Shown one piece after another: positions 1 through 54,019 of a stretch of 54,019 nucleotides of DNA. The translations under genes and the position numbers were made by a program. Position 1 is the stretch's first letter, and the number at the start of each line of letters is the position of its first letter. The notes under the pieces are model-generated. The model worked only from the letters and a program-made list of their open reading frames with translations. It was not told the DNA's origin and searched no databases. The stretch is from positions 1-54,019 of the forward strand of contig JAJRWR010000009.1 in the NCBI GenBank assembly GCA_024276695.1, in the 5' to 3' direction. Source of the stretch: an archaeon. Lineage in GTDB: Archaea > Thermoproteota > Nitrososphaeria > Nitrososphaerales > Nitrosopumilaceae.

Positions 1-6
1 TCCAAA

Positions 7-60
7 TGATCTTCAATTGTTCACTAAATGATTAGTATTGGGACAAGTTGTTCACATATG
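7..60 (+). pseudogene. Fragment resembling the start region of the ywbE gene
   Basis: These bases align by eye, at roughly 80 percent identity, with the upstream and start region of the ywbE gene at the far right end of the window (minus strand, ATG at 53901). Shared pieces are TTCACTAAATGAT, TTGGGA and AGTTGT, and the peptide from the ATG at 28 begins MISIGTSC versus MISFGMSC in the intact copy. After about base 55 the similarity stops, and the remaining open frame to 210 is low-complexity Lys/Asn/Ile and not convincing. I read it as a truncated duplicate. I see nothing else in 61-260. Confidence 0.4.
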
Positions 61-260
61 AAAAAATCAAACAAAAATTATATTAATTTAATCAAAAGAT
101 CGATTATAATAATTATAAAAAATTTAATTATGAACAAATATAAAATAAATTATGATCAGGGTAGTATATTTTTCAATACAATCAAAAAATGTTTGTTAGT
201 TATTGACTAAAAGAAATTGTACAACAGAGTTTATAATGTTCTGAGTCATAATTATCATTT

Positions 261-479
261 GTGAAAAAAAATAAGATTCCAATCAATTCTTTTTTGAAAT
301 CAAAAAATTTTTCATTAAACCAAGCAATCAAAATAATTAAATATATTAGAAAGGATTCATTGTGCAAAGAAAAAGGACATGAATGGGTATTCTCATTTGG
401 GAAAGGATATTACATTGGAGATCATCACATCTGTAAACGATGTGGTAAAATTAGATGGGTTAACAAAGGATCAAAATGA
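261..479 (+). CDS. Small zinc-binding protein
   Basis: A 72-residue basic protein from a GTG start. The N-terminal half is Lys-rich and probably helical. The C-terminal half carries CKEKGHEW followed by HHICKRCGK, so Cys and His residues could bind one zinc ion in a compact ribbon. No function is recognised. The neighbour downstream is tRNA-Asn on the same strand, about 100 bases away. Reality is supported by the paired metal-ligand motifs, not by any family I can name. Confidence 0.6.
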   Translation: MKKNKIPINSFLKSKNFSLNQAIKIIKYIRKDSLCKEKGHEWVFSFGKGYYIGDHHICKRCGKIRWVNKGSK

Positions 480-579
480 CCTTTTACACATTGATTTATT
501 TATGTTTAAAAGATATATTTGTTTAATTAAGATCATATTTCGTAAGAATTAAATCACTTTTGCCAAGGTCTTAACTTGT

Positions 580-653
580 GCCTCCCTAGCTCAGCGTGGT
601 AGAGCAACCGGCTGTTAACCGGTTGGTCACCAGTTCAAGTCTGGTGGGAGGCG
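580..653 (+). tRNA. tRNA-Asn (anticodon GTT)
   Basis: A complete cloverleaf: acceptor arms GCCTCCC and GGGAGGC, D arm GCTC...GAGC, anticodon arm ACCGG-CTGTTAA-CCGGT with anticodon GTT, and T arm ACCAG-TTCAAGT-CTGGT. The discriminator base is G, CC follows, and a full CCA is not encoded. There is no intron. It sits alone, with a perfect palindrome starting four bases after its 3' end. Confidence 0.96.
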
Positions 654-656
654 CCT

Positions 657-682
657 TATTTCTAAACTCGAGTTTAGAAATA
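657..682. repeat. 26-bp perfect palindrome, copy 1
   Basis: Arms TATTTCTAAACTC and GAGTTTAGAAATA form a perfect 26-bp palindrome immediately after tRNA-Asn. The same 26 bases recur exactly at 1297-1322 and in diverged form at 3939-3966. It could act as a hairpin at the end of the tRNA transcript or as a binding site for a dimeric protein. Confidence 0.8.
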
Positions 683-771
683 TTGATCGGTTGTTAGTAA
701 TTGGTTTACTCTATTAGACAACATAGATCTAATAGATGATCGCACATTAACAATAATGCAGGAGAGTTACA

Positions 772-1020
772 TTGGTCAGAACTAGAAGGGCCAACAGATA
801 TTGTGTCGATTGTGGAGCAAGATTGGTATATTATCCAAGACTATCAAATCCAAAAGCACCAAACGAACATAGAGTACTAGTCTATGCATGTCCAGATTGT
901 ACAGATGACTTTGAAAAACCAAAAATGTTTTCGATTAAACGTAATCAAGTAGAGGATCCTTTAGAAACAATTGAAATTGAAATTACACAGTTACAGAAAA
1001 AAGCAATAGTTGCAAAATAA
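772..1020 (+). CDS. Zinc-ribbon protein
   Basis: An 82-residue protein with two Cys pairs, CVDC at about residues 12-15 and CPDC at about 40-43, a classic zinc ribbon, followed by an acidic tail with EIEIEI and a Lys/Ala C-terminus. The start is TTG at 772, chosen because GGAGAG lies at 761-766, a well-placed ribosome binding site. The next gene begins 12 bases after the stop, so the two probably form a short operon. No specific function is recognised; such ribbons often bind nucleic acid or ribosomes. Confidence 0.8.
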   Translation: MVRTRRANRYCVDCGARLVYYPRLSNPKAPNEHRVLVYACPDCTDDFEKPKMFSIKRNQVEDPLETIEIEITQLQKKAIVAK

Positions 1021-1032
1021 AGGTAAAAAATT

Positions 1033-1260
1033 TTGTCATATCCAGAAAAATCAAGAAGTAATGCATGGTTTTTGCTGCCAATTTTCTTCGGAGTCATAGG
1101 AGGAATTATTGCATTTTTTATTTTACGACATGATGATCCTCGTAAAGCAAGAAATTGTTTGTATTTAGGAATCGCTTTCATGATTTTTGGAATCATACTG
1201 AATCTTTTCATTACAGCATCTATTCCAGGTTTAGATTCAGGTTTCAATGTGAACATCTAA
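1033..1260 (+). CDS. Small two-helix membrane protein
   Basis: A 75-residue protein with two hydrophobic segments (about residues 12-30 and 43-62) separated by a charged loop with RHDDPRKAR, so a helical hairpin in the membrane. The start is TTG with AAAGG just upstream, 12 bases after the zinc-ribbon gene, so it is likely co-transcribed. Tiny membrane proteins with this layout are common in ammonia-oxidising archaea. Function unknown. The gene ends 36 bases before the second palindrome copy. Confidence 0.75.
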   Translation: MSYPEKSRSNAWFLLPIFFGVIGGIIAFFILRHDDPRKARNCLYLGIAFMIFGIILNLFITASIPGLDSGFNVNI

Positions 1261-1296
1261 CAAAGAATTAGTTGTTTTTCAGGTAAAGTTAACAAT

Positions 1297-1322
1297 TATT
1301 TCTAAACTCGAGTTTAGAAATA
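1297..1322. repeat. 26-bp perfect palindrome, copy 2
   Basis: Identical over all 26 bases to the palindrome at 657-682 and flanked by the same TT and TT. It lies between a gene end (1260) and the next start on the same strand (1386), about 64 bases before that start, a position that fits either a terminator hairpin or an operator. Confidence 0.8.
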
Positions 1323-1385
1323 TTCGAAATTTAGTAAGGTAATCATTTTGATTGAGTCATATAGAACTAGTTTGTGAGGTTTTTT

Positions 1386-1835
1386 ATGAGTACATCTAGA
1401 ATGCGAGACAATGTTGAAAGATGGATTATTCATGAAGGGCTTTCCTTCGAAGAAGTAAAAAATCCTGAAAATAATTTTCAAATTCTTGTAAAATATGCAG
1501 GACAATCAGGAATTCCAGTAGATATTTTTGAGCCAAAAGATCAGCCGGGAATTTTAGTAATAGGTGCCAAGGTAGTAATGAAAAATAATCAAATTGCAAG
1601 ATATTTGGGATTTAATATGGAAGAAAAAGAGAAATTTGAGAAAAAAGTGTCAGATTTTTGCTATTCAATACAGGCAATAAACAAAATTATCACAGAAGAT
1701 GGAAAACAAAAAGTTGGAGTCTATGTTGTTTTAGATGACAAAGAGAATATCAATCAACAGACAATGCTCGAAGCCATAGATAGTGTTTCAGAAAAGTATG
1801 ACAGAACAGCCAGATTCTTGTTAAAGACATTTTAA
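1386..1835 (+). CDS. DUF2299-like protein
   Basis: 149 residues from the ATG at 1386, preferred over an in-frame GTG at 1374 because GTGAGGT at 1374-1380 is then a ribosome binding site five bases upstream. The opening RDNVERWIIHEGLSFEEV and the following alternation of strands and helices resemble archaeal DUF2299 proteins, which share an alpha/beta fold seen in secretion-chaperone-like domains. It is soluble, with no signal peptide. Function unknown. The family call is from memory of the motif, so moderate. Confidence 0.75.
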   Translation: MSTSRMRDNVERWIIHEGLSFEEVKNPENNFQILVKYAGQSGIPVDIFEPKDQPGILVIGAKVVMKNNQIARYLGFNMEEKEKFEKKVSDFCYSIQAINKIITEDGKQKVGVYVVLDDKENINQQTMLEAIDSVSEKYDRTARFLLKTF

Positions 1836-1896
1836 AAAAATAGACAATTTATCAGTTCTACGCGAGTCTTTTATCATAAATTCACTATAATACAGT

Positions 1897-2046
1897 ATGA
1901 TAACAACAATAATTACAAAAAAATACACAACAACATGTAAACCAAAAGCAGGTTTCATAGAAAGTCAAATTCTCAAATTTAAGGCTTCAAAAAACAAGGT
2001 TTTTGTTTTGACAGTTATTGCAACTTTGATGGTGTTTGTAAAATGA
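1897..2046 (+). CDS. Tiny ORF 1 of an overlapping micro-operon, membrane-tail peptide
   Basis: A 49-residue frame beginning MITTIITKKY and ending in a hydrophobic stretch, KVFVLTVIATLMVFVK, so a basic head with one C-terminal membrane helix. TTTATCATAA about 20-28 bases upstream could be a TATA box for a leaderless message. Its TGA overlaps the next ATG as ATGA, the usual sign of translational coupling. No homologue is recognised. The support is the chain of overlaps plus the terminator hairpin at the end of the chain. Confidence 0.45.
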   Translation: MITTIITKKYTTTCKPKAGFIESQILKFKASKNKVFVLTVIATLMVFVK

Positions 2047-2162
2047 ATGCATTCAACATTCTGTTCAGACATGCTACAAAAAGATACGAAATTAATGTTA
2101 GCATCAATATCAGCAAACTACAACTTGAAAATACAGCAAAATGGGAGGCAATTCAGAATTGA
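2043..2162 (+). CDS. Tiny ORF 2 of the micro-operon
   Basis: 39 residues starting MNAFNILFRH, amphipathic and mildly basic, with no metal motif or membrane helix. It begins inside the stop codon of the preceding frame (ATGA overlap), and the next frame begins within its last 22 bases. Function unknown. Confidence 0.4.
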   Translation: MNAFNILFRHATKRYEINVSINISKLQLENTAKWEAIQN

Positions 2163-2230
2163 ACTTACTCAAAATGATAGATGAGATTCTTGAGACATAT
2201 GAGAATAAAGAGGTTCAATCAAATGAGTAA
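2141..2230 (+). CDS. Tiny ORF 3 of the micro-operon
   Basis: 29 residues, MGGNSELNLLKMIDEIL then an acidic helix ending EVQSNE. An in-frame TTG at 2159 or ATG at 2174 could be the true start. It overlaps both neighbours. Strongly helical and acidic, in contrast to the basic ORFs around it. Confidence 0.35.
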   Translation: MGGNSELNLLKMIDEILETYENKEVQSNE

Positions 2231-2306
2231 TTTCTTCAAAGTGATGGGTCTAGCATTAGCAGTACACTATATTGTGAAAATAGTCCACAAAGAATTGAAG
2301 GAGTAA
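2223..2306 (+). CDS. Tiny ORF 4 of the micro-operon, single-helix membrane peptide
   Basis: 27 residues, MSNFFKVMGLALAVHYIV followed by KIVHKELKE: one short membrane helix and a charged tail. It overlaps the stop of the preceding frame by eight bases, and the GC hairpin at 2315-2330 follows its stop after eight bases. The size and make-up resemble small membrane peptides of toxin or phage type, but this is inference only. Confidence 0.4.
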   Translation: MSNFFKVMGLALAVHYIVKIVHKELKE

Positions 2307-2314
2307 ATCAAAAG

Positions 2315-2330
2315 GACCCCCCCCGGGGTC
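2315..2330 (+). terminator. GC hairpin after the micro-operon
   Basis: GACCCC, loop CCCC, GGGGTC: a six-pair all-strong stem in otherwise AT-rich DNA, with T-rich sequence (TCGTATTTTTG) a few bases on. A run of eight C marks the loop and 5' arm. Its place directly after four collinear small frames fits a transcription stop. Confidence 0.55.
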
Positions 2331-2630
2331 TAAATAGAAAATCGTATTTTTGTGATAATTTTTCTTCTAATCCCCTTATTTCATATCAAATGTGTGTCCA
2401 CATGGATAAGCAACCAGTAAAATCAGAATTTGTTTAAAATGAAATATGATAAAAATAGCTTTACAAATTAATGAGGCCGTAATAAATGAGTCATTTGAAT
2501 CTACAAGCAGCGCATTTGATCAATTCAGATTGTTCACATCAAATGCATTTTCACAAATTTTGGATGGAATTATGTCATGTCACAAAATTTTCTAAAATAG
2601 ACAATTTTACAAAATTAAGGCTAGTCGTTA

Positions 2631-2702
2631 AACCCCCCCTGAAAATTAGCATGTTTAGTCATAATGTGAAATTTTCAAAATCAGTTGTTTTAGTGGGGGG
2701 TT
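2631..2702. repeat. 72-bp imperfect inverted repeat with C/G-run arms
   Basis: Outer arms AACCCCCC (2631-2638) and GGGGGGTT (2695-2702) pair perfectly. An inner pair, TGAAAATT (2640-2647) and AATTTTCA (2670-2677), extends the hairpin. The stretch is not convincingly coding: the open frame at 2486-2704 runs straight through both arms. Confidence 0.65.
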
Positions 2703-2793
2703 GAACATTTGTGCCCAGATACAATGTGCAACCATAATTTCACCAAGCTCTCCCAGCTAAAGATGTATGATCTTTTAGAGTCGTGCGTAAAAG

Positions 2794-2843
2794 CTAAACC
2801 CCTCTAAATTGATGAAAAGATAAAAGAAAAAGAAGGGGTTTAG
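2794..2843. repeat. Inverted repeat CTAAACCCCT / AGGGGTTTAG
   Basis: Ten-base arms at 2794-2803 and 2834-2843 separated by 30 A-rich bases. The arms share the TAAACCCC core with the preceding inverted repeat, suggesting related elements. No gene overlaps it. Confidence 0.6.
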
Positions 2844-2890
2844 TGACAAATTTCCGTGGATTTTAAGTCATTTTTCATCATACTATATTG

Positions 2891-2950
2891 AGTTCAGACC
2901 TTCTCCTCTTACAAAGTGCATTTTTTGCATTAGATCTGAACTATTTTTTT
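2891..2950 (+). terminator. Hairpin followed by T8
   Basis: Arms AGTTCAGA (2891-2898) and TCTGAACT (2935-2942), with a smaller TGCA...TGCA stem in the loop, followed at once by a run of eight T. This looks like a terminator read on the plus strand, although no clear gene precedes it. Confidence 0.45.
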
Positions 2951-2994
2951 TGCTCTGCGTTTCAACTATATACCAAAAATAATGCAAATTAATC

Positions 2995-3480
2995 ATGGGT
3001 GGAATCGGTATTGTAATAGTAATTGGAGCAATCATAGCTTCAATGGGAATTGCAATGATAATGTATACACAATATACAACTAATTTCATAGAGTCAACAG
3101 TTGGAGAAACAGTAACTGTTGGACCAGTAGATTATGTGGTAACTTTTGAAGGAACGCATGAGGGAAGCAAGGAAGTTACACCTGAAAACACGTTTGTGAT
3201 GATTGGAATTACTGCAAAAAACAATAGTGATGAAAAAACCCTGTTTTCAGGAGGGCAATTATACATTGTTGATGAAAAAGAACAAAAACATGAAGCAGTT
3301 TATGGTGAATTTTCATCTAAAGACCTACTAATAGAATGGCTAGAACCAAATGAATCAGTTGAAAGAACAACACAGTTTGATATTCCATTTGATGAAGAAA
3401 AACAATATAAAATAATTATTCGTCCGCAAAAAGAACAATCAACAGTTGATACAGCTTTGATTTGCATTACAAATTGCTGA
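2995..3480 (+). CDS. Membrane-anchored DUF4352-type protein
   Basis: 161 residues: one N-terminal membrane helix (about 4-25, rich in Gly/Ile/Val) and then an extracellular beta-sandwich. VGPVDYVVTFEGT and the segment ending FVMIGITAKNNSDE, then VDEKEQKHEAV and a late VERTTQFDIPFDEEKQYKIII, follow the order of strands in DUF4352 domains (Telobox/CbpA-like), which sit outside the membrane in many archaea and bacteria. There is a Cys pair at the C-terminus (CITNC). It probably makes its own transcript, as the inverted-repeat region precedes it. Partner and ligand unknown. Confidence 0.75.
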   Translation: MGGIGIVIVIGAIIASMGIAMIMYTQYTTNFIESTVGETVTVGPVDYVVTFEGTHEGSKEVTPENTFVMIGITAKNNSDEKTLFSGGQLYIVDEKEQKHEAVYGEFSSKDLLIEWLEPNESVERTTQFDIPFDEEKQYKIIIRPQKEQSTVDTALICITNC

Positions 3481-3582
3481 TCGTAAATTTCAAAAAACCA
3501 AAAAATGTGTCAAATTTTTCTATATACTGCGTAGTAATGTGTGACTTTTACTATATAACACCGATGATTTTCGCAAACAGTC

Positions 3583-3894
3583 ATGGCAATATCTAAAGCC
3601 AAAAGAGCTGAAGCAGCAAAGAAAGCAGCAAGAACTCGAAAGAGGAATGCAGCAAAGAAAGCAGCTGAAGCATCAAAAGCCGCAGCAGCACGTAAGAGAA
3701 AGGCAGCTAAACGCAAAGCCGCTCCAAAGAGAAAAACTGCAGCAAAGAAAAAAGCAGCTCCAAAGAGAAAGGCAGCTAAACGCAAAGCCGCTCCAAAGAG
3801 AAAGGCAGCTAAACGCAAAGCCGCTCCAAAGAGAAAAACTGCAGCAAAGAAAAAAGCAGCTCCAAAGAGAAAGGCAGCTAAACGTCGACGTTAA
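3583..3894 (+). CDS. Histone-H1-tail-like Lys/Ala-rich DNA-binding protein
   Basis: 103 residues made almost only of Lys, Ala, Arg and Pro. After a helical start (MAISKAKRAEAAKKAARTRK) it repeats blocks of the type AAPKRKAAKRK and AAPKRKTAAKKK. At DNA level a 102-base unit is tandemly duplicated (a phase shift of 102 between 3711 and 3813) with shorter repeats inside it. This composition is that of linker-histone C-terminal tails and bacterial H1-like proteins (HctB, AlgP), which bind and compact DNA without a fixed fold. No globular domain or histone fold is present. Repeat number is expected to vary between strains. Confidence 0.8.
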   Translation: MAISKAKRAEAAKKAARTRKRNAAKKAAEASKAAAARKRKAAKRKAAPKRKTAAKKKAAPKRKAAKRKAAPKRKAAKRKAAPKRKTAAKKKAAPKRKAAKRRR

Positions 3895-3938
3895 GCTGTC
3901 TATGCTATCTTTTTTAAATTCACCCTACTGAATGTATT

Positions 3939-3966
3939 ATATTCCTAAATTCGAATTTAGAAATAT
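3939..3966. repeat. Palindrome copy 3, diverged
   Basis: Same architecture as the copies at 657 and 1297 but with centre TTCGAA in place of CTCGAG and one mismatch: left arm ATATTCCTAAATTC, right arm GAATTTAGAAATAT. It lies between convergent genes (the H1-like gene ends at 3894; the next gene ends at 3976 on the minus strand), where a two-way terminator hairpin would be useful. Confidence 0.7.
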
Positions 3967-3975
3967 TCTAAATTG

Positions 3976-4383
3976 TCACTCCGACATCTTTAATTCAGGT
4001 AAGACAAAAATTTTGTTTGGTTTTATTTTTAGAATGACTCTTTTTTCACCATTTCGTTTGAAAGGATAATGTTCTCGTCCCATGTATTGTTGAGTTAACC
4101 TATCTGCATGTTTATAATTATAGTCTGAAATTAATTCTTCCACAGTTCCACGAATTGTTGTCATGTCAAGTGGGTTATCTTTGGATACAACTGAAACTGC
4201 AACTCGAGGATCCCGTAAAACATTTTTGTGTGTTATTCTACCTTCTGCAGTATTGACCATTACATACCCATCCTCACAATTTGCCCAAACAGGGGAAACC
4301 TGTGGAGCACCATCTTTCATAATAGTTGCGATAAAGACCAAGTTTTTTTCAGAAAATAATTTTACAACTTTTTCATCCATCAA
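3976..4383 (-). CDS. PNPOx-fold flavin/F420-dependent oxidoreductase
   Basis: 135 residues with the split beta-barrel of the pyridoxamine-phosphate-oxidase superfamily. LVFIATIMKDGAPQVSPVWA is the family's opening hairpin, followed by VNTAEGRITHKNVLRDPRVA (substrate/cofactor phosphate-binding strand), RGTVEEL, and the closing YPFKRNGEKRVILKIKPNKI. The short Rv1155-type proteins use F420 or flavin to reduce small molecules, acting in the cytoplasm as dimers. Two ATGs are possible (4383 or 4380). Substrate unknown. Confidence 0.85.
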   Translation of the reverse strand: MMDEKVVKLFSEKNLVFIATIMKDGAPQVSPVWANCEDGYVMVNTAEGRITHKNVLRDPRVAVSVVSKDNPLDMTTIRGTVEELISDYNYKHADRLTQQYMGREHYPFKRNGEKRVILKIKPNKIFVLPELKMSE

Positions 4384-4531
4384 TTTTCATTAGTACATAC
4401 TGTTGATAATGGTTTTGGCATTTTACAATCAGAAATTGATTTTTTGTGTCTTTTTTCTACATTATAGAATAAATTCCAAATTCTACTTTGATCGATTTTT
4501 ACCAATAATGAAGGGAAATTAAATCCCGTGA

Positions 4532-5035
4532 TTATTTTTTGTTAGATTTTTCAAGAACGTTAGTCATTGCTCTATTCATTATCTCCATTACCAAGTATTG
4601 TGAATACTCTTGTGATTTTTTGCCTTTTGATTTTGTAGTTTTTGGGGTCAATCCTTTGAGAATTTTCTCAATTTTATCAGATGTATTGAGGATGATTTTG
4701 GAATATGTAGAATCAAAATCTTCAGGAATTTGAAAGTCTAACAATTTTGTGGATGTGCTATAGAATTTTGTGATGGCTCCACGAGATTCCTCAATTCTAG
4801 CAATTTCAATCAATCCAGATCCTTTTAGAATTTCCAAATGGTGACGGACAGTAGTTAGTGCTTTTTTGTATCCTGTCTTTTTCAGAGCAGTGGAAATTTG
4901 GTCAGCTGATAATGCTTGGTGATAAAGAATTTCAACAATTTTTGCGCGTACAGGGTCTTCAATTGCACGTGCATGTCCAGTACTTGTTGTAACAGTACGA
5001 TTAACTTTGATTTGTTTTTCTAATAATGTAGACAT
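4532..5035 (-). CDS. Winged-helix transcription regulator (ArsR-like)
   Basis: 167 residues. Residues 25-85 form a winged helix: ARAIEDPVRAKIVEILYHQ, then LSADQISTALKK, then the recognition helix around ALTTVRHHLEILKGSGLI and the wing ending in FYSTS. The C-terminal half is a helical, Lys-rich part that may mediate dimerisation. Family members act as repressors or activators sensing small molecules or metals; no metal-ligand Cys cluster is visible here. It is monocistronic, with a 330-base upstream gap that may hold its operator. Target unknown. Confidence 0.85.
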   Translation of the reverse strand: MSTLLEKQIKVNRTVTTSTGHARAIEDPVRAKIVEILYHQALSADQISTALKKTGYKKALTTVRHHLEILKGSGLIEIARIEESRGAITKFYSTSTKLLDFQIPEDFDSTYSKIILNTSDKIEKILKGLTPKTTKSKGKKSQEYSQYLVMEIMNRAMTNVLEKSNKK

Positions 5036-5228
5036 ATAGACTATCTTTCAAACCGATCTAAAAGATCCTTGTATCATATTTTTTTGTCTAATCGCATCAA
5101 TTTTTGTTTACTTTAAGAACGATTATAGCGGTACCATAATTCACATAACCAGTATAAAATATATTGTAATATATCTAATATTGTTGAAATTACTCAATTG
5201 ATATGATATAGGTAGCATAATTATTGTA

Positions 5229-5348
5229 GTGGTTTTAAAAATTTCAAAAAATATCAAAAAAGATAAATCCGGAAAACAACGTCCCCAAATCACCTACCAG
5301 GACGGTATTTTGCAAAGGGTCAAAAATAAAATTCGAGTTGCATGCTAG
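5229..5348 (+). CDS. Possible 39-residue basic peptide
   Basis: A GTG-started frame beginning MVLKISKNIKKDK and ending RVKNKIRVAC in the 333-base gap between the regulator and purC. Codon composition is plausible (GC-rich relative to the surrounding spacer), but there is no ribosome binding site and no recognised motif. The rest of the gap (5040-5228) is very AT-rich and shows only an AT palindrome, ATATATTGTAATATAT, near 5160. Confidence 0.3.
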   Translation: MVLKISKNIKKDKSGKQRPQITYQDGILQRVKNKIRVAC

Positions 5349-5368
5349 ATTATAATCAACAATTGTAA

Positions 5369-6193
5369 TTACAGAGAATGTCCAGTAAGTTTCTCATATG
5401 CTGCAACATATCGTTGAGTCATCTTTGAAATAATTTCTTGTGGGATTTCAGGAGCAGTAGGTTCTTCTCCTGCATCACGTTGATCATCAAACTGTTTTTG
5501 ATATCCATTTGTAGTTAGCCAATCTCGCAACAGTTGTTTGTCATATGCTTCTTGTATTTTTCCAACCTCAAAGGAATCTTTAAGCCACAATCTATATTCG
5601 TCAGGACCAATAGAATCACCTAATGTAATTTGGCCATTTAACAATCCAAATTCTAATTTTAAATCAGCCAGGATAAACCCCACAGCATCTGCAATTTTAG
5701 CCATCTTTTTGTAAATGCCAATAGATGTTTTCTCTAACCAATTGTATTGTTCTTCAGTAACTAAATTCATCTCCAAGGCTTTTGTTTTGTTTATTGGAAC
5801 ATCATGCTCAGATTTTGTCGTAGGATCAAATATTGGCTCTGGAAGTTTTGCAGCTAATGTGGTATCGATTCCATCAGGGACTGTTACCTCACCTTTTTTC
5901 CATCTACTAACTAAACTTCCATAAAAATAGCCTCGAACTATACATTCGATTGGCAACATTTTCATTTTTTTTACAAGAATTTCGGTATCGGATTCTCTCT
6001 TGATGAAATGGTTGGGGACAGATAATTCATTAAACCAAAACTCTGCAAATTTGCACAAGACCTCCCCCTTTTGAGGAATATTTTGTTTAAATTTTACATC
6101 ATATGCAGATACCCTATCAGAGAATTTGAATAAAATGCTAGATTCATCCACATCATAGAGATCCTTTACTTTGCCACTGGTGAGAAATTTCAA
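5369..6193 (-). CDS. purC: SAICAR synthetase
   Basis: 274 residues. The enzyme joins CAIR and aspartate with ATP to give SAICAR in purine synthesis. It shows the N-terminal ATP-loop GKVKDLYDVDE (7-17), the KFSDRVSAYDV segment, the signature IECIVRGYFYGS (about 82-93), FDPTTKSEHD (about 122-131) and the second signature LADLKLEFG (about 175-183). Length is close to the long archaeal/eukaryotic type (about 240-300). It lies last in a minus-strand run of purine genes but is separated from purF by a DUF427 gene and a small plus-strand gene, so it may have its own promoter. Confidence 0.97.
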   Translation of the reverse strand: MKFLTSGKVKDLYDVDESSILFKFSDRVSAYDVKFKQNIPQKGEVLCKFAEFWFNELSVPNHFIKRESDTEILVKKMKMLPIECIVRGYFYGSLVSRWKKGEVTVPDGIDTTLAAKLPEPIFDPTTKSEHDVPINKTKALEMNLVTEEQYNWLEKTSIGIYKKMAKIADAVGFILADLKLEFGLLNGQITLGDSIGPDEYRLWLKDSFEVGKIQEAYDKQLLRDWLTTNGYQKQFDDQRDAGEEPTAPEIPQEIISKMTQRYVAAYEKLTGHSL

Positions 6194-6275
6194 ACAATTA
6201 TATCTAATTTTGATAGAATTTAACTGCTAGTAACATATTCAAGAAGAAACATTCCATTTAAAGACAGATTGGAAT

Positions 6276-6452
6276 ATGAGCAATCTTGATGAATCCATAG
6301 GGAAAATACTACTAGAACTTCAAAAGGATGATCCAGATACATTCAAAAAACTCATAAGAAAAGCTCAAGAGGAAAATCCAGAACTTTTTGAAGAGATAGA
6401 TGAAGGTAACAAAAAGATTGACAAGTTTAATTGTAAAGTAGATAAGGATTAA
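6276..6452 (+). CDS. Small acidic helical protein
   Basis: 58 residues, MSNLDESIGKILLELQKDD then helical KKLIRKAQEENPELFEEID and a Lys/Asp-rich tail with one Cys. TTGGAAT directly before the ATG may be a weak ribosome binding site. Regular amphipathic spacing and the balance of Glu and Lys argue for a real protein. It is transcribed opposite to the purine genes on both sides. Function unknown. Confidence 0.65.
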   Translation: MSNLDESIGKILLELQKDDPDTFKKLIRKAQEENPELFEEIDEGNKKIDKFNCKVDKD

Positions 6453-6580
6453 CTGTATTTTTCCTCATAATTAATAGAAATCAAGATAACTATATAGACA
6501 TCATAAAAAACACTATTCACACATCCAATACCCATATTCCATCAGAATACAATCAAAACATAAAAATGACATTTTATTTT

Positions 6581-6871
6581 TTATGAATTAAATTTATTCA
6601 CTTTAACGCCATTCCAAAAAGCCACCATTCCTTTGATTTTAGAGGCAGCATTGTTTGGTTCAGCATAATACCAGGCACAATCTTTGTTTGTTTTGCCATT
6701 TACATCAACAGAATAATAATTTGCCATTCCTTTCCAACCGCAAACAGTAGTCAGATCAGTTTTTTTGAAATATTCCTGTTTGATAGAATCAAATGGAAAA
6801 TAATGATTGCCTTCAACTTCAACAGTGTCATCACTTTCTGCAATTACTACATCATTCCATATCGCTTGCAC
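6581..6871 (-). CDS. DUF427 protein
   Basis: 96 residues matching the short DUF427 beta-barrel: MQAIWNDVVIAESDDTVEVEGNHYFP, then the hallmark TTVCGWKGMANYYSVDV and AWYYAEPNNAASKIKGMVAFWNGVKV. Such domains stand alone in many bacteria and archaea; the biochemical role is unsettled. It lies 50 bases downstream of purF on the same strand and could be read through from it. No link to purine chemistry is known. Confidence 0.88.
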   Translation of the reverse strand: MQAIWNDVVIAESDDTVEVEGNHYFPFDSIKQEYFKKTDLTTVCGWKGMANYYSVDVNGKTNKDCAWYYAEPNNAASKIKGMVAFWNGVKVNKFNS

Positions 6872-6921
6872 AAATATGGAACATTTGAATCCATATTTAA
6901 TTAAATCTCCAAATAGAGATT

Positions 6922-8364
6922 CTAGATTTTGGTCTTTACTTGTTCACGTTTAGTAAAATCAGGCGTTATTCCCAATGAATCATAATTTCCCGAAGAGCAT
7001 GTAAAGCACATAGAATCTTTTGGAATTCCAACGGCATTGGCAAGATTTTCAGCATCATTATATCCTAAAAAGTCAACACCAATACTTTGTCTAACCATCT
7101 CAGTAATCTCATCACTAGTCATAGTTTTTCCATCAGTATATGTGGCAAGTTCTTCTTGAGAAGGAAAATCAATTCCAGCGTAACAAGGATAATTAATTTG
7201 TGGATATGTAATCAGCATGCTAATTTTTTTAGCACCGGCACGACGAAGGGCCTTGATGATAGCCTTAGAACTAGTACCTCTAACCAGACTGTCATCAATT
7301 ACTACTACGTGTTTATCTTTAATTATTTCATTGATTGGGATGATCCAACGATTGATTTCAACTCTATCACTTTGGTGAGGTTCAATGAAACTTCGCAATG
7401 GCCCTTTCTTGCTGTATCTATCTTTTAGAAGACCTTCATCAAAAGATACGCCAAGCTCTTGAGCATATCCTAATGCAGCAGGTCTGGCAGAATCTGGAAC
7501 AGGAATAACTAAATCGACATCATTAATTGGAAATTTTTTTACCATGAATTGTCCAATTTTTTTTCTTGAGACGTAAATGTTGTGTCCTTCCATGTTACTT
7601 GACGGATGTGCAAAGTAAGTAAATTCAAAAGAGCAATGTGCACGAGAAGTATCAGTTGAAAATTTTTCAGTTTCCAAACCAGTTTTACTTAATTTGATTA
7701 ATTCACCTGGAACCACATCTCTTTGAAGTTCAGCGCCAACTGCAGTAACTGCTGCGGATTCAGATGTTACAATGTATGTATCATCAGATCCCTTATGTCC
7801 TAAAACCATAGGACGGAACCCCTTAGGATCTCTAGCAGCATAAACAGAGTTATCATCAGAGATAAACGTGAAACAATAAGAACCAACCATCTCATTTTTG
7901 AGAATTGATAATGCCTTTCCCATTTCACCGTTTTCAGAAATTAATGAAACGAGTCTTTCTGCCGCAACCAAAGTATCACTTGCATTTTGAGGAGTAAATG
8001 AACATCCTCCAACTAGATTAGATAATTCCTGTGCATTTGCAATTGTACCGTTATGTGCAATGCAGAGGTCTTTTACTTTCAATGGTTGTGCATTGTCCAA
8101 AGTGCTAGTGCCCATTGTAGAATATCTTACATGACCAATGACACATGGAGATTCATACTCTTTGGCAATTCTCTTAAAATCAGATGAAGAATGAGAAACT
8201 AGTCCTATCTTTTTGAATGGGGGTTTGTTTGGAACTGCAAATCCCCATGCTTCTTGTCCCCTATGCTGTAAAGCCCGTAAAGCATCAAAAACCATCGGAA
8301 CGACATTTTTTCCAGATAAACTGTAAATTCCAACAACTCCACAATTTTCCTTAACTTTAGGCAA
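6922..8364 (-). CDS. purF: Amidophosphoribosyltransferase
   Basis: 480 residues. First committed step of purine synthesis: PRPP plus glutamine to phosphoribosylamine. Cys8 (KENCGVVGIYS) is the Ntn nucleophile after removal of a seven-residue propeptide. HVRYSTMGTSTLDNAQPL (79-95) binds glutamine; IPVPDSARPAALGYA (287-301) and the PRPP loop VVVIDDSLVRGTS (353-365) form the transferase site. Cys244, Cys394, Cys453 and Cys456 fall where the Bacillus enzyme binds a 4Fe-4S cluster, so a cluster is likely (inference). It follows purL after 190 bases. Confidence 0.97.
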   Translation of the reverse strand: MPKVKENCGVVGIYSLSGKNVVPMVFDALRALQHRGQEAWGFAVPNKPPFKKIGLVSHSSSDFKRIAKEYESPCVIGHVRYSTMGTSTLDNAQPLKVKDLCIAHNGTIANAQELSNLVGGCSFTPQNASDTLVAAERLVSLISENGEMGKALSILKNEMVGSYCFTFISDDNSVYAARDPKGFRPMVLGHKGSDDTYIVTSESAAVTAVGAELQRDVVPGELIKLSKTGLETEKFSTDTSRAHCSFEFTYFAHPSSNMEGHNIYVSRKKIGQFMVKKFPINDVDLVIPVPDSARPAALGYAQELGVSFDEGLLKDRYSKKGPLRSFIEPHQSDRVEINRWIIPINEIIKDKHVVVIDDSLVRGTSSKAIIKALRRAGAKKISMLITYPQINYPCYAGIDFPSQEELATYTDGKTMTSDEITEMVRQSIGVDFLGYNDAENLANAVGIPKDSMCFTCSSGNYDSLGITPDFTKREQVKTKI

Positions 8365-8557
8365 CTCTAAAGAGTCTCCTGTACTGCAAATGATGGAAAA
8401 GGTTAGAAAAAGTGTAAAACTCGGCTGAAAAATCAGATAATGACTTCATCCCCTGATCTACATGTAATTTTGAACAATAAAAATGCTGATCACTTTTTGC
8501 GATCATAATTCGCTTTTATTTTTTCTTTGATTTTTTCTCAATCAACTTTTAAAATCA

Positions 8558-10735
8558 TCAAACAGTTTTTTTACCGTGTAAGACTAGGTTTGGAAGCGCA
8601 TGTAGCCAAATTTCATTGGCTTTCTCAACATTAAGATCAATTACAGATTTTGAATTATTGTTAAATTGAATCTTCTCACCACCGAAATGGCCGATTTGGT
8701 TGAATGAAACGTTATTCTTTTTAAGAACACTTTCAATTTTTGCGAGATTTTTCTTGTCAAAAGATATCAAATATCTGGAATGACTTTCAGAGAATAGAAC
8801 TCTATCAACATCTAGTTTTTCACCAGGAACAACATCCAAAGAGACATTGCAACCAATTTGGTTTGTCATACAAATTTCAGATACTGCAATAGCCAATCCA
8901 CCTTTTGAGCAATCATGTGCAGATTTGATGAGATTTTTATCAATGATATCAATAACAGATCTCATGTTTTTCTTCGAGTCCTCAAAGTTAACTGCGGGAC
9001 ATTTTCCGCCTACAAATTTGTGAATATACTCAAAGTATTCAGAGCCACCAAGCTCATCTTTGGTGTCACCAATAATTAGTAAACAATCATTTTCAAAAAT
9101 TCTCTTAGGTACAGAGGGTTTTTTGTCAATTAGTCCAATAACACCAATGACAGGTGTTGGTTTTATTGGACCTGCAGGAGTCTCATTGTACAGGCTAACT
9201 TTACCACCTACACATGGAATTTCAAAAGATTTAGCAAAATCAGTTAGTCCTTTTAATGATTCTAAAAAGGTCCAGAAAATTTCAGAGTCATTAGGATTAC
9301 CGAATTGGAGATGGTCAAGCATTCCAATTGGTTTTGCTCCAGTACACACAACATTTCTACATGCTTCTTCAAAGCATCCAATTGCGCCTTCACGGGGATT
9401 AATATAGCACTGCTTTGGATTACCATCAATTTTTGCAGAAAGATATTTTCCGTTATCTAATCTTAATACAGACGCATCAGTTCCAGGTTTTACAACAGTT
9501 CTGATTCCGACTTCATGATCATATTGTCCATAAACCCAAATCTTACTTGCAATATTTGGTGATGCAAGTAGCTTCATCATTAGTTTGGAATAATCAGAAA
9601 TAGGTTTGAATTTCTTTTCAGTTTCAATGGTTTTCAAATAGGACGGTTCTTTTGAAGGTAAATCAAGTAGAGTGGCATTGGCTATAACATCAGCAGGCAA
9701 ATTAGCAACTGTATTTTTACCTTTTTTAATATGCACTTGATTATCAAATTTCACATGACCAATCACAGAGCAACCAATACGAAATTTGTTACAGATTTCC
9801 TCTAGTTTTTTGAGTTTTGTTTTACTTGTAACAATTAACATTCTTTCTTGAGATTCAGAAACCATAATTTCATCGGGATGCATGTCAGATTCACGGGTGT
9901 GAACTTTGTCAACATCCATTTCGATTCCAATTTCCATGGCATCAGCAGTTTCTGAAACTGCACAAGACAAACCGCCACCGCCAAGATCCTTCATTGCACG
10001 AATCAATCCATCATTTCGTGCCTGTAAAACAGCCTCTATGATTAATTTCTCAATGAAAGGGTCAGGAATTTGAACAGCAGAACGGTCTTCAGATTCTAAC
10101 GAATCAGATGCAAACTGAGAGCCACCAATACCATCTCTACCAGTAGAGCCTCCCATCAACACAACAACGTCGTCTTTCTCAATATGGTTTCTGATCAAAT
10201 TTTCTTTTTTACCAAAACCTAATGCAGCAACATCAACCATTGCATAGTTTTCATAGCATTCATCAAATTCCACTTCACCGCCAATAGTTGGAATACCTAA
10301 ACAGTTTCCATAATCAGCAATTCCAGTAACAGCATTTTTGAAAAGCCATCTTGCTTGCAAATCATTTTCAATATTTCCAAATCTTAATCCATCAAAAATT
10401 GCAATAGGTCTAGTTCCAGCAGATAAAATATCACGGATAACTCCTCCAACACCAGTTGCAGCACCCCCATATGGCTCTACGGCAGATGGATGATTATGAC
10501 TTTCAATGTGTGCAGTTACCACATATCCATCACCAACATCTAAAACTCCAGAATCATATCCTTTTTCAGTAATTACAAGGGGCCCATCCATTGGCAACAT
10601 TTTCAAATGTCTTTTTGAGGATTTGTAAGAACAATGCTCAGACCATTCAGCAGCTACAATTTGGAGTTCCGTAAAAGTTGGATCCCTGCCAATTTTTGAC
10701 TTTAGCTCAGATAGTTCTTGTTCTTCTAGACTCAT
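8558..10735 (-). CDS. purL: FGAM synthase large subunit (small PurL type)
   Basis: 725 residues. ATP-dependent conversion of FGAR to FGAM, using ammonia delivered by PurQ in a complex with PurS. Length and content fit the small PurL of archaea and Bacillus. WSEHCSYKSS (31-40) is the catalytic-histidine region; ESHNHPSAVEPYGGAATGVG and GVIRDILSAGTRPIA mark the first AIRS-like half; KDLGGGGLS and later HDCSKGGLAIAVSEI mark glycine-rich loops in both halves. It overlaps the purQ stop by four bases, so it is translationally coupled. Confidence 0.97.
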   Translation of the reverse strand: MSLEEQELSELKSKIGRDPTFTELQIVAAEWSEHCSYKSSKRHLKMLPMDGPLVITEKGYDSGVLDVGDGYVVTAHIESHNHPSAVEPYGGAATGVGGVIRDILSAGTRPIAIFDGLRFGNIENDLQARWLFKNAVTGIADYGNCLGIPTIGGEVEFDECYENYAMVDVAALGFGKKENLIRNHIEKDDVVVLMGGSTGRDGIGGSQFASDSLESEDRSAVQIPDPFIEKLIIEAVLQARNDGLIRAMKDLGGGGLSCAVSETADAMEIGIEMDVDKVHTRESDMHPDEIMVSESQERMLIVTSKTKLKKLEEICNKFRIGCSVIGHVKFDNQVHIKKGKNTVANLPADVIANATLLDLPSKEPSYLKTIETEKKFKPISDYSKLMMKLLASPNIASKIWVYGQYDHEVGIRTVVKPGTDASVLRLDNGKYLSAKIDGNPKQCYINPREGAIGCFEEACRNVVCTGAKPIGMLDHLQFGNPNDSEIFWTFLESLKGLTDFAKSFEIPCVGGKVSLYNETPAGPIKPTPVIGVIGLIDKKPSVPKRIFENDCLLIIGDTKDELGGSEYFEYIHKFVGGKCPAVNFEDSKKNMRSVIDIIDKNLIKSAHDCSKGGLAIAVSEICMTNQIGCNVSLDVVPGEKLDVDRVLFSESHSRYLISFDKKNLAKIESVLKKNNVSFNQIGHFGGEKIQFNNNSKSVIDLNVEKANEIWLHALPNLVLHGKKTV

Positions 10736-11412
10736 TTACTAACACCCATTTTTGTCAATAATGATTCAAAGATAAGAGAAGAAGGTTTGTTATCAATTGG
10801 ATTAATATCAGATTCTACTGCCCTTTCAGGATGAGGCATCATGCCTACAACATTTCCATCCTCGTTACACACCCCTGCAATTCTATTTGCAGAACCATTT
10901 ACAACCTCAGAATATCGGAAAACAATTTGATTTTTCTTTTTTAATTCTTTCAGGGCATCATCAGATACATAATATCGACCTTCACCATTAGCAATGGGGA
11001 TAGGAATTTTCTCATTTGATTTGAATTGATTTGTAAATGGAGTCATGTTATTTTCAACAATCAAATTAGTCCATTCACACATGAAATTCAAAGATTCATT
11101 TTTGAGCAATACACCTGGAAGCAATCCGGATTCTACGAGAATTTGAAATCCATTACATACGCCTAAAACAGGAATTCCTTTTTCAGCCATTTTTTGAACA
11201 TCTTTGATGATTGGACTATGTGCTGCAATTACACCAGCTCTTAATCTATCACCATATGAGAATCCACCTGGAAGAATTACAGCATCAATATTTTTTGGTA
11301 ATTCTTTTTCATGCCAATAATATTCTGCATCAAGATGAAAAACATCAGTCAAAACATGATACATATCCCGATCACAATTACTACCTGGAAAAACTAAGAC
11401 TCCAACTTTCAC
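10732..11412 (-). CDS. purQ: FGAM synthase glutaminase subunit
   Basis: 226 residues, a class I glutamine amidotransferase. Catalytic triad: Cys86 in GVCNGFQIL, His194 and Glu196 in MMPHPERAVE. The N-terminus KVGVLVFPGSNCDRDM is typical of PurQ. It supplies ammonia to PurL in the cytoplasm. It precedes purL with an ATGA overlap. The upstream spacer to purS is 176 bases, so purS may be transcribed separately. Confidence 0.97.
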   Translation of the reverse strand: MKVGVLVFPGSNCDRDMYHVLTDVFHLDAEYYWHEKELPKNIDAVILPGGFSYGDRLRAGVIAAHSPIIKDVQKMAEKGIPVLGVCNGFQILVESGLLPGVLLKNESLNFMCEWTNLIVENNMTPFTNQFKSNEKIPIPIANGEGRYYVSDDALKELKKKNQIVFRYSEVVNGSANRIAGVCNEDGNVVGMMPHPERAVESDINPIDNKPSSLIFESLLTKMGVSK

Positions 11413-11588
11413 AATTGTTTTAACATTTGGATATATTTAATTTGAATCTAGTCAGAGTAAACTCTTATGAGAAGAAATTACTTGATTTCCATGACTCAAA
11501 TCAAAGACATTATGGAAAAAATGTATCACCATAGAACACAGTAAAACAGCGTTAGATGCAACAGTAGAAAATATATAATCAGAACAAA

Positions 11589-11849
11589 CTAATTTTCAAA
11601 GACATCAAGGGTAACTTTGCTTACCATGGGATTGTATATTCTCAAATCATCACAAATTTCTTGAACTTTAGAATGTGCAGATTTTTTATCTTTTTCTTGG
11701 ATTGTGAATTTTAACATTTTTGCAGTTTTGATTTTTGAAACTGTTTTGTGAGTTCCCTTGAGAACTAAATCATTTAGAATGGTTTCTCCTTCAGGATCAC
11801 TGATACCAGGCTTGTTTTCAATTGTCACATGAACATTAAATGTTGTCAT
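11589..11849 (-). CDS. purS: FGAM synthase subunit PurS
   Basis: 86 residues from the ATG at 11849 (an in-frame TTG lies two codons earlier). FNVHVTIENKPGISDPEGETI and VSKIKTAKMLKF followed by a C-terminal strand fit PurS, the small dimer that bridges PurL and PurQ. The protein is acidic at the end (VTLDVFEN). It lies first in the purS-purQ-purL-purF order on the minus strand. Confidence 0.93.
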   Translation of the reverse strand: MTTFNVHVTIENKPGISDPEGETILNDLVLKGTHKTVSKIKTAKMLKFTIQEKDKKSAHSKVQEICDDLRIYNPMVSKVTLDVFEN

Positions 11850-11936
11850 TAACAAGTTGAAAACCAGAATCGAGGTTAATCTATCTTCCGAATAATCTCG
11901 TATTTTTATAGTTATTTTGAGATATAGACTAGGTTT

Positions 11937-11985
11937 CCAGAACTGAGGACTTGTGTTGTTATGATATTACCCGGCCCAGTTCTGG
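11937..11985 (-). terminator. Nine-pair hairpin after a start-less ORF
   Basis: Arms CCAGAACTG (11937-11945) and CAGTTCTGG (11977-11985) flank 31 bases that include GGCCGGG on the minus strand. It starts directly after the stop of the minus-strand frame at 11986, so it is probably a 3' structure or terminator of that transcript. An independent small RNA is possible. Confidence 0.5.
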
Positions 11986-12210
11986 TTACTTGGAATTTGT
12001 ATTTTGTTTTACAAATTTAATGTATTTTCGATAAAAGGCCGAATGAATAAGATTTTCAATTATCAATGATTTATTTTTCAGATCTTCTTTTAATTGATAT
12101 ATCTCTTTCTCAGAAAGTCCCTTTTCATCAAGAGTTATGCAAATATCTTGCCATGTGAATATCTCTTTGGAATTTCTGTGACAGTAGCTGGGTTTTTTGG
12201 AGACTAGGGG
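11986..12210 (-). pseudogene. Coding-like frame without a start codon
   Basis: A 74-codon open frame with protein-like content (KEIFTWQDICITLDEKG, then LSEKEIYQLKEDLKNKS, ending FVKQNTNSK) but no ATG, GTG or TTG between its upstream stop at 12211 and that content. It follows the ribbon-helix-helix gene at 12251-12406 by 40 bases with AAGGA in between, so it may once have been its second cistron. An indel near the start or a lost start codon would explain it; a rare start codon such as ATT is the alternative. Confidence 0.4.
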
Positions 12211-12250
12211 TTAGAAATAGTGTAATCCTTGAATAATTTTTATTTTCAGA

Positions 12251-12406
12251 TTAGATTTTGAATTTTTTTAACCCTTCATTTACAACTAAATTTAGAACGT
12301 GTGAAAAGCTTACAGATTTTGAAGATGATCTAATCATCTTTGCTTGAATGTTTCGAAGTTTTTCAGCATTTATAGAATCCAATACTATAGTTATTCGGTC
12401 TCCCAT
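12251..12406 (-). CDS. Ribbon-helix-helix (CopG-like) protein
   Basis: 51 residues. MGDRITIVLDSINAEKLRN gives the beta strand and first helix, and SFSHVLNLVVNEGLKK the second helix of a MetJ/Arc/CopG fold. Such dimers insert the strand into DNA and usually repress their own operon. A related 46-residue gene lies at 16759. It is followed by a start-less frame, an arrangement seen for toxin-antitoxin remnants, but no toxin is recognised. Confidence 0.65.
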   Translation of the reverse strand: MGDRITIVLDSINAEKLRNIQAKMIRSSSKSVSFSHVLNLVVNEGLKKFKI

Positions 12407-12499
12407 TATGTCAATTACCTCTATTTACTATAAAAGAAGAGCATTTTACTAGTCATATAGAGATGGAATTTATATCAGAATAATTTTCAATATTTCATA

Positions 12500-12967
12500 A
12501 TGGCAAAAGGTAGAATGAGGTACTGGAAGATCACATCAGAAGAATTAGAAGGTTATGCATACGATGAAAGTAATTTGCTAAACTGGGAGATTAAATGTAT
12601 AAGAGAACCAGAAGACGAGGCTCATTTTATTGGGGTTTTCATGTATAGAAATGGAACTGCATATGATTATGAATCAGTGAAAGGAATTTGCTATTTTTAC
12701 AATAATATAGATAGAAAGGAATTACCTGAAATTACTAAATTCTTACAAGGAAAATACAACGGTAAAGAAATGGAAAAAGGAGACAGGATTATCCTCAAAG
12801 GTTCAAAAGAAATCTACTCTTCCAAAGACATTGCAGAATTGGCAAAAGAGATGGAATCTAAATTTAACACCAAAGCAGTCATATCATTAGAATTTGAAGG
12901 GATTACTGCTGAAGCACTCAAAGAAGCAGGACTTCCAGAAGCAAAGTTATTACCAATCCCGACATAA
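12500..12967 (+). CDS. Conserved hypothetical protein
   Basis: 155 residues, soluble. It opens MAKGRMRYWKITSEELEGYAY and has alternating strands and helices; the last third (SKEIYSSKDIAELAKEMESK, then VISLEFEGITAEAL) looks like a separate small alpha/beta unit. I do not recognise a family. It lies 30 bases before tatC on the same strand, so it may share its transcript, but there is no sign it is a Tat component. Confidence 0.75.
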   Translation: MAKGRMRYWKITSEELEGYAYDESNLLNWEIKCIREPEDEAHFIGVFMYRNGTAYDYESVKGICYFYNNIDRKELPEITKFLQGKYNGKEMEKGDRIILKGSKEIYSSKDIAELAKEMESKFNTKAVISLEFEGITAEALKEAGLPEAKLLPIPT

Positions 12968-12996
12968 TTATTATAGTTTAGAATCAAAGATATCAG

Positions 12997-13788
12997 ATGT
13001 CCGAATTGGATGGCATTAACCAACATCTTGAAGAGTTAAGAAAAAGATTAGTTAGAATTGTCCTAGTTATTGGTGGAATTTCTGTATTTCTTCTAATGGT
13101 TCATGCAGAACCATTTCAAATAAATCAATTTACATTGTATTATCCAACACTAGAACCAACACACAACATGGCAGCTCAAATTACAAACCATATGAGAATT
13201 AATCTAGTTCCAGAAAGTGTAGATTTAATTCAAACTGCACCAGGACAAGCATTCTTTGCTCAAATGTATGTTGCAGTACTTGTAGGAGTTGTTGTAGGGA
13301 TGCCAGTAATAATAAAAGAATTGGTAGAATTCATCAAACCAGCTTTAAAAGAAAATGAAATCCATGTAAGTAGAAGCATTTCATTACCTGCATTAGGATT
13401 ATTTATTGCAGGTTGTGTATTTTCTTATAATTTTGTCATCCCATACATGTTAGATTTTTTGTATAGATATGGGGAAGGTGCAGGATTAATTACTTTTCTT
13501 AATGTAATGGAGTTTGTAACATTTGTATTACAATTTTTGTTAGCGTTTGGTTTTTCATTTCAACTTCCTCTTGTAATGTATGCAATATCAGCATCAGGGA
13601 TGGTCGATGTAGACTTTTGGAGAAAGAATATCAGATATGCAATAGTAATTATTGTAATCTTTGGGGCAGTAATTACACCAGATGGAACAGGAGTTACAAT
13701 GATGTTTGTTGCAGGACCAATGATTGCACTTTATGCTGCAGGCATGATAATCATTGAGCGTAAAGAACGAAAAAAGTTGAACACTTAA
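12997..13788 (+). CDS. tatC: Sec-independent translocase TatC
   Basis: 263 residues, six membrane helices. HLEELRKRL (about 11-19) is the cytoplasmic N-terminal motif that binds twin-arginine signal peptides. The first periplasmic loop is long, as usual, and the FIKPALKENE segment before helix 3 and the C-terminal IIIERKERKK are typical. TatC recruits folded proteins with twin-arginine signals and assembles with TatA. tatA follows after 25 bases, so this is a minimal TatAC system. Confidence 0.95.
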   Translation: MSELDGINQHLEELRKRLVRIVLVIGGISVFLLMVHAEPFQINQFTLYYPTLEPTHNMAAQITNHMRINLVPESVDLIQTAPGQAFFAQMYVAVLVGVVVGMPVIIKELVEFIKPALKENEIHVSRSISLPALGLFIAGCVFSYNFVIPYMLDFLYRYGEGAGLITFLNVMEFVTFVLQFLLAFGFSFQLPLVMYAISASGMVDVDFWRKNIRYAIVIIVIFGAVITPDGTGVTMMFVAGPMIALYAAGMIIIERKERKKLNT

Positions 13789-13813
13789 ATCTGAAATCGA
13801 AGAAGTTTGTATA

Positions 13814-14023
13814 ATGCCAATTGGAGGTCAAGAAATCATCATATTAGTTATAGTTATTGGCGTATTGATTTTTGGTGCAAAAAAGATCCCAGAACTTGCA
13901 AAGACGTTTGGTAAAGCAAAAGGGGAATTTGAAAAAGGAAAAATTGAAGCAGATAAAGATCTCAAAGAATTCAAAGAAGAGATAGATAGCACATCTAAAG
14001 ACAAAAAAGTAAAATCAGACTAG
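13814..14023 (+). CDS. tatA: Twin-arginine translocase TatA
   Basis: 69 residues: short outside tail MPIGGQE, one membrane helix (IIILVIVIGVLIFGA), the FGAKKIPELAKTFGKAKGEF hinge plus amphipathic helix, and a charged tail. This is the pore-forming TatA pattern. Its stop overlaps the end of the convergent gene at 14020 by four bases. Confidence 0.95.
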   Translation: MPIGGQEIIILVIVIGVLIFGAKKIPELAKTFGKAKGEFEKGKIEADKDLKEFKEEIDSTSKDKKVKSD

Positions 14024-14448
14024 TTCTCAGCGATTTTTATAAAATCATTTAAAATTTTATCATAATCTTGTTCAAATGTATTTTTTCCGAACAAACCAGA
14101 GATCCTCATTTTTCCTCCAAATTTTAAATCAACATCGACTAAAATTTTTGTGCCTTTTTCAAGTTGGATGAACTCCTGCTTGATATGACTGCCTTTTGCA
14201 TCACCACCAATTACAAAAATCTCATGTAATATTGGCTCTTCAGAAACATGTTTTGCCATAATTAGTAATTCTTTCTTACCAAGATTAAGATGCTCTTCAA
14301 CTACAGACACATTGCCACGAACTGAACGAATTCTAACAGACGGAAAATGTTGAGGAATTAATTTTTGATAGTTTTCATAGTTTGAGAAAATCTGAAAAAC
14401 CACATCTCTATTTGCATTAACGATTTTTTCTAAAGAAAACACAGGCAA
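14020..14448 (-). CDS. SRPBCC / polyketide-cyclase-like protein
   Basis: 142 residues. The N-terminal IVNANRDVVFQIFSNYENYQKLIP and the C-terminal FEQDYDKILNDFIKI helix bracket a curved sheet, the START/SRPBCC layout that holds hydrophobic ligands (coenzyme Q-binding and cyclase proteins). Seven bases separate it from ubiX, so the two are co-transcribed. A role in prenyl-lipid or quinone handling is a reasonable guess from this neighbour, not shown. Confidence 0.8.
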   Translation of the reverse strand: MPVFSLEKIVNANRDVVFQIFSNYENYQKLIPQHFPSVRIRSVRGNVSVVEEHLNLGKKELLIMAKHVSEEPILHEIFVIGGDAKGSHIKQEFIQLEKGTKILVDVDLKFGGKMRISGLFGKNTFEQDYDKILNDFIKIAEN

Positions 14449-14455
14449 TGATAGT

Positions 14456-15013
14456 TTAGAGAGTACCCCATCGAGGGTATAAATTGTGCTCTATATCAAA
14501 CTGATCTAAACATTTTCCAACACCATGATTTACAATATCATCGAGGGATTTTGGTTTGGTATAAAATTCAGTTACCGGTGGTAAAATTACAATTCCCAAT
14601 CTAGCTAGTTTCAACATATTTTCTAAATGAATTGCAGAAAGAGGGGTCTCTCTAACCATTAAAACTAATTTTCGAGATTCTTTAATGGTAACTCCAGCAG
14701 CTCTTGCCACAAGAGTGTCATCATATCCATTTGCAATAGCAGATAATGTTTTCATACTACAAGGAGAAACAATCATACCATCTATTCGATGTGTGCCACT
14801 AGAAACACTTGATGCCATATTTTTTTCATCAGATGTATTTGTTGCAAGAGATTTTACATGATCAAGAGTAAGATCAGTTTCCATTGAAATACATTTTTCA
14901 CCCCATTCAGAAATTATCAAGTGAGTTTCAACGTTTAATTTTTTTAGAGTTTCAAGCATTCGAATTCCATAGATCGCGCCAGTGCTTCCGGTAATTCCAA
15001 TTACAAGTTTCAT
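14456..15013 (-). CDS. ubiX: UbiX-family flavin prenyltransferase
   Basis: 185 residues. It builds prenylated FMN from FMN and dimethylallyl phosphate for UbiD-type decarboxylases. GITGSTGAIYGIRMLE (6-21) binds FMN; ISEWGEK, VSPCSMKTLSAIANG and the block VRETPLSAIHLENMLKLA with ILPPVTEFYTKP are all diagnostic. A UbiD partner is not in the window. The gene heads a two-gene minus-strand unit with the SRPBCC gene. Confidence 0.95.
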   Translation of the reverse strand: MKLVIGITGSTGAIYGIRMLETLKKLNVETHLIISEWGEKCISMETDLTLDHVKSLATNTSDEKNMASSVSSGTHRIDGMIVSPCSMKTLSAIANGYDDTLVARAAGVTIKESRKLVLMVRETPLSAIHLENMLKLARLGIVILPPVTEFYTKPKSLDDIVNHGVGKCLDQFDIEHNLYPRWGTL

Positions 15014-15078
15014 CTATACAACCTTGTAATCCAGAGTATTTTATGTATTAGATAGAATAGACATATTAGCACTAGATT

Positions 15079-15213
15079 TTAGGATTCTTCATTTTCAACA
15101 TTCTCTATGTATTTACCGTTTTTTCTTCGTTTAATCCATATAGAAATACCACCTGCCACCATAGCAGTAAACAAGATAACACCAGCCATCTGAAGTTCAA
15201 AAGAATACAGCAT
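15079..15213 (-). CDS. Tiny membrane protein
   Basis: 44 residues: MLYSFELQMAGVILFTAMVA begins a single membrane helix, followed by a positive patch (WIKRRKNGKY) and an acidic tail. The basic patch after the helix predicts the C-terminus inside the cell. It occupies most of the gap between ubiX and purP, on the ubiX strand. Function unknown. Confidence 0.6.
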   Translation of the reverse strand: MLYSFELQMAGVILFTAMVAGGISIWIKRRKNGKYIENVENEES

Positions 15214-15310
15214 CACAATACTAGGAAATCAATTGAGAAAAATCTATTGATTCGTGTCGATCTGAATAATTAAAAATTAGCTATATTAGATCCTAATATC
15301 TAGGCATAAT

Positions 15311-16402
15311 GTGATTAAAAGTTCGGATATCAAAAAAATTGTTAATGATTATTCTGATGTAAAAATAGGCGTTCTAGGTAGTCACTCAGCACTGGAAATA
15401 ATGGATGGAGCAAAAGATGAAGATTTTCAGACCAGGGTTTTCTGTCAAAAAGGACGGGAGAAACCATATCAGAGATTTGGACGTATCGCAGATGAAATTA
15501 TAATTTTAGATAAATTCAAAGATATGGCAATAGCCAAATATCAAAAAGAGTTACGGAATTCAAACACAATCATAGTCCCCCACAGATCACTTACAGCATA
15601 TCTAGGATACAAGACAATTGAGAATTCATTCAAAGTGCCAATTTTTGGAAACAGAAAATTGTTTCAAGCAGAAGAAAGAACGGCAAAGAAAGGGCAATAC
15701 TATCTTTTAGAAAAAGCCAGAATAAAATATCCAAAATTATTCAAAGATCCTAAACGAATCAATAAACCATGCATTGTTAAAGTTCAAGAAAAAAAGAGGC
15801 CATTGGAAAGAGCTTTCTTCACAGCTACATCTTACAAAGATTATTTACAAAAATCAGAGGAGAAAATTAAACAAGGGGTAATTGCAAGAAAAGATCTTCA
15901 AAAAGCAAGCATTGAAGAATTGGCAATTGGAACATATATGAATTTCAATTTCTTCCACACACCAATTTCAGACCAAGTTGATTTTATTGGAATTGAGAGA
16001 AGATTGCAAACTAACATTCATGATTACAATGCACTTCCAGCAAGAGAGCAGTTGGAAATGGATATCGACTTACAAAACATAGAAGTAGGACATACTCCTG
16101 CAAGTATCAGAGAATCACTACTTGAAAAAGTGCTCAAAATGGGAGACAAATTTGTGGCAGCAGTCAAAAAAGAATATGCACCTGGAATCATAGGACCGTT
16201 TTCATTGCAGAGTGTAATTACAAAAGATTTAGAATTAATTGTGTATGATGTATCATTAAGAGTTCCAGGCAACCCTATTGTAGCAACAACTAGCCCTTAC
16301 ACAAAATATCAATATGGAGAAACATTTGGGGTTGGCAGAAGGATTGCTATAGAAATTAAACGTGCTCAAGAAGAAGGTAGTTTAGATGAAGTCGTTACTT
16401 GA
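15311..16402 (+). CDS. purP: FAICAR synthetase (formate-AICAR ligase) PurP
   Basis: 363 residues, an ATP-grasp enzyme found in archaea that uses free formate and ATP to formylate AICAR, replacing the folate-dependent PurH step. The GSHSALEIMDGAKDEDFQT opening, IVPHRSLTAYLGYK, FGNRKLFQAEER, YMNFNFFHTPI, FIGIERRLQ and VYDVSLRVPGNP follow the family. The start is GTG at 15311; the ATG two bases earlier is out of frame and stops at once. It stands apart from the purS-purC block, as single purine genes often do in archaea. Confidence 0.96.
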   Translation: MIKSSDIKKIVNDYSDVKIGVLGSHSALEIMDGAKDEDFQTRVFCQKGREKPYQRFGRIADEIIILDKFKDMAIAKYQKELRNSNTIIVPHRSLTAYLGYKTIENSFKVPIFGNRKLFQAEERTAKKGQYYLLEKARIKYPKLFKDPKRINKPCIVKVQEKKRPLERAFFTATSYKDYLQKSEEKIKQGVIARKDLQKASIEELAIGTYMNFNFFHTPISDQVDFIGIERRLQTNIHDYNALPAREQLEMDIDLQNIEVGHTPASIRESLLEKVLKMGDKFVAAVKKEYAPGIIGPFSLQSVITKDLELIVYDVSLRVPGNPIVATTSPYTKYQYGETFGVGRRIAIEIKRAQEEGSLDEVVT

Positions 16403-16463
16403 GCAAGATACTCAAAATTAATAATATTCATACATGAAATTACAACATTTCAAGAAAATAAAA

Positions 16464-16569
16464 GGCGCAAACCCCTAACTGCAGAACTCTGAGAGATTTC
16501 CTCTCGCGGTCAAACGTCTAAACGCTTGATTGCCTTTTTCGTTCTGCGGGGCAGCGCAACCTAATCGCC
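16464..16569. ncRNA. GC-rich structured RNA candidate
   Basis: A GC-rich island of about 106 bases in AT-rich spacer. Nested arms: GCGC (16465-16468) with GCGC (16554-16557), CCCC (16472-16475) with GGGG (16548-16551), GCAGAAC (16481-16487) with GTTCTGC (16541-16547). Inside are two hairpins: GAGAG with CTCTC, and GCGGTCAAACG with CGCTTGATTGC (wobbles allowed). Strand is open: on the minus strand a TTATAATA box sits about 25-33 bases upstream and CCTTTTATTTTC follows the 3' end; on the plus strand AATAATATTC lies about 35 bases upstream but there is no clear stop. It does not match tRNA, 5S rRNA, SRP or RNase P RNA as I know them. Confidence 0.65.
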
Positions 16570-16758
16570 AGATTCTATAACTAACGACATCAATTATTAT
16601 AAGATAAATAACTATTTAAGATTTAGTATAAGTTATTTCAATAAATATAAGAAAATATTGAAAATTATATTCCAGTATACAGGATTGCCTAATAAGGATC
16701 AAAAGAATATCATAAAAAGAAAAAACATGTCATGTATTAATACAAAAATCAGATATTT

Positions 16759-16899
16759 ATGCCAAAAAGAACATCAATTTTTATCGATGACGATTTAGAC
16801 AAAAAAATCAGAGAGTATCAAGCAAAGATCATGAAAAAAACAAATTCATCATACAGTTATTCAAAAGCAGTAAATGACTTGGTAAGAAAAGCACTCTGA
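16759..16899 (+). CDS. Ribbon-helix-helix (CopG-like) protein
   Basis: 46 residues, MPKRTSIFIDDDLDKKIREY then SYSYSKAVNDLVRKAL: strand-helix-helix as in CopG/Arc DNA-binding dimers. Similar in plan to the protein encoded at 12251-12406. The TATA-like spacer upstream is AT-rich, and a long inverted repeat starts 41 bases after its stop, possibly its target or terminator. Confidence 0.7.
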   Translation: MPKRTSIFIDDDLDKKIREYQAKIMKKTNSSYSYSKAVNDLVRKAL

Positions 16900-16939
16900 C
16901 TAGTCCAAAAATATATTTTCAAGAAAAACAGAAAAACAG

Positions 16940-17041
16940 TGTTAATTGGTTAGATTGGAAATATGCTGAATACCATTCGTTCTAATTTTGAATGATTAAA
17001 ACGGTTTGACATTCAAAATGGAATGCTGATACCAATTAACA
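16940..17041. repeat. 102-bp inverted repeat element
   Basis: Terminal arms TGTTAATTGGT (16940-16950) and ACCAATTAACA (17031-17041) are perfect. Inner arms CATTC/GAATG (16974-16978, 17021-17025) and ATTTTGAATG/CATTCAAAAT (16985-16994, 17010-17019) extend the fold. No reading frame of note runs inside, and no target-site duplication is visible. It could be a non-autonomous mobile element, an RNA, or a large operator between the CopG-like gene and the next gene. Confidence 0.65.
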
Positions 17042-17077
17042 ATACAACTCATTAGTGACCTTTTATAATAGCAAGTT

Positions 17078-17338
17078 ATGGGTAAGACCATTTTCATTAA
17101 AGAGATTATCACCATATTGAAAGAACCAAGACTTTGTCCCACATGTAAAAAAGAAGATAGATTAGAAAAAGACGTGATCAGAGAAGAAAGGTCAAATGGA
17201 AAAACAGTCCTGTGTTCAAGATGTGAGGCATTAATTGTGATTACAAATCATAATCTTAAACAAGTGGATTTATCACCTACTAAAGATGATACAATTATGC
17301 TAAAAGAACCACACTTGATCAGAAAGGTCGTTTATTGA
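17078..17338 (+). CDS. Zinc-ribbon protein
   Basis: 86 residues with CPTC at about 20-23 and CSRC at about 48-51, spaced as in a zinc ribbon. The rest is Lys/Glu-rich with a hydrophobic strand between (EALIVITNHNLKQ). No family is recognised. It converges with the next gene, the two coding ends overlapping by seven bases. Confidence 0.75.
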   Translation: MGKTIFIKEIITILKEPRLCPTCKKEDRLEKDVIREERSNGKTVLCSRCEALIVITNHNLKQVDLSPTKDDTIMLKEPHLIRKVVY

Positions 17339-17706
17339 TTGGATTTTCTTTTAGATTTCTTGGTGGTCGGTTTTTTAACAGCAAATTTTTTCTTTGATAA
17401 CCTTTTCCTAGTTTGATTTTCTGCACTGTTAGGAGCTAATCGTGTTGATAGCAACCCATTCTTATCTTCGAGAAGCATAGAAATTATACGAGGTCTAATA
17501 CACCTTGCAACTTCCCATTCACGTAAATTTGCATTCTTTGATTCTTCTTTAATTATAAGACCTACCAACCCATCACTCCAAATATGTCGTTTAGTGTCAT
17601 AAACTTCAATGATTTTTCCATGTTTAGTAATTTTGATTGCTCCGTGACATCTTTGAATCACATATTCGGCTACACTTTGATAGAGTTTTTCAAGATTGGT
17701 CATCAC
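17332..17706 (-). CDS. Conserved hypothetical protein with Lys-rich tail
   Basis: 124 residues (123 if the second Met is used). An alpha/beta domain (MTNLEKLYQSVAEYVIQ, then IKITKHGKIIEVYDTKRH) is followed from about residue 95 by a basic tail, KRLSKKKFAVKKPTTKKSKR, similar in character to histone tails and likely to bind nucleic acid. No enzyme motif. The tail composition recalls the H1-like protein at 3583. Confidence 0.72.
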   Translation of the reverse strand: MMTNLEKLYQSVAEYVIQRCHGAIKITKHGKIIEVYDTKRHIWSDGLVGLIIKEESKNANLREWEVARCIRPRIISMLLEDKNGLLSTRLAPNSAENQTRKRLSKKKFAVKKPTTKKSKRKSNQ

Positions 17707-17863
17707 TATAATGAAATTCCATCATATGAAAAATCTTCTGATTTTCAGATTGAATGGTAATATATTCTAGATAATGCTAGGAAAAATGCTGATGATTAAT
17801 CAACCTTCTAAGCTATAGCTGATAGATGATGAGAATTGCCGAATTATGAAGCATATTTTAAAA

Positions 17864-18238
17864 TCAAGTTTGTCGTTCAAATACATTAACAGTCATCGAT
17901 AATGGTGGAGACAAAGCAGATGGATGGTCAATGCTCTCCCAAACAGATACCTGAATATGATACGTTCCAGATTCAGATGGAATCCAGGAATGTGCAGGAG
18001 AAAAAGATTGCCTAGGAAAAAAAGAACCAGTAGTCAAAATAAAGAAATTACAATATCTTCATCAGTTTTTATTTGCGTGATATATGCAAAATTTTGTTGT
18101 GTCCTGATTGTTAGATATGTCAGCCATAATCATGATCTGCTCATCAACAAAATGTATTTTATCGTCAGAGGAAGGAGTTGTTACAGGATCAGCAAAAGCA
18201 ATGCTTAATCCAGAGGCTAAAACAAGTAATGAAAGCAT
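17864..18238 (-). pseudogene. Frameshifted secreted-protein gene, paralog of the gene at 44514
   Basis: Read on the minus strand from the ATG at 18238: a signal peptide (MLSLLVLASGLSIAFA), then HFVDEQIMIMADISNNQD. The frame then breaks. It continues one frame over as FAYITQIKTDEDIVISL, breaks again, and resumes as TTGSFFPRQSFSPAHSWIP, SESGTYHIQVSVWES and SPPLSMTVNV. Reassembled, it follows the intact secreted protein at 44514 (VDQQIQIAADITNQQ, WIPQSAGEFTAEIFVWE). Two small deletions (two bases and one base) would account for it. The plus-strand open frame at 17924-18208 is a shadow of this relic. Confidence 0.75.
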
Positions 18239-18286
18239 GAGAATTTTGACAACCAGTATTAGTAGGATGTGTATTTAATCTATTTA

Positions 18287-18490
18287 GTGGTAGAACTTCC
18301 TGAAAACTTCCCAGAATATTCTATAATGTACAAAACATTATCAAATCAAATCAAAACATTAGAAAAATCTAAAGATAATACACTTGAAGAAGAAAGAGAA
18401 AAAATTCAGTTAAAGATTGATAATTATCAATCAGAAATCACCAAGATAAAGAAAATGTTTCCAGATAATTTTTTTGAAGAATTGAACTAA
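18287..18490 (+). CDS. Small coiled-coil-like protein
   Basis: 67 residues from GTG at 18287 (an in-frame GTG at 18269 would add six residues). Heptad-like Leu/Ile spacing with Lys and Glu (TLSNQIKTLEKSKD, then EEEREKIQLKIDNYQSEI) predicts a long helix. The end KKMFPDNFFEEL resembles KRIRDMFPDIKEEEW at the end of the protein at 24052, so these are paralogs. Function unknown. It ends one base before the next gene's stop. Confidence 0.65.
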   Translation: MVELPENFPEYSIMYKTLSNQIKTLEKSKDNTLEEEREKIQLKIDNYQSEITKIKKMFPDNFFEELN

Positions 18491-18709
18491 TTATTCATGG
18501 AAATGATCATGACCACAATCACATTTCTCATCGGTTTTTTGAGACATCAATTTTTGTACCATCTCATCACGAATTTTAAGCAAATCTCCAACTTGTTGTT
18601 TTAAGGATTGTGAATCCCAATTACCCTTTTGTAATTCTCTGATAACATCAATTATCTCAAGGTCCATATTGAGTAGATTGTCCATAAGTTGTTCTTGTTC
18701 ATTCATCAC
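18491..18709 (-). CDS. Small helical protein with Cys/His tail
   Basis: 72 residues: an acidic helical body (MNEQEQLMDNLLNMDLEIID) and a C-terminus CDCGHDHFHE with two Cys and three His, a likely metal site. No family recognised. It converges with the preceding gene with no gap, so the two stops touch. Confidence 0.7.
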   Translation of the reverse strand: MMNEQEQLMDNLLNMDLEIIDVIRELQKGNWDSQSLKQQVGDLLKIRDEMVQKLMSQKTDEKCDCGHDHFHE

Positions 18710-18758
18710 ATTTCATGAATTCACTAGGAAAAAAACTATTCTAAAAAACGATCATTTG

Positions 18759-19196
18759 TTATTCTACTTCTACGCTTTCTTTTAGGAGATTTTTTCGGAC
18801 GAGAATTGGAATGTTGTAAAATGCACCCAAAGCCATAGCATCTGACGCACGATAATTTCTCAATACCAAGTCTTTCTTTCCTGTAAAGTAAAGATTTGCA
18901 CGTAGTACCTCACCACTTTCATATATTTTGACTTTGACTAAAACTAATTCATTTTGCTCACAAATCTCCTCAATCATTTTGTAAATTGATGGGGGAGCCT
19001 CGCCTTGAGTTTCACCAAAACTTGAGATATGTTTTGCAACTTCTCCAGAAAACGCCCTCATATGAAATTCTTTTCCATTATCCGATTTTAGAACTACCAT
19101 ACCTTCTACAGCATATGGATCTACAAACCCGACATAATCAATTTTTACAGAGTCATAATCAGGCTCTTGTGCTTGATCAATTTCCATATTATGCAT
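18759..19196 (-). CDS. Bifunctional nuclease (BFN, DUF151) family protein
   Basis: 145 residues. VKIDYVGFVDPYAVEGMVVLKSDNGKEFHMRAF and SGEVAKHISSF lead into the family core, ending SDAMALGAFYNIPILVRKNLL, the typical block with the catalytic-region Asp. Plant members degrade RNA and DNA; archaeal members are uncharacterised. Cytoplasmic. Family assignment is firm, activity is not. Confidence 0.9.
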   Translation of the reverse strand: MHNMEIDQAQEPDYDSVKIDYVGFVDPYAVEGMVVLKSDNGKEFHMRAFSGEVAKHISSFGETQGEAPPSIYKMIEEICEQNELVLVKVKIYESGEVLRANLYFTGKKDLVLRNYRASDAMALGAFYNIPILVRKNLLKESVEVE

Positions 19197-19332
19197 TAAC
19201 TTACGCTTCAGGGCTTATAAAGATAGCAAAAAGTTAGGAACAAACTAAAAATAAAAAAAGTAAATTATTTTTAAACGATCAAAATTTGTGAGTAACCCCA
19301 AATTATTTAAAATCCCTAACTAAGGTAGCTTA

Positions 19333-21147
19333 ATGTCAACAAATCCAGAACGTGCAGTATCATATGTTCTAAGCAAATACGTTACAAACTACATGAACAA
19401 GGATGTGTTGATACTAAGTCTTCATACTCAAACCAGAGAAGCTGCCAGAATGTTACGTCACTATGAAACAGACGACATTATTGTTACAGATGAAAACAAT
19501 CTCCCAGTGGGAATTGTTACAGATGAAGATATTCTAAGTAAAGTTAGCGATGTTACAGTTTACGCCGAAGCTACATCATTGAAAGATGTTATGAGCACTC
19601 CACTTATCACAATTAATGAAAAATCAACACTACAAGATGCATTACATAAAATGAGAGACAACAATATTAGAAAACTTCCAGTTTTATCAAAAAAGAATCA
19701 GGTAATCGGTATGATTTTTCAATCAGTCATTGCAAATGTCATCAGAGATGCAACAGCTACAGCTCCACGTCTCCTTAGTCCTCCAGTAAAAGCAGTTTTA
19801 GGAAATCTAGGTTTTGTGTTGCAGTTTGCAGGGGTTTTACTTCTCGTACCAGCAATTGTTGCTACAATATTAGAAGATACAACATCTGCTACTGGGATGT
19901 ACCTAACAACTGTGCTTTTGTTAGTGACAGGCTTTTTTCTAAATTCATATGGTGAAAAATCCAGTCTAAATTTACAACAAGCGTCAATTCTAGTCTTTTC
20001 AAGCCTGTTTTTACTGTCTCTTTTTGGGACTGTTCCATATCTCTACGTATTTCCAAGTTCAGAAACTAGTGTAGAAGTATTTAGTAATGCTTTCTTTTCA
20101 AGTGCTGCAGGATTTACCACTGGGGGAATATCATTATTTGATGAGCCAGAAAATCTCTCTCAGAGTTTTACTTTTTTTAGAAGTTATACACAGCTTGTAG
20201 GGGGAATGAGTTTTATTTATTTGGTGATTACAGCATTTTACCCAGAATCAAAATTACAATCAATGCGTGGTTTCATATCAGGTAGAACACTTCACATGAA
20301 AGAACTGTTCTTAACAATCACAGTCATCTTTGCCATTTATATCGTAATTGTTGCATCCCTGTTGTATGTATTCGGAGAAGGCAATATTATTGACAATTTT
20401 TCATTGGCAATGAGTACTCTTGCGACAGGAGGATTCACACCCACATCCACAATTCTTGATGGGTTGGTTTGGCAAGAACATGTGATCTTAATGGGTGCAA
20501 TGATATTGGGGGCATTGCCATTTACATTCCACTATGCATTTGTAAGAAAAAAATTCCTTTCACCAAAACTTGGAAAAGAAGTTTTGACATATTTTGCAAT
20601 TTTAGGTAGTGCAACAATTTTGTTTATGGGGATTAGTGGACTTGATCCAATGTTGAGTGCATTTTATTCTGTATCTGCCAGTACAACTGCAGGGCTCCAA
20701 CAACAAAGTCTTGCAGGATTAAATGGGGGGGCACAGTCTATTTTGATAATTTTGATGTTCATTGGAGGTTGTGGATTTTCAACAGCTGGAGGTTTGAAAA
20801 TATTTAGATTGTTCCACCTTAAGGATGTAAGGGCATTACTTAGCAAAGTAAAAAGATCAGAACTATCACACCAAGCAAAAAAAGAAGTCATATCAACTCT
20901 CATTATTGTTGCATTGTTCCCCACAATCTCAGCTGTTACAGGATTACATCTTGCAGAAATAGAAGATGTTCCATTTCAAGATGCATTTTTTGAGGCTGCA
21001 GGGGTAATTACCACAGGAGGCCTTTCAGCAGGAGTAATTGATTTTGATACTGATCCTGCAACAAAAATTGTATTAGGATTTTTGATGATTTTTGGCAGGT
21101 TGGAAATTATTGCAATTATATACATTTTCGTTCCTAAACTCAGCTAA
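19333..21147 (+). CDS. CBS-domain/TrkH potassium transporter fusion
   Basis: 604 residues. Two CBS domains (about 20-72 and 82-140), with VTDENNLPVGIVTDEDIL and LPVLSKKNQVIGMIFQ as their nucleotide-binding ends, precede a TrkH/KtrB ion channel. Four selectivity loops are visible: SSAAGFTTGGIS (256-267), STLATGGFTPTS (361-372), VSASTTAGLQQ (447-457) and AGVITTGGLS (556-565). Normally a separate TrkA/KtrA subunit gates such channels; none is adjacent, so the CBS pair may sense adenine nucleotides or c-di-AMP directly (inference). Length is about 150 more than plain TrkH. Confidence 0.92.
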   Translation: MSTNPERAVSYVLSKYVTNYMNKDVLILSLHTQTREAARMLRHYETDDIIVTDENNLPVGIVTDEDILSKVSDVTVYAEATSLKDVMSTPLITINEKSTLQDALHKMRDNNIRKLPVLSKKNQVIGMIFQSVIANVIRDATATAPRLLSPPVKAVLGNLGFVLQFAGVLLLVPAIVATILEDTTSATGMYLTTVLLLVTGFFLNSYGEKSSLNLQQASILVFSSLFLLSLFGTVPYLYVFPSSETSVEVFSNAFFSSAAGFTTGGISLFDEPENLSQSFTFFRSYTQLVGGMSFIYLVITAFYPESKLQSMRGFISGRTLHMKELFLTITVIFAIYIVIVASLLYVFGEGNIIDNFSLAMSTLATGGFTPTSTILDGLVWQEHVILMGAMILGALPFTFHYAFVRKKFLSPKLGKEVLTYFAILGSATILFMGISGLDPMLSAFYSVSASTTAGLQQQSLAGLNGGAQSILIILMFIGGCGFSTAGGLKIFRLFHLKDVRALLSKVKRSELSHQAKKEVISTLIIVALFPTISAVTGLHLAEIEDVPFQDAFFEAAGVITTGGLSAGVIDFDTDPATKIVLGFLMIFGRLEIIAIIYIFVPKLS

Positions 21148-21183
21148 GAAAAAATTTAATTCCATAGAGAGAAAACTGAAATT

Positions 21184-22008
21184 ATGAATGTGGAGGATAA
21201 AAGCACGGGCAAAGGAAAAAAACTAATTGTTTTTGGATTTGTGACTATTGCAATTCTGTTTTGGATGTATAGCAGATATCAAGATCCCGAATTGCTAACA
21301 CCCAGTGCATTTGATTCGATTCAAAGAATATCTTTTGGATTTTACATTGTACTAGTAGTATCTTTTGGTGGAATTGCTTTTGGAATGTATAGATATCATA
21401 AAGAGAAAGTAGAGATTAAAGGAAAAGATCTTTCAACAATAATAGCTCTTACCACATGGAATTCTAAATCAAGAAAAATTTTTGTTGCGGTGTTTATTGG
21501 ATATGGAGTATTCTTCTCATTAGCTTCAGGAACATTAGTATATCAACCAGATGTAAATTTTTCAATTAATTATGGGGCAACAATTCCATCAGGATTCATT
21601 TCACCATGTTGTGATGAACCAGGCTACATGCCAAAGATAGTTATTTACTTGACTGAACATGTAGGATTGCAAATTATTCCAATAAATTTAGTCTTACAAG
21701 TAATTGTATCTTATCTAGTTGGATTGAATGCTTCGATTGCAGTAAGCGCATATTCAATTTCTAAAAAAGGAGGAACAAGTTCAATAGGAGCAGTAGCAGG
21801 TCTGTTCATTGCATGTCCAACTTGCGCGGGAACATTTTTATCAATATTTGTCGGAATATCAAGTGGAATTGCACTATCTATTGCGTTAACACAATTACAA
21901 ACGGTGTTTATTGCAATATCAATTCCAATATTATTTGTGACACCATACATGATGGCAAAAAAATTAAGAAATGCAGATGGAAGTTGCAAAGTAACCAATA
22001 CCAAATGA
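21184..22008 (+). CDS. Polytopic membrane protein with CPTC motif
   Basis: 274 residues with about six or seven membrane helices. Conserved-looking Cys sites are SPCCDEPGYMPK in an outer loop and ACPTCAGTFLSIF within a helix region; the latter resembles metal or thiol sites. No transporter or enzyme family is recognised. It starts 36 bases after the potassium transporter on the same strand, so it may be co-transcribed. Copper handling or disulfide chemistry would fit the motifs but is a guess. Confidence 0.75.
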   Translation: MNVEDKSTGKGKKLIVFGFVTIAILFWMYSRYQDPELLTPSAFDSIQRISFGFYIVLVVSFGGIAFGMYRYHKEKVEIKGKDLSTIIALTTWNSKSRKIFVAVFIGYGVFFSLASGTLVYQPDVNFSINYGATIPSGFISPCCDEPGYMPKIVIYLTEHVGLQIIPINLVLQVIVSYLVGLNASIAVSAYSISKKGGTSSIGAVAGLFIACPTCAGTFLSIFVGISSGIALSIALTQLQTVFIAISIPILFVTPYMMAKKLRNADGSCKVTNTK

Positions 22009-22137
22009 ATTTTTTACTTCAAGGATTTCATGATTACGAAGATCATAGCCATCATGTCTAAGAAATTTTGGAGTTAATTTGTAAATAAACCTAGTTTGTA
22101 GGCTTTCAAACAAATACTAGCATTAAGATTCTAAAAT

Positions 22138-22392
22138 ATGTCAATCAAATCAACAGAAGAATATATTGATTTTTTCACTAAACTGAATATGGGAGAGAAT
22201 GTTCCACTTTTGAGTTTTGTAAATAATGAAAGAATGGTACTCAAACAGAAATTAGAGTACAAAAATTTAGAAAAGGGACCTATTCAGATCGGAATTAAGA
22301 TTTTGGAGGATTTAGTTATAGAAATTAACGAGAGCGGAGAAAAAGCAGTATTAGAGAAATATCAAAAATTGATAGGGGAAAAGTATGGATAA
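22138..22392 (+). CDS. Small hypothetical protein, first gene of a pair
   Basis: 84 residues, soluble, mixed charge, predicted mostly helical: MSIKSTEEYIDFFTKLNMGE then KLEYKNLEKGPIQIGIKIL. No motif recognised. The following HTH gene starts inside its last eight bases, so the two are translationally coupled. Confidence 0.65.
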   Translation: MSIKSTEEYIDFFTKLNMGENVPLLSFVNNERMVLKQKLEYKNLEKGPIQIGIKILEDLVIEINESGEKAVLEKYQKLIGEKYG

Positions 22393-22951
22393 AAATTCAG
22401 AGATTGTTAAAACCGAAATTATTAGAGTAATAAATGAAAATGGAAAGATCAGAGGAACAGAACTTGCCAAGAGAGTAATGAAAAAAGTAGGTAATGAAAA
22501 AATTGTTTACAGGGAAATCAGTGCGCTTGTAGAAGCAGGAGAAATAGACAAAAAAGTTCACAGTAGATCCCATATTGAATATGAGCTAATCAACCTGTCT
22601 GAATCAGTTAACACGCAACTTAAAAATTTACATAAAGAGATAGAAATGATTTATAAAGAAATTGCAAATTTTGAAATTACAATAAAAGAAGAAAAATTTT
22701 CACATCATGAAAGACTAAGATCAATTATTCATCAAATCAATATTGTACAGTCAACTGATGGAATAATGAAGCTGTTATCATATTATCCTGCATTTAGGAA
22801 AGACAAGATGTATTCACATATTACCAGAAAAATTAATGATTGTTGGAGAACAATCATGAATAGTATCATGCATCAACAAGAAGCGGATTTTCTTAATGAA
22901 GTTCTTGCAAATTTGAGAATATCGCAGATAGATTCAAAGAATGTTAACTAG
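22385..22951 (+). CDS. Winged-helix protein with long coiled coil
   Basis: 188 residues. Residues 1-65 form a helix-turn-helix (IIRVINENGKIRGTELAKRV, then YREISALVEAGEIDKK, with the wing SRSHIEYEL). The following helix (NTQLKNLHKEIEMIYKEIAN) is a coiled coil, probably for dimerisation. The C-terminal part is helical and of unknown type. Likely a transcription regulator coupled to the small upstream gene, its possible partner. Confidence 0.75.
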   Translation: MDKNSEIVKTEIIRVINENGKIRGTELAKRVMKKVGNEKIVYREISALVEAGEIDKKVHSRSHIEYELINLSESVNTQLKNLHKEIEMIYKEIANFEITIKEEKFSHHERLRSIIHQINIVQSTDGIMKLLSYYPAFRKDKMYSHITRKINDCWRTIMNSIMHQQEADFLNEVLANLRISQIDSKNVN

Positions 22952-23220
22952 ATTTTTTTTAATTTTTCAATAATCATTTTAAGGAGTTCTTCATCGTCAA
23001 GTAAAATTAGTGGAAAATCATTTTCTTCACTTGCTTTACGAAATTCAGTGTCTTTTGTTACTATGATCATGTCATTTTCACGAGCATAGTTGATTATAGA
23101 GTAATCAGAAGCAAGTTTTTTCCCTTCGATTTGTAATTTTCGTACACTATATGCATCAAACCCCAGTCCCTTTAGCTTCTCATCCATTCCATCTAAATTT
23201 TCATCGATCAGGATTTTCAT
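22948..23220 (-). CDS. DUF5615 PIN-like (Mut7-C type) protein
   Basis: 90 residues. MKILIDENLDGMDEKLKGLG and the later DYSIINYARENDMIIVTKD, DTEFRK match the PIN-like DUF5615 family, with acidic residues D7, E8, D56 and D58 in the expected places for a metal site. Family members are mostly toxin-like predicted RNases paired with a DUF433 antitoxin; no such partner is adjacent here. It converges with the HTH gene, overlapping by four bases. Confidence 0.82.
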   Translation of the reverse strand: MKILIDENLDGMDEKLKGLGFDAYSVRKLQIEGKKLASDYSIINYARENDMIIVTKDTEFRKASEENDFPLILLDDEELLKMIIEKLKKI

Positions 23221-23278
23221 ATCAATTAATTATTAATTTCAATAGTGTAAAACATTTTCATGTTAAACAAGACAAAAT

Positions 23279-23680
23279 CTAAAATCCATGAAATTCAGAC
23301 CACTGATTACCAAGTTTATTGATTATCTTCCAACCAAGTCTATCTATGTTAACACTTGGTTCTGCAATTATCAAAATAATGTATTTTCCAAGAGGAAAGC
23401 TCATCATGACGACTTTTTCTCGCCTAGAGGAAGAATATTTTACCCTACCTAAATTAGCATCAAAACCAGTTCTATTTGCTACTCGATGAGCTAATTCCTG
23501 AAACATTTGTTGTCTTCGAGCATCATTCTCAAAAGGAACTAGTCCCGCCTTCATGTCACCAACTATCAATTGACCAGAACTATCAATGAGACCACAAAAT
23601 CTAATTTCCGGCTCTAACAAAATATTGTTTATTTTATTTTTAATATCTTCAATTGGGAATTTCTCATCAGACATGTACAA
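23279..23680 (-). CDS. Roadblock/profilin-like small protein, paralog A
   Basis: 133 residues (131 from the second Met). The pattern EPEIRFCGLIDSSGQLIVGD, then RQQMFQELAHRVANRT, GRVKYSSSRREKVVMMSFPL and a final strand-helix is shared with the proteins at 24862 and 36926. The strand-helix-strand order resembles Roadblock/LC7 or sensor-like folds (a DUF6659-type archaeal family, from memory). Such small domains in archaea bind GTPases or other partners. Function unknown. Confidence 0.75.
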   Translation of the reverse strand: MYMSDEKFPIEDIKNKINNILLEPEIRFCGLIDSSGQLIVGDMKAGLVPFENDARRQQMFQELAHRVANRTGFDANLGRVKYSSSRREKVVMMSFPLGKYIILIIAEPSVNIDRLGWKIINKLGNQWSEFHGF

Positions 23681-23806
23681 ATAAATACAATTTCATTATA
23701 TTTAATTAAATTTACTTAAATGCATCTACATAATATGAAAAGTTGTACAGTCGATATATGGAATTTGAATAATTAGAATAGGATACAGAGAGCACCAAAA
23801 TATGTA

Positions 23807-23941
23807 ATGATTACATTTTTTGCATCAGGTGTTTTAATTATTGGATTTTCAATGTGAGCATTGTTCCTTACAGACATTCCACAAAAGCAGTTTCTAGAAA
23901 ATCCTAGATTTGAAGAAAATTATATGAAATATTATGAATGA
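23807..23941 (+). pseudogene. Small membrane protein gene with an in-frame TGA
   Basis: From the ATG at 23807 the frame reads MITFFASGVLIIGFSM, then TGA at 23855-23857, then ALFLTDIPQKQFLENPR and ENYMKYYE to a second TGA. The parts before and after the stop look like one membrane-anchored peptide of 44 codons whose Trp codon (TGG) became TGA. Selenocysteine is unlikely, as no SECIS is evident and this lineage is not known to use it. The rest of the 370-base gap holds nothing I can support. Confidence 0.4.
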
Positions 23942-24051
23942 ATATACTGTGTGATACGAAATTAATCGGTATTGGTTGATTATTGTATTTCTAGGACGTA
24001 AAATGACACGAAGTTAAAACCATCAAGTACTTATTTTCAATCAAATTGTAA

Positions 24052-24291
24052 ATGACATTGGATGTAAAAAAAGAAGATACATCAGAAGAATCTAAAAAAA
24101 ATCATATTTCATATTACAGATCACTTAATAAAGTAATTTTAGAGATTCAAAAGGAAAAAGAGCACGAGGGAGAACCTGCAATTAAAAATCACCTAGATAA
24201 AAGAATCGAGGCCATAAAGATAGACAAAAAACGAATAAGAGACATGTTTCCAGATATCAAAGAAGAGGAATGGAATGACAACTCCAACTGA
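24052..24291 (+). CDS. Small charged protein, MFPD family
   Basis: 79 residues, Lys/Glu-rich and helical, with LNKVILEIQKEKEHEGEPAI and the end KKRIRDMFPDIKEEEW. The C-terminus resembles that of the protein at 18287 (KKMFPDNFFEEL). No known function. The next gene starts within its last 17 bases. Confidence 0.68.
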   Translation: MTLDVKKEDTSEESKKNHISYYRSLNKVILEIQKEKEHEGEPAIKNHLDKRIEAIKIDKKRIRDMFPDIKEEEWNDNSN

Positions 24292-24481
24292 AAAAAATCA
24301 CAACAAGCATCTAGATTTACTTCAGGATTACAAAATTCACCTCGTAAAATACATAGAAATTTTAGAAAGAATGGACAAACAATCAAAATTTTCAAAAGAA
24401 TGGAATCAAACAACAGTTAAAGAAAGAAAACAAGAGATACAAGTTATAGATAAAATCTTAAAAAATTTAATACGATTTTAA
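24275..24481 (+). CDS. Small helical protein
   Basis: 68 residues, a helical hairpin by appearance: KHLDLLQDYKIHLVKYIEIL and KERKQEIQVIDKILKNLI. It overlaps the upstream gene by 17 bases in another frame, so translational coupling is likely. Its stop overlaps that of the convergent gene at 24478 by four bases. Unrecognised. Confidence 0.65.
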   Translation: MTTPTEKNHNKHLDLLQDYKIHLVKYIEILERMDKQSKFSKEWNQTTVKERKQEIQVIDKILKNLIRF

Positions 24482-24831
24482 CTGTGATTTTTTTGAGTCA
24501 AATCATATAGGGCATTACAAAATTCATCAAGATGTTCAGAAGATATACCGTCAAACCAGGCAAGTTCTTTATCAATACTAAATCCGTGGAAATCATATTT
24601 TGCTTTTGATTTAACATAATCTATTTCAGTTTCAATTAGTTTTTGAATATGATCTAGTTCGTGTTTTAATAATTCATAATTGCATGTCATCAAATCAATC
24701 TGAACAAAATAATTTTTGTGTAACGGATTAGTTTTTGCTTTGATAAAGGGTTTATTTTGTTGTTGACATTCACGATAATGTTTATCATACTCAAACATTT
24801 TTGAATCACCAAGGTATTTGTGAAATGTCAT
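24478..24831 (-). CDS. Hypothetical protein
   Basis: 117 residues, soluble, rich in aromatic residues and His: MTFHKYLGDSKMFEYDKHYR, a middle strand HKNYFVQIDLMTCNYELLK and an acidic helical end. The HELDHIQKL stretch has the His spacing of a helix, but not a full HExxH site. No family recognised. It is followed on the same strand after 30 bases upstream by the Roadblock-like paralog B. Confidence 0.65.
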   Translation of the reverse strand: MTFHKYLGDSKMFEYDKHYRECQQQNKPFIKAKTNPLHKNYFVQIDLMTCNYELLKHELDHIQKLIETEIDYVKSKAKYDFHGFSIDKELAWFDGISSEHLDEFCNALYDLTQKNHS

Positions 24832-24861
24832 AGTATTGTCAAATTCAAAGTTTTTAGATTT

Positions 24862-25239
24862 TTAAAGATCGGCAGTAATTTTTTTAATTTTGGTAATTAG
24901 TCTAATTTTAGTATTAATTGACATTTCAGGTTCCATTGTAAAATATACAATATTTCTTTTGGTGTAAATTACCATTTGTGAAACTTTTTCTCTTTCAACA
25001 TGGACATATCTTACTTTTCCAAGAGATTTATCAAATTCTTTCCTCATTGAACGTCTTTGTGCAACTTGTTTGCAGAAATGTTCTTCTTCTCTTTGAGATT
25101 TAAGATTAGTTTTTCCGGTTTTCATAATGGCTTCTCGAATGTTGCCTTTAGCATCTATGATAGCTGCAAATCTCATTTTAGTTTCCAATTTAAGAATTTT
25201 TTGTACTATATCAAGCAAATCGACTTTTTTTGCGGCCAT
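24862..25239 (-). CDS. Roadblock/profilin-like small protein, paralog B
   Basis: 125 residues. LETKMRFAAIIDAKGNIREA, EEEHFCKQVAQRRSMRK, SLGKVRYVHVEREKVSQMVI and a closing basic helix align well with paralog A (23279) and more loosely with paralog C (36926). The GKVRYVHVEREKV strand pair is the most conserved part. No catalytic residues evident; probably an adaptor or sensor domain. It heads the minus-strand pair with the gene at 24478. Confidence 0.75.
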   Translation of the reverse strand: MAAKKVDLLDIVQKILKLETKMRFAAIIDAKGNIREAIMKTGKTNLKSQREEEHFCKQVAQRRSMRKEFDKSLGKVRYVHVEREKVSQMVIYTKRNIVYFTMEPEMSINTKIRLITKIKKITADL

Positions 25240-25363
25240 ATCTAATTTGAAAAAATCATTTACTAAATATAAGCTATGAAACGTTTCAAAAAAACAAATT
25301 TTTCAAAACAGAATTAAATTTCATTATATTCACATAGAAAAAATAAAAGATTCTAGTTTAAAC

Positions 25364-25501
25364 GTGTTAGAAGAATTAGAAAAACAATCCAACCTTGAAA
25401 AAGCAAGAAAAGTGGACATATCTCAGCAGGACAAAATGCTTGTAATTATAAAAGATGCAAAAAAAATTACTAAACACGATTTCACGCCTAAAAAATACTA
25501 A
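25364..25501 (+). CDS. Possible 45-residue charged peptide
   Basis: A GTG-started frame: MLEELEKQSNLEKARKVDIS then KMLVIIKDAKKITKHDF. The frame is open from 25280 but has no earlier start. Lys/Glu balance and hydrophobic spacing look protein-like. No ribosome binding site is clear. Confidence 0.4.
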   Translation: MLEELEKQSNLEKARKVDISQQDKMLVIIKDAKKITKHDFTPKKY

Positions 25502-26122
25502 AAATATACTGAAAATAGAGAGACATCAACACGCCACAATGAGGCGGAGGGCATTTCTGAAAATTCAGGAAAAATAATAATTGAGTAAAATCTTAATAAA
25601 GTTAAAATAGAATTAAGAATTCTCAAAAAGACGGAACATCAGTTGCTATATCATAAAGGATGGCATAGCGATCAAAATACTAGAATCAAACATGAAAGAT
25701 GAAAATCAGAATTATTTTAATTTTGCACTGATTGATATAAATAAAGAAAACATCGTGGAGTATTTTGGTTTTGCTAATGATGATTATTGAATGAGATTAT
25801 CACATACCACATTCTAAAAAATATAGACAAAATATAAAAAAATTCTCACATCATCTAAAAATAAACTCAAAAGTTAGATCAACAACATCGCATATTGTCA
25901 ATAGTGAAAAAATTACGATCAAAATAAAAGGATTATTTTGTTTTAATGATTTTCTTTGCGGGGATTTTTTTCTAGTCTTTTTTATTGATGGTTTTTGTTA
26001 ATGCAAATAAGCCAGTGACAGATTGATGTATTATTTTTCTTTTTCTGTGTTAAAAAATTTCATAATCACCTTACAGTCAATTTGCTAAAAAATCTTTTAA
26101 CACATGACATGGATTTTTCTTC
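25502..26122. other. Gene-poor spacer
   Basis: About 620 AT-rich bases. A 32-codon frame from 25692 (MKDENQNYFNFALIDINKEN) and a short frame near 25945 broken by an in-frame TAG (MIFFAGIFF, stop, SFLLMVFVNANKPVTD) look like weak remnants of small genes. I see no RNA gene, repeat or clear operator, only a TATA-like stretch shortly before the VOC gene. Confidence 0.3.
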
Positions 26123-26590
26123 ATGACAAAATCAATACCGGATGGATTTCACACTGTGACTCCATCAATTGTTCTAAGCAATTCCAAAGAAGCAATAGAA
26201 TTTTACAAAAAGGCATTTGATGCAAAAGAGATCTATCAAATGGCCACACCAGATGGCAAGACAATGCATGCTATGATTCAGATTGGTGACTCTTTTGTGA
26301 TGATGAGCGATGAATTCCCACAAATGGGTACTAGTTCTCCAACTACTGTAGGTGGCACTTCAACCACTATTCACCTGTATGTAGAGGATTCAGACAATGT
26401 ATATGATCAAGCAGTGCAAGCAGGTGCCAAACCCGCAATGCCAATAATGGATGCATTTTGGGGTGACAGATGCGGAAGTGTGATTGATCCCTTTGGACAT
26501 TCATGGATGATATCAACTCGCAAGAAAGACCTATCACCTGAGGAAATACACAAGGCTGCAAAAGAATACATGTCAAAGCAACATGGGTAA
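26123..26590 (+). CDS. VOC-superfamily (PhnB-like glyoxalase fold) protein
   Basis: 155 residues. FHTVTPSIVLSNSKEAIEFYKK opens the first beta-alpha-beta-beta-beta module; GKTMHAMIQIGDSFVMMSDE and the second module ending CGSVIDPFGHSWMIST follow. This is the PhnB/YjdN subgroup of VOC proteins, which often lack a confirmed reaction; a metal site may use His52 and Glu. The C-terminal LSPEEIHKAAKEYM is typical of the subgroup. Monocistronic, cytoplasmic. Confidence 0.9.
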   Translation: MTKSIPDGFHTVTPSIVLSNSKEAIEFYKKAFDAKEIYQMATPDGKTMHAMIQIGDSFVMMSDEFPQMGTSSPTTVGGTSTTIHLYVEDSDNVYDQAVQAGAKPAMPIMDAFWGDRCGSVIDPFGHSWMISTRKKDLSPEEIHKAAKEYMSKQHG

Positions 26591-26735
26591 TCAGATATTA
26601 CATCAAGGATCTTTTGATGACATGTTGCGGTATTACAAAGAGATGTGCACTGATGATATTTCTTAGGGCCGGTTTTTGGTAAATGGCAATTTCTAAGAAA
26701 ATTTTTATCATTGACCTTCTGAGATATAATTCAAA

Positions 26736-26861
26736 ATGAGTAGAAAATTAGGATCATCAAGACAACAATCAATATTCAAATGTGAACAATGTAATTTCAC
26801 GTCTAAAAAGAATGCACATTTTATTTTACATGTTAAAGAAAAGCACGACATTGAACTGTAG
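26736..26861 (+). CDS. Single C2H2 zinc-finger protein
   Basis: 41 residues with one canonical finger: CEQC, twelve residues, H, four residues, H (FKCEQCNFTSKKNAHFILHV then KEKH). The head is Arg/Ser/Gln-rich. Such one-finger proteins occur in archaea and may bind DNA or RNA. TATA-like GATATAATTC lies 15-25 bases upstream, consistent with a leaderless message. Confidence 0.75.
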   Translation: MSRKLGSSRQQSIFKCEQCNFTSKKNAHFILHVKEKHDIEL

Positions 26862-26957
26862 TTGTGCCTGAATAACTCTAACACGTCATTAAATTCAGTT
26901 AATTCATTTTTGAACGAATCTTTTTTGACAGGAATATTCTTTTTTTCCTTTAACTTT

Positions 26958-27642
26958 CTAGTTCCACGTGGGTCTTAAAACATTGGCTCTAACTATATCC
27001 CCAGTTACTTTTTGCTCATACTCTTTTCTATGAGATATCAATTGGGACAAGTTAGAACGTTGTAGATTGATTTCATTGTCAATTTTTTGCTGAGTTTCAA
27101 TTTTCTTTTGCTCATCTGAAATGTTTTTAGTAATTTTTCTAATTCTTCATATTTATTTTTAGAAGACCATTCTTTAGGCATAATACCTGGAATTTTTTTT
27201 GGAACTTTTGATTCTACAATTGTTTTTGTATGTTTTGGTAAAATTTTCTCCGGAATGATTTCAGTATTAGTGTCAACTGTATTTTTAGAAAAGGATTGAT
27301 CTAGTTTAGAGTCCAAGTAAACTGAATCTGAATGATACAGGGATTTGTTGTGTGATAGTGCATCATAAATAGATTGTAATCGGCCCAAATCCCCATTACC
27401 AGAATCAATGAGTTTCTTAACTTTTGGGAGTAAATGGTTTTCTTCCCGAGGTTCGTCTTCAACAGAGAATGAGGAATCTAATTTATTTTCAAGATAAACA
27501 GTATCAGAGCGATATAATGGTTTATTATTTTTCAAAGATTCCAATATATGATATAATCTTCCAGCATCACCATTTCCACCATCAATAAGTGAATTTACTT
27601 TAGTAATGTCTGTGAAAGGGACAGATGTTTTAGTTCAGTCAT
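26958..27642 (-). pseudogene. Frameshifted two-repeat protein with coiled-coil tail
   Basis: The longest unbroken part is 27038-27544, but coding signal extends both ways in other frames. From the ATG at 27642: MTELK, a shift, then TSVPFTDITKVNSLIDGG. Two repeats of about 60 residues follow (LIDGGNGDAGRLYHILESL with LYRSDTVYLENKL; LIDSGNGDLGRLQSIYDAL with LYHSDSVYLDSKL). After KYEELEK another shift leads to ITKNISDEQKKIETQQK and a coiled coil ending VLRPTWN. Adding one A to each of two A runs restores about 228 codons. Either a decayed gene or indel errors. The repeat looks like a short C-terminal-type domain common in this lineage; function unknown. Confidence 0.7.
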
Positions 27643-27789
27643 TTCTACTTCTGATTAATTTTTGATAGAATCTAGTAAAAATAACTTTTCAAAAATTATT
27701 CACACAAAAATGAATTTTAGATGATTAATGTAAAGAATGGATATCTTGATCGTATAGTAAACAAGCCTAATTTGAGGCAAATTTGATGA

Positions 27790-28620
27790 CTATGCCCTGA
27801 TTCTCAATTTTTGATTCATGCCAATTACAGTGATTATAGACAGGGCAAGCATCATCATAACTAATGATCCAAACTCAGGAATAACATATGCCCCCATAAT
27901 TTTAATTTCCTTAGAATAAGGCAAAATTGGAATAATTAATTTTGATCCAGTATTAGTTTCTTCAATTTCAAAATCAGACATCTCACCATCCACCCACACA
28001 GTATTTGGATTTGTAATTAATTTTGGAGGCAAAATGATAATTAATTGTTCATTTTTAGTATCGCCTGAAATTGTAAATGTCAAAGTTTTTTCATCAGAAT
28101 TAACATGAACTGCATTTTGCAGATTAGTATCTAAAATGTATTTTATCTTAAAACCTAAACCATCATCAGATAATCCTGATGCCACACTATCAATGGTTTG
28201 AACACTGCCAGGATTTGTTGTTACATGTACTACTCCATTCATGTAAGGATGAATACTACAAAAATAGTAAAAGTCACCTTGATCATTAAATTGTCTAGTA
28301 TAAGATTTTCCTGCAGTAAAAAAGCCACTGTCAAATAGACCATCCACCTCAAAATCACCAGTTTCAATGCTTGATGCAGATACAGATGTAATCGTATGAA
28401 ATGCAGTGTCGCCATTACTCCAAGTAACTGAATCGCCAAGATATACTGTAATTTCCCCAGTTGTTACACCAGTATTTTTCTCAGACCAAAAGAAAGGAGC
28501 TCCAGGATCGGATGCACCACTAGGAATCTTTATCTCATATTCTGTTTGTGCAAAGATCTCAACAGAGACAGGGATTGTAAACAAAAATACAATTAACAAA
28601 AAAATAAACAATCTAGTCAT
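27790..28620 (-). CDS. Blue copper (plastocyanin-like) PEFG surface protein
   Basis: 276 residues. Signal peptide (about 1-25), a cupredoxin domain with type 1 copper ligands His75 (DTAFHTITS), Cys121, His124 and Met127 (FCSIHPYM), a second beta domain (about 145-240), and a C-terminal VIPEFG (about 247-251) followed by a membrane helix and basic end, the PEFG-CTERM sorting signal of ammonia-oxidising archaea. It probably carries electrons outside the membrane in the copper-based respiratory chain. Transcribed alone. Confidence 0.93.
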   Translation of the reverse strand: MTRLFIFLLIVFLFTIPVSVEIFAQTEYEIKIPSGASDPGAPFFWSEKNTGVTTGEITVYLGDSVTWSNGDTAFHTITSVSASSIETGDFEVDGLFDSGFFTAGKSYTRQFNDQGDFYYFCSIHPYMNGVVHVTTNPGSVQTIDSVASGLSDDGLGFKIKYILDTNLQNAVHVNSDEKTLTFTISGDTKNEQLIIILPPKLITNPNTVWVDGEMSDFEIEETNTGSKLIIPILPYSKEIKIMGAYVIPEFGSLVMMMLALSIITVIGMNQKLRIRA

Positions 28621-28714
28621 ACTAATTTAAATTTCAAATTAATTAAAAGAGTTTACTCTATTCAGTAGAATGCACATTTTTGTTATTTATTAATCAGAAA
28701 AAAACAATCATGAT

Positions 28715-28930
28715 ATGAAAATGGGCGCAGTTATAGCAGTTACAGGTTTAGGTATGTTTATTGTAGGATTAATTATGTTCTATTCAATTGAATTAGGTCA
28801 AACTGACCCAATATTGAGATTTATCAAAAATACAGGAACGTTTGTTGGTATTAGTGGAATGGGGGTATTTTTAGCAGGAGTTTTGTTATATTTAATTAAT
28901 AAAAATGAGCCACCAATAAAAGAACACTGA
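28715..28930 (+). CDS. Small two-helix membrane protein
   Basis: 71 residues, two hydrophobic segments: AVIAVTGLGMFIVGLIMFYS and a second around GISGMGVFLAGVLLYLI, with a short loop and a charged tail KNEPPIKEH. Divergent from the blue copper gene, with which it shares a 95-base promoter region. Function unknown. Confidence 0.72.
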   Translation: MKMGAVIAVTGLGMFIVGLIMFYSIELGQTDPILRFIKNTGTFVGISGMGVFLAGVLLYLINKNEPPIKEH

Positions 28931-28962
28931 TGTTTGAGATTAAAATAATTATTCTTGCATTC

Positions 28963-28980
28963 ATCAAGATTCATCTTGAT
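28963..28980 (+). terminator. Hairpin after the small membrane gene
   Basis: ATCAAGAT, TC, ATCTTGAT: perfect eight-base arms 33 bases after the stop codon. There is no T run directly behind it, so it may be an mRNA 3' hairpin rather than a full terminator. Confidence 0.45.
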
Positions 28981-29055
28981 ATTTGAAACAAGCAGAAACC
29001 ACACTAGGACTTGTTTGAAAACTAAATTATAGTATCACATACAAAAAAATAAGAA

Positions 29056-29478
29056 ATGTCTAAAAAATTATGGCTAGGAGGAATATATCTAAAAGATGAA
29101 GGAGGATATGAAATAATTTTAAAATCATTAAATCATTATAAAAATAGATTAAAAACACTAGAGAATAGTCCAGAGTTAAAAGATGCAGCATCGATGTTTG
29201 CATCCATTTTAAATCAACAAGCTAGTAAAACAATTCCAAAAATAAACGAAATTATAGAAAAAATCCACAGCGGTTTAGAAAATATACAAACCATGAATAA
29301 TCTTCAAGAAGAAAAACAATTTTTGGAAAAGGCACTATCATGTTACGAGTCAGATATTCACAAAGCTGAAGATATAGGTCATGAGTATTTTGTAAAATTG
29401 GTGGGAGATATGGTACAAGCAAGAAAAGATCTCAAAATCATTAAAATTGCTTTAGAGAAAATAAACGATTTTTCTTAA
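29056..29478 (+). CDS. Helical hypothetical protein
   Basis: 140 residues, nearly all helix: LKSLNHYKNRLKTLENSPEL, ASILNQQASKTIPKINEIIE and EEKQFLEKALSCYESDIHKA suggest a helical bundle or coiled coil. No membrane segment or motif. It converges with the gene ending at 29484 five bases later. Confidence 0.7.
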   Translation: MSKKLWLGGIYLKDEGGYEIILKSLNHYKNRLKTLENSPELKDAASMFASILNQQASKTIPKINEIIEKIHSGLENIQTMNNLQEEKQFLEKALSCYESDIHKAEDIGHEYFVKLVGDMVQARKDLKIIKIALEKINDFS

Positions 29479-29483
29479 TAATC

Positions 29484-29714
29484 TCATAATCCTTGCAAAT
29501 ACCAATCAAAATAGGGCATTAAGGCTCCACATTGTTTCTTTTTCTCAGATTCATCAGTAGAATCTTGGATTTTCTGAATTTTGCACTGAAGATACTCAGA
29601 GATTAATTCATTTTTAAAATGAGGTTTTATCTGATTTAAAATATCAAATAATTTTTCAGATGAAGTATTTTCAAAATCATTCAAAATTGTTTTTATTTCT
29701 TTTTCTAAAGACAT
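29484..29714 (-). CDS. Small hypothetical protein
   Basis: 76 residues, helical and acidic: MSLEKEIKTILNDFENTSSE then LNQIKPHFKNELISEYLQC and an aromatic end YFDWYLQGL. Unrecognised. It lies 33 bases downstream of the next gene on the same strand, so the three minus-strand genes from 30601 down to here may be one operon. Confidence 0.65.
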   Translation of the reverse strand: MSLEKEIKTILNDFENTSSEKLFDILNQIKPHFKNELISEYLQCKIQKIQDSTDESEKKKQCGALMPYFDWYLQGL

Positions 29715-29747
29715 GATATTGAGTTATACATCCCAGTATTATTTGAT

Positions 29748-29975
29748 TTAAATGACATCATCATCATCCCATGTTAAACGAAATTTCCCCGTGACTCTAA
29801 ACATATGGAATTTACCACCTTCTTTGAAATTAATTTTATATAATTTATGAGATACATCTTCAATTTCCAAACTAACATCATTTTTGATAGTTTGAAAAAT
29901 TATGGGATTATCGGATATTTGCTTCCATTCATCATCATCAAAATCCATGTAAAATTTTGTGTAAAGTAAGCCCAT
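29748..29975 (-). CDS. Small hypothetical beta-rich protein
   Basis: 75 residues. MGLLYTKFYMDFDDDEWKQI followed by VSLEIEDVSHKLYKINFKEG and FRVTGKFRLTWDDDDVI: alternating strands, acidic ends, no signal peptide. No family recognised. Middle gene of a possible operon with the winged-helix gene upstream (44 bases away). Confidence 0.65.
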   Translation of the reverse strand: MGLLYTKFYMDFDDDEWKQISDNPIIFQTIKNDVSLEIEDVSHKLYKINFKEGGKFHMFRVTGKFRLTWDDDDVI

Positions 29976-30019
29976 TTGATCATCATAAATTAAACCCGAA
30001 TAAATAACTAGATGAAATT

Positions 30020-30601
30020 CTATTTATTCAACGAAACTGGAGGTATGACAATTTCCAGATTACTTACAATTGTAGGAAAAATGATCTCAAAATCTTTGTC
30101 TTTTCGAACAATCTCAAAAACATGATTGATTAATTGTTGTATTGTCAAGTGTTCATCATGATATAATGTCTTTCTTGGGTTTTTTGCCGAATCTAAAAGT
30201 GTAAACCCATTATCAACATAAATTAAATTTCTTAATAGGAAATTTGCAAGAATTATCTTCTCATCAATATCTTTGTGAGAATAATCAACATCTAATTTTT
30301 TAATTTTTAATTTTAAATCATGGTATGAATTATTTGTATTTCGTTCAATTCTATGTTGTAATTTTTCTTCATAATTTTCAATGGGGACGTAAAATTTCAT
30401 ATTTCCTTTACTACTAACTGAAAGGATTTCTTTTTCCAACAAAGAATCTTTTGTTTTCTCAAAGGTTGTTTTTGCCATAAATTCAGGAACAATTTGTTTT
30501 AGTAATGCATTATGATGTAATTCTGGATTATTTTTTATTGTTTCAAGAACTATTCGTTCGCGCTCATATATTTCAGAATTAGACTCAACTTGACTTATCA
30601 T
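30020..30601 (-). CDS. Winged-helix regulator-like protein
   Basis: 193 residues. The first 75 residues give a winged helix: ERIVLETIKNNPELHHNALL, then MAKTTFEKTKDSLLEKEIL and the wing VSSKGNMKFYVPI. The remainder is helical (coiled coil around residues 80-105) with a hydrophobic end. Likely an autoregulated DNA-binding protein: a 12-bp perfect palindrome starts three bases before its ATG, with a TATATTATA box overlapping the spacer, implying a leaderless message. Confidence 0.75.
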   Translation of the reverse strand: MISQVESNSEIYERERIVLETIKNNPELHHNALLKQIVPEFMAKTTFEKTKDSLLEKEILSVSSKGNMKFYVPIENYEEKLQHRIERNTNNSYHDLKLKIKKLDVDYSHKDIDEKIILANFLLRNLIYVDNGFTLLDSAKNPRKTLYHDEHLTIQQLINHVFEIVRKDKDFEIIFPTIVSNLEIVIPPVSLNK

Positions 30602-30604
30602 ATC

Positions 30605-30634
30605 TAGGTCGACCTATAATATACAGGTCAACTA
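30605..30634 (-). promoter_or_regulatory. Promoter and palindromic operator of the winged-helix gene
   Basis: TAGGTCGACCTA (30605-30616) is a perfect palindrome; AGGTCAACTA (30625-30634) is a degenerate second copy about 20 bases away. A TATATTATA box lies between and partly within them on the minus strand. Binding here would block the promoter, so autorepression by the downstream gene product is plausible. Confidence 0.6.
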
Positions 30635-30698
30635 TTAATTAGTTATGGGCATTCTTCAAATTATTGAATTAGGCACAAAATGTCAATATCATTTGAAA

Positions 30699-30830
30699 CT
30701 AAGATTCAGGTTCGGACTTGGCAAGTTCATCAAGTTTCTTTCGGACAGCCTCAGCAACTTCTTGTTTAAGCTTATCTTCTTCCTCAACGAGTTCTTTTTT
30801 GAAACGTTTTTCCCAATATCCTTTTACCAT
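30699..30830 (-). CDS. Tiny charged helical protein
   Basis: 43 residues, MVKGYWEKRFKKELVEEEDK then QEVAEAVRKKLDELAKSEP: one long amphipathic helix of alternating Lys and Glu. It is on the minus strand, opposite a longer spurious frame. Unrecognised. 64 bases separate its stop from the divergent-side operator of the winged-helix gene. Confidence 0.6.
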   Translation of the reverse strand: MVKGYWEKRFKKELVEEEDKLKQEVAEAVRKKLDELAKSEPES

Positions 30831-31170
30831 TAGAAATCATATTATCTTTGATCAGGTTAGAAATAAGCTCTTCTAAGATTAAAGCGGTTATTTGAATAGA
30901 AAATATCATCAATTTCATCAATCTCGATTAGTGTACAATTAGAAAAGATCCTAAATTTTTAGAACGGGGATTTTAACATATTTTATAATTGTACATTGAA
31001 TAAACTAGACATTAGAGTACGACATAAAGTATTCACAGATAAATCATTCTTCAGGGTTAAATACAAATTTTGAAAGGCAAATCACCTAACACACCGTGAG
31101 TTTGGTGAGCAATCATCAAATTTCACGAATTCTTTAAACCAAAATAAAAAAAAGAGAAAACAATCACACA
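30831..31170. other. Spacer with an inverted repeat
   Basis: 340 bases without a convincing gene. The one structure is TGTACAATTA (30933-30942) with TAATTGTACA (30986-30995), ten-base arms 43 bases apart, enclosing a smaller CTAAA/TTTAG pair. Near 31100 a short CACC...GGTG hairpin occurs. I cannot assign either to a gene. Confidence 0.4.
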
Positions 31171-31584
31171 CTATTTTGTTTGTGCGAAAGGAGTTATCCA
31201 AGTTTGGATAATGTTTTTGTTTAATTCAGCAAATGCATTAACGTTGTCGTTAAATGTTTTGAAATTTTGAACAGTTGCTTCAATGGTAGTTTTTACCAAT
31301 TGGTTGTTTACTGTGCTTGCTTGAACAAATTGCTTGTTAGTATCAACGATTACAGTTTTTGCAGAGTCTGGAATTTCAGTGTTGATTCCAGCTTTCTTTG
31401 CAAATTCTTGTTGCATTGATACTGCAGCGCTAATTGTTTTTTGACAAGTTTTCATACATTCGTTTTGTAATTCTGTTGCAGATTGAAAATATTGTGGGGT
31501 TAGTTTTGAAACATTTTCAAAGTATTTCTGAACATTTTGCTTGTACATTGTGAATGCATCGCTGGTTTGAGATTGTGTACTCAT
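31171..31584 (-). CDS. Phasin-like helical protein
   Basis: 137 residues, all-helical, Gln/Asn/Thr-rich and low in charge clusters: DAFTMYKQNVQKYFENVSKL, then ELQNECMKTCQKTISAAVSM and QNFKTFNDNVNAFAELNKNI. Size, aromatic spacing and helix pattern resemble phasins, which coat polyhydroxyalkanoate granules. No polymer synthase gene is in the window, so granule function is inference. Upstream lies an unusually dense set of repeats (31620-31742), so it is probably under tight control. Confidence 0.65.
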   Translation of the reverse strand: MSTQSQTSDAFTMYKQNVQKYFENVSKLTPQYFQSATELQNECMKTCQKTISAAVSMQQEFAKKAGINTEIPDSAKTVIVDTNKQFVQASTVNNQLVKTTIEATVQNFKTFNDNVNAFAELNKNIIQTWITPFAQTK

Positions 31585-31619
31585 GTTACGAGGATATCTA
31601 TTGGGGCTATATAACTATT

Positions 31620-31742
31620 GGTAATGAATGGTAATGAATGTCAATTAGTGGTAAATAATGAGTGATTTTGATTGTTTCAGGCGTAAACAATATTGTTTGT
31701 TCAAATGAACAAATAGAACTTTTGTTTGTTCAAATGAACAAA
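31620..31742 (-). promoter_or_regulatory. Operator array upstream of the phasin-like gene
   Basis: Nearest the gene, GGTAATGAAT occurs twice in tandem (31620-31629, 31630-31639), just upstream of a TTATATAG box on the minus strand. Further up are AAACAATATTGTTT (31685-31698, perfect palindrome) and two copies, 29 bases apart, of a 21-base repeat that contains TTTGTTCA-AA-TGAACAAA (31696-31713 and 31725-31742). Direct and inverted repeats at this density suggest cooperative binding by a regulator. Confidence 0.65.
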
Positions 31743-31872
31743 CATTTTGTAATTCAAATTATTAAAAAAATGAGAAAAAAATGCGAAAATTCATCCAAAT
31801 CAAGCCATCTTTTGATCTTATTGATCATCTAGTTACCGTCTGTTTATCCTCACAAACGAGGGAGTTCTATTT

Positions 31873-34065
31873 TTATACTTTATCTATAAATTCGTTAACA
31901 CTTGGAGGTTCTGGTGCCAATCCTTTTCTCTTTCTAATATCGGCAACGGCTGGACCTAACAAAGATTTTGGAACTTCAGTCCATTCTTTGAATGAGGTAT
32001 TCCATGTGGCACGTCCTGCAGTTTGACCTCTCATTGCTTCAGAAAGTGTAAATGTTTCAGAAGCTGGAATTTCTCCAACTACAATACTTGATGCACCTTT
32101 TTGTGACATATCAAGTACTTTACCACGTTTACCAGAAAGTATAGTTGCCACATTTCCTACCAAATCAGTTGGAACACGAACCTCAATTGCAAGAGTTGGC
32201 TCTAATACGACAGTACCTGCAGTTAGTAATGCACCCATACATGCACGTCTTGATGCAGGACCTAATTGAGACAAACCTCTGTGTGCTGTGTCCTCGTGAG
32301 GGACAAAGTGAGTAAAGATGAATTTACAATCCCTCATCTGTTCTTTACAAAGTGGGCCTTCTTTCATGACTTCTTCAAATCCAGAATTGATAGAATCAGT
32401 TGATTCTTGAACAAACTGAACACCTTTTGTTCCGTTAATCAGAACATTACCACGTGAATCAAATTTCATCACTCTCTTAATTGTGTCAGTATCCCATCCA
32501 GCACCTTTTAGCAAATCTGAAACTTGTTTCTTGTCTTTCAAATCACTAATTTCACCAGTTCTTAGCATGTGTGCAATTTCTGGTTCTAGGGGCTCTACTT
32601 TCATGAAAATCTTATTATGTCTATTTGGAGATTTTGCCATGATTGGCTCACAGCCACCTTTTACAGTTTCCCTATAGTTAATCAAAGGTTCAGATGTGAT
32701 AATCTCACATTTTGCATCTTGAATTCGGTGTGTTGCAACATCAAGGTGTAATACACCCATTCCGGCAACAATTGTCTCACCACTTTCCTCATCAATTTTT
32801 ACAACAAGATTTGGATCCTCGATTGTTAGTTGTTTTAGAATTTCTACTAGTTTAGGTAAATCTTTAGGATGTTTTGGTTCAATAGCAATTTGAACAACAG
32901 GTTCTGAAACATATTTCACACCTTCAAACATCGGAATTCCTTTAATCGAGGATAGTGTGTTTCCAGCTCTACATTCAGTCAATCCCAATAAAGCTGGAAT
33001 GTTTCCTGCACCTAGTTCACCTACTTGTTCTCTTTGGTTACCCATAAAGAAATTGACAGATTGAACTCTACCTTCTCTTTTCTCATCTATAATGTGTAAA
33101 GTTTGACCGTCTTTGATAGTACCAGAAAATAATCTTCCAATTGCAACAGGACCTGCTGCAGGATCTAAAACCATGTTTACAACCATCATAATTGTTGGGC
33201 CATCATCATCCCCTGCAAGCAAAGCTTTCCCAACATCAGATTCTAAATCACCTTTCCAAATTTGTGGAATTCTGTACTTGATTGCATCATGTGGTGCAGG
33301 ATGATGTTTTACTACCATTCCAAGTACTGCATCAGCTAGTGGCGCTTTCTCTATAAGGTCATCAAGTTTTTCTTCAGTATATGCATCAATTACGTCTTTG
33401 AATGTGATTCCTCTTTCTTTCATTAAATCAGTGTTAATTGCCCATCGATCTTTGGCCGAACCAAATGTTACACTTGCATCTTGAATGGAAACTTTCCATT
33501 TCTCTTTGTATTCGGGTTCTGCATATGTGTCAACTAGAGTATTGAAATTTGAAACAACTTCTGCTAATTGTGCTTGCATTTTTTCTGGAGTTAATCTGAG
33601 TTCTTTAATGAGCCTATCCACTTTGTTGATGAACAAAACTGGTTTGACTCTTTCTTCTAGTGCCATTCTAGTTACAGTTTCAGTTTGTGTCATGATACCT
33701 TCTACAGCATCACAAACTACTACCGCACCATCGATTGCTCTGAGACTTCGAATTACCCTTCCACTAAAGTCGACGTGACCAGGGGTATCAATCATGTTAA
33801 TTACATATTCTTGATCTTTTTGGGCAAAGAGCAATGTAACGTTTGCTTGGTAAATTGTAATTCCTCTTTCTTGCTCTTCTTTATCAAAGTCCATTGCAAG
33901 AGCTTTTCCAGCAGCTGAGGGGGCAATAATTCCAGAGTTTGCCAAAAGGCTATCACTCATTGTTGTCTTTCCATGGTCTACGTGAGCAATTACACCAAAG
34001 TTACGAATATTGGCTTTGTTCTTGATAATTTTCATTACCTCTGAAGTAGACTTGAATTTTGCCAT
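31873..34065 (-). CDS. fusA: Translation elongation factor EF-2
   Basis: 730 residues, the archaeal ribosomal translocase. GTPase motifs: AHVDHGKTTMSDSLL, DTPGHVDFSG and NKVDRL. Domain II (VAIGRLFSGTIKDG), domain III and IV follow at full length. The diphthamide region in domain IV reads EDTAHRGLSQLGPASRR (His near residue 594), where most archaea and eukaryotes have IHRGGGQ. The modified His is kept, but the next Gly residues differ. It is transcribed alone, with a short spacer to the SIS-domain gene upstream. Confidence 0.96.
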   Translation of the reverse strand: MAKFKSTSEVMKIIKNKANIRNFGVIAHVDHGKTTMSDSLLANSGIIAPSAAGKALAMDFDKEEQERGITIYQANVTLLFAQKDQEYVINMIDTPGHVDFSGRVIRSLRAIDGAVVVCDAVEGIMTQTETVTRMALEERVKPVLFINKVDRLIKELRLTPEKMQAQLAEVVSNFNTLVDTYAEPEYKEKWKVSIQDASVTFGSAKDRWAINTDLMKERGITFKDVIDAYTEEKLDDLIEKAPLADAVLGMVVKHHPAPHDAIKYRIPQIWKGDLESDVGKALLAGDDDGPTIMMVVNMVLDPAAGPVAIGRLFSGTIKDGQTLHIIDEKREGRVQSVNFFMGNQREQVGELGAGNIPALLGLTECRAGNTLSSIKGIPMFEGVKYVSEPVVQIAIEPKHPKDLPKLVEILKQLTIEDPNLVVKIDEESGETIVAGMGVLHLDVATHRIQDAKCEIITSEPLINYRETVKGGCEPIMAKSPNRHNKIFMKVEPLEPEIAHMLRTGEISDLKDKKQVSDLLKGAGWDTDTIKRVMKFDSRGNVLINGTKGVQFVQESTDSINSGFEEVMKEGPLCKEQMRDCKFIFTHFVPHEDTAHRGLSQLGPASRRACMGALLTAGTVVLEPTLAIEVRVPTDLVGNVATILSGKRGKVLDMSQKGASSIVVGEIPASETFTLSEAMRGQTAGRATWNTSFKEWTEVPKSLLGPAVADIRKRKGLAPEPPSVNEFIDKV

Positions 34066-34084
34066 ATTCGCAAAACTTGGGATT

Positions 34085-34099
34085 AAGGTATTAAACCTT
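34085..34099 (-). promoter_or_regulatory. EF-2 promoter with AAGGT/ACCTT palindrome
   Basis: AAGGT, ATTAA, ACCTT sits 20-35 bases before the EF-2 ATG. On the minus strand the middle reads TTTAAT and is the likely TATA box, placing transcription start at or just before the start codon. The arms around it may be an operator or simply the BRE context. Confidence 0.45.
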
Positions 34100-34113
34100 A
34101 GTTTTTGAAAAGA

Positions 34114-35016
34114 TCAGTAGATCATACTGTTAGAAACATCACGGATCTTTTTTGCCGTAACAAAATGGCATTCTTTCTTTCTTTTATTTTTGGCCTCATA
34201 CAGAGTAATTAACTGGGAAAAGAAAATGCAAAAAACTACTTGAGATAGTTTTTCAAAAGGAATGGAGGGATGAACTACATTAATCCCAATTTTTTTGAGA
34301 TTATTCCCTAGTTGTTTTGTATGAATATTTTTCACCTCAAAAATAATTACAGTATCACCTTTTTTTGTAGAGAATAACTCCATGTGAGAAAATTGCTCAA
34401 TTCTAGAATAATGTACATCATAACCTAAAATTTCATAAAATTTTGCGGCACAATACATTGCTATAGGAAAAGTATAGTGATTTCCTAAAACAAAAATTCG
34501 TTTTGAAATTTTAGATTTTTTGGCGGATGATTCAGCTTTTTTAAATAATGAGATATTTGGAATTGTGATGTTTTTTACCAAAGAAATGCAAGTTAGTGCA
34601 CTTTCCAAAAAAGAGATACTGCCAGCGGTAAAAATACCACTATTTGGGGAATTAAGAAGGATTAAACTATCGGATACTTTTGCCAATCTGCTCTGAGAGT
34701 GAGAAGTAATCGCAGCTACTTTTTTTGCAATCTTCGCTACCTTGATGTTAGTAATTGTATTTCCAGAAATAGATACAAAATAGACATGTTTTGATTTTGC
34801 CAATCCTTTATTTTGATATAAGTCAAGTGGATCTATTGCCTTTGCCAATCCCCCTGAAAAAGACTCTGCAAGTAAGGAAGAAATTAATGAATCACCACTG
34901 CCTGAAAAAAGAATATTTTTTTGCTGATTTGTAGACATGGTTTTTTGTTTTTTGAATGATTTTAAAAAATCTAATTGTAGTAAAATGTCATTTTCATATG
35001 CTTTAATTGAATTCAT
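34114..35016 (-). CDS. SIS-domain sugar-phosphate isomerase-like protein
   Basis: 300 residues. FSGSGDSLISSLLAESFSGG and VYFVSISGNTITNIKVAKIA form the first SIS phosphosugar site; SKRIFVLGNHYTFPIAMYCA begins the second half, with EQFSHMELFSTKKGDTVIIF as its end. This is the arrangement of bifunctional phosphoglucose/phosphomannose isomerases, though at 300 residues and with weak active-site identity. Likely acts on a hexose phosphate in the cytoplasm. Divergent from mqnD, 83 bases away. Confidence 0.8.
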   Translation of the reverse strand: MNSIKAYENDILLQLDFLKSFKKQKTMSTNQQKNILFSGSGDSLISSLLAESFSGGLAKAIDPLDLYQNKGLAKSKHVYFVSISGNTITNIKVAKIAKKVAAITSHSQSRLAKVSDSLILLNSPNSGIFTAGSISFLESALTCISLVKNITIPNISLFKKAESSAKKSKISKRIFVLGNHYTFPIAMYCAAKFYEILGYDVHYSRIEQFSHMELFSTKKGDTVIIFEVKNIHTKQLGNNLKKIGINVVHPSIPFEKLSQVVFCIFFSQLITLYEAKNKRKKECHFVTAKKIRDVSNSMIY

Positions 35017-35099
35017 AATGAAAATTAATTTTCGACATATATTAGAAAAACTATTGGATGTAGGTTTTGGTATTTATTACCAAAATTTAGGAAACAGAT

Positions 35100-35927
35100 A
35101 TGGAAATTTCTGTAGGACATACGCCTGATTCAGATGACGCATTCATGTTTTATGGAATGTTCACAGGCAAAGTACCATCTCCAGATTTTAAGATAAATCA
35201 CGTCATTGAGGACATTGAGAAATTAAATCGTAAAGCAACCGACCCAGAACTTGATGTAACTGCAGTTTCAGTTCATGCATGTGCGTTCATTCCAGGATAT
35301 ACAATTTTGAGAAGTGGGGGGAGTTTTGGAATCAATTATGGTCCAATCATTACTGCCCGAAAACAAATGACAATTGATGAAATTAAAAAATGTAAAATTG
35401 CAATCCCAGGAAAAATGACTTCAGCATTTTTATTATTACAATTAATGATTGGGAAATTTGATTATATTGAAATGAATTTCAGCGATATTCCAGAAGCTGT
35501 CAAATCAGGCAAAGTGGATGTTGGACTAGTAATTCATGAAACACAGTTATCATATGAGCAAGAAGGAAATATCAAAATTTCAGATGTGGGAGAATGGTGG
35601 GATAAAATTACAGGAGGACTGCCAGTACCACTAGGAATCAATGTAATGAAAACAGATCTAGGCATGGAGACCATAGTAAAATTTGACAAATATCTTCAAG
35701 CCTCAATTGAATTTGGAATTGAGCATTTTGAAGACGCTATAGAATATGCCATGCAATATGCCCGAGGAAAAGAACGAAGTCTAATTGAAAAATTTGTGAA
35801 AATGTATGTAAACAAAGTTACCGTGAACATGGGAGATCCAGGTGAAGAATCTATTAGAAAATTATTCAAGATGGCAAAAGAGAGAAAACTAGTTCCAGAT
35901 TTTGAAATCAGTATTGCCAGCAAGTAA
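35100..35927 (+). CDS. mqnD: MqnD-like 1,4-dihydroxy-6-naphthoate synthase
   Basis: 275 residues, periplasmic-binding-protein fold without a signal peptide. GHTPDSDDAFMFYGMFTGKV is the family signature, followed by VSVHACAFIPGYTILRSGGS (active-site region), PGKMTSAFLLLQL and DVGLVIHETQLSYE with its His. In the futalosine route MqnD turns cyclic dehypoxanthinyl futalosine into dihydroxynaphthoate. An mqnE-like gene lies 1.4 kb away (37380). Ammonia-oxidising archaea are known to use menaquinones, so the role fits. Confidence 0.88.
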   Translation: MEISVGHTPDSDDAFMFYGMFTGKVPSPDFKINHVIEDIEKLNRKATDPELDVTAVSVHACAFIPGYTILRSGGSFGINYGPIITARKQMTIDEIKKCKIAIPGKMTSAFLLLQLMIGKFDYIEMNFSDIPEAVKSGKVDVGLVIHETQLSYEQEGNIKISDVGEWWDKITGGLPVPLGINVMKTDLGMETIVKFDKYLQASIEFGIEHFEDAIEYAMQYARGKERSLIEKFVKMYVNKVTVNMGDPGEESIRKLFKMAKERKLVPDFEISIASK

Positions 35928-35953
35928 TTATAGAACAGAAAAAAACAGAAAAC

Positions 35954-36244
35954 ATGGGGGATGGAATAGGAGGCGCAGTACTTTCAATTCTCACAAATAA
36001 TGCTTTTGAATTACTAGTTAGTCATATAAGAAAAGACAACCAAGAACAATACGGTAAAGTTGAAAAAATCATCATGAGCAAAATTGATGATCCAGAACAA
36101 CCGCAATATGAAGAAAAAACTAAAGAAGATTTAGAACGTGCACTAAAAGGAAAGTTTGTTTCATGTAATGTTCAATACAGAGATGAAAAGACAGATGCAT
36201 TGGTATGTAATGTCTTTGTTCAAAGACCACCTGAAGGATTTTAG
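35954..36244 (+). CDS. Conserved hypothetical protein
   Basis: 96 residues. MGDGIGGAVLSILTNNAFEL, a central acidic segment (MSKIDDPEQPQYEEKTKED) and a C-terminal pair of strands KFVSCNVQYRDE and ALVCNVFVQRPPEGF. No known domain. 26 bases after mqnD on the same strand, so it may be co-transcribed with it and with the two genes that follow. Confidence 0.7.
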   Translation: MGDGIGGAVLSILTNNAFELLVSHIRKDNQEQYGKVEKIIMSKIDDPEQPQYEEKTKEDLERALKGKFVSCNVQYRDEKTDALVCNVFVQRPPEGF

Positions 36245-36291
36245 AAATTACAAAATACCTAATATATGGTGAAAGTCAGTTAGCAATAGAC

Positions 36292-36567
36292 ATGGTTCTT
36301 GTAGATAAACGAATTCTCACAATAGGACTAGTGATGATCATTATTGGAATTATAGTTACCATTGCATCTGCTGAACAACCAATTGGAGAATCAGGAATGA
36401 GTGAAGAGGAAATTATTGATTTGATGATATCTGAAGATCAAAATCAAGCTTATCAGATGCTATCAGGAATTTTGGTAGGTATTGGATTTCTATTAGTTTT
36501 GATTAGTTTTGGGGCAAGAAGGAAAAAAGACAGTGCAACAAGGAAAGAAAAGAAACCAGCAGAATAA
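36292..36567 (+). CDS. Small two-helix membrane protein
   Basis: 91 residues: helix 1 about 9-27 (ILTIGLVMIIIGIIVTIASA), an acidic outer loop (MSEEEIIDLMISEDQNQAY), helix 2 about 58-75 and a basic end RRKKDSATRKEKK. The basic end predicts both termini inside. Function unknown. Third gene in the mqnD run. Confidence 0.72.
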   Translation: MVLVDKRILTIGLVMIIIGIIVTIASAEQPIGESGMSEEEIIDLMISEDQNQAYQMLSGILVGIGFLLVLISFGARRKKDSATRKEKKPAE

Positions 36568-36605
36568 TTCAAAACTTTTAATCTCAAATTATCTTATCAA
36601 CACCA

Positions 36606-36917
36606 ATGATTCAGGCAGAAATTAGCATATATCCAATGGCAACTAGAACCACCAGTGCCAGTTTTTACATTGCAAAAGCAATAGAATCAATTCAAAACGT
36701 TGAGAATCTGAGATATGAAATCAATGCAATGGGGACAATTCTAGAATCAGATAATATGGATGTGATCAATATGGCAACAAAACAAATGATGGAAACAGTT
36801 CATAATCTCGGAATAGCACGAGTGGAAACAATTATTAAAATTGATTCAAGGCGAGACAAACAAGTTAAGATGGAAGAAAAACTGGATTCGATCAAAAAGC
36901 ATTTTGACAATAGCTAA
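36606..36917 (+). CDS. Thiamine-binding protein (MTH1187/YkoF type)
   Basis: 103 residues. MIQAEISIYPMATRTTSASF, YIAKAIESI, YEINAMGTILESDNMDVINM and ARVETIIKIDSRRDK fit the DUF77 fold: a ferredoxin-like domain that forms tetramers and binds thiamine or a related ring. Cytoplasmic. Converges with the Roadblock-like paralog C. Confidence 0.88.
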   Translation: MIQAEISIYPMATRTTSASFYIAKAIESIQNVENLRYEINAMGTILESDNMDVINMATKQMMETVHNLGIARVETIIKIDSRRDKQVKMEEKLDSIKKHFDNS

Positions 36918-36925
36918 TTTATCAT

Positions 36926-37324
36926 CTAGTTAGCAGAATTTACAAAATCTACAATAGACATTATTTTTCCCATTTCTACCAAATGCCCATAACTTTTCTT
37001 ATTTGAAGCCTTGGAGTGGAAATTATCTATGCTGATAAATAAAATATGTTTGTTATCTAAGGGGATAGTGATTCTCTTTATCTTTTCATATGCTGCAATT
37101 ACATATAGTCCTCTTCCAACCATACCAGTAATTTTAGAGCGTTCATCCCAAGCATTTACTGCTCTTTGAAGTGTCTTTTTTGTATCAGTCATTGGAACCA
37201 TATTTTTTACATTGGTACGTTTACTATTCCATAAAATTTTTCCATCTTTATCACAAACTGCTGCAAATCGTATATCACTATTAAAATCCATTAACATGTT
37301 CAATAATTTTTCATATTTTTCCAC
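36926..37324 (-). CDS. Roadblock/profilin-like small protein, paralog C
   Basis: 132 residues. FNSDIRFAAVCDKDGKILWN, a helix KKTLQRAVNAWDERSKITG, the strand pair VIAAYEKIKRITIPL and ILFISIDN, and a C-terminal helix. The RFAA-x-D-x-G core is shared with the paralogs at 23279 and 24862. It lies 55 bases downstream of mqnE on the same strand and may be read with it. Confidence 0.75.
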   Translation of the reverse strand: MEKYEKLLNMLMDFNSDIRFAAVCDKDGKILWNSKRTNVKNMVPMTDTKKTLQRAVNAWDERSKITGMVGRGLYVIAAYEKIKRITIPLDNKHILFISIDNFHSKASNKKSYGHLVEMGKIMSIVDFVNSAN

Positions 37325-37379
37325 ATACCAGTTACGACATCATAATCTAAAAACTTTTGAATTTTTTAAATAGGAAAAG

Positions 37380-38498
37380 CTAGAATTTTTTTAAAATATC
37401 AAAGTGGGTATTTCTTTGGGCAGGAGCACGACCAATTTCTTTGACCATTGTTGCAAGTTCCTCAACTGAAGAAGAGGTTGCTTTTCCAGCAGCTTTGTAG
37501 ATTTCCTCAGAGAATGCAGTTCCTACCAAATCATTTCCACCATTAGACAATGCAACTTGTGCAAGTTTTTTACCATATGCAACCCAATATACAGATATAT
37601 TATTTAGAACATTTGCTAACATTAATCTAGATAGTGCAATAATTCTCAAATCATAAACAGATGAGCATTCATTGTTCACCAAATGATCTTGTTCTAATTC
37701 AGTATTATCTAAACTAAATTTCAAAGGAATCAAGGTTAGAAAACCATTGGTTTTCTTTTGTAATTCACGAACATTGATTAGATGATCAACAACATGTTCA
37801 GGTTTTTCAATATGTCCATAAAGCATGGTGACATTACTTTTGATATTCATGTTGTGAGCTTCTTCAACAACATCAAGCCATTGTTGACCAGTACATTTTC
37901 CTCTAACAATTTTTTTTCTAATATCAGGATGAAATAGTTCTGCACCTCCTCCAGGCATGGAGTCAAGCCCAGCATCTTTAAGACGAGATAAAATTTCCTT
38001 TGTAGAGTTTTTAGTCAATTTAGATAAATAGTAGATCTCGGCAGCAGTTAATGCTTTGATATTTAATTGAGGATGACTTTTTTTGATTGCCTTCATCATG
38101 TCCTCATAATATTCTAAAGGAAGTTTAGGATGAAAACCTCCTACAATGTGAACCTCAGTTGCACCCATTTGTTTTGCAATCCCAACTCTTTGTTCAATTT
38201 CTTGAGGAGTTAGAGTATATGCATCATCAGCGCCATCCTTACGATAAAATGCACACATCTGGCAACTGGCTGCACAGACATTGGTGTAGTTCATGTAATA
38301 GGATGCTGCAAAGGTTACCGTATCACCAACTATTTTTTTTCTAGCATCATCTGCAACTGCACCAAGTAAATGTAAATTATCATAATTCATCAATTCAAGA
38401 CCATCTTTGTATGAGAGTTCTTCTCCAGCCAAAGCACGATCTAATGCATGAGAATCTCTAACTAGTTGTTCTAGCATATTGATTAGTTTTCTCATCAA
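37380..38498 (-). CDS. mqnE: Radical-SAM aminofutalosine synthase MqnE-like
   Basis: 372 residues. Cys75, Cys79 and Cys82 in NVCAASCQMCAFYR bind the 4Fe-4S cluster. GATEVHIVGGFHPKLP, LTAAEIYYLSK and LDSMPGGGAELFHPDIRKKI are features of the MqnE/MqnC group; the GGGAE motif argues against the F420 enzyme CofH. MqnE joins dehydrochorismate-type substrate and SAM to give aminofutalosine in menaquinone synthesis. MqnC remains an alternative. GTATATC about 20 bases before the ATG suggests a leaderless message. Confidence 0.85.
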   Translation of the reverse strand: MMRKLINMLEQLVRDSHALDRALAGEELSYKDGLELMNYDNLHLLGAVADDARKKIVGDTVTFAASYYMNYTNVCAASCQMCAFYRKDGADDAYTLTPQEIEQRVGIAKQMGATEVHIVGGFHPKLPLEYYEDMMKAIKKSHPQLNIKALTAAEIYYLSKLTKNSTKEILSRLKDAGLDSMPGGGAELFHPDIRKKIVRGKCTGQQWLDVVEEAHNMNIKSNVTMLYGHIEKPEHVVDHLINVRELQKKTNGFLTLIPLKFSLDNTELEQDHLVNNECSSVYDLRIIALSRLMLANVLNNISVYWVAYGKKLAQVALSNGGNDLVGTAFSEEIYKAAGKATSSSVEELATMVKEIGRAPAQRNTHFDILKKF

Positions 38499-38550
38499 GA
38501 TATATTCCTTAGTAAGATATACTAAACTTTGAAAATGTTACACCTAATCG

Positions 38551-38664
38551 TCATCTATACAAATCAAATTTCTTTTTACATTTTCCGCAAAATCGCTGTT
38601 TAGTTTTTTTACTTTCTGTTCCTAAATTAGTACCACATCGGTCACATTTTTGTTTAATCATCAT
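38551..38664 (-). CDS. Tiny zinc-ribbon protein
   Basis: 37 residues (36 from the second ATG): KCDRCGTNL and FCGKCKKKF give two Cys pairs 19 residues apart, with a Lys-rich surface. Probably a nucleic-acid- or ribosome-binding mini ribbon. It lies 52 bases upstream of mqnE on the same strand. Confidence 0.72.
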   Translation of the reverse strand: MMIKQKCDRCGTNLGTESKKTKQRFCGKCKKKFDLYR

Positions 38665-38773
38665 TTAATTTCCAAGATCTAGGGGATACTTCCATTATAC
38701 ATTGACTAGTTTTTTTCATCCTATAAATTACATGAATATACGATTAATTCCCTAAATACAAGATCAGCATAGA

Positions 38774-38857
38774 ATGCATATGAAATTAGGAGTCAAGATT
38801 TTGATATTTGGTGCAATTGCAATACTAGTTCAGATTTTTGGCATTCTTTTACTCTGA
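38774..38857 (+). CDS. Single-helix membrane peptide
   Basis: 27 residues, MHMKLGVKILIFGAIAILVQ then IFGILLL: one membrane helix with a Lys-containing head. ATG at 38774 or 38780. No other evidence than composition and the open frame. Confidence 0.4.
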   Translation: MHMKLGVKILIFGAIAILVQIFGILLL

Positions 38858-38917
38858 TTGAGCAATCATTATTTTGCTAGTCTCAAGAAATAAGTAGTCA
38901 ATCAGGATAGAAGTTTC

Positions 38918-39091
38918 ATGGTACTTCCCCTAATAGATGAACACAAACCAAAGTGTTACTTGTGCCATGAAGGCTTGGAAGATATCGAGAAATTACGAGA
39001 ACATCAAAATTCATCACATAGTGACTTTTTTGAAGAAAATGACAAACAAACCAACCGAGAACCAGTACCTGGCGATGTTACGGTGTTTTAG
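38918..39091 (+). CDS. Single C2H2 zinc-finger protein
   Basis: 57 residues. CYLC, twelve residues, H, five residues, H (PKCYLCHEGLEDIEKLREHQ and NSSH) gives one C2H2 finger; the acidic tail EENDKQTNREPVPGDV follows. Together with 26736 this is the second one-finger protein in the window. Its end overlaps the stop of the convergent TPR gene by 14 bases. Confidence 0.7.
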   Translation: MVLPLIDEHKPKCYLCHEGLEDIEKLREHQNSSHSDFFEENDKQTNREPVPGDVTVF

Positions 39092-39572
39092 ATTTTTCTT
39101 TAATTGATTTCAATAATTCCTGTGCAATGTCTTTTGAAATATTTGCCAAATCGTAATGTTTGTCAATAGATAGTGCTTTTTTGAAATGTTTGATTGCCTC
39201 TTTGAGTTCACCCATTTCACCTAATGATAGACCCTTATAGGCAAGAGCCATCGCACATTTTTTATCAATTTCCAATGCAACATCATAACAATCAATGGCT
39301 TCAAGATATTTTTTCTCAGAATGTAATACGGCTCCTTTGTTTAGTAATGCATCAAGATTCTCAGGAGAAATTTCAAGAGCTTTGTCATATGATCTAATAG
39401 CAAGTTTGAGTTTACCCATATTTTGCAATGTAACTCCTTTATCAATTAACGCATTAGTGTTCTCAGGATCCTCTTTTAATGTCAAATCATATAATTTCAG
39501 AGCATCAGAATAATTTCCATCTTCAACGCATTCAAAAGCTTGTGCAAGCATCTTCTCTATTTTATTACTCAC
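39078..39572 (-). CDS. TPR-repeat protein
   Basis: 164 residues with four tetratricopeptide repeats (34-residue spacing): AFECVEDGNYSDALKLYDLT, LIDKGVTLQNMGKLKLAIRS, LLNKGAVLHSEKKYLEAIDC and LAYKGLSLGEMGELKEAIKH. Acts as a protein-protein scaffold in the cytoplasm. A second, shorter TPR gene lies upstream at 39791 on the same strand. Confidence 0.9.
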   Translation of the reverse strand: MSNKIEKMLAQAFECVEDGNYSDALKLYDLTLKEDPENTNALIDKGVTLQNMGKLKLAIRSYDKALEISPENLDALLNKGAVLHSEKKYLEAIDCYDVALEIDKKCAMALAYKGLSLGEMGELKEAIKHFKKALSIDKHYDLANISKDIAQELLKSIKEKSKTP

Positions 39573-39678
39573 TGTATTTGATAATATTTTGTTAATAATA
39601 TAGATTGACTTGTAGTAAACGATCTTTCCGTATTTTATTGACGGTTAAATAATCACAAAAAATTATGAATTTATGAAT

Positions 39679-39698
39679 ATTTCAACAGATGTTGAAAT
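39679..39698. repeat. Inverted repeat between the TPR genes
   Basis: ATTTCAACA, GA, TGTTGAAAT: nine-base arms with a two-base centre, about 107 bases before the TPR gene at 39572 and 93 bases after the stop of the upstream TPR gene. Operator or terminator. Confidence 0.5.
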
Positions 39699-39790
39699 TA
39701 TTACAGGCAGACATCATTGAAGATATATACAAACCACACGTAATTCAATGATTCAACAACAATATAATATAGAAAAAAATTCAAATAATT

Positions 39791-40018
39791 TCAAGATGCA
39801 TGTTTGTCTCTAGGTTCAATTTCAAGAGATTTGTTAAAGCAATCCATTGATTCTTCGTATCTACCTAAACTTCGTAGAGCAACTCCTTTGTTATTCCAAA
39901 GGTCAGGATCATTTTGATCCAAAAGAAGGGCTTGTTCGAAAAAACCAAGAGCGTCATCGAATTTCTCATCACTCATCAAAAATTGTCCTTTTTTGACCAG
40001 TTCCTCAATTTCACCCAT
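39791..40018 (-). CDS. Short TPR-repeat protein
   Basis: 75 residues with two TPR units: GQFLMSDEKFDDALGFFEQA and LWNNKGVALRSLGRYEESMD. The repeat consensus (NNKGVALRSLGRYEESMDCF) is close to that of the neighbouring 164-residue protein. Divergent from the Lrp gene, with which it shares an operator-containing spacer. Confidence 0.85.
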   Translation of the reverse strand: MGEIEELVKKGQFLMSDEKFDDALGFFEQALLLDQNDPDLWNNKGVALRSLGRYEESMDCFNKSLEIEPRDKHAS

Positions 40019-40025
40019 AAATCAA

Positions 40026-40107
40026 CATGAATTTCATTTGTATTAAATTTGAAAAGAGTTCATGAGAAAAAAGGATGAAAAACAAACAAATTTACATGAA
40101 TTTCATG
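40026..40107. promoter_or_regulatory. Two palindromic sites in the TPR/Lrp divergent promoter
   Basis: CATGAATTTCATT (40026-40038) and the perfect 13-base palindrome CATGAATTTCATG (40095-40107) lie 69 bases apart. The second is directly upstream of a TTTAAATATATTT box (about 40112-40124), 17-29 bases before the Lrp ATG. Placement suggests Lrp binds and controls both genes. Confidence 0.6.
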
Positions 40108-40140
40108 AAATTTTAAATATATTTTTCACTACAATAAGGT

Positions 40141-40584
40141 ATGATCATAGATGAGACAGATGAAAAAATTCTCAAACATTTGCTAGTGGATGCAAGACAA
40201 TCAGCAAGACAGCTTGCATTGAAATTGGGAATGTCCACAGTTACAGTTCTATCTAGAATCAAAAAATTAGAAAAAGAAAAAATCATTCACAGATATTCTG
40301 CTATAATTGATCATGAAAAAATTGGATATTCATTGACTGCAATAATTGAAATTATAGCCAAGAACGATAAAGTAGTAGATGTTGAAGATGAAATATCAAA
40401 ATTTGAAAATGTTTGTGGAGTATATGACATTACAGGCTCAACAGATACCATCATTATTGCAAAATTCAAAGAGAGAAACGAATTGAGTAAGTTTGTAAAG
40501 AGTCTGGCATCCATTCCAAACGTGGAAAATACAATAACTCACGTAGTGTTAAATACCACAAAAGAAGATTTTAGATTATCATAA
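40141..40584 (+). CDS. Lrp/AsnC-family transcription regulator
   Basis: 147 residues. HTH part: [40 protein letters not shown] and a wing ending [10 protein letters not shown]. The C-terminal RAM/effector domain ([20 protein letters not shown] ... [20 protein letters not shown]) senses amino acids and drives octamer assembly. ATG chosen because the TATA box is 17-29 bases upstream. Likely autoregulated through the palindromes at 40026-40107. Confidence 0.93.
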
Positions 40585-40594
40585 TGGGGGGAAA

Positions 40595-41152
40595 ATGAAC
40601 AAGTTAGGAATTTTAGTAATTTTAGCAATTGTCTTCGGGGCATTACAGACAGTAAATGCACAGAATAGTAATTTAGATATGGAATTGGAAGTAACTGATG
40701 AAGAAAAAATCATTTTGTTTTCAGGTTTTACAATTGCAGTACTAGGAATCTCTTTGTTTCTTGCCAGAGACATCATCCTTAGAAAAAAAACATCATATGA
40801 CAAAAAAGAAGAATTACAATCAAAAAAAGACAAGACATTTGAAAAATACCACTCAGATTGGGGAGATGATTATGAAGAATTAGGTCAGCGAGGAAATACA
40901 AAGGAGGACAAAGAATTTCGAGATGCTGTAAATAATTACGAATTACCAAACTATTATGAAATCATAGGAGTTTCAAAAGATGCAGCCCCAGATGAAATTA
41001 AGAAGAAATTCAGAGAGTTAGCAAAAAAAACACATCCAGATAAAACGAAGAAAAATTCAGAAGAAAAAATGACAGAGCTTAACAAAGCATATGAAGTATT
41101 ATCAGATAAAGAACGTAGAGAAAGATATGATAGATATCTCAAAGTAGATTAA
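40595..41152 (+). CDS. Membrane-anchored J-domain protein
   Basis: 185 residues: signal-like helix (1-21), a second membrane helix (about 40-57), a charged linker, and a C-terminal J domain (119-183) with HPD at 147-149 ([20 protein letters not shown] and THPDKTKK). It should stimulate the ATPase of Hsp70 (DnaK) near the membrane; no zinc or substrate domain is present, so it is a type III DnaJ. GGGGGG five bases upstream of the ATG is a strong ribosome binding site, ten bases after the Lrp stop. Confidence 0.9.
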
Positions 41153-41553
41153 ACTGATTCTAATTTAACAATAATCATACTGAGTTCAATAGATGTAGGA
41201 GTCTGAACACTGTTTGTAAGATTAGTAAAAATTTCAACAGTAATGGGTTTGCCATTAATATCAATTTGAGTAGTGATTTTAAGTTCACCAAATTCCGTAT
41301 TTGGACCAAGCATTTTCTTTGTCAATAGAGGAACTACAGAAAGATCATCTACAACACATTTCATTTTGAATGCAAATTTATCTGAAAAATACACCCCCCC
41401 ACGAGTGGTTGGCTCATTGACAGGGATTGGAGAATTAGTAATGGAGGTACTTGAGATCGGATAGAGTTGATTATTCAGAAACAGGGTAAATTTTGGAGAA
41501 TTCTTGTCATTAAATTCCATCAAATTTTTTAATAAATCCATGTTAAATGACAT
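41149..41553 (-). CDS. Conserved hypothetical protein
   Basis: 134 residues (130 from the second Met), beta-rich: [40 protein letters not shown] and [20 protein letters not shown]. No signal peptide, no motif. The stop overlaps that of the J-protein gene by four bases. A structural or binding role is likely, but I cannot name it. Confidence 0.7.
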
Positions 41554-41661
41554 ACAAAAAGTTCCAAATCATAATTCTATTGAATCTTTCTAACATGATC
41601 AGAAAAATTACCACAAATTCTAATCTTAAAGATCATCTTTAAAAACAGGAATTTAGATCAA

Positions 41662-42984
41662 ATGTTATTGCAACAATTTGCGAATACTCATTCAATGAGA
41701 AATGAAATTCTTAGTTTAATGGTAGAAGCAGGATTGGAGGATGATTGTTATGTAGAGATGTTAGATTATACAATTGACCTGTTTGAGAGTCAAGGTTTAG
41801 GAACAGATTATTATGGATACCACAACATCAATCATGAATTAGAAGTAACATATGTGTCACTTTTAGCTATCAATCAAAAAAAAATTGAATTTACAGATGA
41901 AGATAAAAAATATCTATATGTTGCAGCATTGTTTCATGATTTCGATCCTCAAAAAAGTGTAGACAAACCTCACGAAGAAAGTGTTCTAAAATTCATTTCG
42001 ATGGACAAAAAACTTCGTCAACTAATCAATGTGGCAAATTTAGATTTGGAAATAATCAAGATTTTAATTTTAAGAACTACATATCCTTGGAGTGGGAAGT
42101 TAAAAGAGAATGCAGAAGTTCAAATCAAACAATGTTTTGATAATTCATATTTAACAAGAAACAACTTGCCATATCAAGAACATATCATGGAGATTGGATG
42201 GTATCTATCCGTAGTAGACAGAATCAGCGGTTACGCATTGGGGGATTTTGCAAAGGCAATGCAGATGGCAAAAATGAATGCACATGCATTAGCCTGGAGA
42301 CCATCATTAATCATAAGAAGTGCTGTTGCGTATTTTGAGGAATTATTAAACAAAGAAACAGATATGGCAAAAGGGATTCTCAAAACATTGCCCAAAGATA
42401 TGAGGAAAAATTTCTTTGATACAGTTTTATCATTTATGAAGATCAGACAACAGGAAATAACAATACAAGCAGATTATTCATATGAAAATCTAAAATTAGT
42501 TCCAACAATAGAGTCAATGACAACTAGACAAGATCCAAAGTTCATCAAAATATTATATGAGATATTTATGGAATTGCCCACACCCTTACAATTTGAAAAA
42601 GAAAATTTTGAAAAATCTGTTAAAGATCCACAAGTAATCATCAATACATTAAGGTTAAACGATAAAGATGGAGAAATCATAGGATTTTCCAAGGGAGGTC
42701 CATTAGAGAATTACAAATTACGCGAAGAAATTAGAGATGAACATTACGGGGTAGGAAACACCATATTTTTAGAGCCTTTAGCACTGAAAATGGGTTACTG
42801 GGGATTAAAAGGGGGAAGTGAAATGCGCCACATGTTTATCATGCAATCACATTCTATGAAATTCAAATATATGACTAGTTTTGCCTTACGAGATGTAATT
42901 AGAGCAAGAATAGAAAAAGAACAAGCAGAATTTGTCACACAGTTTGATCCTGAAAGATGGGACTACTATAGAATCAAAATTTAG
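41662..42984 (+). CDS. HD-domain protein with C-terminal acetyltransferase-like domain
   Basis: 440 residues. The N-terminal half has the metal-dependent phosphohydrolase pattern: H54 and H58 (GYHNINHELEVTYV), H92-D93 (ALFHDFDP) and H104. The C-terminal third (about 330-435), GEIIGFSKGGPLENYKLREE, NTIFLEPLALKMGYWGLKGG and MKFKYMTSFALRDVIRARI, reads like a GNAT acetyltransferase. Fusion of the two suggests linked sensing and modification of a small molecule or nucleotide, but substrates are unknown. The FAD oxidase gene follows after nine bases. Confidence 0.78.
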   Translation: MLLQQFANTHSMRNEILSLMVEAGLEDDCYVEMLDYTIDLFESQGLGTDYYGYHNINHELEVTYVSLLAINQKKIEFTDEDKKYLYVAALFHDFDPQKSVDKPHEESVLKFISMDKKLRQLINVANLDLEIIKILILRTTYPWSGKLKENAEVQIKQCFDNSYLTRNNLPYQEHIMEIGWYLSVVDRISGYALGDFAKAMQMAKMNAHALAWRPSLIIRSAVAYFEELLNKETDMAKGILKTLPKDMRKNFFDTVLSFMKIRQQEITIQADYSYENLKLVPTIESMTTRQDPKFIKILYEIFMELPTPLQFEKENFEKSVKDPQVIINTLRLNDKDGEIIGFSKGGPLENYKLREEIRDEHYGVGNTIFLEPLALKMGYWGLKGGSEMRHMFIMQSHSMKFKYMTSFALRDVIRARIEKEQAEFVTQFDPERWDYYRIKI

Positions 42985-42993
42985 ATTCAACAT

Positions 42994-44445
42994 ATGAAAA
43001 AATCAATTTTAAAAACATTAGAATCAAAAATTCAAGGAGACATTCATTCATCAAAAGAGTTTAGAGAATTTTATTCAGTTGATGCAAGTTCCTACAAAAT
43101 CATTCCAAAAATTATAGTGATTCCAAAAAATGAAAAAGATGTAATCAATACTGTAAAAATTGCAAAAAAAATGAAAGTGTCAGTTACAGTAAGGGGTGCA
43201 GGAACAGGTCTTGTAGGAAATGCACTAAACACAGGAATAATACTAGATATGAAAAAATTTGATTCAATCAGACTTGAAAAAAACCACATCAATGTAGGAA
43301 CAGGCACTGTTAAAGGAAATTTAGATAACGAATTAGAAAAATGTAAAAAATTCTTCCCACCCAACCCATCAATTGGATCATTTTGTTCAATTGGAGGAAT
43401 GTTAGGCAATAATTCAAGCGGCAGTAGGAGTCTAAAGTATGGAAGTATGATAGACAATGTCATAGAAATCACATTTGTTGATGTCAATGGGAAGAAAATA
43501 ATTCTTCCAAGAGATAACAAAACATCTAAAAAAATAATTGAAATTTCAAATTCCATAGATTGCAAAAACTTTCCAAACGTAACTAAAAATTCATCAGGAT
43601 ATAGATTAGATAAGTTAAAAACAATAAAAGACTCACATAAAATCATAATTGGTTCAGAAGGAACATTAGGAATAATACTATCAGCAAAATTAAAAATTCA
43701 AAACAAACCAAAAAAAAGAATTCTTTTTGTTATTGAATACAATTCAATAATTAAAGCTGCAACAAACTGTACTAAAATCAACAATACAAATCCATCAGCA
43801 ATTGAATTTATTGATAAAACCACGTTTGAACAAATTAAATGTAGATTTGGTAAGAAAAGCAAGTGTGTACTATTTGTGGAATATGATGAGAAAATTATAA
43901 CCAGCGAGAAAAGATTAAAACAAATTGTAAATGGAAAAATTGTTAAAAAACTTCAAACAAAAAAAGAGATCTCAAAATGGTGTAGATATAGAGACTTATC
44001 ATTGCATTATAGTTTAAAATCAATTAAAAAAGAAAAACGAATACCTCATGTAATAGAAGATGCAGCAGTACCACTGAAAAACCTCCCAAAATTATTTCAG
44101 ATTTTAAATAAAATAAATAAAAAATACAGTACAGAATCAATAGTTTATGGACATGCGGGAAATGGAAATGTACATGTACGATTAATTTCAAATAGGAAAA
44201 AAATAGATGTTGTTAAAAATATAGCATTTGAATATTTTCAAGAAATCTTGAAATTGGGCGGAACCATTACGGCCGAACACGGAGATGGACTTGCAAGATC
44301 AGAATTTGTCAAAAAACAGTATGGGGCAAAAAATTATGAAATATTCAAAAAAATCAAAAATTATTTTGATCCGGCAAATATTCTCAATCCAGGAAAGATC
44401 ATAACCACAAAGAGCACAATAATACAAAATCTAGAAAAATTTTAA
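42994..44445 (+). CDS. GlcD-type FAD-binding 2-hydroxyacid oxidase/dehydrogenase
   Basis: 483 residues. VIPKNEKDVINTVKIAKKMK and VRGAGTGLVGNALNTGIILD (about 66-85) bind FAD; GSFCSIGGMLGNNSSGSRSL is the PCMH/VAO second loop; GHAGNGNVHVRLI and TAEHGDGLARSEF are C-terminal catalytic motifs; it ends DPANILNPGKI. Related enzymes oxidise D-lactate, glycolate or 2-hydroxyglutarate. No GlcE/GlcF subunits are adjacent. Very Lys/Ile/Asn-rich, as expected from AT bias. Co-transcribed with the HD gene. Confidence 0.9.
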   Translation: MKKSILKTLESKIQGDIHSSKEFREFYSVDASSYKIIPKIIVIPKNEKDVINTVKIAKKMKVSVTVRGAGTGLVGNALNTGIILDMKKFDSIRLEKNHINVGTGTVKGNLDNELEKCKKFFPPNPSIGSFCSIGGMLGNNSSGSRSLKYGSMIDNVIEITFVDVNGKKIILPRDNKTSKKIIEISNSIDCKNFPNVTKNSSGYRLDKLKTIKDSHKIIIGSEGTLGIILSAKLKIQNKPKKRILFVIEYNSIIKAATNCTKINNTNPSAIEFIDKTTFEQIKCRFGKKSKCVLFVEYDEKIITSEKRLKQIVNGKIVKKLQTKKEISKWCRYRDLSLHYSLKSIKKEKRIPHVIEDAAVPLKNLPKLFQILNKINKKYSTESIVYGHAGNGNVHVRLISNRKKIDVVKNIAFEYFQEILKLGGTITAEHGDGLARSEFVKKQYGAKNYEIFKKIKNYFDPANILNPGKIITTKSTIIQNLEKF

Positions 44446-44513
44446 AAAAATAAGGCATATGAAAAAATCTCAATGCAGAAACGCTTTTGTAACTAAAAAA
44501 TATCCAAAAAACC

Positions 44514-44942
44514 GTGTTAGATAAGGGCACAGGACTGTTAGTAGTATTGGTGATCATTACAAGTATAACCCCAGCATATGCACTAACAGAATTAGAAAGA
44601 GCATCAATTGATAATCCAAACCTAGTAAATGCGTTTGGAGCGCCAGTTGGAAATAAAATAAATGTGGATCAGCAAATTCAGATTGCAGCGGATATTACAA
44701 ATCAACAAGAAAAAACCCAAAAATTCAATTATCTTGTACAAGTCAAAGATTCAGAAGATATTGTAGTGAAAGTTGCATGGTTTAGTGGAGAATTAAACCC
44801 CCACCAAAAATGGAACACATCTGTATTTTGGATACCGCAGAGTGCAGGAGAATTTACTGCAGAGATTTTTGTTTGGGAAGGATTTCCAGTTAATCACAGA
44901 GGATTGACAGAGCCTGTCAGCATACAAATCAGCGTAAGTTAA
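44514..44942 (+). CDS. Secreted Ig-like protein
   Basis: 142 residues from GTG. Signal peptide (GTGLLVVLVIITSITPAYA) then a beta-sandwich: VDQQIQIAADITNQQEKTQK, VQVKDSEDIVVKVAWFSGEL and FWIPQSAGEFTAEIFVWEGF, ending SIQISVS. The strand pattern is that of domains that follow PEFG or S-layer-type proteins in these archaea. It has a frameshifted paralog at 17864-18238. Exported; ligand unknown. Confidence 0.8.
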   Translation: MLDKGTGLLVVLVIITSITPAYALTELERASIDNPNLVNAFGAPVGNKINVDQQIQIAADITNQQEKTQKFNYLVQVKDSEDIVVKVAWFSGELNPHQKWNTSVFWIPQSAGEFTAEIFVWEGFPVNHRGLTEPVSIQISVS

Positions 44943-45127
44943 AATTTTAGCAAAAAAATTTAACAATTATTTAACAAATTCGAATGATTTATTCCTAAAT
45001 TGATCAAAATCAATAACCGATACGAAAAAAATTGTCCTGCAACACAATAATTAGGATCGGAGATTTGTCTAATAGTGAAAAAAGTTCAACAAGTTCTCGC
45101 TAATATTACCTTGAGCCTAATGAAATT

Positions 45128-45271
45128 ATGACAATAGGATATTGTGTAAAGTGTCGAGATAAACGAGAAATCGGCAGCCCTAAACCATACACCATGAAAA
45201 ATGGTAAACCTGCAATTAAAGGCACATGCCCAACATGCAGTACAGCCATTTTCAGAATCGGCAGAGGATAA
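45128..45271 (+). CDS. DUF5679 zinc-ribbon protein
   Basis: 47 residues. GYCVKCRDKREI and KGTCPTCSTAIFRIGRG carry two CxxC pairs; PKPYTMKNGKPAIKG between them is the DUF5679 signature, as found in DNA topoisomerase-associated and stand-alone ribbons. Small size kept it out of routine calls. A structured 3' region follows immediately. Confidence 0.88.
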   Translation: MTIGYCVKCRDKREIGSPKPYTMKNGKPAIKGTCPTCSTAIFRIGRG

Positions 45272-45350
45272 ACTTCTCACCAGAGAAAGTTAATACTGCC
45301 ATTCATCAGTGAGGCCACTCCATAGCGAACGCAATGGGGATGGATCTTTT
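45272..45350 (+). ncRNA. Compact three-way-junction RNA or 3' UTR structure
   Basis: Hairpin 1: ACTTCTC, loop ACCA, GAGAAAGT (45272-45290, one bulged A). Then a closed three-way junction with no free bases between hairpins 2, 3 and the closing strand: outer stem CCATTC (45299-45304) with GGATGG (45338-45343), hairpin AGTG-AGGC-CACT (45308-45319), hairpin CCAT...ATGG (45320-45337, inner GCG/CGC). ATCTTTTTCTATTTC follows, a T-rich stop. It begins at the last base of the DUF5679 stop codon, so it is either its 3' UTR or a processed small RNA. Confidence 0.55.
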
Positions 45351-45374
45351 TCTATTTCTTCAGAATTCTATTTT

Positions 45375-45569
45375 TTAATACAAAAGAGAAATTCTCAAGG
45401 TGTCAATACATCCATCTGTAAATAACTCATGACCGATTTCAGCAATACGTTTATCAAGTATATCTATAGAAGCAGAATTCTGAAGGTAAAAATCATCAAA
45501 TCGATTAATTCTTCCTCCAACAGGAAAACCATTATGAATTACCGAAAAAAGGTGGATATAGTTAGGCAT
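45375..45569 (-). CDS. Small conserved-looking protein
   Basis: 64 residues, MPNYIHLFSVIHNGFPVGGR, INRFDDFYLQNSASIDILDK and RIAEIGHELFTDGCIDTLRI. The glycine turn and amphipathic helix look like a real alpha/beta unit, and this reads far better than the plus-strand frame over the same bases. It starts 22 bases after the stop of the gene at 45592, so they are probably co-transcribed. Unnamed. Confidence 0.6.
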   Translation of the reverse strand: MPNYIHLFSVIHNGFPVGGRINRFDDFYLQNSASIDILDKRIAEIGHELFTDGCIDTLRISLLY

Positions 45570-45591
45570 TCAGATCAAAAAGAAAAAAAGA

Positions 45592-45966
45592 TTATTTTAG
45601 ACGTCGGTAAATCTCTTTGAACTCGCGTGATAGATTATATGATATATTTAGCAGATGAGCGAGCTGATTCATCGACGTCTTATCATGTCCTAATTGTCTT
45701 AACAAAGTCAAAGCTTTTTGAGGAGATCTTGTAGATAGTGGACTCTGACCAGACCATGTTTTAAAAGCGTCTTCCACATCCAAACTGAAATTTAAAACAA
45801 ATTCTTTCCAGTTAGGCATTGCATTAAGAGCTTTTTCACTTAGAAGAACTTGAGATAATTCACGAAATTCATTTTTTCTATCCAGATATAGCATATCTAG
45901 AACTTCCTTAATTTTCTCAGGACTATATTCTTCAGTATTTAGCATATACATTCCAGCAATACTCAT
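45592..45966 (-). CDS. Hypothetical helical protein
   Basis: 124 residues, helical throughout: EEYSPEKIKEVLDMLYLDRK, EFRELSQVLLSEKALNAMPN, and a C-terminal helix-turn-helix-like stretch KTSMNQLAHLLNISYNLSRE. The last could bind DNA, but the evidence is thin. First gene of a minus-strand pair. Confidence 0.7.
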   Translation of the reverse strand: MSIAGMYMLNTEEYSPEKIKEVLDMLYLDRKNEFRELSQVLLSEKALNAMPNWKEFVLNFSLDVEDAFKTWSGQSPLSTRSPQKALTLLRQLGHDKTSMNQLAHLLNISYNLSREFKEIYRRLK

Positions 45967-46081
45967 GTTTTACTATTCTCACAATCAAAGATAAGTTATG
46001 TAGATAATTCTCTGAAAATTTGTTAAAAAAAATTAAAAAAGATTAACAGATGTTAAGGGGTTTAAAAAAAGAAAAAAGATC

Positions 46082-47332
46082 TTATTGGAATGGATCAATA
46101 AATGGACAGTTAACAATAAAATCACTATCCATTGGACGTGCAATACCAATGTCGATCAAACCAGCTTCTCTGTATGCGTTCATATCATCAATGGTTTCCA
46201 ATACTTGTGCATTTTCAGGATTATCCCAGCCAATCATAAAGATTCTCCACATTGGAGAATAGTTTGCATCTCCAGGAGCTCCTGCTGCTATACCAGGTTG
46301 AAATCCTTTTGGACCAGTGCCGGTTAAACCATTTTTGAACTGATACAGATCTACTGCTGCTGAATTTGCAATCAAGCTTGCAGATGTTGATGCACTAACA
46401 ACACCCATCATTCCAGCAGGACCACTTACGGAAGCATCTGTTACAATGTAATAGATTGTTCTACCATCTGGACCCCATCCACGATGAGCTATGAAAGTTA
46501 CATTCATCTCTTCTGTATCGATATCAAGAACTTGACCTCCACCATAAGGAGTAACATCAGTTAATGTTTTGTCTTCCTTAACCATCATTTGACCTTCAGG
46601 CCAAACAATTTGTGGCATGTTCAAAACTACATTAATTTCTGTCAACATAATTTCATCATTATCAGCCGCTTCCATAACCATTGCTTCGGAATTAAGCACT
46701 CTCGGAGTTGCACTTTCATTCCACATTACATGGACATGAGAAGTCAACGCACTGTACACATCTGCTTGTGCAGGAGTACTAGTGAAAACTTGATCTTGGT
46801 ATCCATGTATACCATCGCCTTCAATGCCGTTGGTAAACAAGTATACTTTTGAAAGTGCTTCTTCAGGAGTGCTCTTCAACAATGGAGATAATTCTACTTT
46901 CCATCCTTGATTTTCAGTAATGATTTCTGCATGTTTTGGATCACTAGAGTCAGTGATGACATAGTAAACATATTCACCGTTGTAGTATCCTTGATGCATA
47001 GGAATTGTTGCTGGAACATTTGCTCTTGATAATCTAAGTACAGAACCCAAGTCAGCTTCAGTTATTTTTTCTTCAGGATTTTCATCCATCGTAGTTTCTT
47101 TAACTGTAGCTACAGGAGTGGTTTTTCCTTGTTCTGCCATCCATGCATCTTTACCACCTGGAATATCAGAACAGAGTTGTAATCCACAAATACCGGTAGC
47201 GGAACCATATTGTGAAGTTCCAGTACCTTTGCTTTTGAGAGCCTCAGCATCTGAGAAATAATCTGTTGCCATACCTGCTGTAAACAAGGGTAAAATTGCA
47301 AGAAGTGCAATGTATCTTAGACTCTTGTTCAT
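46082..47332 (-). CDS. Secreted protein with two related domains
   Basis: 416 residues. Signal peptide (LRYIALLAILPLFTAGMA), a short Cys pair (CGLQLC), a linker, then two homologous halves: EYVYYVITDSSDPKHAEIIT with VYLFTNGIEGDGIHGYQ, and RTIYYIVTDASVSGPAGMMG with LYQFKNGLTGTGPKGFQPG. Each half ends with a tryptophan-containing strand (VHVMWNES; IFMIGWDNPENAQVL). An internal duplication is clear. It has no membrane tail, so it is freely secreted or bound to the surface layer. Common in this lineage; function unknown. Confidence 0.8.
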   Translation of the reverse strand: MNKSLRYIALLAILPLFTAGMATDYFSDAEALKSKGTGTSQYGSATGICGLQLCSDIPGGKDAWMAEQGKTTPVATVKETTMDENPEEKITEADLGSVLRLSRANVPATIPMHQGYYNGEYVYYVITDSSDPKHAEIITENQGWKVELSPLLKSTPEEALSKVYLFTNGIEGDGIHGYQDQVFTSTPAQADVYSALTSHVHVMWNESATPRVLNSEAMVMEAADNDEIMLTEINVVLNMPQIVWPEGQMMVKEDKTLTDVTPYGGGQVLDIDTEEMNVTFIAHRGWGPDGRTIYYIVTDASVSGPAGMMGVVSASTSASLIANSAAVDLYQFKNGLTGTGPKGFQPGIAAGAPGDANYSPMWRIFMIGWDNPENAQVLETIDDMNAYREAGLIDIGIARPMDSDFIVNCPFIDPFQ

Positions 47333-47382
47333 ATAAGAAAAACAGGATTCTTGTTTAAAAGAATTTGTCCAAATTAGACATT

Positions 47383-48006
47383 TTAGCTGGCAAGTTCAGA
47401 AAATCTATTCCCTACATAATCCCAATTAACAATATTCCACCATGCATCGACATAATCAGGTCTTTTATTTTGATATTTTAGATAATATGCATGCTCCCAG
47501 ACATCTAATCCCAGTAAGGGATATTTCTGATTAGTCCACGGACTAGTCTGATTTTCAGTAGTAATGATTTCAATTTTATGATATGTCGCATTAAAAACTA
47601 ACCAACACCATCCACTTCCCTGAATAGCAATTGCTTTTTCAGAAAAAATTTTTTTAAAATTCTCAAAGCTATCAAAATAAACATCAATTGAATCTTCTAG
47701 TTGTCCACCAGGTTGTCCATCACCATCAGGAATCATAGTTTCCCAAAATGATCTATGATTCTCAAAACCCCCACCAAAAAAATTGATTGCATTTCGTCCA
47801 GATTCAGGAATAGATTTTAGATCAGATAGAATTGATGATATGTGTTGTGGATGGGACTCTCCACCAATTTCCTCAAGGGCTTTGTTTAATCCATCTACAT
47901 ATACCTGATGATGTTTTTGATGATGAAGTTTCATTGTTTCAGTGTCAATAAATGGTTCTAGTTCATCATATCCATAAGATAATCTGGGAAGTTCGTATCT
48001 AACCAT
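47383..48006 (-). CDS. sod: Fe/Mn superoxide dismutase
   Basis: 207 residues. Metal ligands fit the family: His28 (MKLHHQKHHQVYVDG), the His of FENHRSFWETM (about 83), and Asp and His of LGLDVWEHAYYLKYQNKRPDY. GGFEN rather than GGHWN at the second ligand and the Gln side-chain position make Fe or Mn use uncertain. No signal peptide, so cytoplasmic detoxification of superoxide. Divergent from the wHTH gene, 73 bases away. Confidence 0.96.
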   Translation of the reverse strand: MVRYELPRLSYGYDELEPFIDTETMKLHHQKHHQVYVDGLNKALEEIGGESHPQHISSILSDLKSIPESGRNAINFFGGGFENHRSFWETMIPDGDGQPGGQLEDSIDVYFDSFENFKKIFSEKAIAIQGSGWCWLVFNATYHKIEIITTENQTSPWTNQKYPLLGLDVWEHAYYLKYQNKRPDYVDAWWNIVNWDYVGNRFSELAS

Positions 48007-48079
48007 GAATCAAACCAGTATAATCCACATATATTCTTCAAGTGCAAAGAATGATAAATCTTGAGGAAGTAATGTCAAC

Positions 48080-48691
48080 ATGAGAAAATTAGGAACGATA
48101 GATTTGGAAATTTTGCATTTAGCAATTAATGAAAATGGAACATTTAATGAAAACAATTTAGAGAATTCAGAGTTGAAAAGACTAGGTGTTGGGAAACTCT
48201 TAGATTCTCTTGCCATATTAAAAGATAGAAAAATGATATCACTAAACAGTGATGGGTCATTTACAATCACAGAACTAGCAAGGGAGATTCTTTGGAGTAA
48301 CAACATTCCAACATGGGCAAGAATACTACGGTTATTACAAATCAAATCATGCAACATGGGACAAATTGAAGATATTTTGAAAATATCAAAAGAAGAATTA
48401 TCTGTGGAAATTGAAAAACTAAGAAAAAATCAATTTATATTAATGTCACCACAAAGACTGGATGAAAAAATAATCAAAGTGTATGAGATTCTTCCTGAAG
48501 GTACAGAAACAATAGACAAAACAGAAACAGACGGATTTGAAAATACAAAATTTGGAGATCCAAAACCAGCAGAGATTACAAGTATCATAGATGAAATTGG
48601 GAAAGAAATTCAAGAGTTCCAATTAGAACAAACAAAGAAAGATTCAATCAGTGAAAAATTATCAAGGTTAAAAGATAAATTAGAAATTTAG
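48080..48691 (+). CDS. Winged-helix-containing hypothetical protein
   Basis: 203 residues. Two winged-helix-like units: LGTIDLEILHLAINENGTFN to FTITELAREILW, and ILRLLQIKSCNMGQIEDILK with ELSVEIEKLRKNQFILMSPQ. The C-terminal region is an acidic coiled coil. Possibly a transcription regulator or chromatin-associated protein. Converges with the SNF2 helicase with no gap between the two stops. Confidence 0.75.
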   Translation: MRKLGTIDLEILHLAINENGTFNENNLENSELKRLGVGKLLDSLAILKDRKMISLNSDGSFTITELAREILWSNNIPTWARILRLLQIKSCNMGQIEDILKISKEELSVEIEKLRKNQFILMSPQRLDEKIIKVYEILPEGTETIDKTETDGFENTKFGDPKPAEITSIIDEIGKEIQEFQLEQTKKDSISEKLSRLKDKLEI

Positions 48692-50416
48692 CTATTTTGA
48701 ACGAACCTTGTCTTGAATCTGGGCAAGTATGAGTTCTGCCTTGTCTTTATTCTCATAGTTCTCTTTAGACTCATCCATGATTTCATCAATCTCATAGCTC
48801 TTGTCCACAAGAACATTAGCAACATGATCATCCAGAGTTCCATTTCCAATCAAATAATATGCAAATACAGTATTTTTCTGACCAATTCTATGAAGTCTAT
48901 CCTCAGCTTGTCTGTGAATTGCCGGACTCCAATCTAATTCTGCAAAAATGACATATTTTGCTCTAGTCAAATTGATACCAACATTTCCAGCACGAATACC
49001 AGCAATCATTAATTTTGATTCACCTCTTTGAAATTTGTCTATTTCATTCTGACGTGTTGAATCAGACTGTCCACCAATAATGGAAACAGGAGAAAATTCT
49101 TGAAGACTGTCATGAAGTAATTTATGAATTACCTTATGATGACAAAATACAACTACACTTTCTTCAATTTCCATAATATTTTTAACAAAATTAATCACAT
49201 GGGGAAGTTTTGCAATACCTGCAATTTGTCTTTCACTTTGAATAGCTCTATGATATGATGCAGATTTTGAAAATTCTGTTTCAGCATCCTTTTGTTCTGT
49301 CTCAACCTTCTTCCAAATTTTATCCAACTCTTCAAGATAGTAATCAGTATCAGCTGCAATAACTTCTTTGTAACGAACTTTATCTTTGAGTTCTTTTAGC
49401 ACATCAGCCTTTTTCCTTCTAAGCATTACATGTTTTTGCAATTCATTTCTGAGAGATGCACGTTTGTTTTCCAAAACAATAGCTTTTCCTTTGTCATTGA
49501 CGTAGCAAAAATACTCACAAAATTCTTTAAAGCTTCCAAGTAATCCGGGTTTTATGATATCTATGATTGGCCATATTTCAGAACCACGATTGTAAATTGG
49601 AGTTCCAGATAATCCAATCCTATACAAAATAGTCGAAAGTGCTGCTAATTTTTTTACTGCTTTGTATTTTTGAGTTGTTTTTGACCTCAAATTATGTACC
49701 TCATCACATACAATGGTTTTAAGACCTACTTTTGATAAATCATCATTTCTTTTGAAGAGTAATTCATAATTAATTATGTAAATGTCAGTTTTAGGAAGTT
49801 CTTTAGATTTTCCAGTTCTAATAATTGTCACACTCGGAGATTCAGATTCAAGTATTCTTCCATTCCTACTTTTCTTTTTTAGGAATTTTGCAATTTCTCG
49901 TTCCCAATTATTCAGTGTAACTAGTGGGGCAACAACAAGAATTGGAAATGTTTGTTTTTCTGTTGCAGCATAAGATAATGTTTGCACAGTTTTTCCAAGA
50001 CCCATTTCATCAGCAAGCAGAGCATTACCTGAAGATTTCATCAAAAAATCCAATCCTTCTTTTTGGAAATTAAGTAGTTTACCTCGGAATTGCTCTCCGG
50101 CTTTTGCTCGTTTTAGTTTTAATTTGACTGGAGGCAAAACAGGTTTGGGAGCATATGTTTTTACGATTTTTCTTTGCCAGACAGTTTTGGATAAGATTTC
50201 AAGAGGGTATCTATCCATGATTAATTTCAGTTGTTTTACAGTTTCAGTACTATCCGGAATGATAATTTCATTAATATTTTCCCCATACCAAGCCTCAGAA
50301 ACAAGTCTAGATATCATGCTAACCGCACGATCACCTGTAACTTTCCAGCTCCAGATTTTAGAGTATTTGTCAAGGACATACTCTAGTGTACCAATATTTT
50401 CCATGGATGTTTCCAT
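48692..50416 (-). CDS. SNF2-family helicase
   Basis: 574 residues. Walker A region LLADEMGLGKTVQT (about 133-146), motif II DEVH (238-241) in VCDEVHNLRSK, GLSGTPIYNRGSEIWPIID, and the C-terminal HRIGQKNTVFAYYLI (about 508-522) are SNF2/RapA type. It translocates on double-stranded DNA and remodels protein-DNA complexes. The N-terminal 110 residues have no clear domain. Unusual next to a H1-like protein gene elsewhere in the window; no restriction or phage-defence partner is adjacent. Confidence 0.94.
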   Translation of the reverse strand: METSMENIGTLEYVLDKYSKIWSWKVTGDRAVSMISRLVSEAWYGENINEIIIPDSTETVKQLKLIMDRYPLEILSKTVWQRKIVKTYAPKPVLPPVKLKLKRAKAGEQFRGKLLNFQKEGLDFLMKSSGNALLADEMGLGKTVQTLSYAATEKQTFPILVVAPLVTLNNWEREIAKFLKKKSRNGRILESESPSVTIIRTGKSKELPKTDIYIINYELLFKRNDDLSKVGLKTIVCDEVHNLRSKTTQKYKAVKKLAALSTILYRIGLSGTPIYNRGSEIWPIIDIIKPGLLGSFKEFCEYFCYVNDKGKAIVLENKRASLRNELQKHVMLRRKKADVLKELKDKVRYKEVIAADTDYYLEELDKIWKKVETEQKDAETEFSKSASYHRAIQSERQIAGIAKLPHVINFVKNIMEIEESVVVFCHHKVIHKLLHDSLQEFSPVSIIGGQSDSTRQNEIDKFQRGESKLMIAGIRAGNVGINLTRAKYVIFAELDWSPAIHRQAEDRLHRIGQKNTVFAYYLIGNGTLDDHVANVLVDKSYEIDEIMDESKENYENKDKAELILAQIQDKVRSK

Positions 50417-50590
50417 AATTTGTCGACAGAAAGTTTTTTTGCCTTATGAATCTTCATATTTTTCTCGATCATTAAAAAAGAAATCAAAAATCCACAAGAG
50501 TTAAAATATGATACCGGCTTTATCTTAAGGGGAAATTTTCTACGGAGACCACTAAGATCAAGAAATAAAAAGAAAATTTAAGAACTAAAT

Positions 50591-50725
50591 TTAGTGAGTT
50601 TTCCCAACTTCATGGGATTGGGTATTCTCATCATGGCAATCACAACTACAAAGGTGAGTACTATGATTATTCATACAATCAATGCATTCAAAATGCTTTC
50701 TTGTCTCACATGCTGCACAAATCAT
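50591..50725 (-). CDS. Tiny Cys/His-rich protein
   Basis: 44 residues with seven Cys and five His: MICAACETRKHFECIDCMNN then HSTHLCSCDCHDENTQSHE. Enough ligands for two zinc ions, as in B-box-like or ribbon modules. Unrecognised, but the metal pattern strongly suggests a real protein. The rest of 50417-50778 shows nothing clear. Confidence 0.65.
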   Translation of the reverse strand: MICAACETRKHFECIDCMNNHSTHLCSCDCHDENTQSHEVGKTH

Positions 50726-50778
50726 CTTAATAACACTAAACAATAGAAGAATTTGAATTTTTTCGCCATGCAGGGATC

Positions 50779-51302
50779 TTAATAGTCTAATTCGCTTCGC
50801 TCAAGCAGACCATAAGTCAAGTCTACATATCCTTGTGGATCAAGTTCTTTGGCAAATCCTTTGTCAATGTTAATCAGGTAAATTGAATGAAGATGAGCAT
50901 TTAAGATATCATCGAATTGCATTGGGAAATTTTTGTAATAGCGATCACATAAATCCTTTATTTTTTTGTATATCCTCTTTCTTTCTAGCATTTGGAGGCA
51001 ACAAGAAAATTTTTGGAATTGGCAATATGTCAACCACAGGAGTTGCTAAAGAAAATTTAACAGTGCTGACTATATCTTGCAATCTTGCTCATGATTCTTG
51101 CAGAGAAATAATCTATAGTGTCCATTGCGTGTTCTGGAGGAGTAAAACCAGTTTCAATTTCAATGAGGGTATTACCACCTTTCTTTGCAAAAATATCACA
51201 TACAAGAATATCAGTCATATCTTTTTCAACTTCAACGACATAACCTCTTGAAATTAGAGTACTAGTACAAATTAATTCTAAAATAGAATGATTGATTTTA
51301 AC
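50779..51302 (-). pseudogene. Frameshifted gene of a conserved archaeal protein
   Basis: Three frames together spell one protein: INHSILELICTSTLISRGYV, VEVEKDMTDILVCDIFAKKG, IEIETGFTPPEHAMDTIDYF, then a break after YSQH; VKFSLATPVVDILPIPKIFL, LLPPNARKKEDIQK, then a break; IKDLCDRYYKNFPMQFDDIL, HLHSIYLINIDKGFAKELDP to the end. Both breaks are explained by one extra base each, the second in an A run. The first codon is GTT, so the start is also lost. DILVCDIFA...IEIETG resembles a nuclease-type (PD-(D/E)XK-like) core, though the usual K is absent; that is inference only. The unbroken frame at 50779-50991 is just its tail. Confidence 0.72.
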
Positions 51303-51425
51303 TAGATTTTTTTATACATTCCAATTAATTGTTGTCGAACGCAGTTTAGTTTAGACACATCATTTTCTTTAAGATTTTTTGAGTTTTTCAGTCATCTCAA
51401 AAACATCATTTCTGAATTTTTCCAA
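51302..51425 (-). pseudogene. Small frameshifted gene upstream of the broken gene
   Basis: From TTG at 51425: LEKFRNDVFEMTEKLK then, one frame over, NLKENDVSKLNCVRQQLIG and MYKKI before a TAG that touches the next gene's start. One extra A in an A run explains the shift. The helical, charged peptide looks like a partner coupled to the broken gene. Nothing more is seen in 51426-51589. Confidence 0.4.
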
Positions 51426-51589
51426 ATCCGTGATTTAAGATAAGATGTTCTGATAGTTTAAGAATTAGTAGGGATTGTAAAATTGACAAAGTCTCGAGGA
51501 TTAAAAAACAAAATTACTCAATAAAAATTGAAAAATAGCGAATTTTTATTCATACTTTATCTTAACTGCATAAATCAAAATCATCCAAT

Positions 51590-52483
51590 GTGTATAGAAG
51601 TAAGAGTTTAGTCACAGGATTATTTGCATTTTTGATATTATTTTCATTTATTCCTACATCCCAGGCAGAACTTTGGGAATTTGTTGTAGAAGCAAACGTG
51701 GAAAATGGAGTAGTATATTCTGGAGATACAGTTGTTGTCACAGGAAGAGTGGTAAATCATGCATATGAGCCAACACGTGGAGTAGAAGTTCTCATCAGGG
51801 CAGGTTCAGACACCACTAAAACATTCACAACTCCGGATGGTCATTTTAGAGGGGAATTTACAAATTTTCAAAGAATTCCTGGAACATACATTGTTAATGT
51901 GGTTGCAACGTGGTACGGAATGATAGGACTATCAAGTACAGAATTCCAAGTAAAAGGAGACGCAACATCAGTTTCAGCACTACAACAAAAATTATCCACA
52001 GATGAAGCAATAAACTATCTAAGTGCAAATGAAAGCGATTTTGAAAGAAATCCAATAGGTCAAACTTTATTCAAATATTATCACGGATTACTAAATGAAT
52101 TAATTCAAGAACAAAAAGATGCAAGAGAACCAAATGAAGAACAAATTTTCATTGGAGAACAAAGAGCAATTGCAGAAGCCCTAAGAAATAAGGCTATTGA
52201 AGAATATGGACCAGGCTATGGTACCTATGAAGGATACAATTATGAAGATTATGTTGCAGGTCTAAATCCAGAAATCAAAGACTTGGTAGTACAACAATTA
52301 GAATTCACAAAGAATAATTTTCTAGAAGCACATAGCCTCAAACAAGATATGTTGGCAAATGGTAGCACATATGATGAAGCTATGCAAGCATACTTTGAAA
52401 TGCTTTCAATCCCAAAGGCAACAATTGATGAATTCAATAAAAAATATCTAGAATCCACTGAAGAAAATCAAGCAAATGAATAA
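51590..52483 (+). CDS. Secreted protein with Ig-like/carboxypeptidase-regulatory domain
   Basis: 297 residues from GTG. Signal peptide (KSLVTGLFAFLILFSFIPTS). Residues 28-120 form a beta-sandwich: NGVVYSGDTVVVTGRVVNHA, GVEVLIRAGSDTTKTFTTPD and FQRIPGTYIVNVVATWYG, as in CarboxypepD_reg/MG2-like modules. The rest (about 130-290) is helical and acidic, Glu/Gln/Asn-rich, and ends without a membrane tail. Probably part of the cell surface; no catalytic site visible. Confidence 0.82.
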   Translation: MYRSKSLVTGLFAFLILFSFIPTSQAELWEFVVEANVENGVVYSGDTVVVTGRVVNHAYEPTRGVEVLIRAGSDTTKTFTTPDGHFRGEFTNFQRIPGTYIVNVVATWYGMIGLSSTEFQVKGDATSVSALQQKLSTDEAINYLSANESDFERNPIGQTLFKYYHGLLNELIQEQKDAREPNEEQIFIGEQRAIAEALRNKAIEEYGPGYGTYEGYNYEDYVAGLNPEIKDLVVQQLEFTKNNFLEAHSLKQDMLANGSTYDEAMQAYFEMLSIPKATIDEFNKKYLESTEENQANE

Positions 52484-52533
52484 GAGATAAATTCTACGCG
52501 CGCCTTATATTCAAAATTACATATTAACAAATT

Positions 52534-52699
52534 ATGAAAATAGAATCCCATTACCTTGCCCATCATGTGATGGAAAAATGTATTCTGTTTCTTACGAGTC
52601 ATCATTTTCAATCCTTAAAAAAGAAGATGGCAGGCATGTAAAAAATGTAGTTTTGAGAGAAACTCTGAAGATTTCAAAAAAACCATTTGTTGTGTATGA
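52534..52699 (+). pseudogene. Frameshifted zinc-ribbon protein gene
   Basis: Pieces in two frames join to MK, then NRIPLPCPSCDGKMYSVSYE, SSFSILKKEDGRH, and then CKKCSFERNSEDFKKTICCV. Two CxxC pairs (CPSC, CKKC) make a clear zinc ribbon. One base is missing after ATGAAAA and another just before CKKC. Restored length is about 55 residues. Either a decayed gene or indel errors. The remainder of the gap to 52793 holds no other feature I can support. Confidence 0.6.
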
Positions 52700-52793
52700 C
52701 AGCATCTTTTATTTTTCTAAACAATCAATATGATAGAGTTAATTATTGTGAAAATAAGCAATACGCTTAAGTTAACACAGAATTTAGAAAAAT

Positions 52794-52952
52794 ATGATTC
52801 CAAAAGGAGACATACCGGGCATATGTATAGATTGTGGGGAACACATCATGTATTCTAAAAAATCCATGCAAACTCATACAGAGTTATTGAAAAAACATCG
52901 GTGTCCAAAATGTGGGAATTTTGCATTGAAAACATTGAGTACAGATTTGTAA
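52794..52952 (+). CDS. Tiny zinc-finger protein
   Basis: 52 residues. CIDCGEHIMYSKKSMQTHTE and KHRCPKCGNFALKTL: CxxC, His pair, CxxC, so one or two zinc ions. Related in style to the other mini zinc proteins of the window. AT-rich promoter upstream. Function unknown. Confidence 0.75.
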   Translation: MIPKGDIPGICIDCGEHIMYSKKSMQTHTELLKKHRCPKCGNFALKTLSTDL

Positions 52953-53005
52953 TTATAAATAGAGATTCTAAACAATTTTAATCCACATATTAGAAATAAA
53001 TCAGA

Positions 53006-53341
53006 TTGAAAATATATCACAAACCCGCATGTATTACTTGTAAAAAAACAATCTCAGAAATTGAACGAGATGATACAGATATTGAAAAAAGGGATTTTTT
53101 CAAGGAGCCCTTCTCAGAGGCAGAACTCAAAAAGATTGTAAAAATGACAGGCAATAAACCATCAAAATTACTCAGAAAAAGAGATAAAATGTACAAAAAA
53201 TTAGATTTAGAGAATAAGAAAGAAACAGATACTCAAATTATCAAACTAATGGTAAAACATCCAGAGTTGATTCTACGTCCAATAATTCTAACAAAAAATA
53301 AAGCATTTGTTGGTAAAGTAGATGTAAAAAATTTGAAATAA
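53006..53341 (+). CDS. ArsC/Spx-family protein
   Basis: 111 residues from TTG. MKIYHKPACITCKKTISEIE has the thioredoxin-fold start with a CxxC pair; KRDFFKEPFSEAELKKI, KLLRKRDKMYKKL and PELILRPIILTKNKAFVG follow the ArsC/Spx/YffB order, including the conserved RPI. Members reduce arsenate through thiols or bind RNA polymerase (Spx). With two Cys in CxxC it is closer to Spx/glutaredoxin-like reductases. No ars operon neighbours, so arsenate reduction is not certain. Confidence 0.88.
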   Translation: MKIYHKPACITCKKTISEIERDDTDIEKRDFFKEPFSEAELKKIVKMTGNKPSKLLRKRDKMYKKLDLENKKETDTQIIKLMVKHPELILRPIILTKNKAFVGKVDVKNLK

Positions 53342-53342
53342 A

Positions 53343-53588
53343 TTAATCAGAATTTTTATCCTTGAATATTCTGATTGCTTCTAAATGAGAGCAATTTGCT
53401 TTTAGGCCTTTTCCATGATGGAATTTATAAAAATTTTTGAAACCAGTACATTCACAAGTATCAGATGTTACAAAATAAGATTTTCCAGGATCAGACGAAG
53501 ATTTAATTTGAAATAAATCATCTTCAATTTTCACTACACCACCGCTTTCAACTAGCTTTTTGGCTTTTCGAATAGTATTGGCACTCAT
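53343..53588 (-). CDS. SWIM-type zinc-finger protein
   Basis: 81 residues. CECTGFKNFYKFHHGKGLKA then NCSHLEAI contains the SWIM pattern CxC, about 20 residues, CxH. Preceded by a small beta domain with SYFVTSDT. SWIM fingers bind DNA or proteins in recombination factors and SNF2 helicases; a SNF2 helicase is encoded 3 kb away but the link is inference. Stops one base from the ArsC-like gene. Confidence 0.85.
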   Translation of the reverse strand: MSANTIRKAKKLVESGGVVKIEDDLFQIKSSSDPGKSYFVTSDTCECTGFKNFYKFHHGKGLKANCSHLEAIRIFKDKNSD

Positions 53589-53736
53589 ATAAAATTAAGA
53601 AAATATCAAAGTTTTATCTGTTTTTTTCATATCTTCATAAAATGTTTGTATCATTTGATCGCGTATAGAACATTGACGAGAGACTTGCTTTTCTGCCTTA
53701 GTAAAGCCTAGAATTCGTTTCACTCTCGTCAGATTT

Positions 53737-53901
53737 TTAAATTATATTTTGAACCCTTCCAATTTTTCCAGTATTTAATTCAATTTTGATTCCATAAGGA
53801 TGGTAGTTACTAGAAGTCAAAACTCGTTTAACGTTACTCTCAGTTAAATTTCCTGTCCTCTGATCATGTTTTTGTATACAACTCATCCCAAAACTGATCA
53901 T
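53737..53901 (-). CDS. ywbE: YwbE-like (DUF2196) protein, short
   Basis: 54 residues: MISFGMSCIQKHDQRTGNLT then NVKRVLTSSNYHPYGIKIEL and TGKIGRVQNII. The core QKHDQRTG-L-x-V and HPYGIK is diagnostic of the YwbE family, a small OB-like beta-barrel. It lacks about eight to ten residues at the N-terminus compared with usual members (about 65). An IS-type transposase starts 60 bases away on the other strand, so the upstream part may have been lost. Function unknown. Confidence 0.72.
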   Translation of the reverse strand: MISFGMSCIQKHDQRTGNLTESNVKRVLTSSNYHPYGIKIELNTGKIGRVQNII

Positions 53902-53960
53902 TTAGTGAATAAATCAAGATCAATTAGATCTATGAATGATAACACTGAACTCATTTCATT

Positions 53961-54019
53961 ATGCAATTTCAAGAATTAACAGACAAGCAATGGGATATGA
54001 TACAACAACATGTTCCAAA
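53961..54019 (+). mobile_element. Start of an IS5-type transposase gene, cut by the window edge
   Basis: The ATG at 53961 opens MQFQELTDKQWDMIQQHVP, with LTDKQW typical of the N-terminus of IS5/IS4-family transposase ORF A (DUF4096). Only 19 residues are inside the window. The left inverted repeat should lie within the 59 bases before the ATG, but I could not define it without the right end. Confidence 0.7.

Follow-up and report, generated by a model that had tools for sequence, protein, structure and literature searches.

What does the GC-rich island at 16464–16569 of this archaeal DNA encode, and from which strand? The window, i.e., the whole stretch of 54,019 nucleotides that was analysed, had been described in an earlier note, which took the island for a structured RNA without a known family: an interrupted long stem around two internal hairpins, with promoter-like and T-rich signals on the minus strand. 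The island is real, with 46% GC in 16450–16599 against approximately 20–37% in the surroundings, and it folds strongly. The segment 16455–16580 gave z = -4.0 on the plus strand and z = -2.9 on the minus strand, and the minus strand read from the predicted start (16590–16456) folded at -48.5 kcal/mol, z = -3.7 relative to dinucleotide shuffles. The proposed shape is that of the predicted fold and is also supported by evolution, and both minus-strand signals could be located, a TATA box at 16620–16613 and a U-run at 16463–16455. The limits held for the island itself but not for the 5' end of the gene, the start of which lies approximately 21 nt further upstream. The features that we assign to the locus are:

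16455–16590, minus: whole predicted RNA of approximately 136 nt, conserved from its ATG through the U-run (models R1 and R2, see below)
16613–16620, minus: TATA box, CTTAAATA, from the sequence; it begins 30 nt before the A of the ATG
16561–16590, minus: nine-codon ORF, ATG TCG TTA GTT ATA GAA TCT GGC GAT TAG (MSLVIESGD), from ORF conservation
16565–16587, minus: 5' hairpin inside the ORF, UCGUUAG (16587–16581) pairing with CUGGCGA (16571–16565), from covariation
16558–16560, minus: spacer of 3 nt that separates the stop codon from the main stem; 166 of 177 copies have a spacer of 3 or 4 nt
16541–16557, minus: 5' arm of the main stem, GCGC-UG-CCCC-GCAGAAC, from predicted fold and covariation
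16510–16529, minus: hairpin 1, UCAAGCGU UUAG ACGUUUGA, variable in sequence with strong covariation
16491–16505, minus: hairpin 2, GAGAG GAAAU CUCUC, the most conserved sequence in the alignment
16465–16487, minus: 3' arm of the main stem, GUUCUGC...GGGG...GCGC, from predicted fold and covariation
16455–16463, minus: U-run UUUUAUUUU, a likely transcription terminator, from the sequence; T-rich in most copies
15311–16402, plus: convergent gene for a DUF1246/DUF1297 protein, outside the RNA (Pfam PF06849, PF06973)

The island does not correspond to any RNA class that we searched for. With Rfam 15, no family other than tRNA reached its gathering score in the window, and the remaining hits up to E = 10 were at chance level. 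ARAGORN reported a single tRNA in the window, tRNA-Asn at 580–655, well away from the island, and the SRP and RNase P RNAs are encoded elsewhere in the genome (G000:C1:881-1192 and G000:C37:44261-44539, respectively), so that tRNA, SRP RNA, RNase P RNA and the known families in general could be set aside. No Rfam snoRNA passed the cut-off, and motifs of C/D or H/ACA guide sRNAs were sought by eye only. A mobile or viral element was likewise rejected, because searches of viral contigs, phages and plasmids gave no match. By eye, the 3' arm GGAUCACGCC of some relatives resembles the tail of 16S rRNA, and GAGAGG resembles a Shine-Dalgarno or sarcin-ricin sequence; both ideas were dropped because the bases covary or vary, and no known motif for binding of the ribosome or of a factor was identified. 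In the open literature we found no description of the RNA family; the transcript may be listed, without an analysis of this kind, in subscription papers on transcriptomes of Nitrosopumilus. The RNA in a Red Sea metatranscriptome paper is a different, euryarchaeal one (PMC5069720).

Homologues were collected with a covariance model built from 48 copies (alignment A1, model R1) and with a wider model (A2, R2), and the compensatory changes expected of a structured RNA are plentiful among them, decisively so. In A2, both partners of a pair have changed in at least one sequence for 30 of the 36 pairs, including double changes in six of seven pairs of the 5' hairpin and both-side changes in all seven modelled pairs of hairpin 1. 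There are 205 double-change cells versus 53 in shuffles, and the covariation score is 0.391 versus 0.169 ± 0.008 in shuffles, falling below 0.1 when the partner is slid by 1–3 columns. A2 was fitted to a model of the same structure, and its counts lean towards that structure; an independent MAFFT alignment, A1, nonetheless exceeded 500 of 500 shuffles in percent paired, double-change cells and score. The loop of hairpin 2 is mostly G-N-A-A-U in the alignment. As for the strand, G-U is commoner than A-C at paired sites (85:25 and 75:39), which points to the minus strand as the RNA, and a plus-strand RNA is ruled out by these counts together with the promoter, the U-run and the ORF. A structured RNA family, and the strand assigned to it, are thus well supported by the comparison of the copies, as the earlier note had supposed; homologues share the minus-strand promoter and terminator. 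That description was incomplete: the 5' end, the paralogues and the nine-codon ORF had all escaped it, and with this conserved ORF the RNA is more than simply a non-coding one.

How widely does the RNA occur? A blastn search of relatives was positive in 35 of 61 genomes, all of them at that sensitivity from the window's genus and mostly with two copies, while in a class-wide sample searched with the covariance model 202 of 221 genomes of the window's archaeal family were positive. At E ≤ 0.01 none of the 179 genomes of other families in this sample had a copy, and a sensitive search of 23 other-family genomes gave only noise-level matches with E above 1. Within the window's family there were genera without a match, including the small g35 genomes. 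Among the genomes searched, this is an undescribed RNA family confined, as far as the models detect it, to the window's archaeal family, with named carriers including Nitrosopumilus, Nitrosarchaeum and Nitrosomaritimum records. Three contigs carry other labels: a Nitrosopumilus-type copy lies on a contig labelled Hyphomicrobiales bacterium (JABSRY010000148.1), which is probably mis-binned because a Nitrosopumilus MAG exists from the same study, and the label Nitrososphaeraceae on two others (L215, L230) may also be wrong. Genomes usually have one to four copies, and one MAG has up to six. The window genome has three, namely the island (copy A), copy B (G000:C3:16697-16829) and copy C (G000:C11:8913-9036), and in one genus two tandem same-strand copies lie approximately 190 nt apart (L085:1195-1621, G275). 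In the group of sequences that we call class C (L171-L184) the internal hairpins are quite different, GAGUGAGGAGAAUGCUUUUCACUC.

The TATA box is conserved as (C/T)TTAAATA in most copies, and the conserved block mostly opens with RATG. In 134 of the 160 copies with the box located, it stands 30 nt before the start codon; our finder placed it wrongly in 18 of 178 copies, and 17 of those 18 still have the ORF. A spacing of 30 nt is that expected for archaeal transcription starting at the ATG, so that a leaderless transcript fits, i.e., an RNA gene presumably transcribed from the minus strand with its first nucleotide at the ATG, transcription itself being inferred.

The ORF is the most regular property of the family. 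One of 8–10 codons is found in 177 of 178 non-identical copies (nine codons in 165, eight in 10, ten in 2), the sole exception being L200, a divergent copy from a 77%-complete genome. The gap between stop codon and stem is 3 nt in 74 copies, 4 nt in 92, 5 nt in 8 and 0–2 nt in 3. ORFs were sought near the stem, which builds in some regularity; the shuffled control limits this effect, an ATG nine-codon ORF being found at the same place in 0.9% of dinucleotide shuffles. All three stop codons are used (TAA 97, TAG 51, TGA 29), and in a tree built from the structured part we count at least 36 changes of the stop, none of them to a sense codon. The start codon has changed seven times, only to GTG or TTG, and in four copies with ACA or GCT in place of ATG, the codon that follows (TCG in relatives) is TTG or GTG. 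FastTree was applied to short sequences, and the counts of changes are therefore approximate; the conclusion does not depend closely on them.

It could be argued that the RNA is purely non-coding and that the 5' hairpin and the promoter give rise to the ORF incidentally. In classes A and B the ORF indeed coincides with a covarying hairpin, and there the two are confoundable. Class C separates them: it lacks the 5' hairpin, its ORF hardly folds (-1.2 versus -6.3 kcal/mol) and yet is kept, with eight or nine codons and an unchanged gap. A by-product would also not be expected to have exactly nine codons nearly always, to deviate only by whole codons and to exchange its stops with one another alone, and we consider this explanation very unlikely. 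Selection for an ORF of fixed length is well supported by these comparisons, and it appears, again from comparison alone, that translation is what is selected.

Such clear selection for the ORF might instead mean that the nonapeptide itself is functional, as in a dual-function sRNA or a micropeptide gene. The peptides argue otherwise. There are 112 different ones among the copies, e.g., MSLVIESGD in the window, MSKDIIAID in copy B, MQNHVNYNE in copy C and MRKDVNPNK in another genus, with no motif common to the classes, and changes in codons 2–9 are about equal at positions 1, 2 and 3 (161, 188 and 148), without an excess at the third. Given this variety and this evenness, the peptide sequence is under no selection visible in our alignments; the substitution pattern rules out a functional peptide as far as we can judge, leaving it only a very slim chance.

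The short ORF, the stem and the U-run also recall the anatomy of leader-peptide attenuators of the trp type or the mgtL/corL type, in which a short ORF is followed by a stem and a terminator, and by analogy alternative structures and the terminator would govern a downstream gene. In one genus, g22, a copy does lie 64–100 nt upstream of a same-strand gene for a CorA Mg2+ transporter (L090, L091, L094, L101, L102, L104). In 137 of 156 copies the next downstream gene runs in the opposite direction; these are largely the same few ancestral loci, and orientation is in itself weak evidence. The same-strand neighbours differ between loci, none of them being constant, and it is this that argues against an attenuator or a riboswitch of a fixed gene. 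At copy A the convergent DUF1246/DUF1297 neighbour is presumably a purP-type FAICAR synthetase, at copy B the neighbour is a gene for a small, probably secreted protein without a Pfam match, class C copies are flanked in Nitrosopumilus and relatives by an aroA-like gene on one side and an aroC-like gene on the other (named from sequence), and other loci are different still. The 3' end of copy B abuts the end of its convergent neighbour or overlaps it by approximately 2 nt (L031:4250-4699 and relatives), an arrangement that many genera retain. In the window, a 46-aa ORF with a ribbon-helix-helix look and no Pfam hit lies upstream of the RNA gene, at 16759–16899 on the plus strand. The directly following stem and terminator are thus shared with attenuators, but our RNA is stand-alone and multicopy, and in its unconserved peptide no run of sensing codons is maintained; attenuation, largely refuted by the gene context, is the explanation to which we give the least credence.

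What would a free peptide sequence of fixed length be for? The fixed-length ORF and the adjoining conserved fold suggest an RNA built for receiving a ribosome, in the absence of transcript, ribosome-profiling or knock-out data. Because the ORF is conserved, physical association with ribosomes is likely, though inferred. Our tentative preference is for a ribosome-associated regulatory RNA, stand-alone and multicopy, that captures or holds ribosomes, or reports on them, at termination or recycling; transcription, translation, geometry and role are all inferred here. In the proposed sequence of events, a ribosome would start at the 5' ATG, read nine codons and terminate. With the stop codon in the A site it would stand flush against an unmelted stem, and the ORF of 30 nt would leave space for approximately one ribosome. 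This would leave the structured domain (the long stem, the two hairpins and the conserved GAGAGGNAAUCUCUC element) exposed on the side of the ribosome where mRNA enters, and there it may contact the ribosome or a factor. In the bacterial ribosome the helicase site lies approximately 11 nt beyond the first base of the P-site codon; if this distance is valid here, the stem starts just where unwinding would begin. The geometry of the flush ribosome rests on such bacterial distances. A more specific version, which we regard as possible at best, is that of a new kind of stand-alone ribosome-docking RNA, whose free-sequence minigene parks one ribosome at the fold and thereby senses or controls termination, recycling or ribosome availability.

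A less exotic explanation is that translation serves stability only: the RNA would be a conventional structured sRNA in which the ribosome on the ORF shields the 5' end or halts before the fold. A fixed length, a stop just ahead of the stem and an unconserved peptide would all be accommodated, and several copies with diverged internal hairpins are as seen in RNAs that act by pairing or by protein binding. Translation that is merely tolerated would, however, allow loss of the ATG; the copies instead retain it or have GTG or TTG in its place, and no targets of such an sRNA have been identified. We rate this as somewhat improbable; between a plain sRNA and a ribosome-associated regulatory RNA we prefer the latter, with a solely protective role of translation close behind.

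Known systems share parts of this design. In SgrS/SgrT, a dual-function sRNA, an ORF and a structured part also lie on one RNA, but there the peptide is functional and conserved, whereas in the RNA described here only its length is. The bacterial tmRNA is likewise structured, meets the ribosome and has a short ORF that finishes near a hairpin; it has a tRNA-like domain and its ORF has no start codon, unlike our RNA, which has no tRNA-like domain by ARAGORN or Rfam and whose ORF opens with ATG, GTG or TTG. Nearest in idea are small RNAs of the haloarchaeon Haloferax volcanii that are proposed to act on or with the ribosome: the ribosome-associated rancRNA_s194 (PMC6104027) and untranslated sRNAs with ribosome occupancy, many of them without detectable protein (PMC12482152). 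There is no homology to these and no shared sequence or structure is known to us, and a conserved leaderless nine-codon ORF is not described in the parts of those two papers that we could consult (PMC6104027, PMC12482152).

In summary, the RNA is present in nearly all searched genomes of the window's family, usually in several copies, yet no known family matched it. These are ammonia-oxidising archaea, and Nitrosopumilus-type archaea are among the most abundant marine cells. In a stand-alone structured RNA, the apparent conservation of translation without that of the peptide points to a use of the ribosome for which we know of no parallel in other families. It is also of interest for leaderless translation in archaea, which is still a matter of debate.
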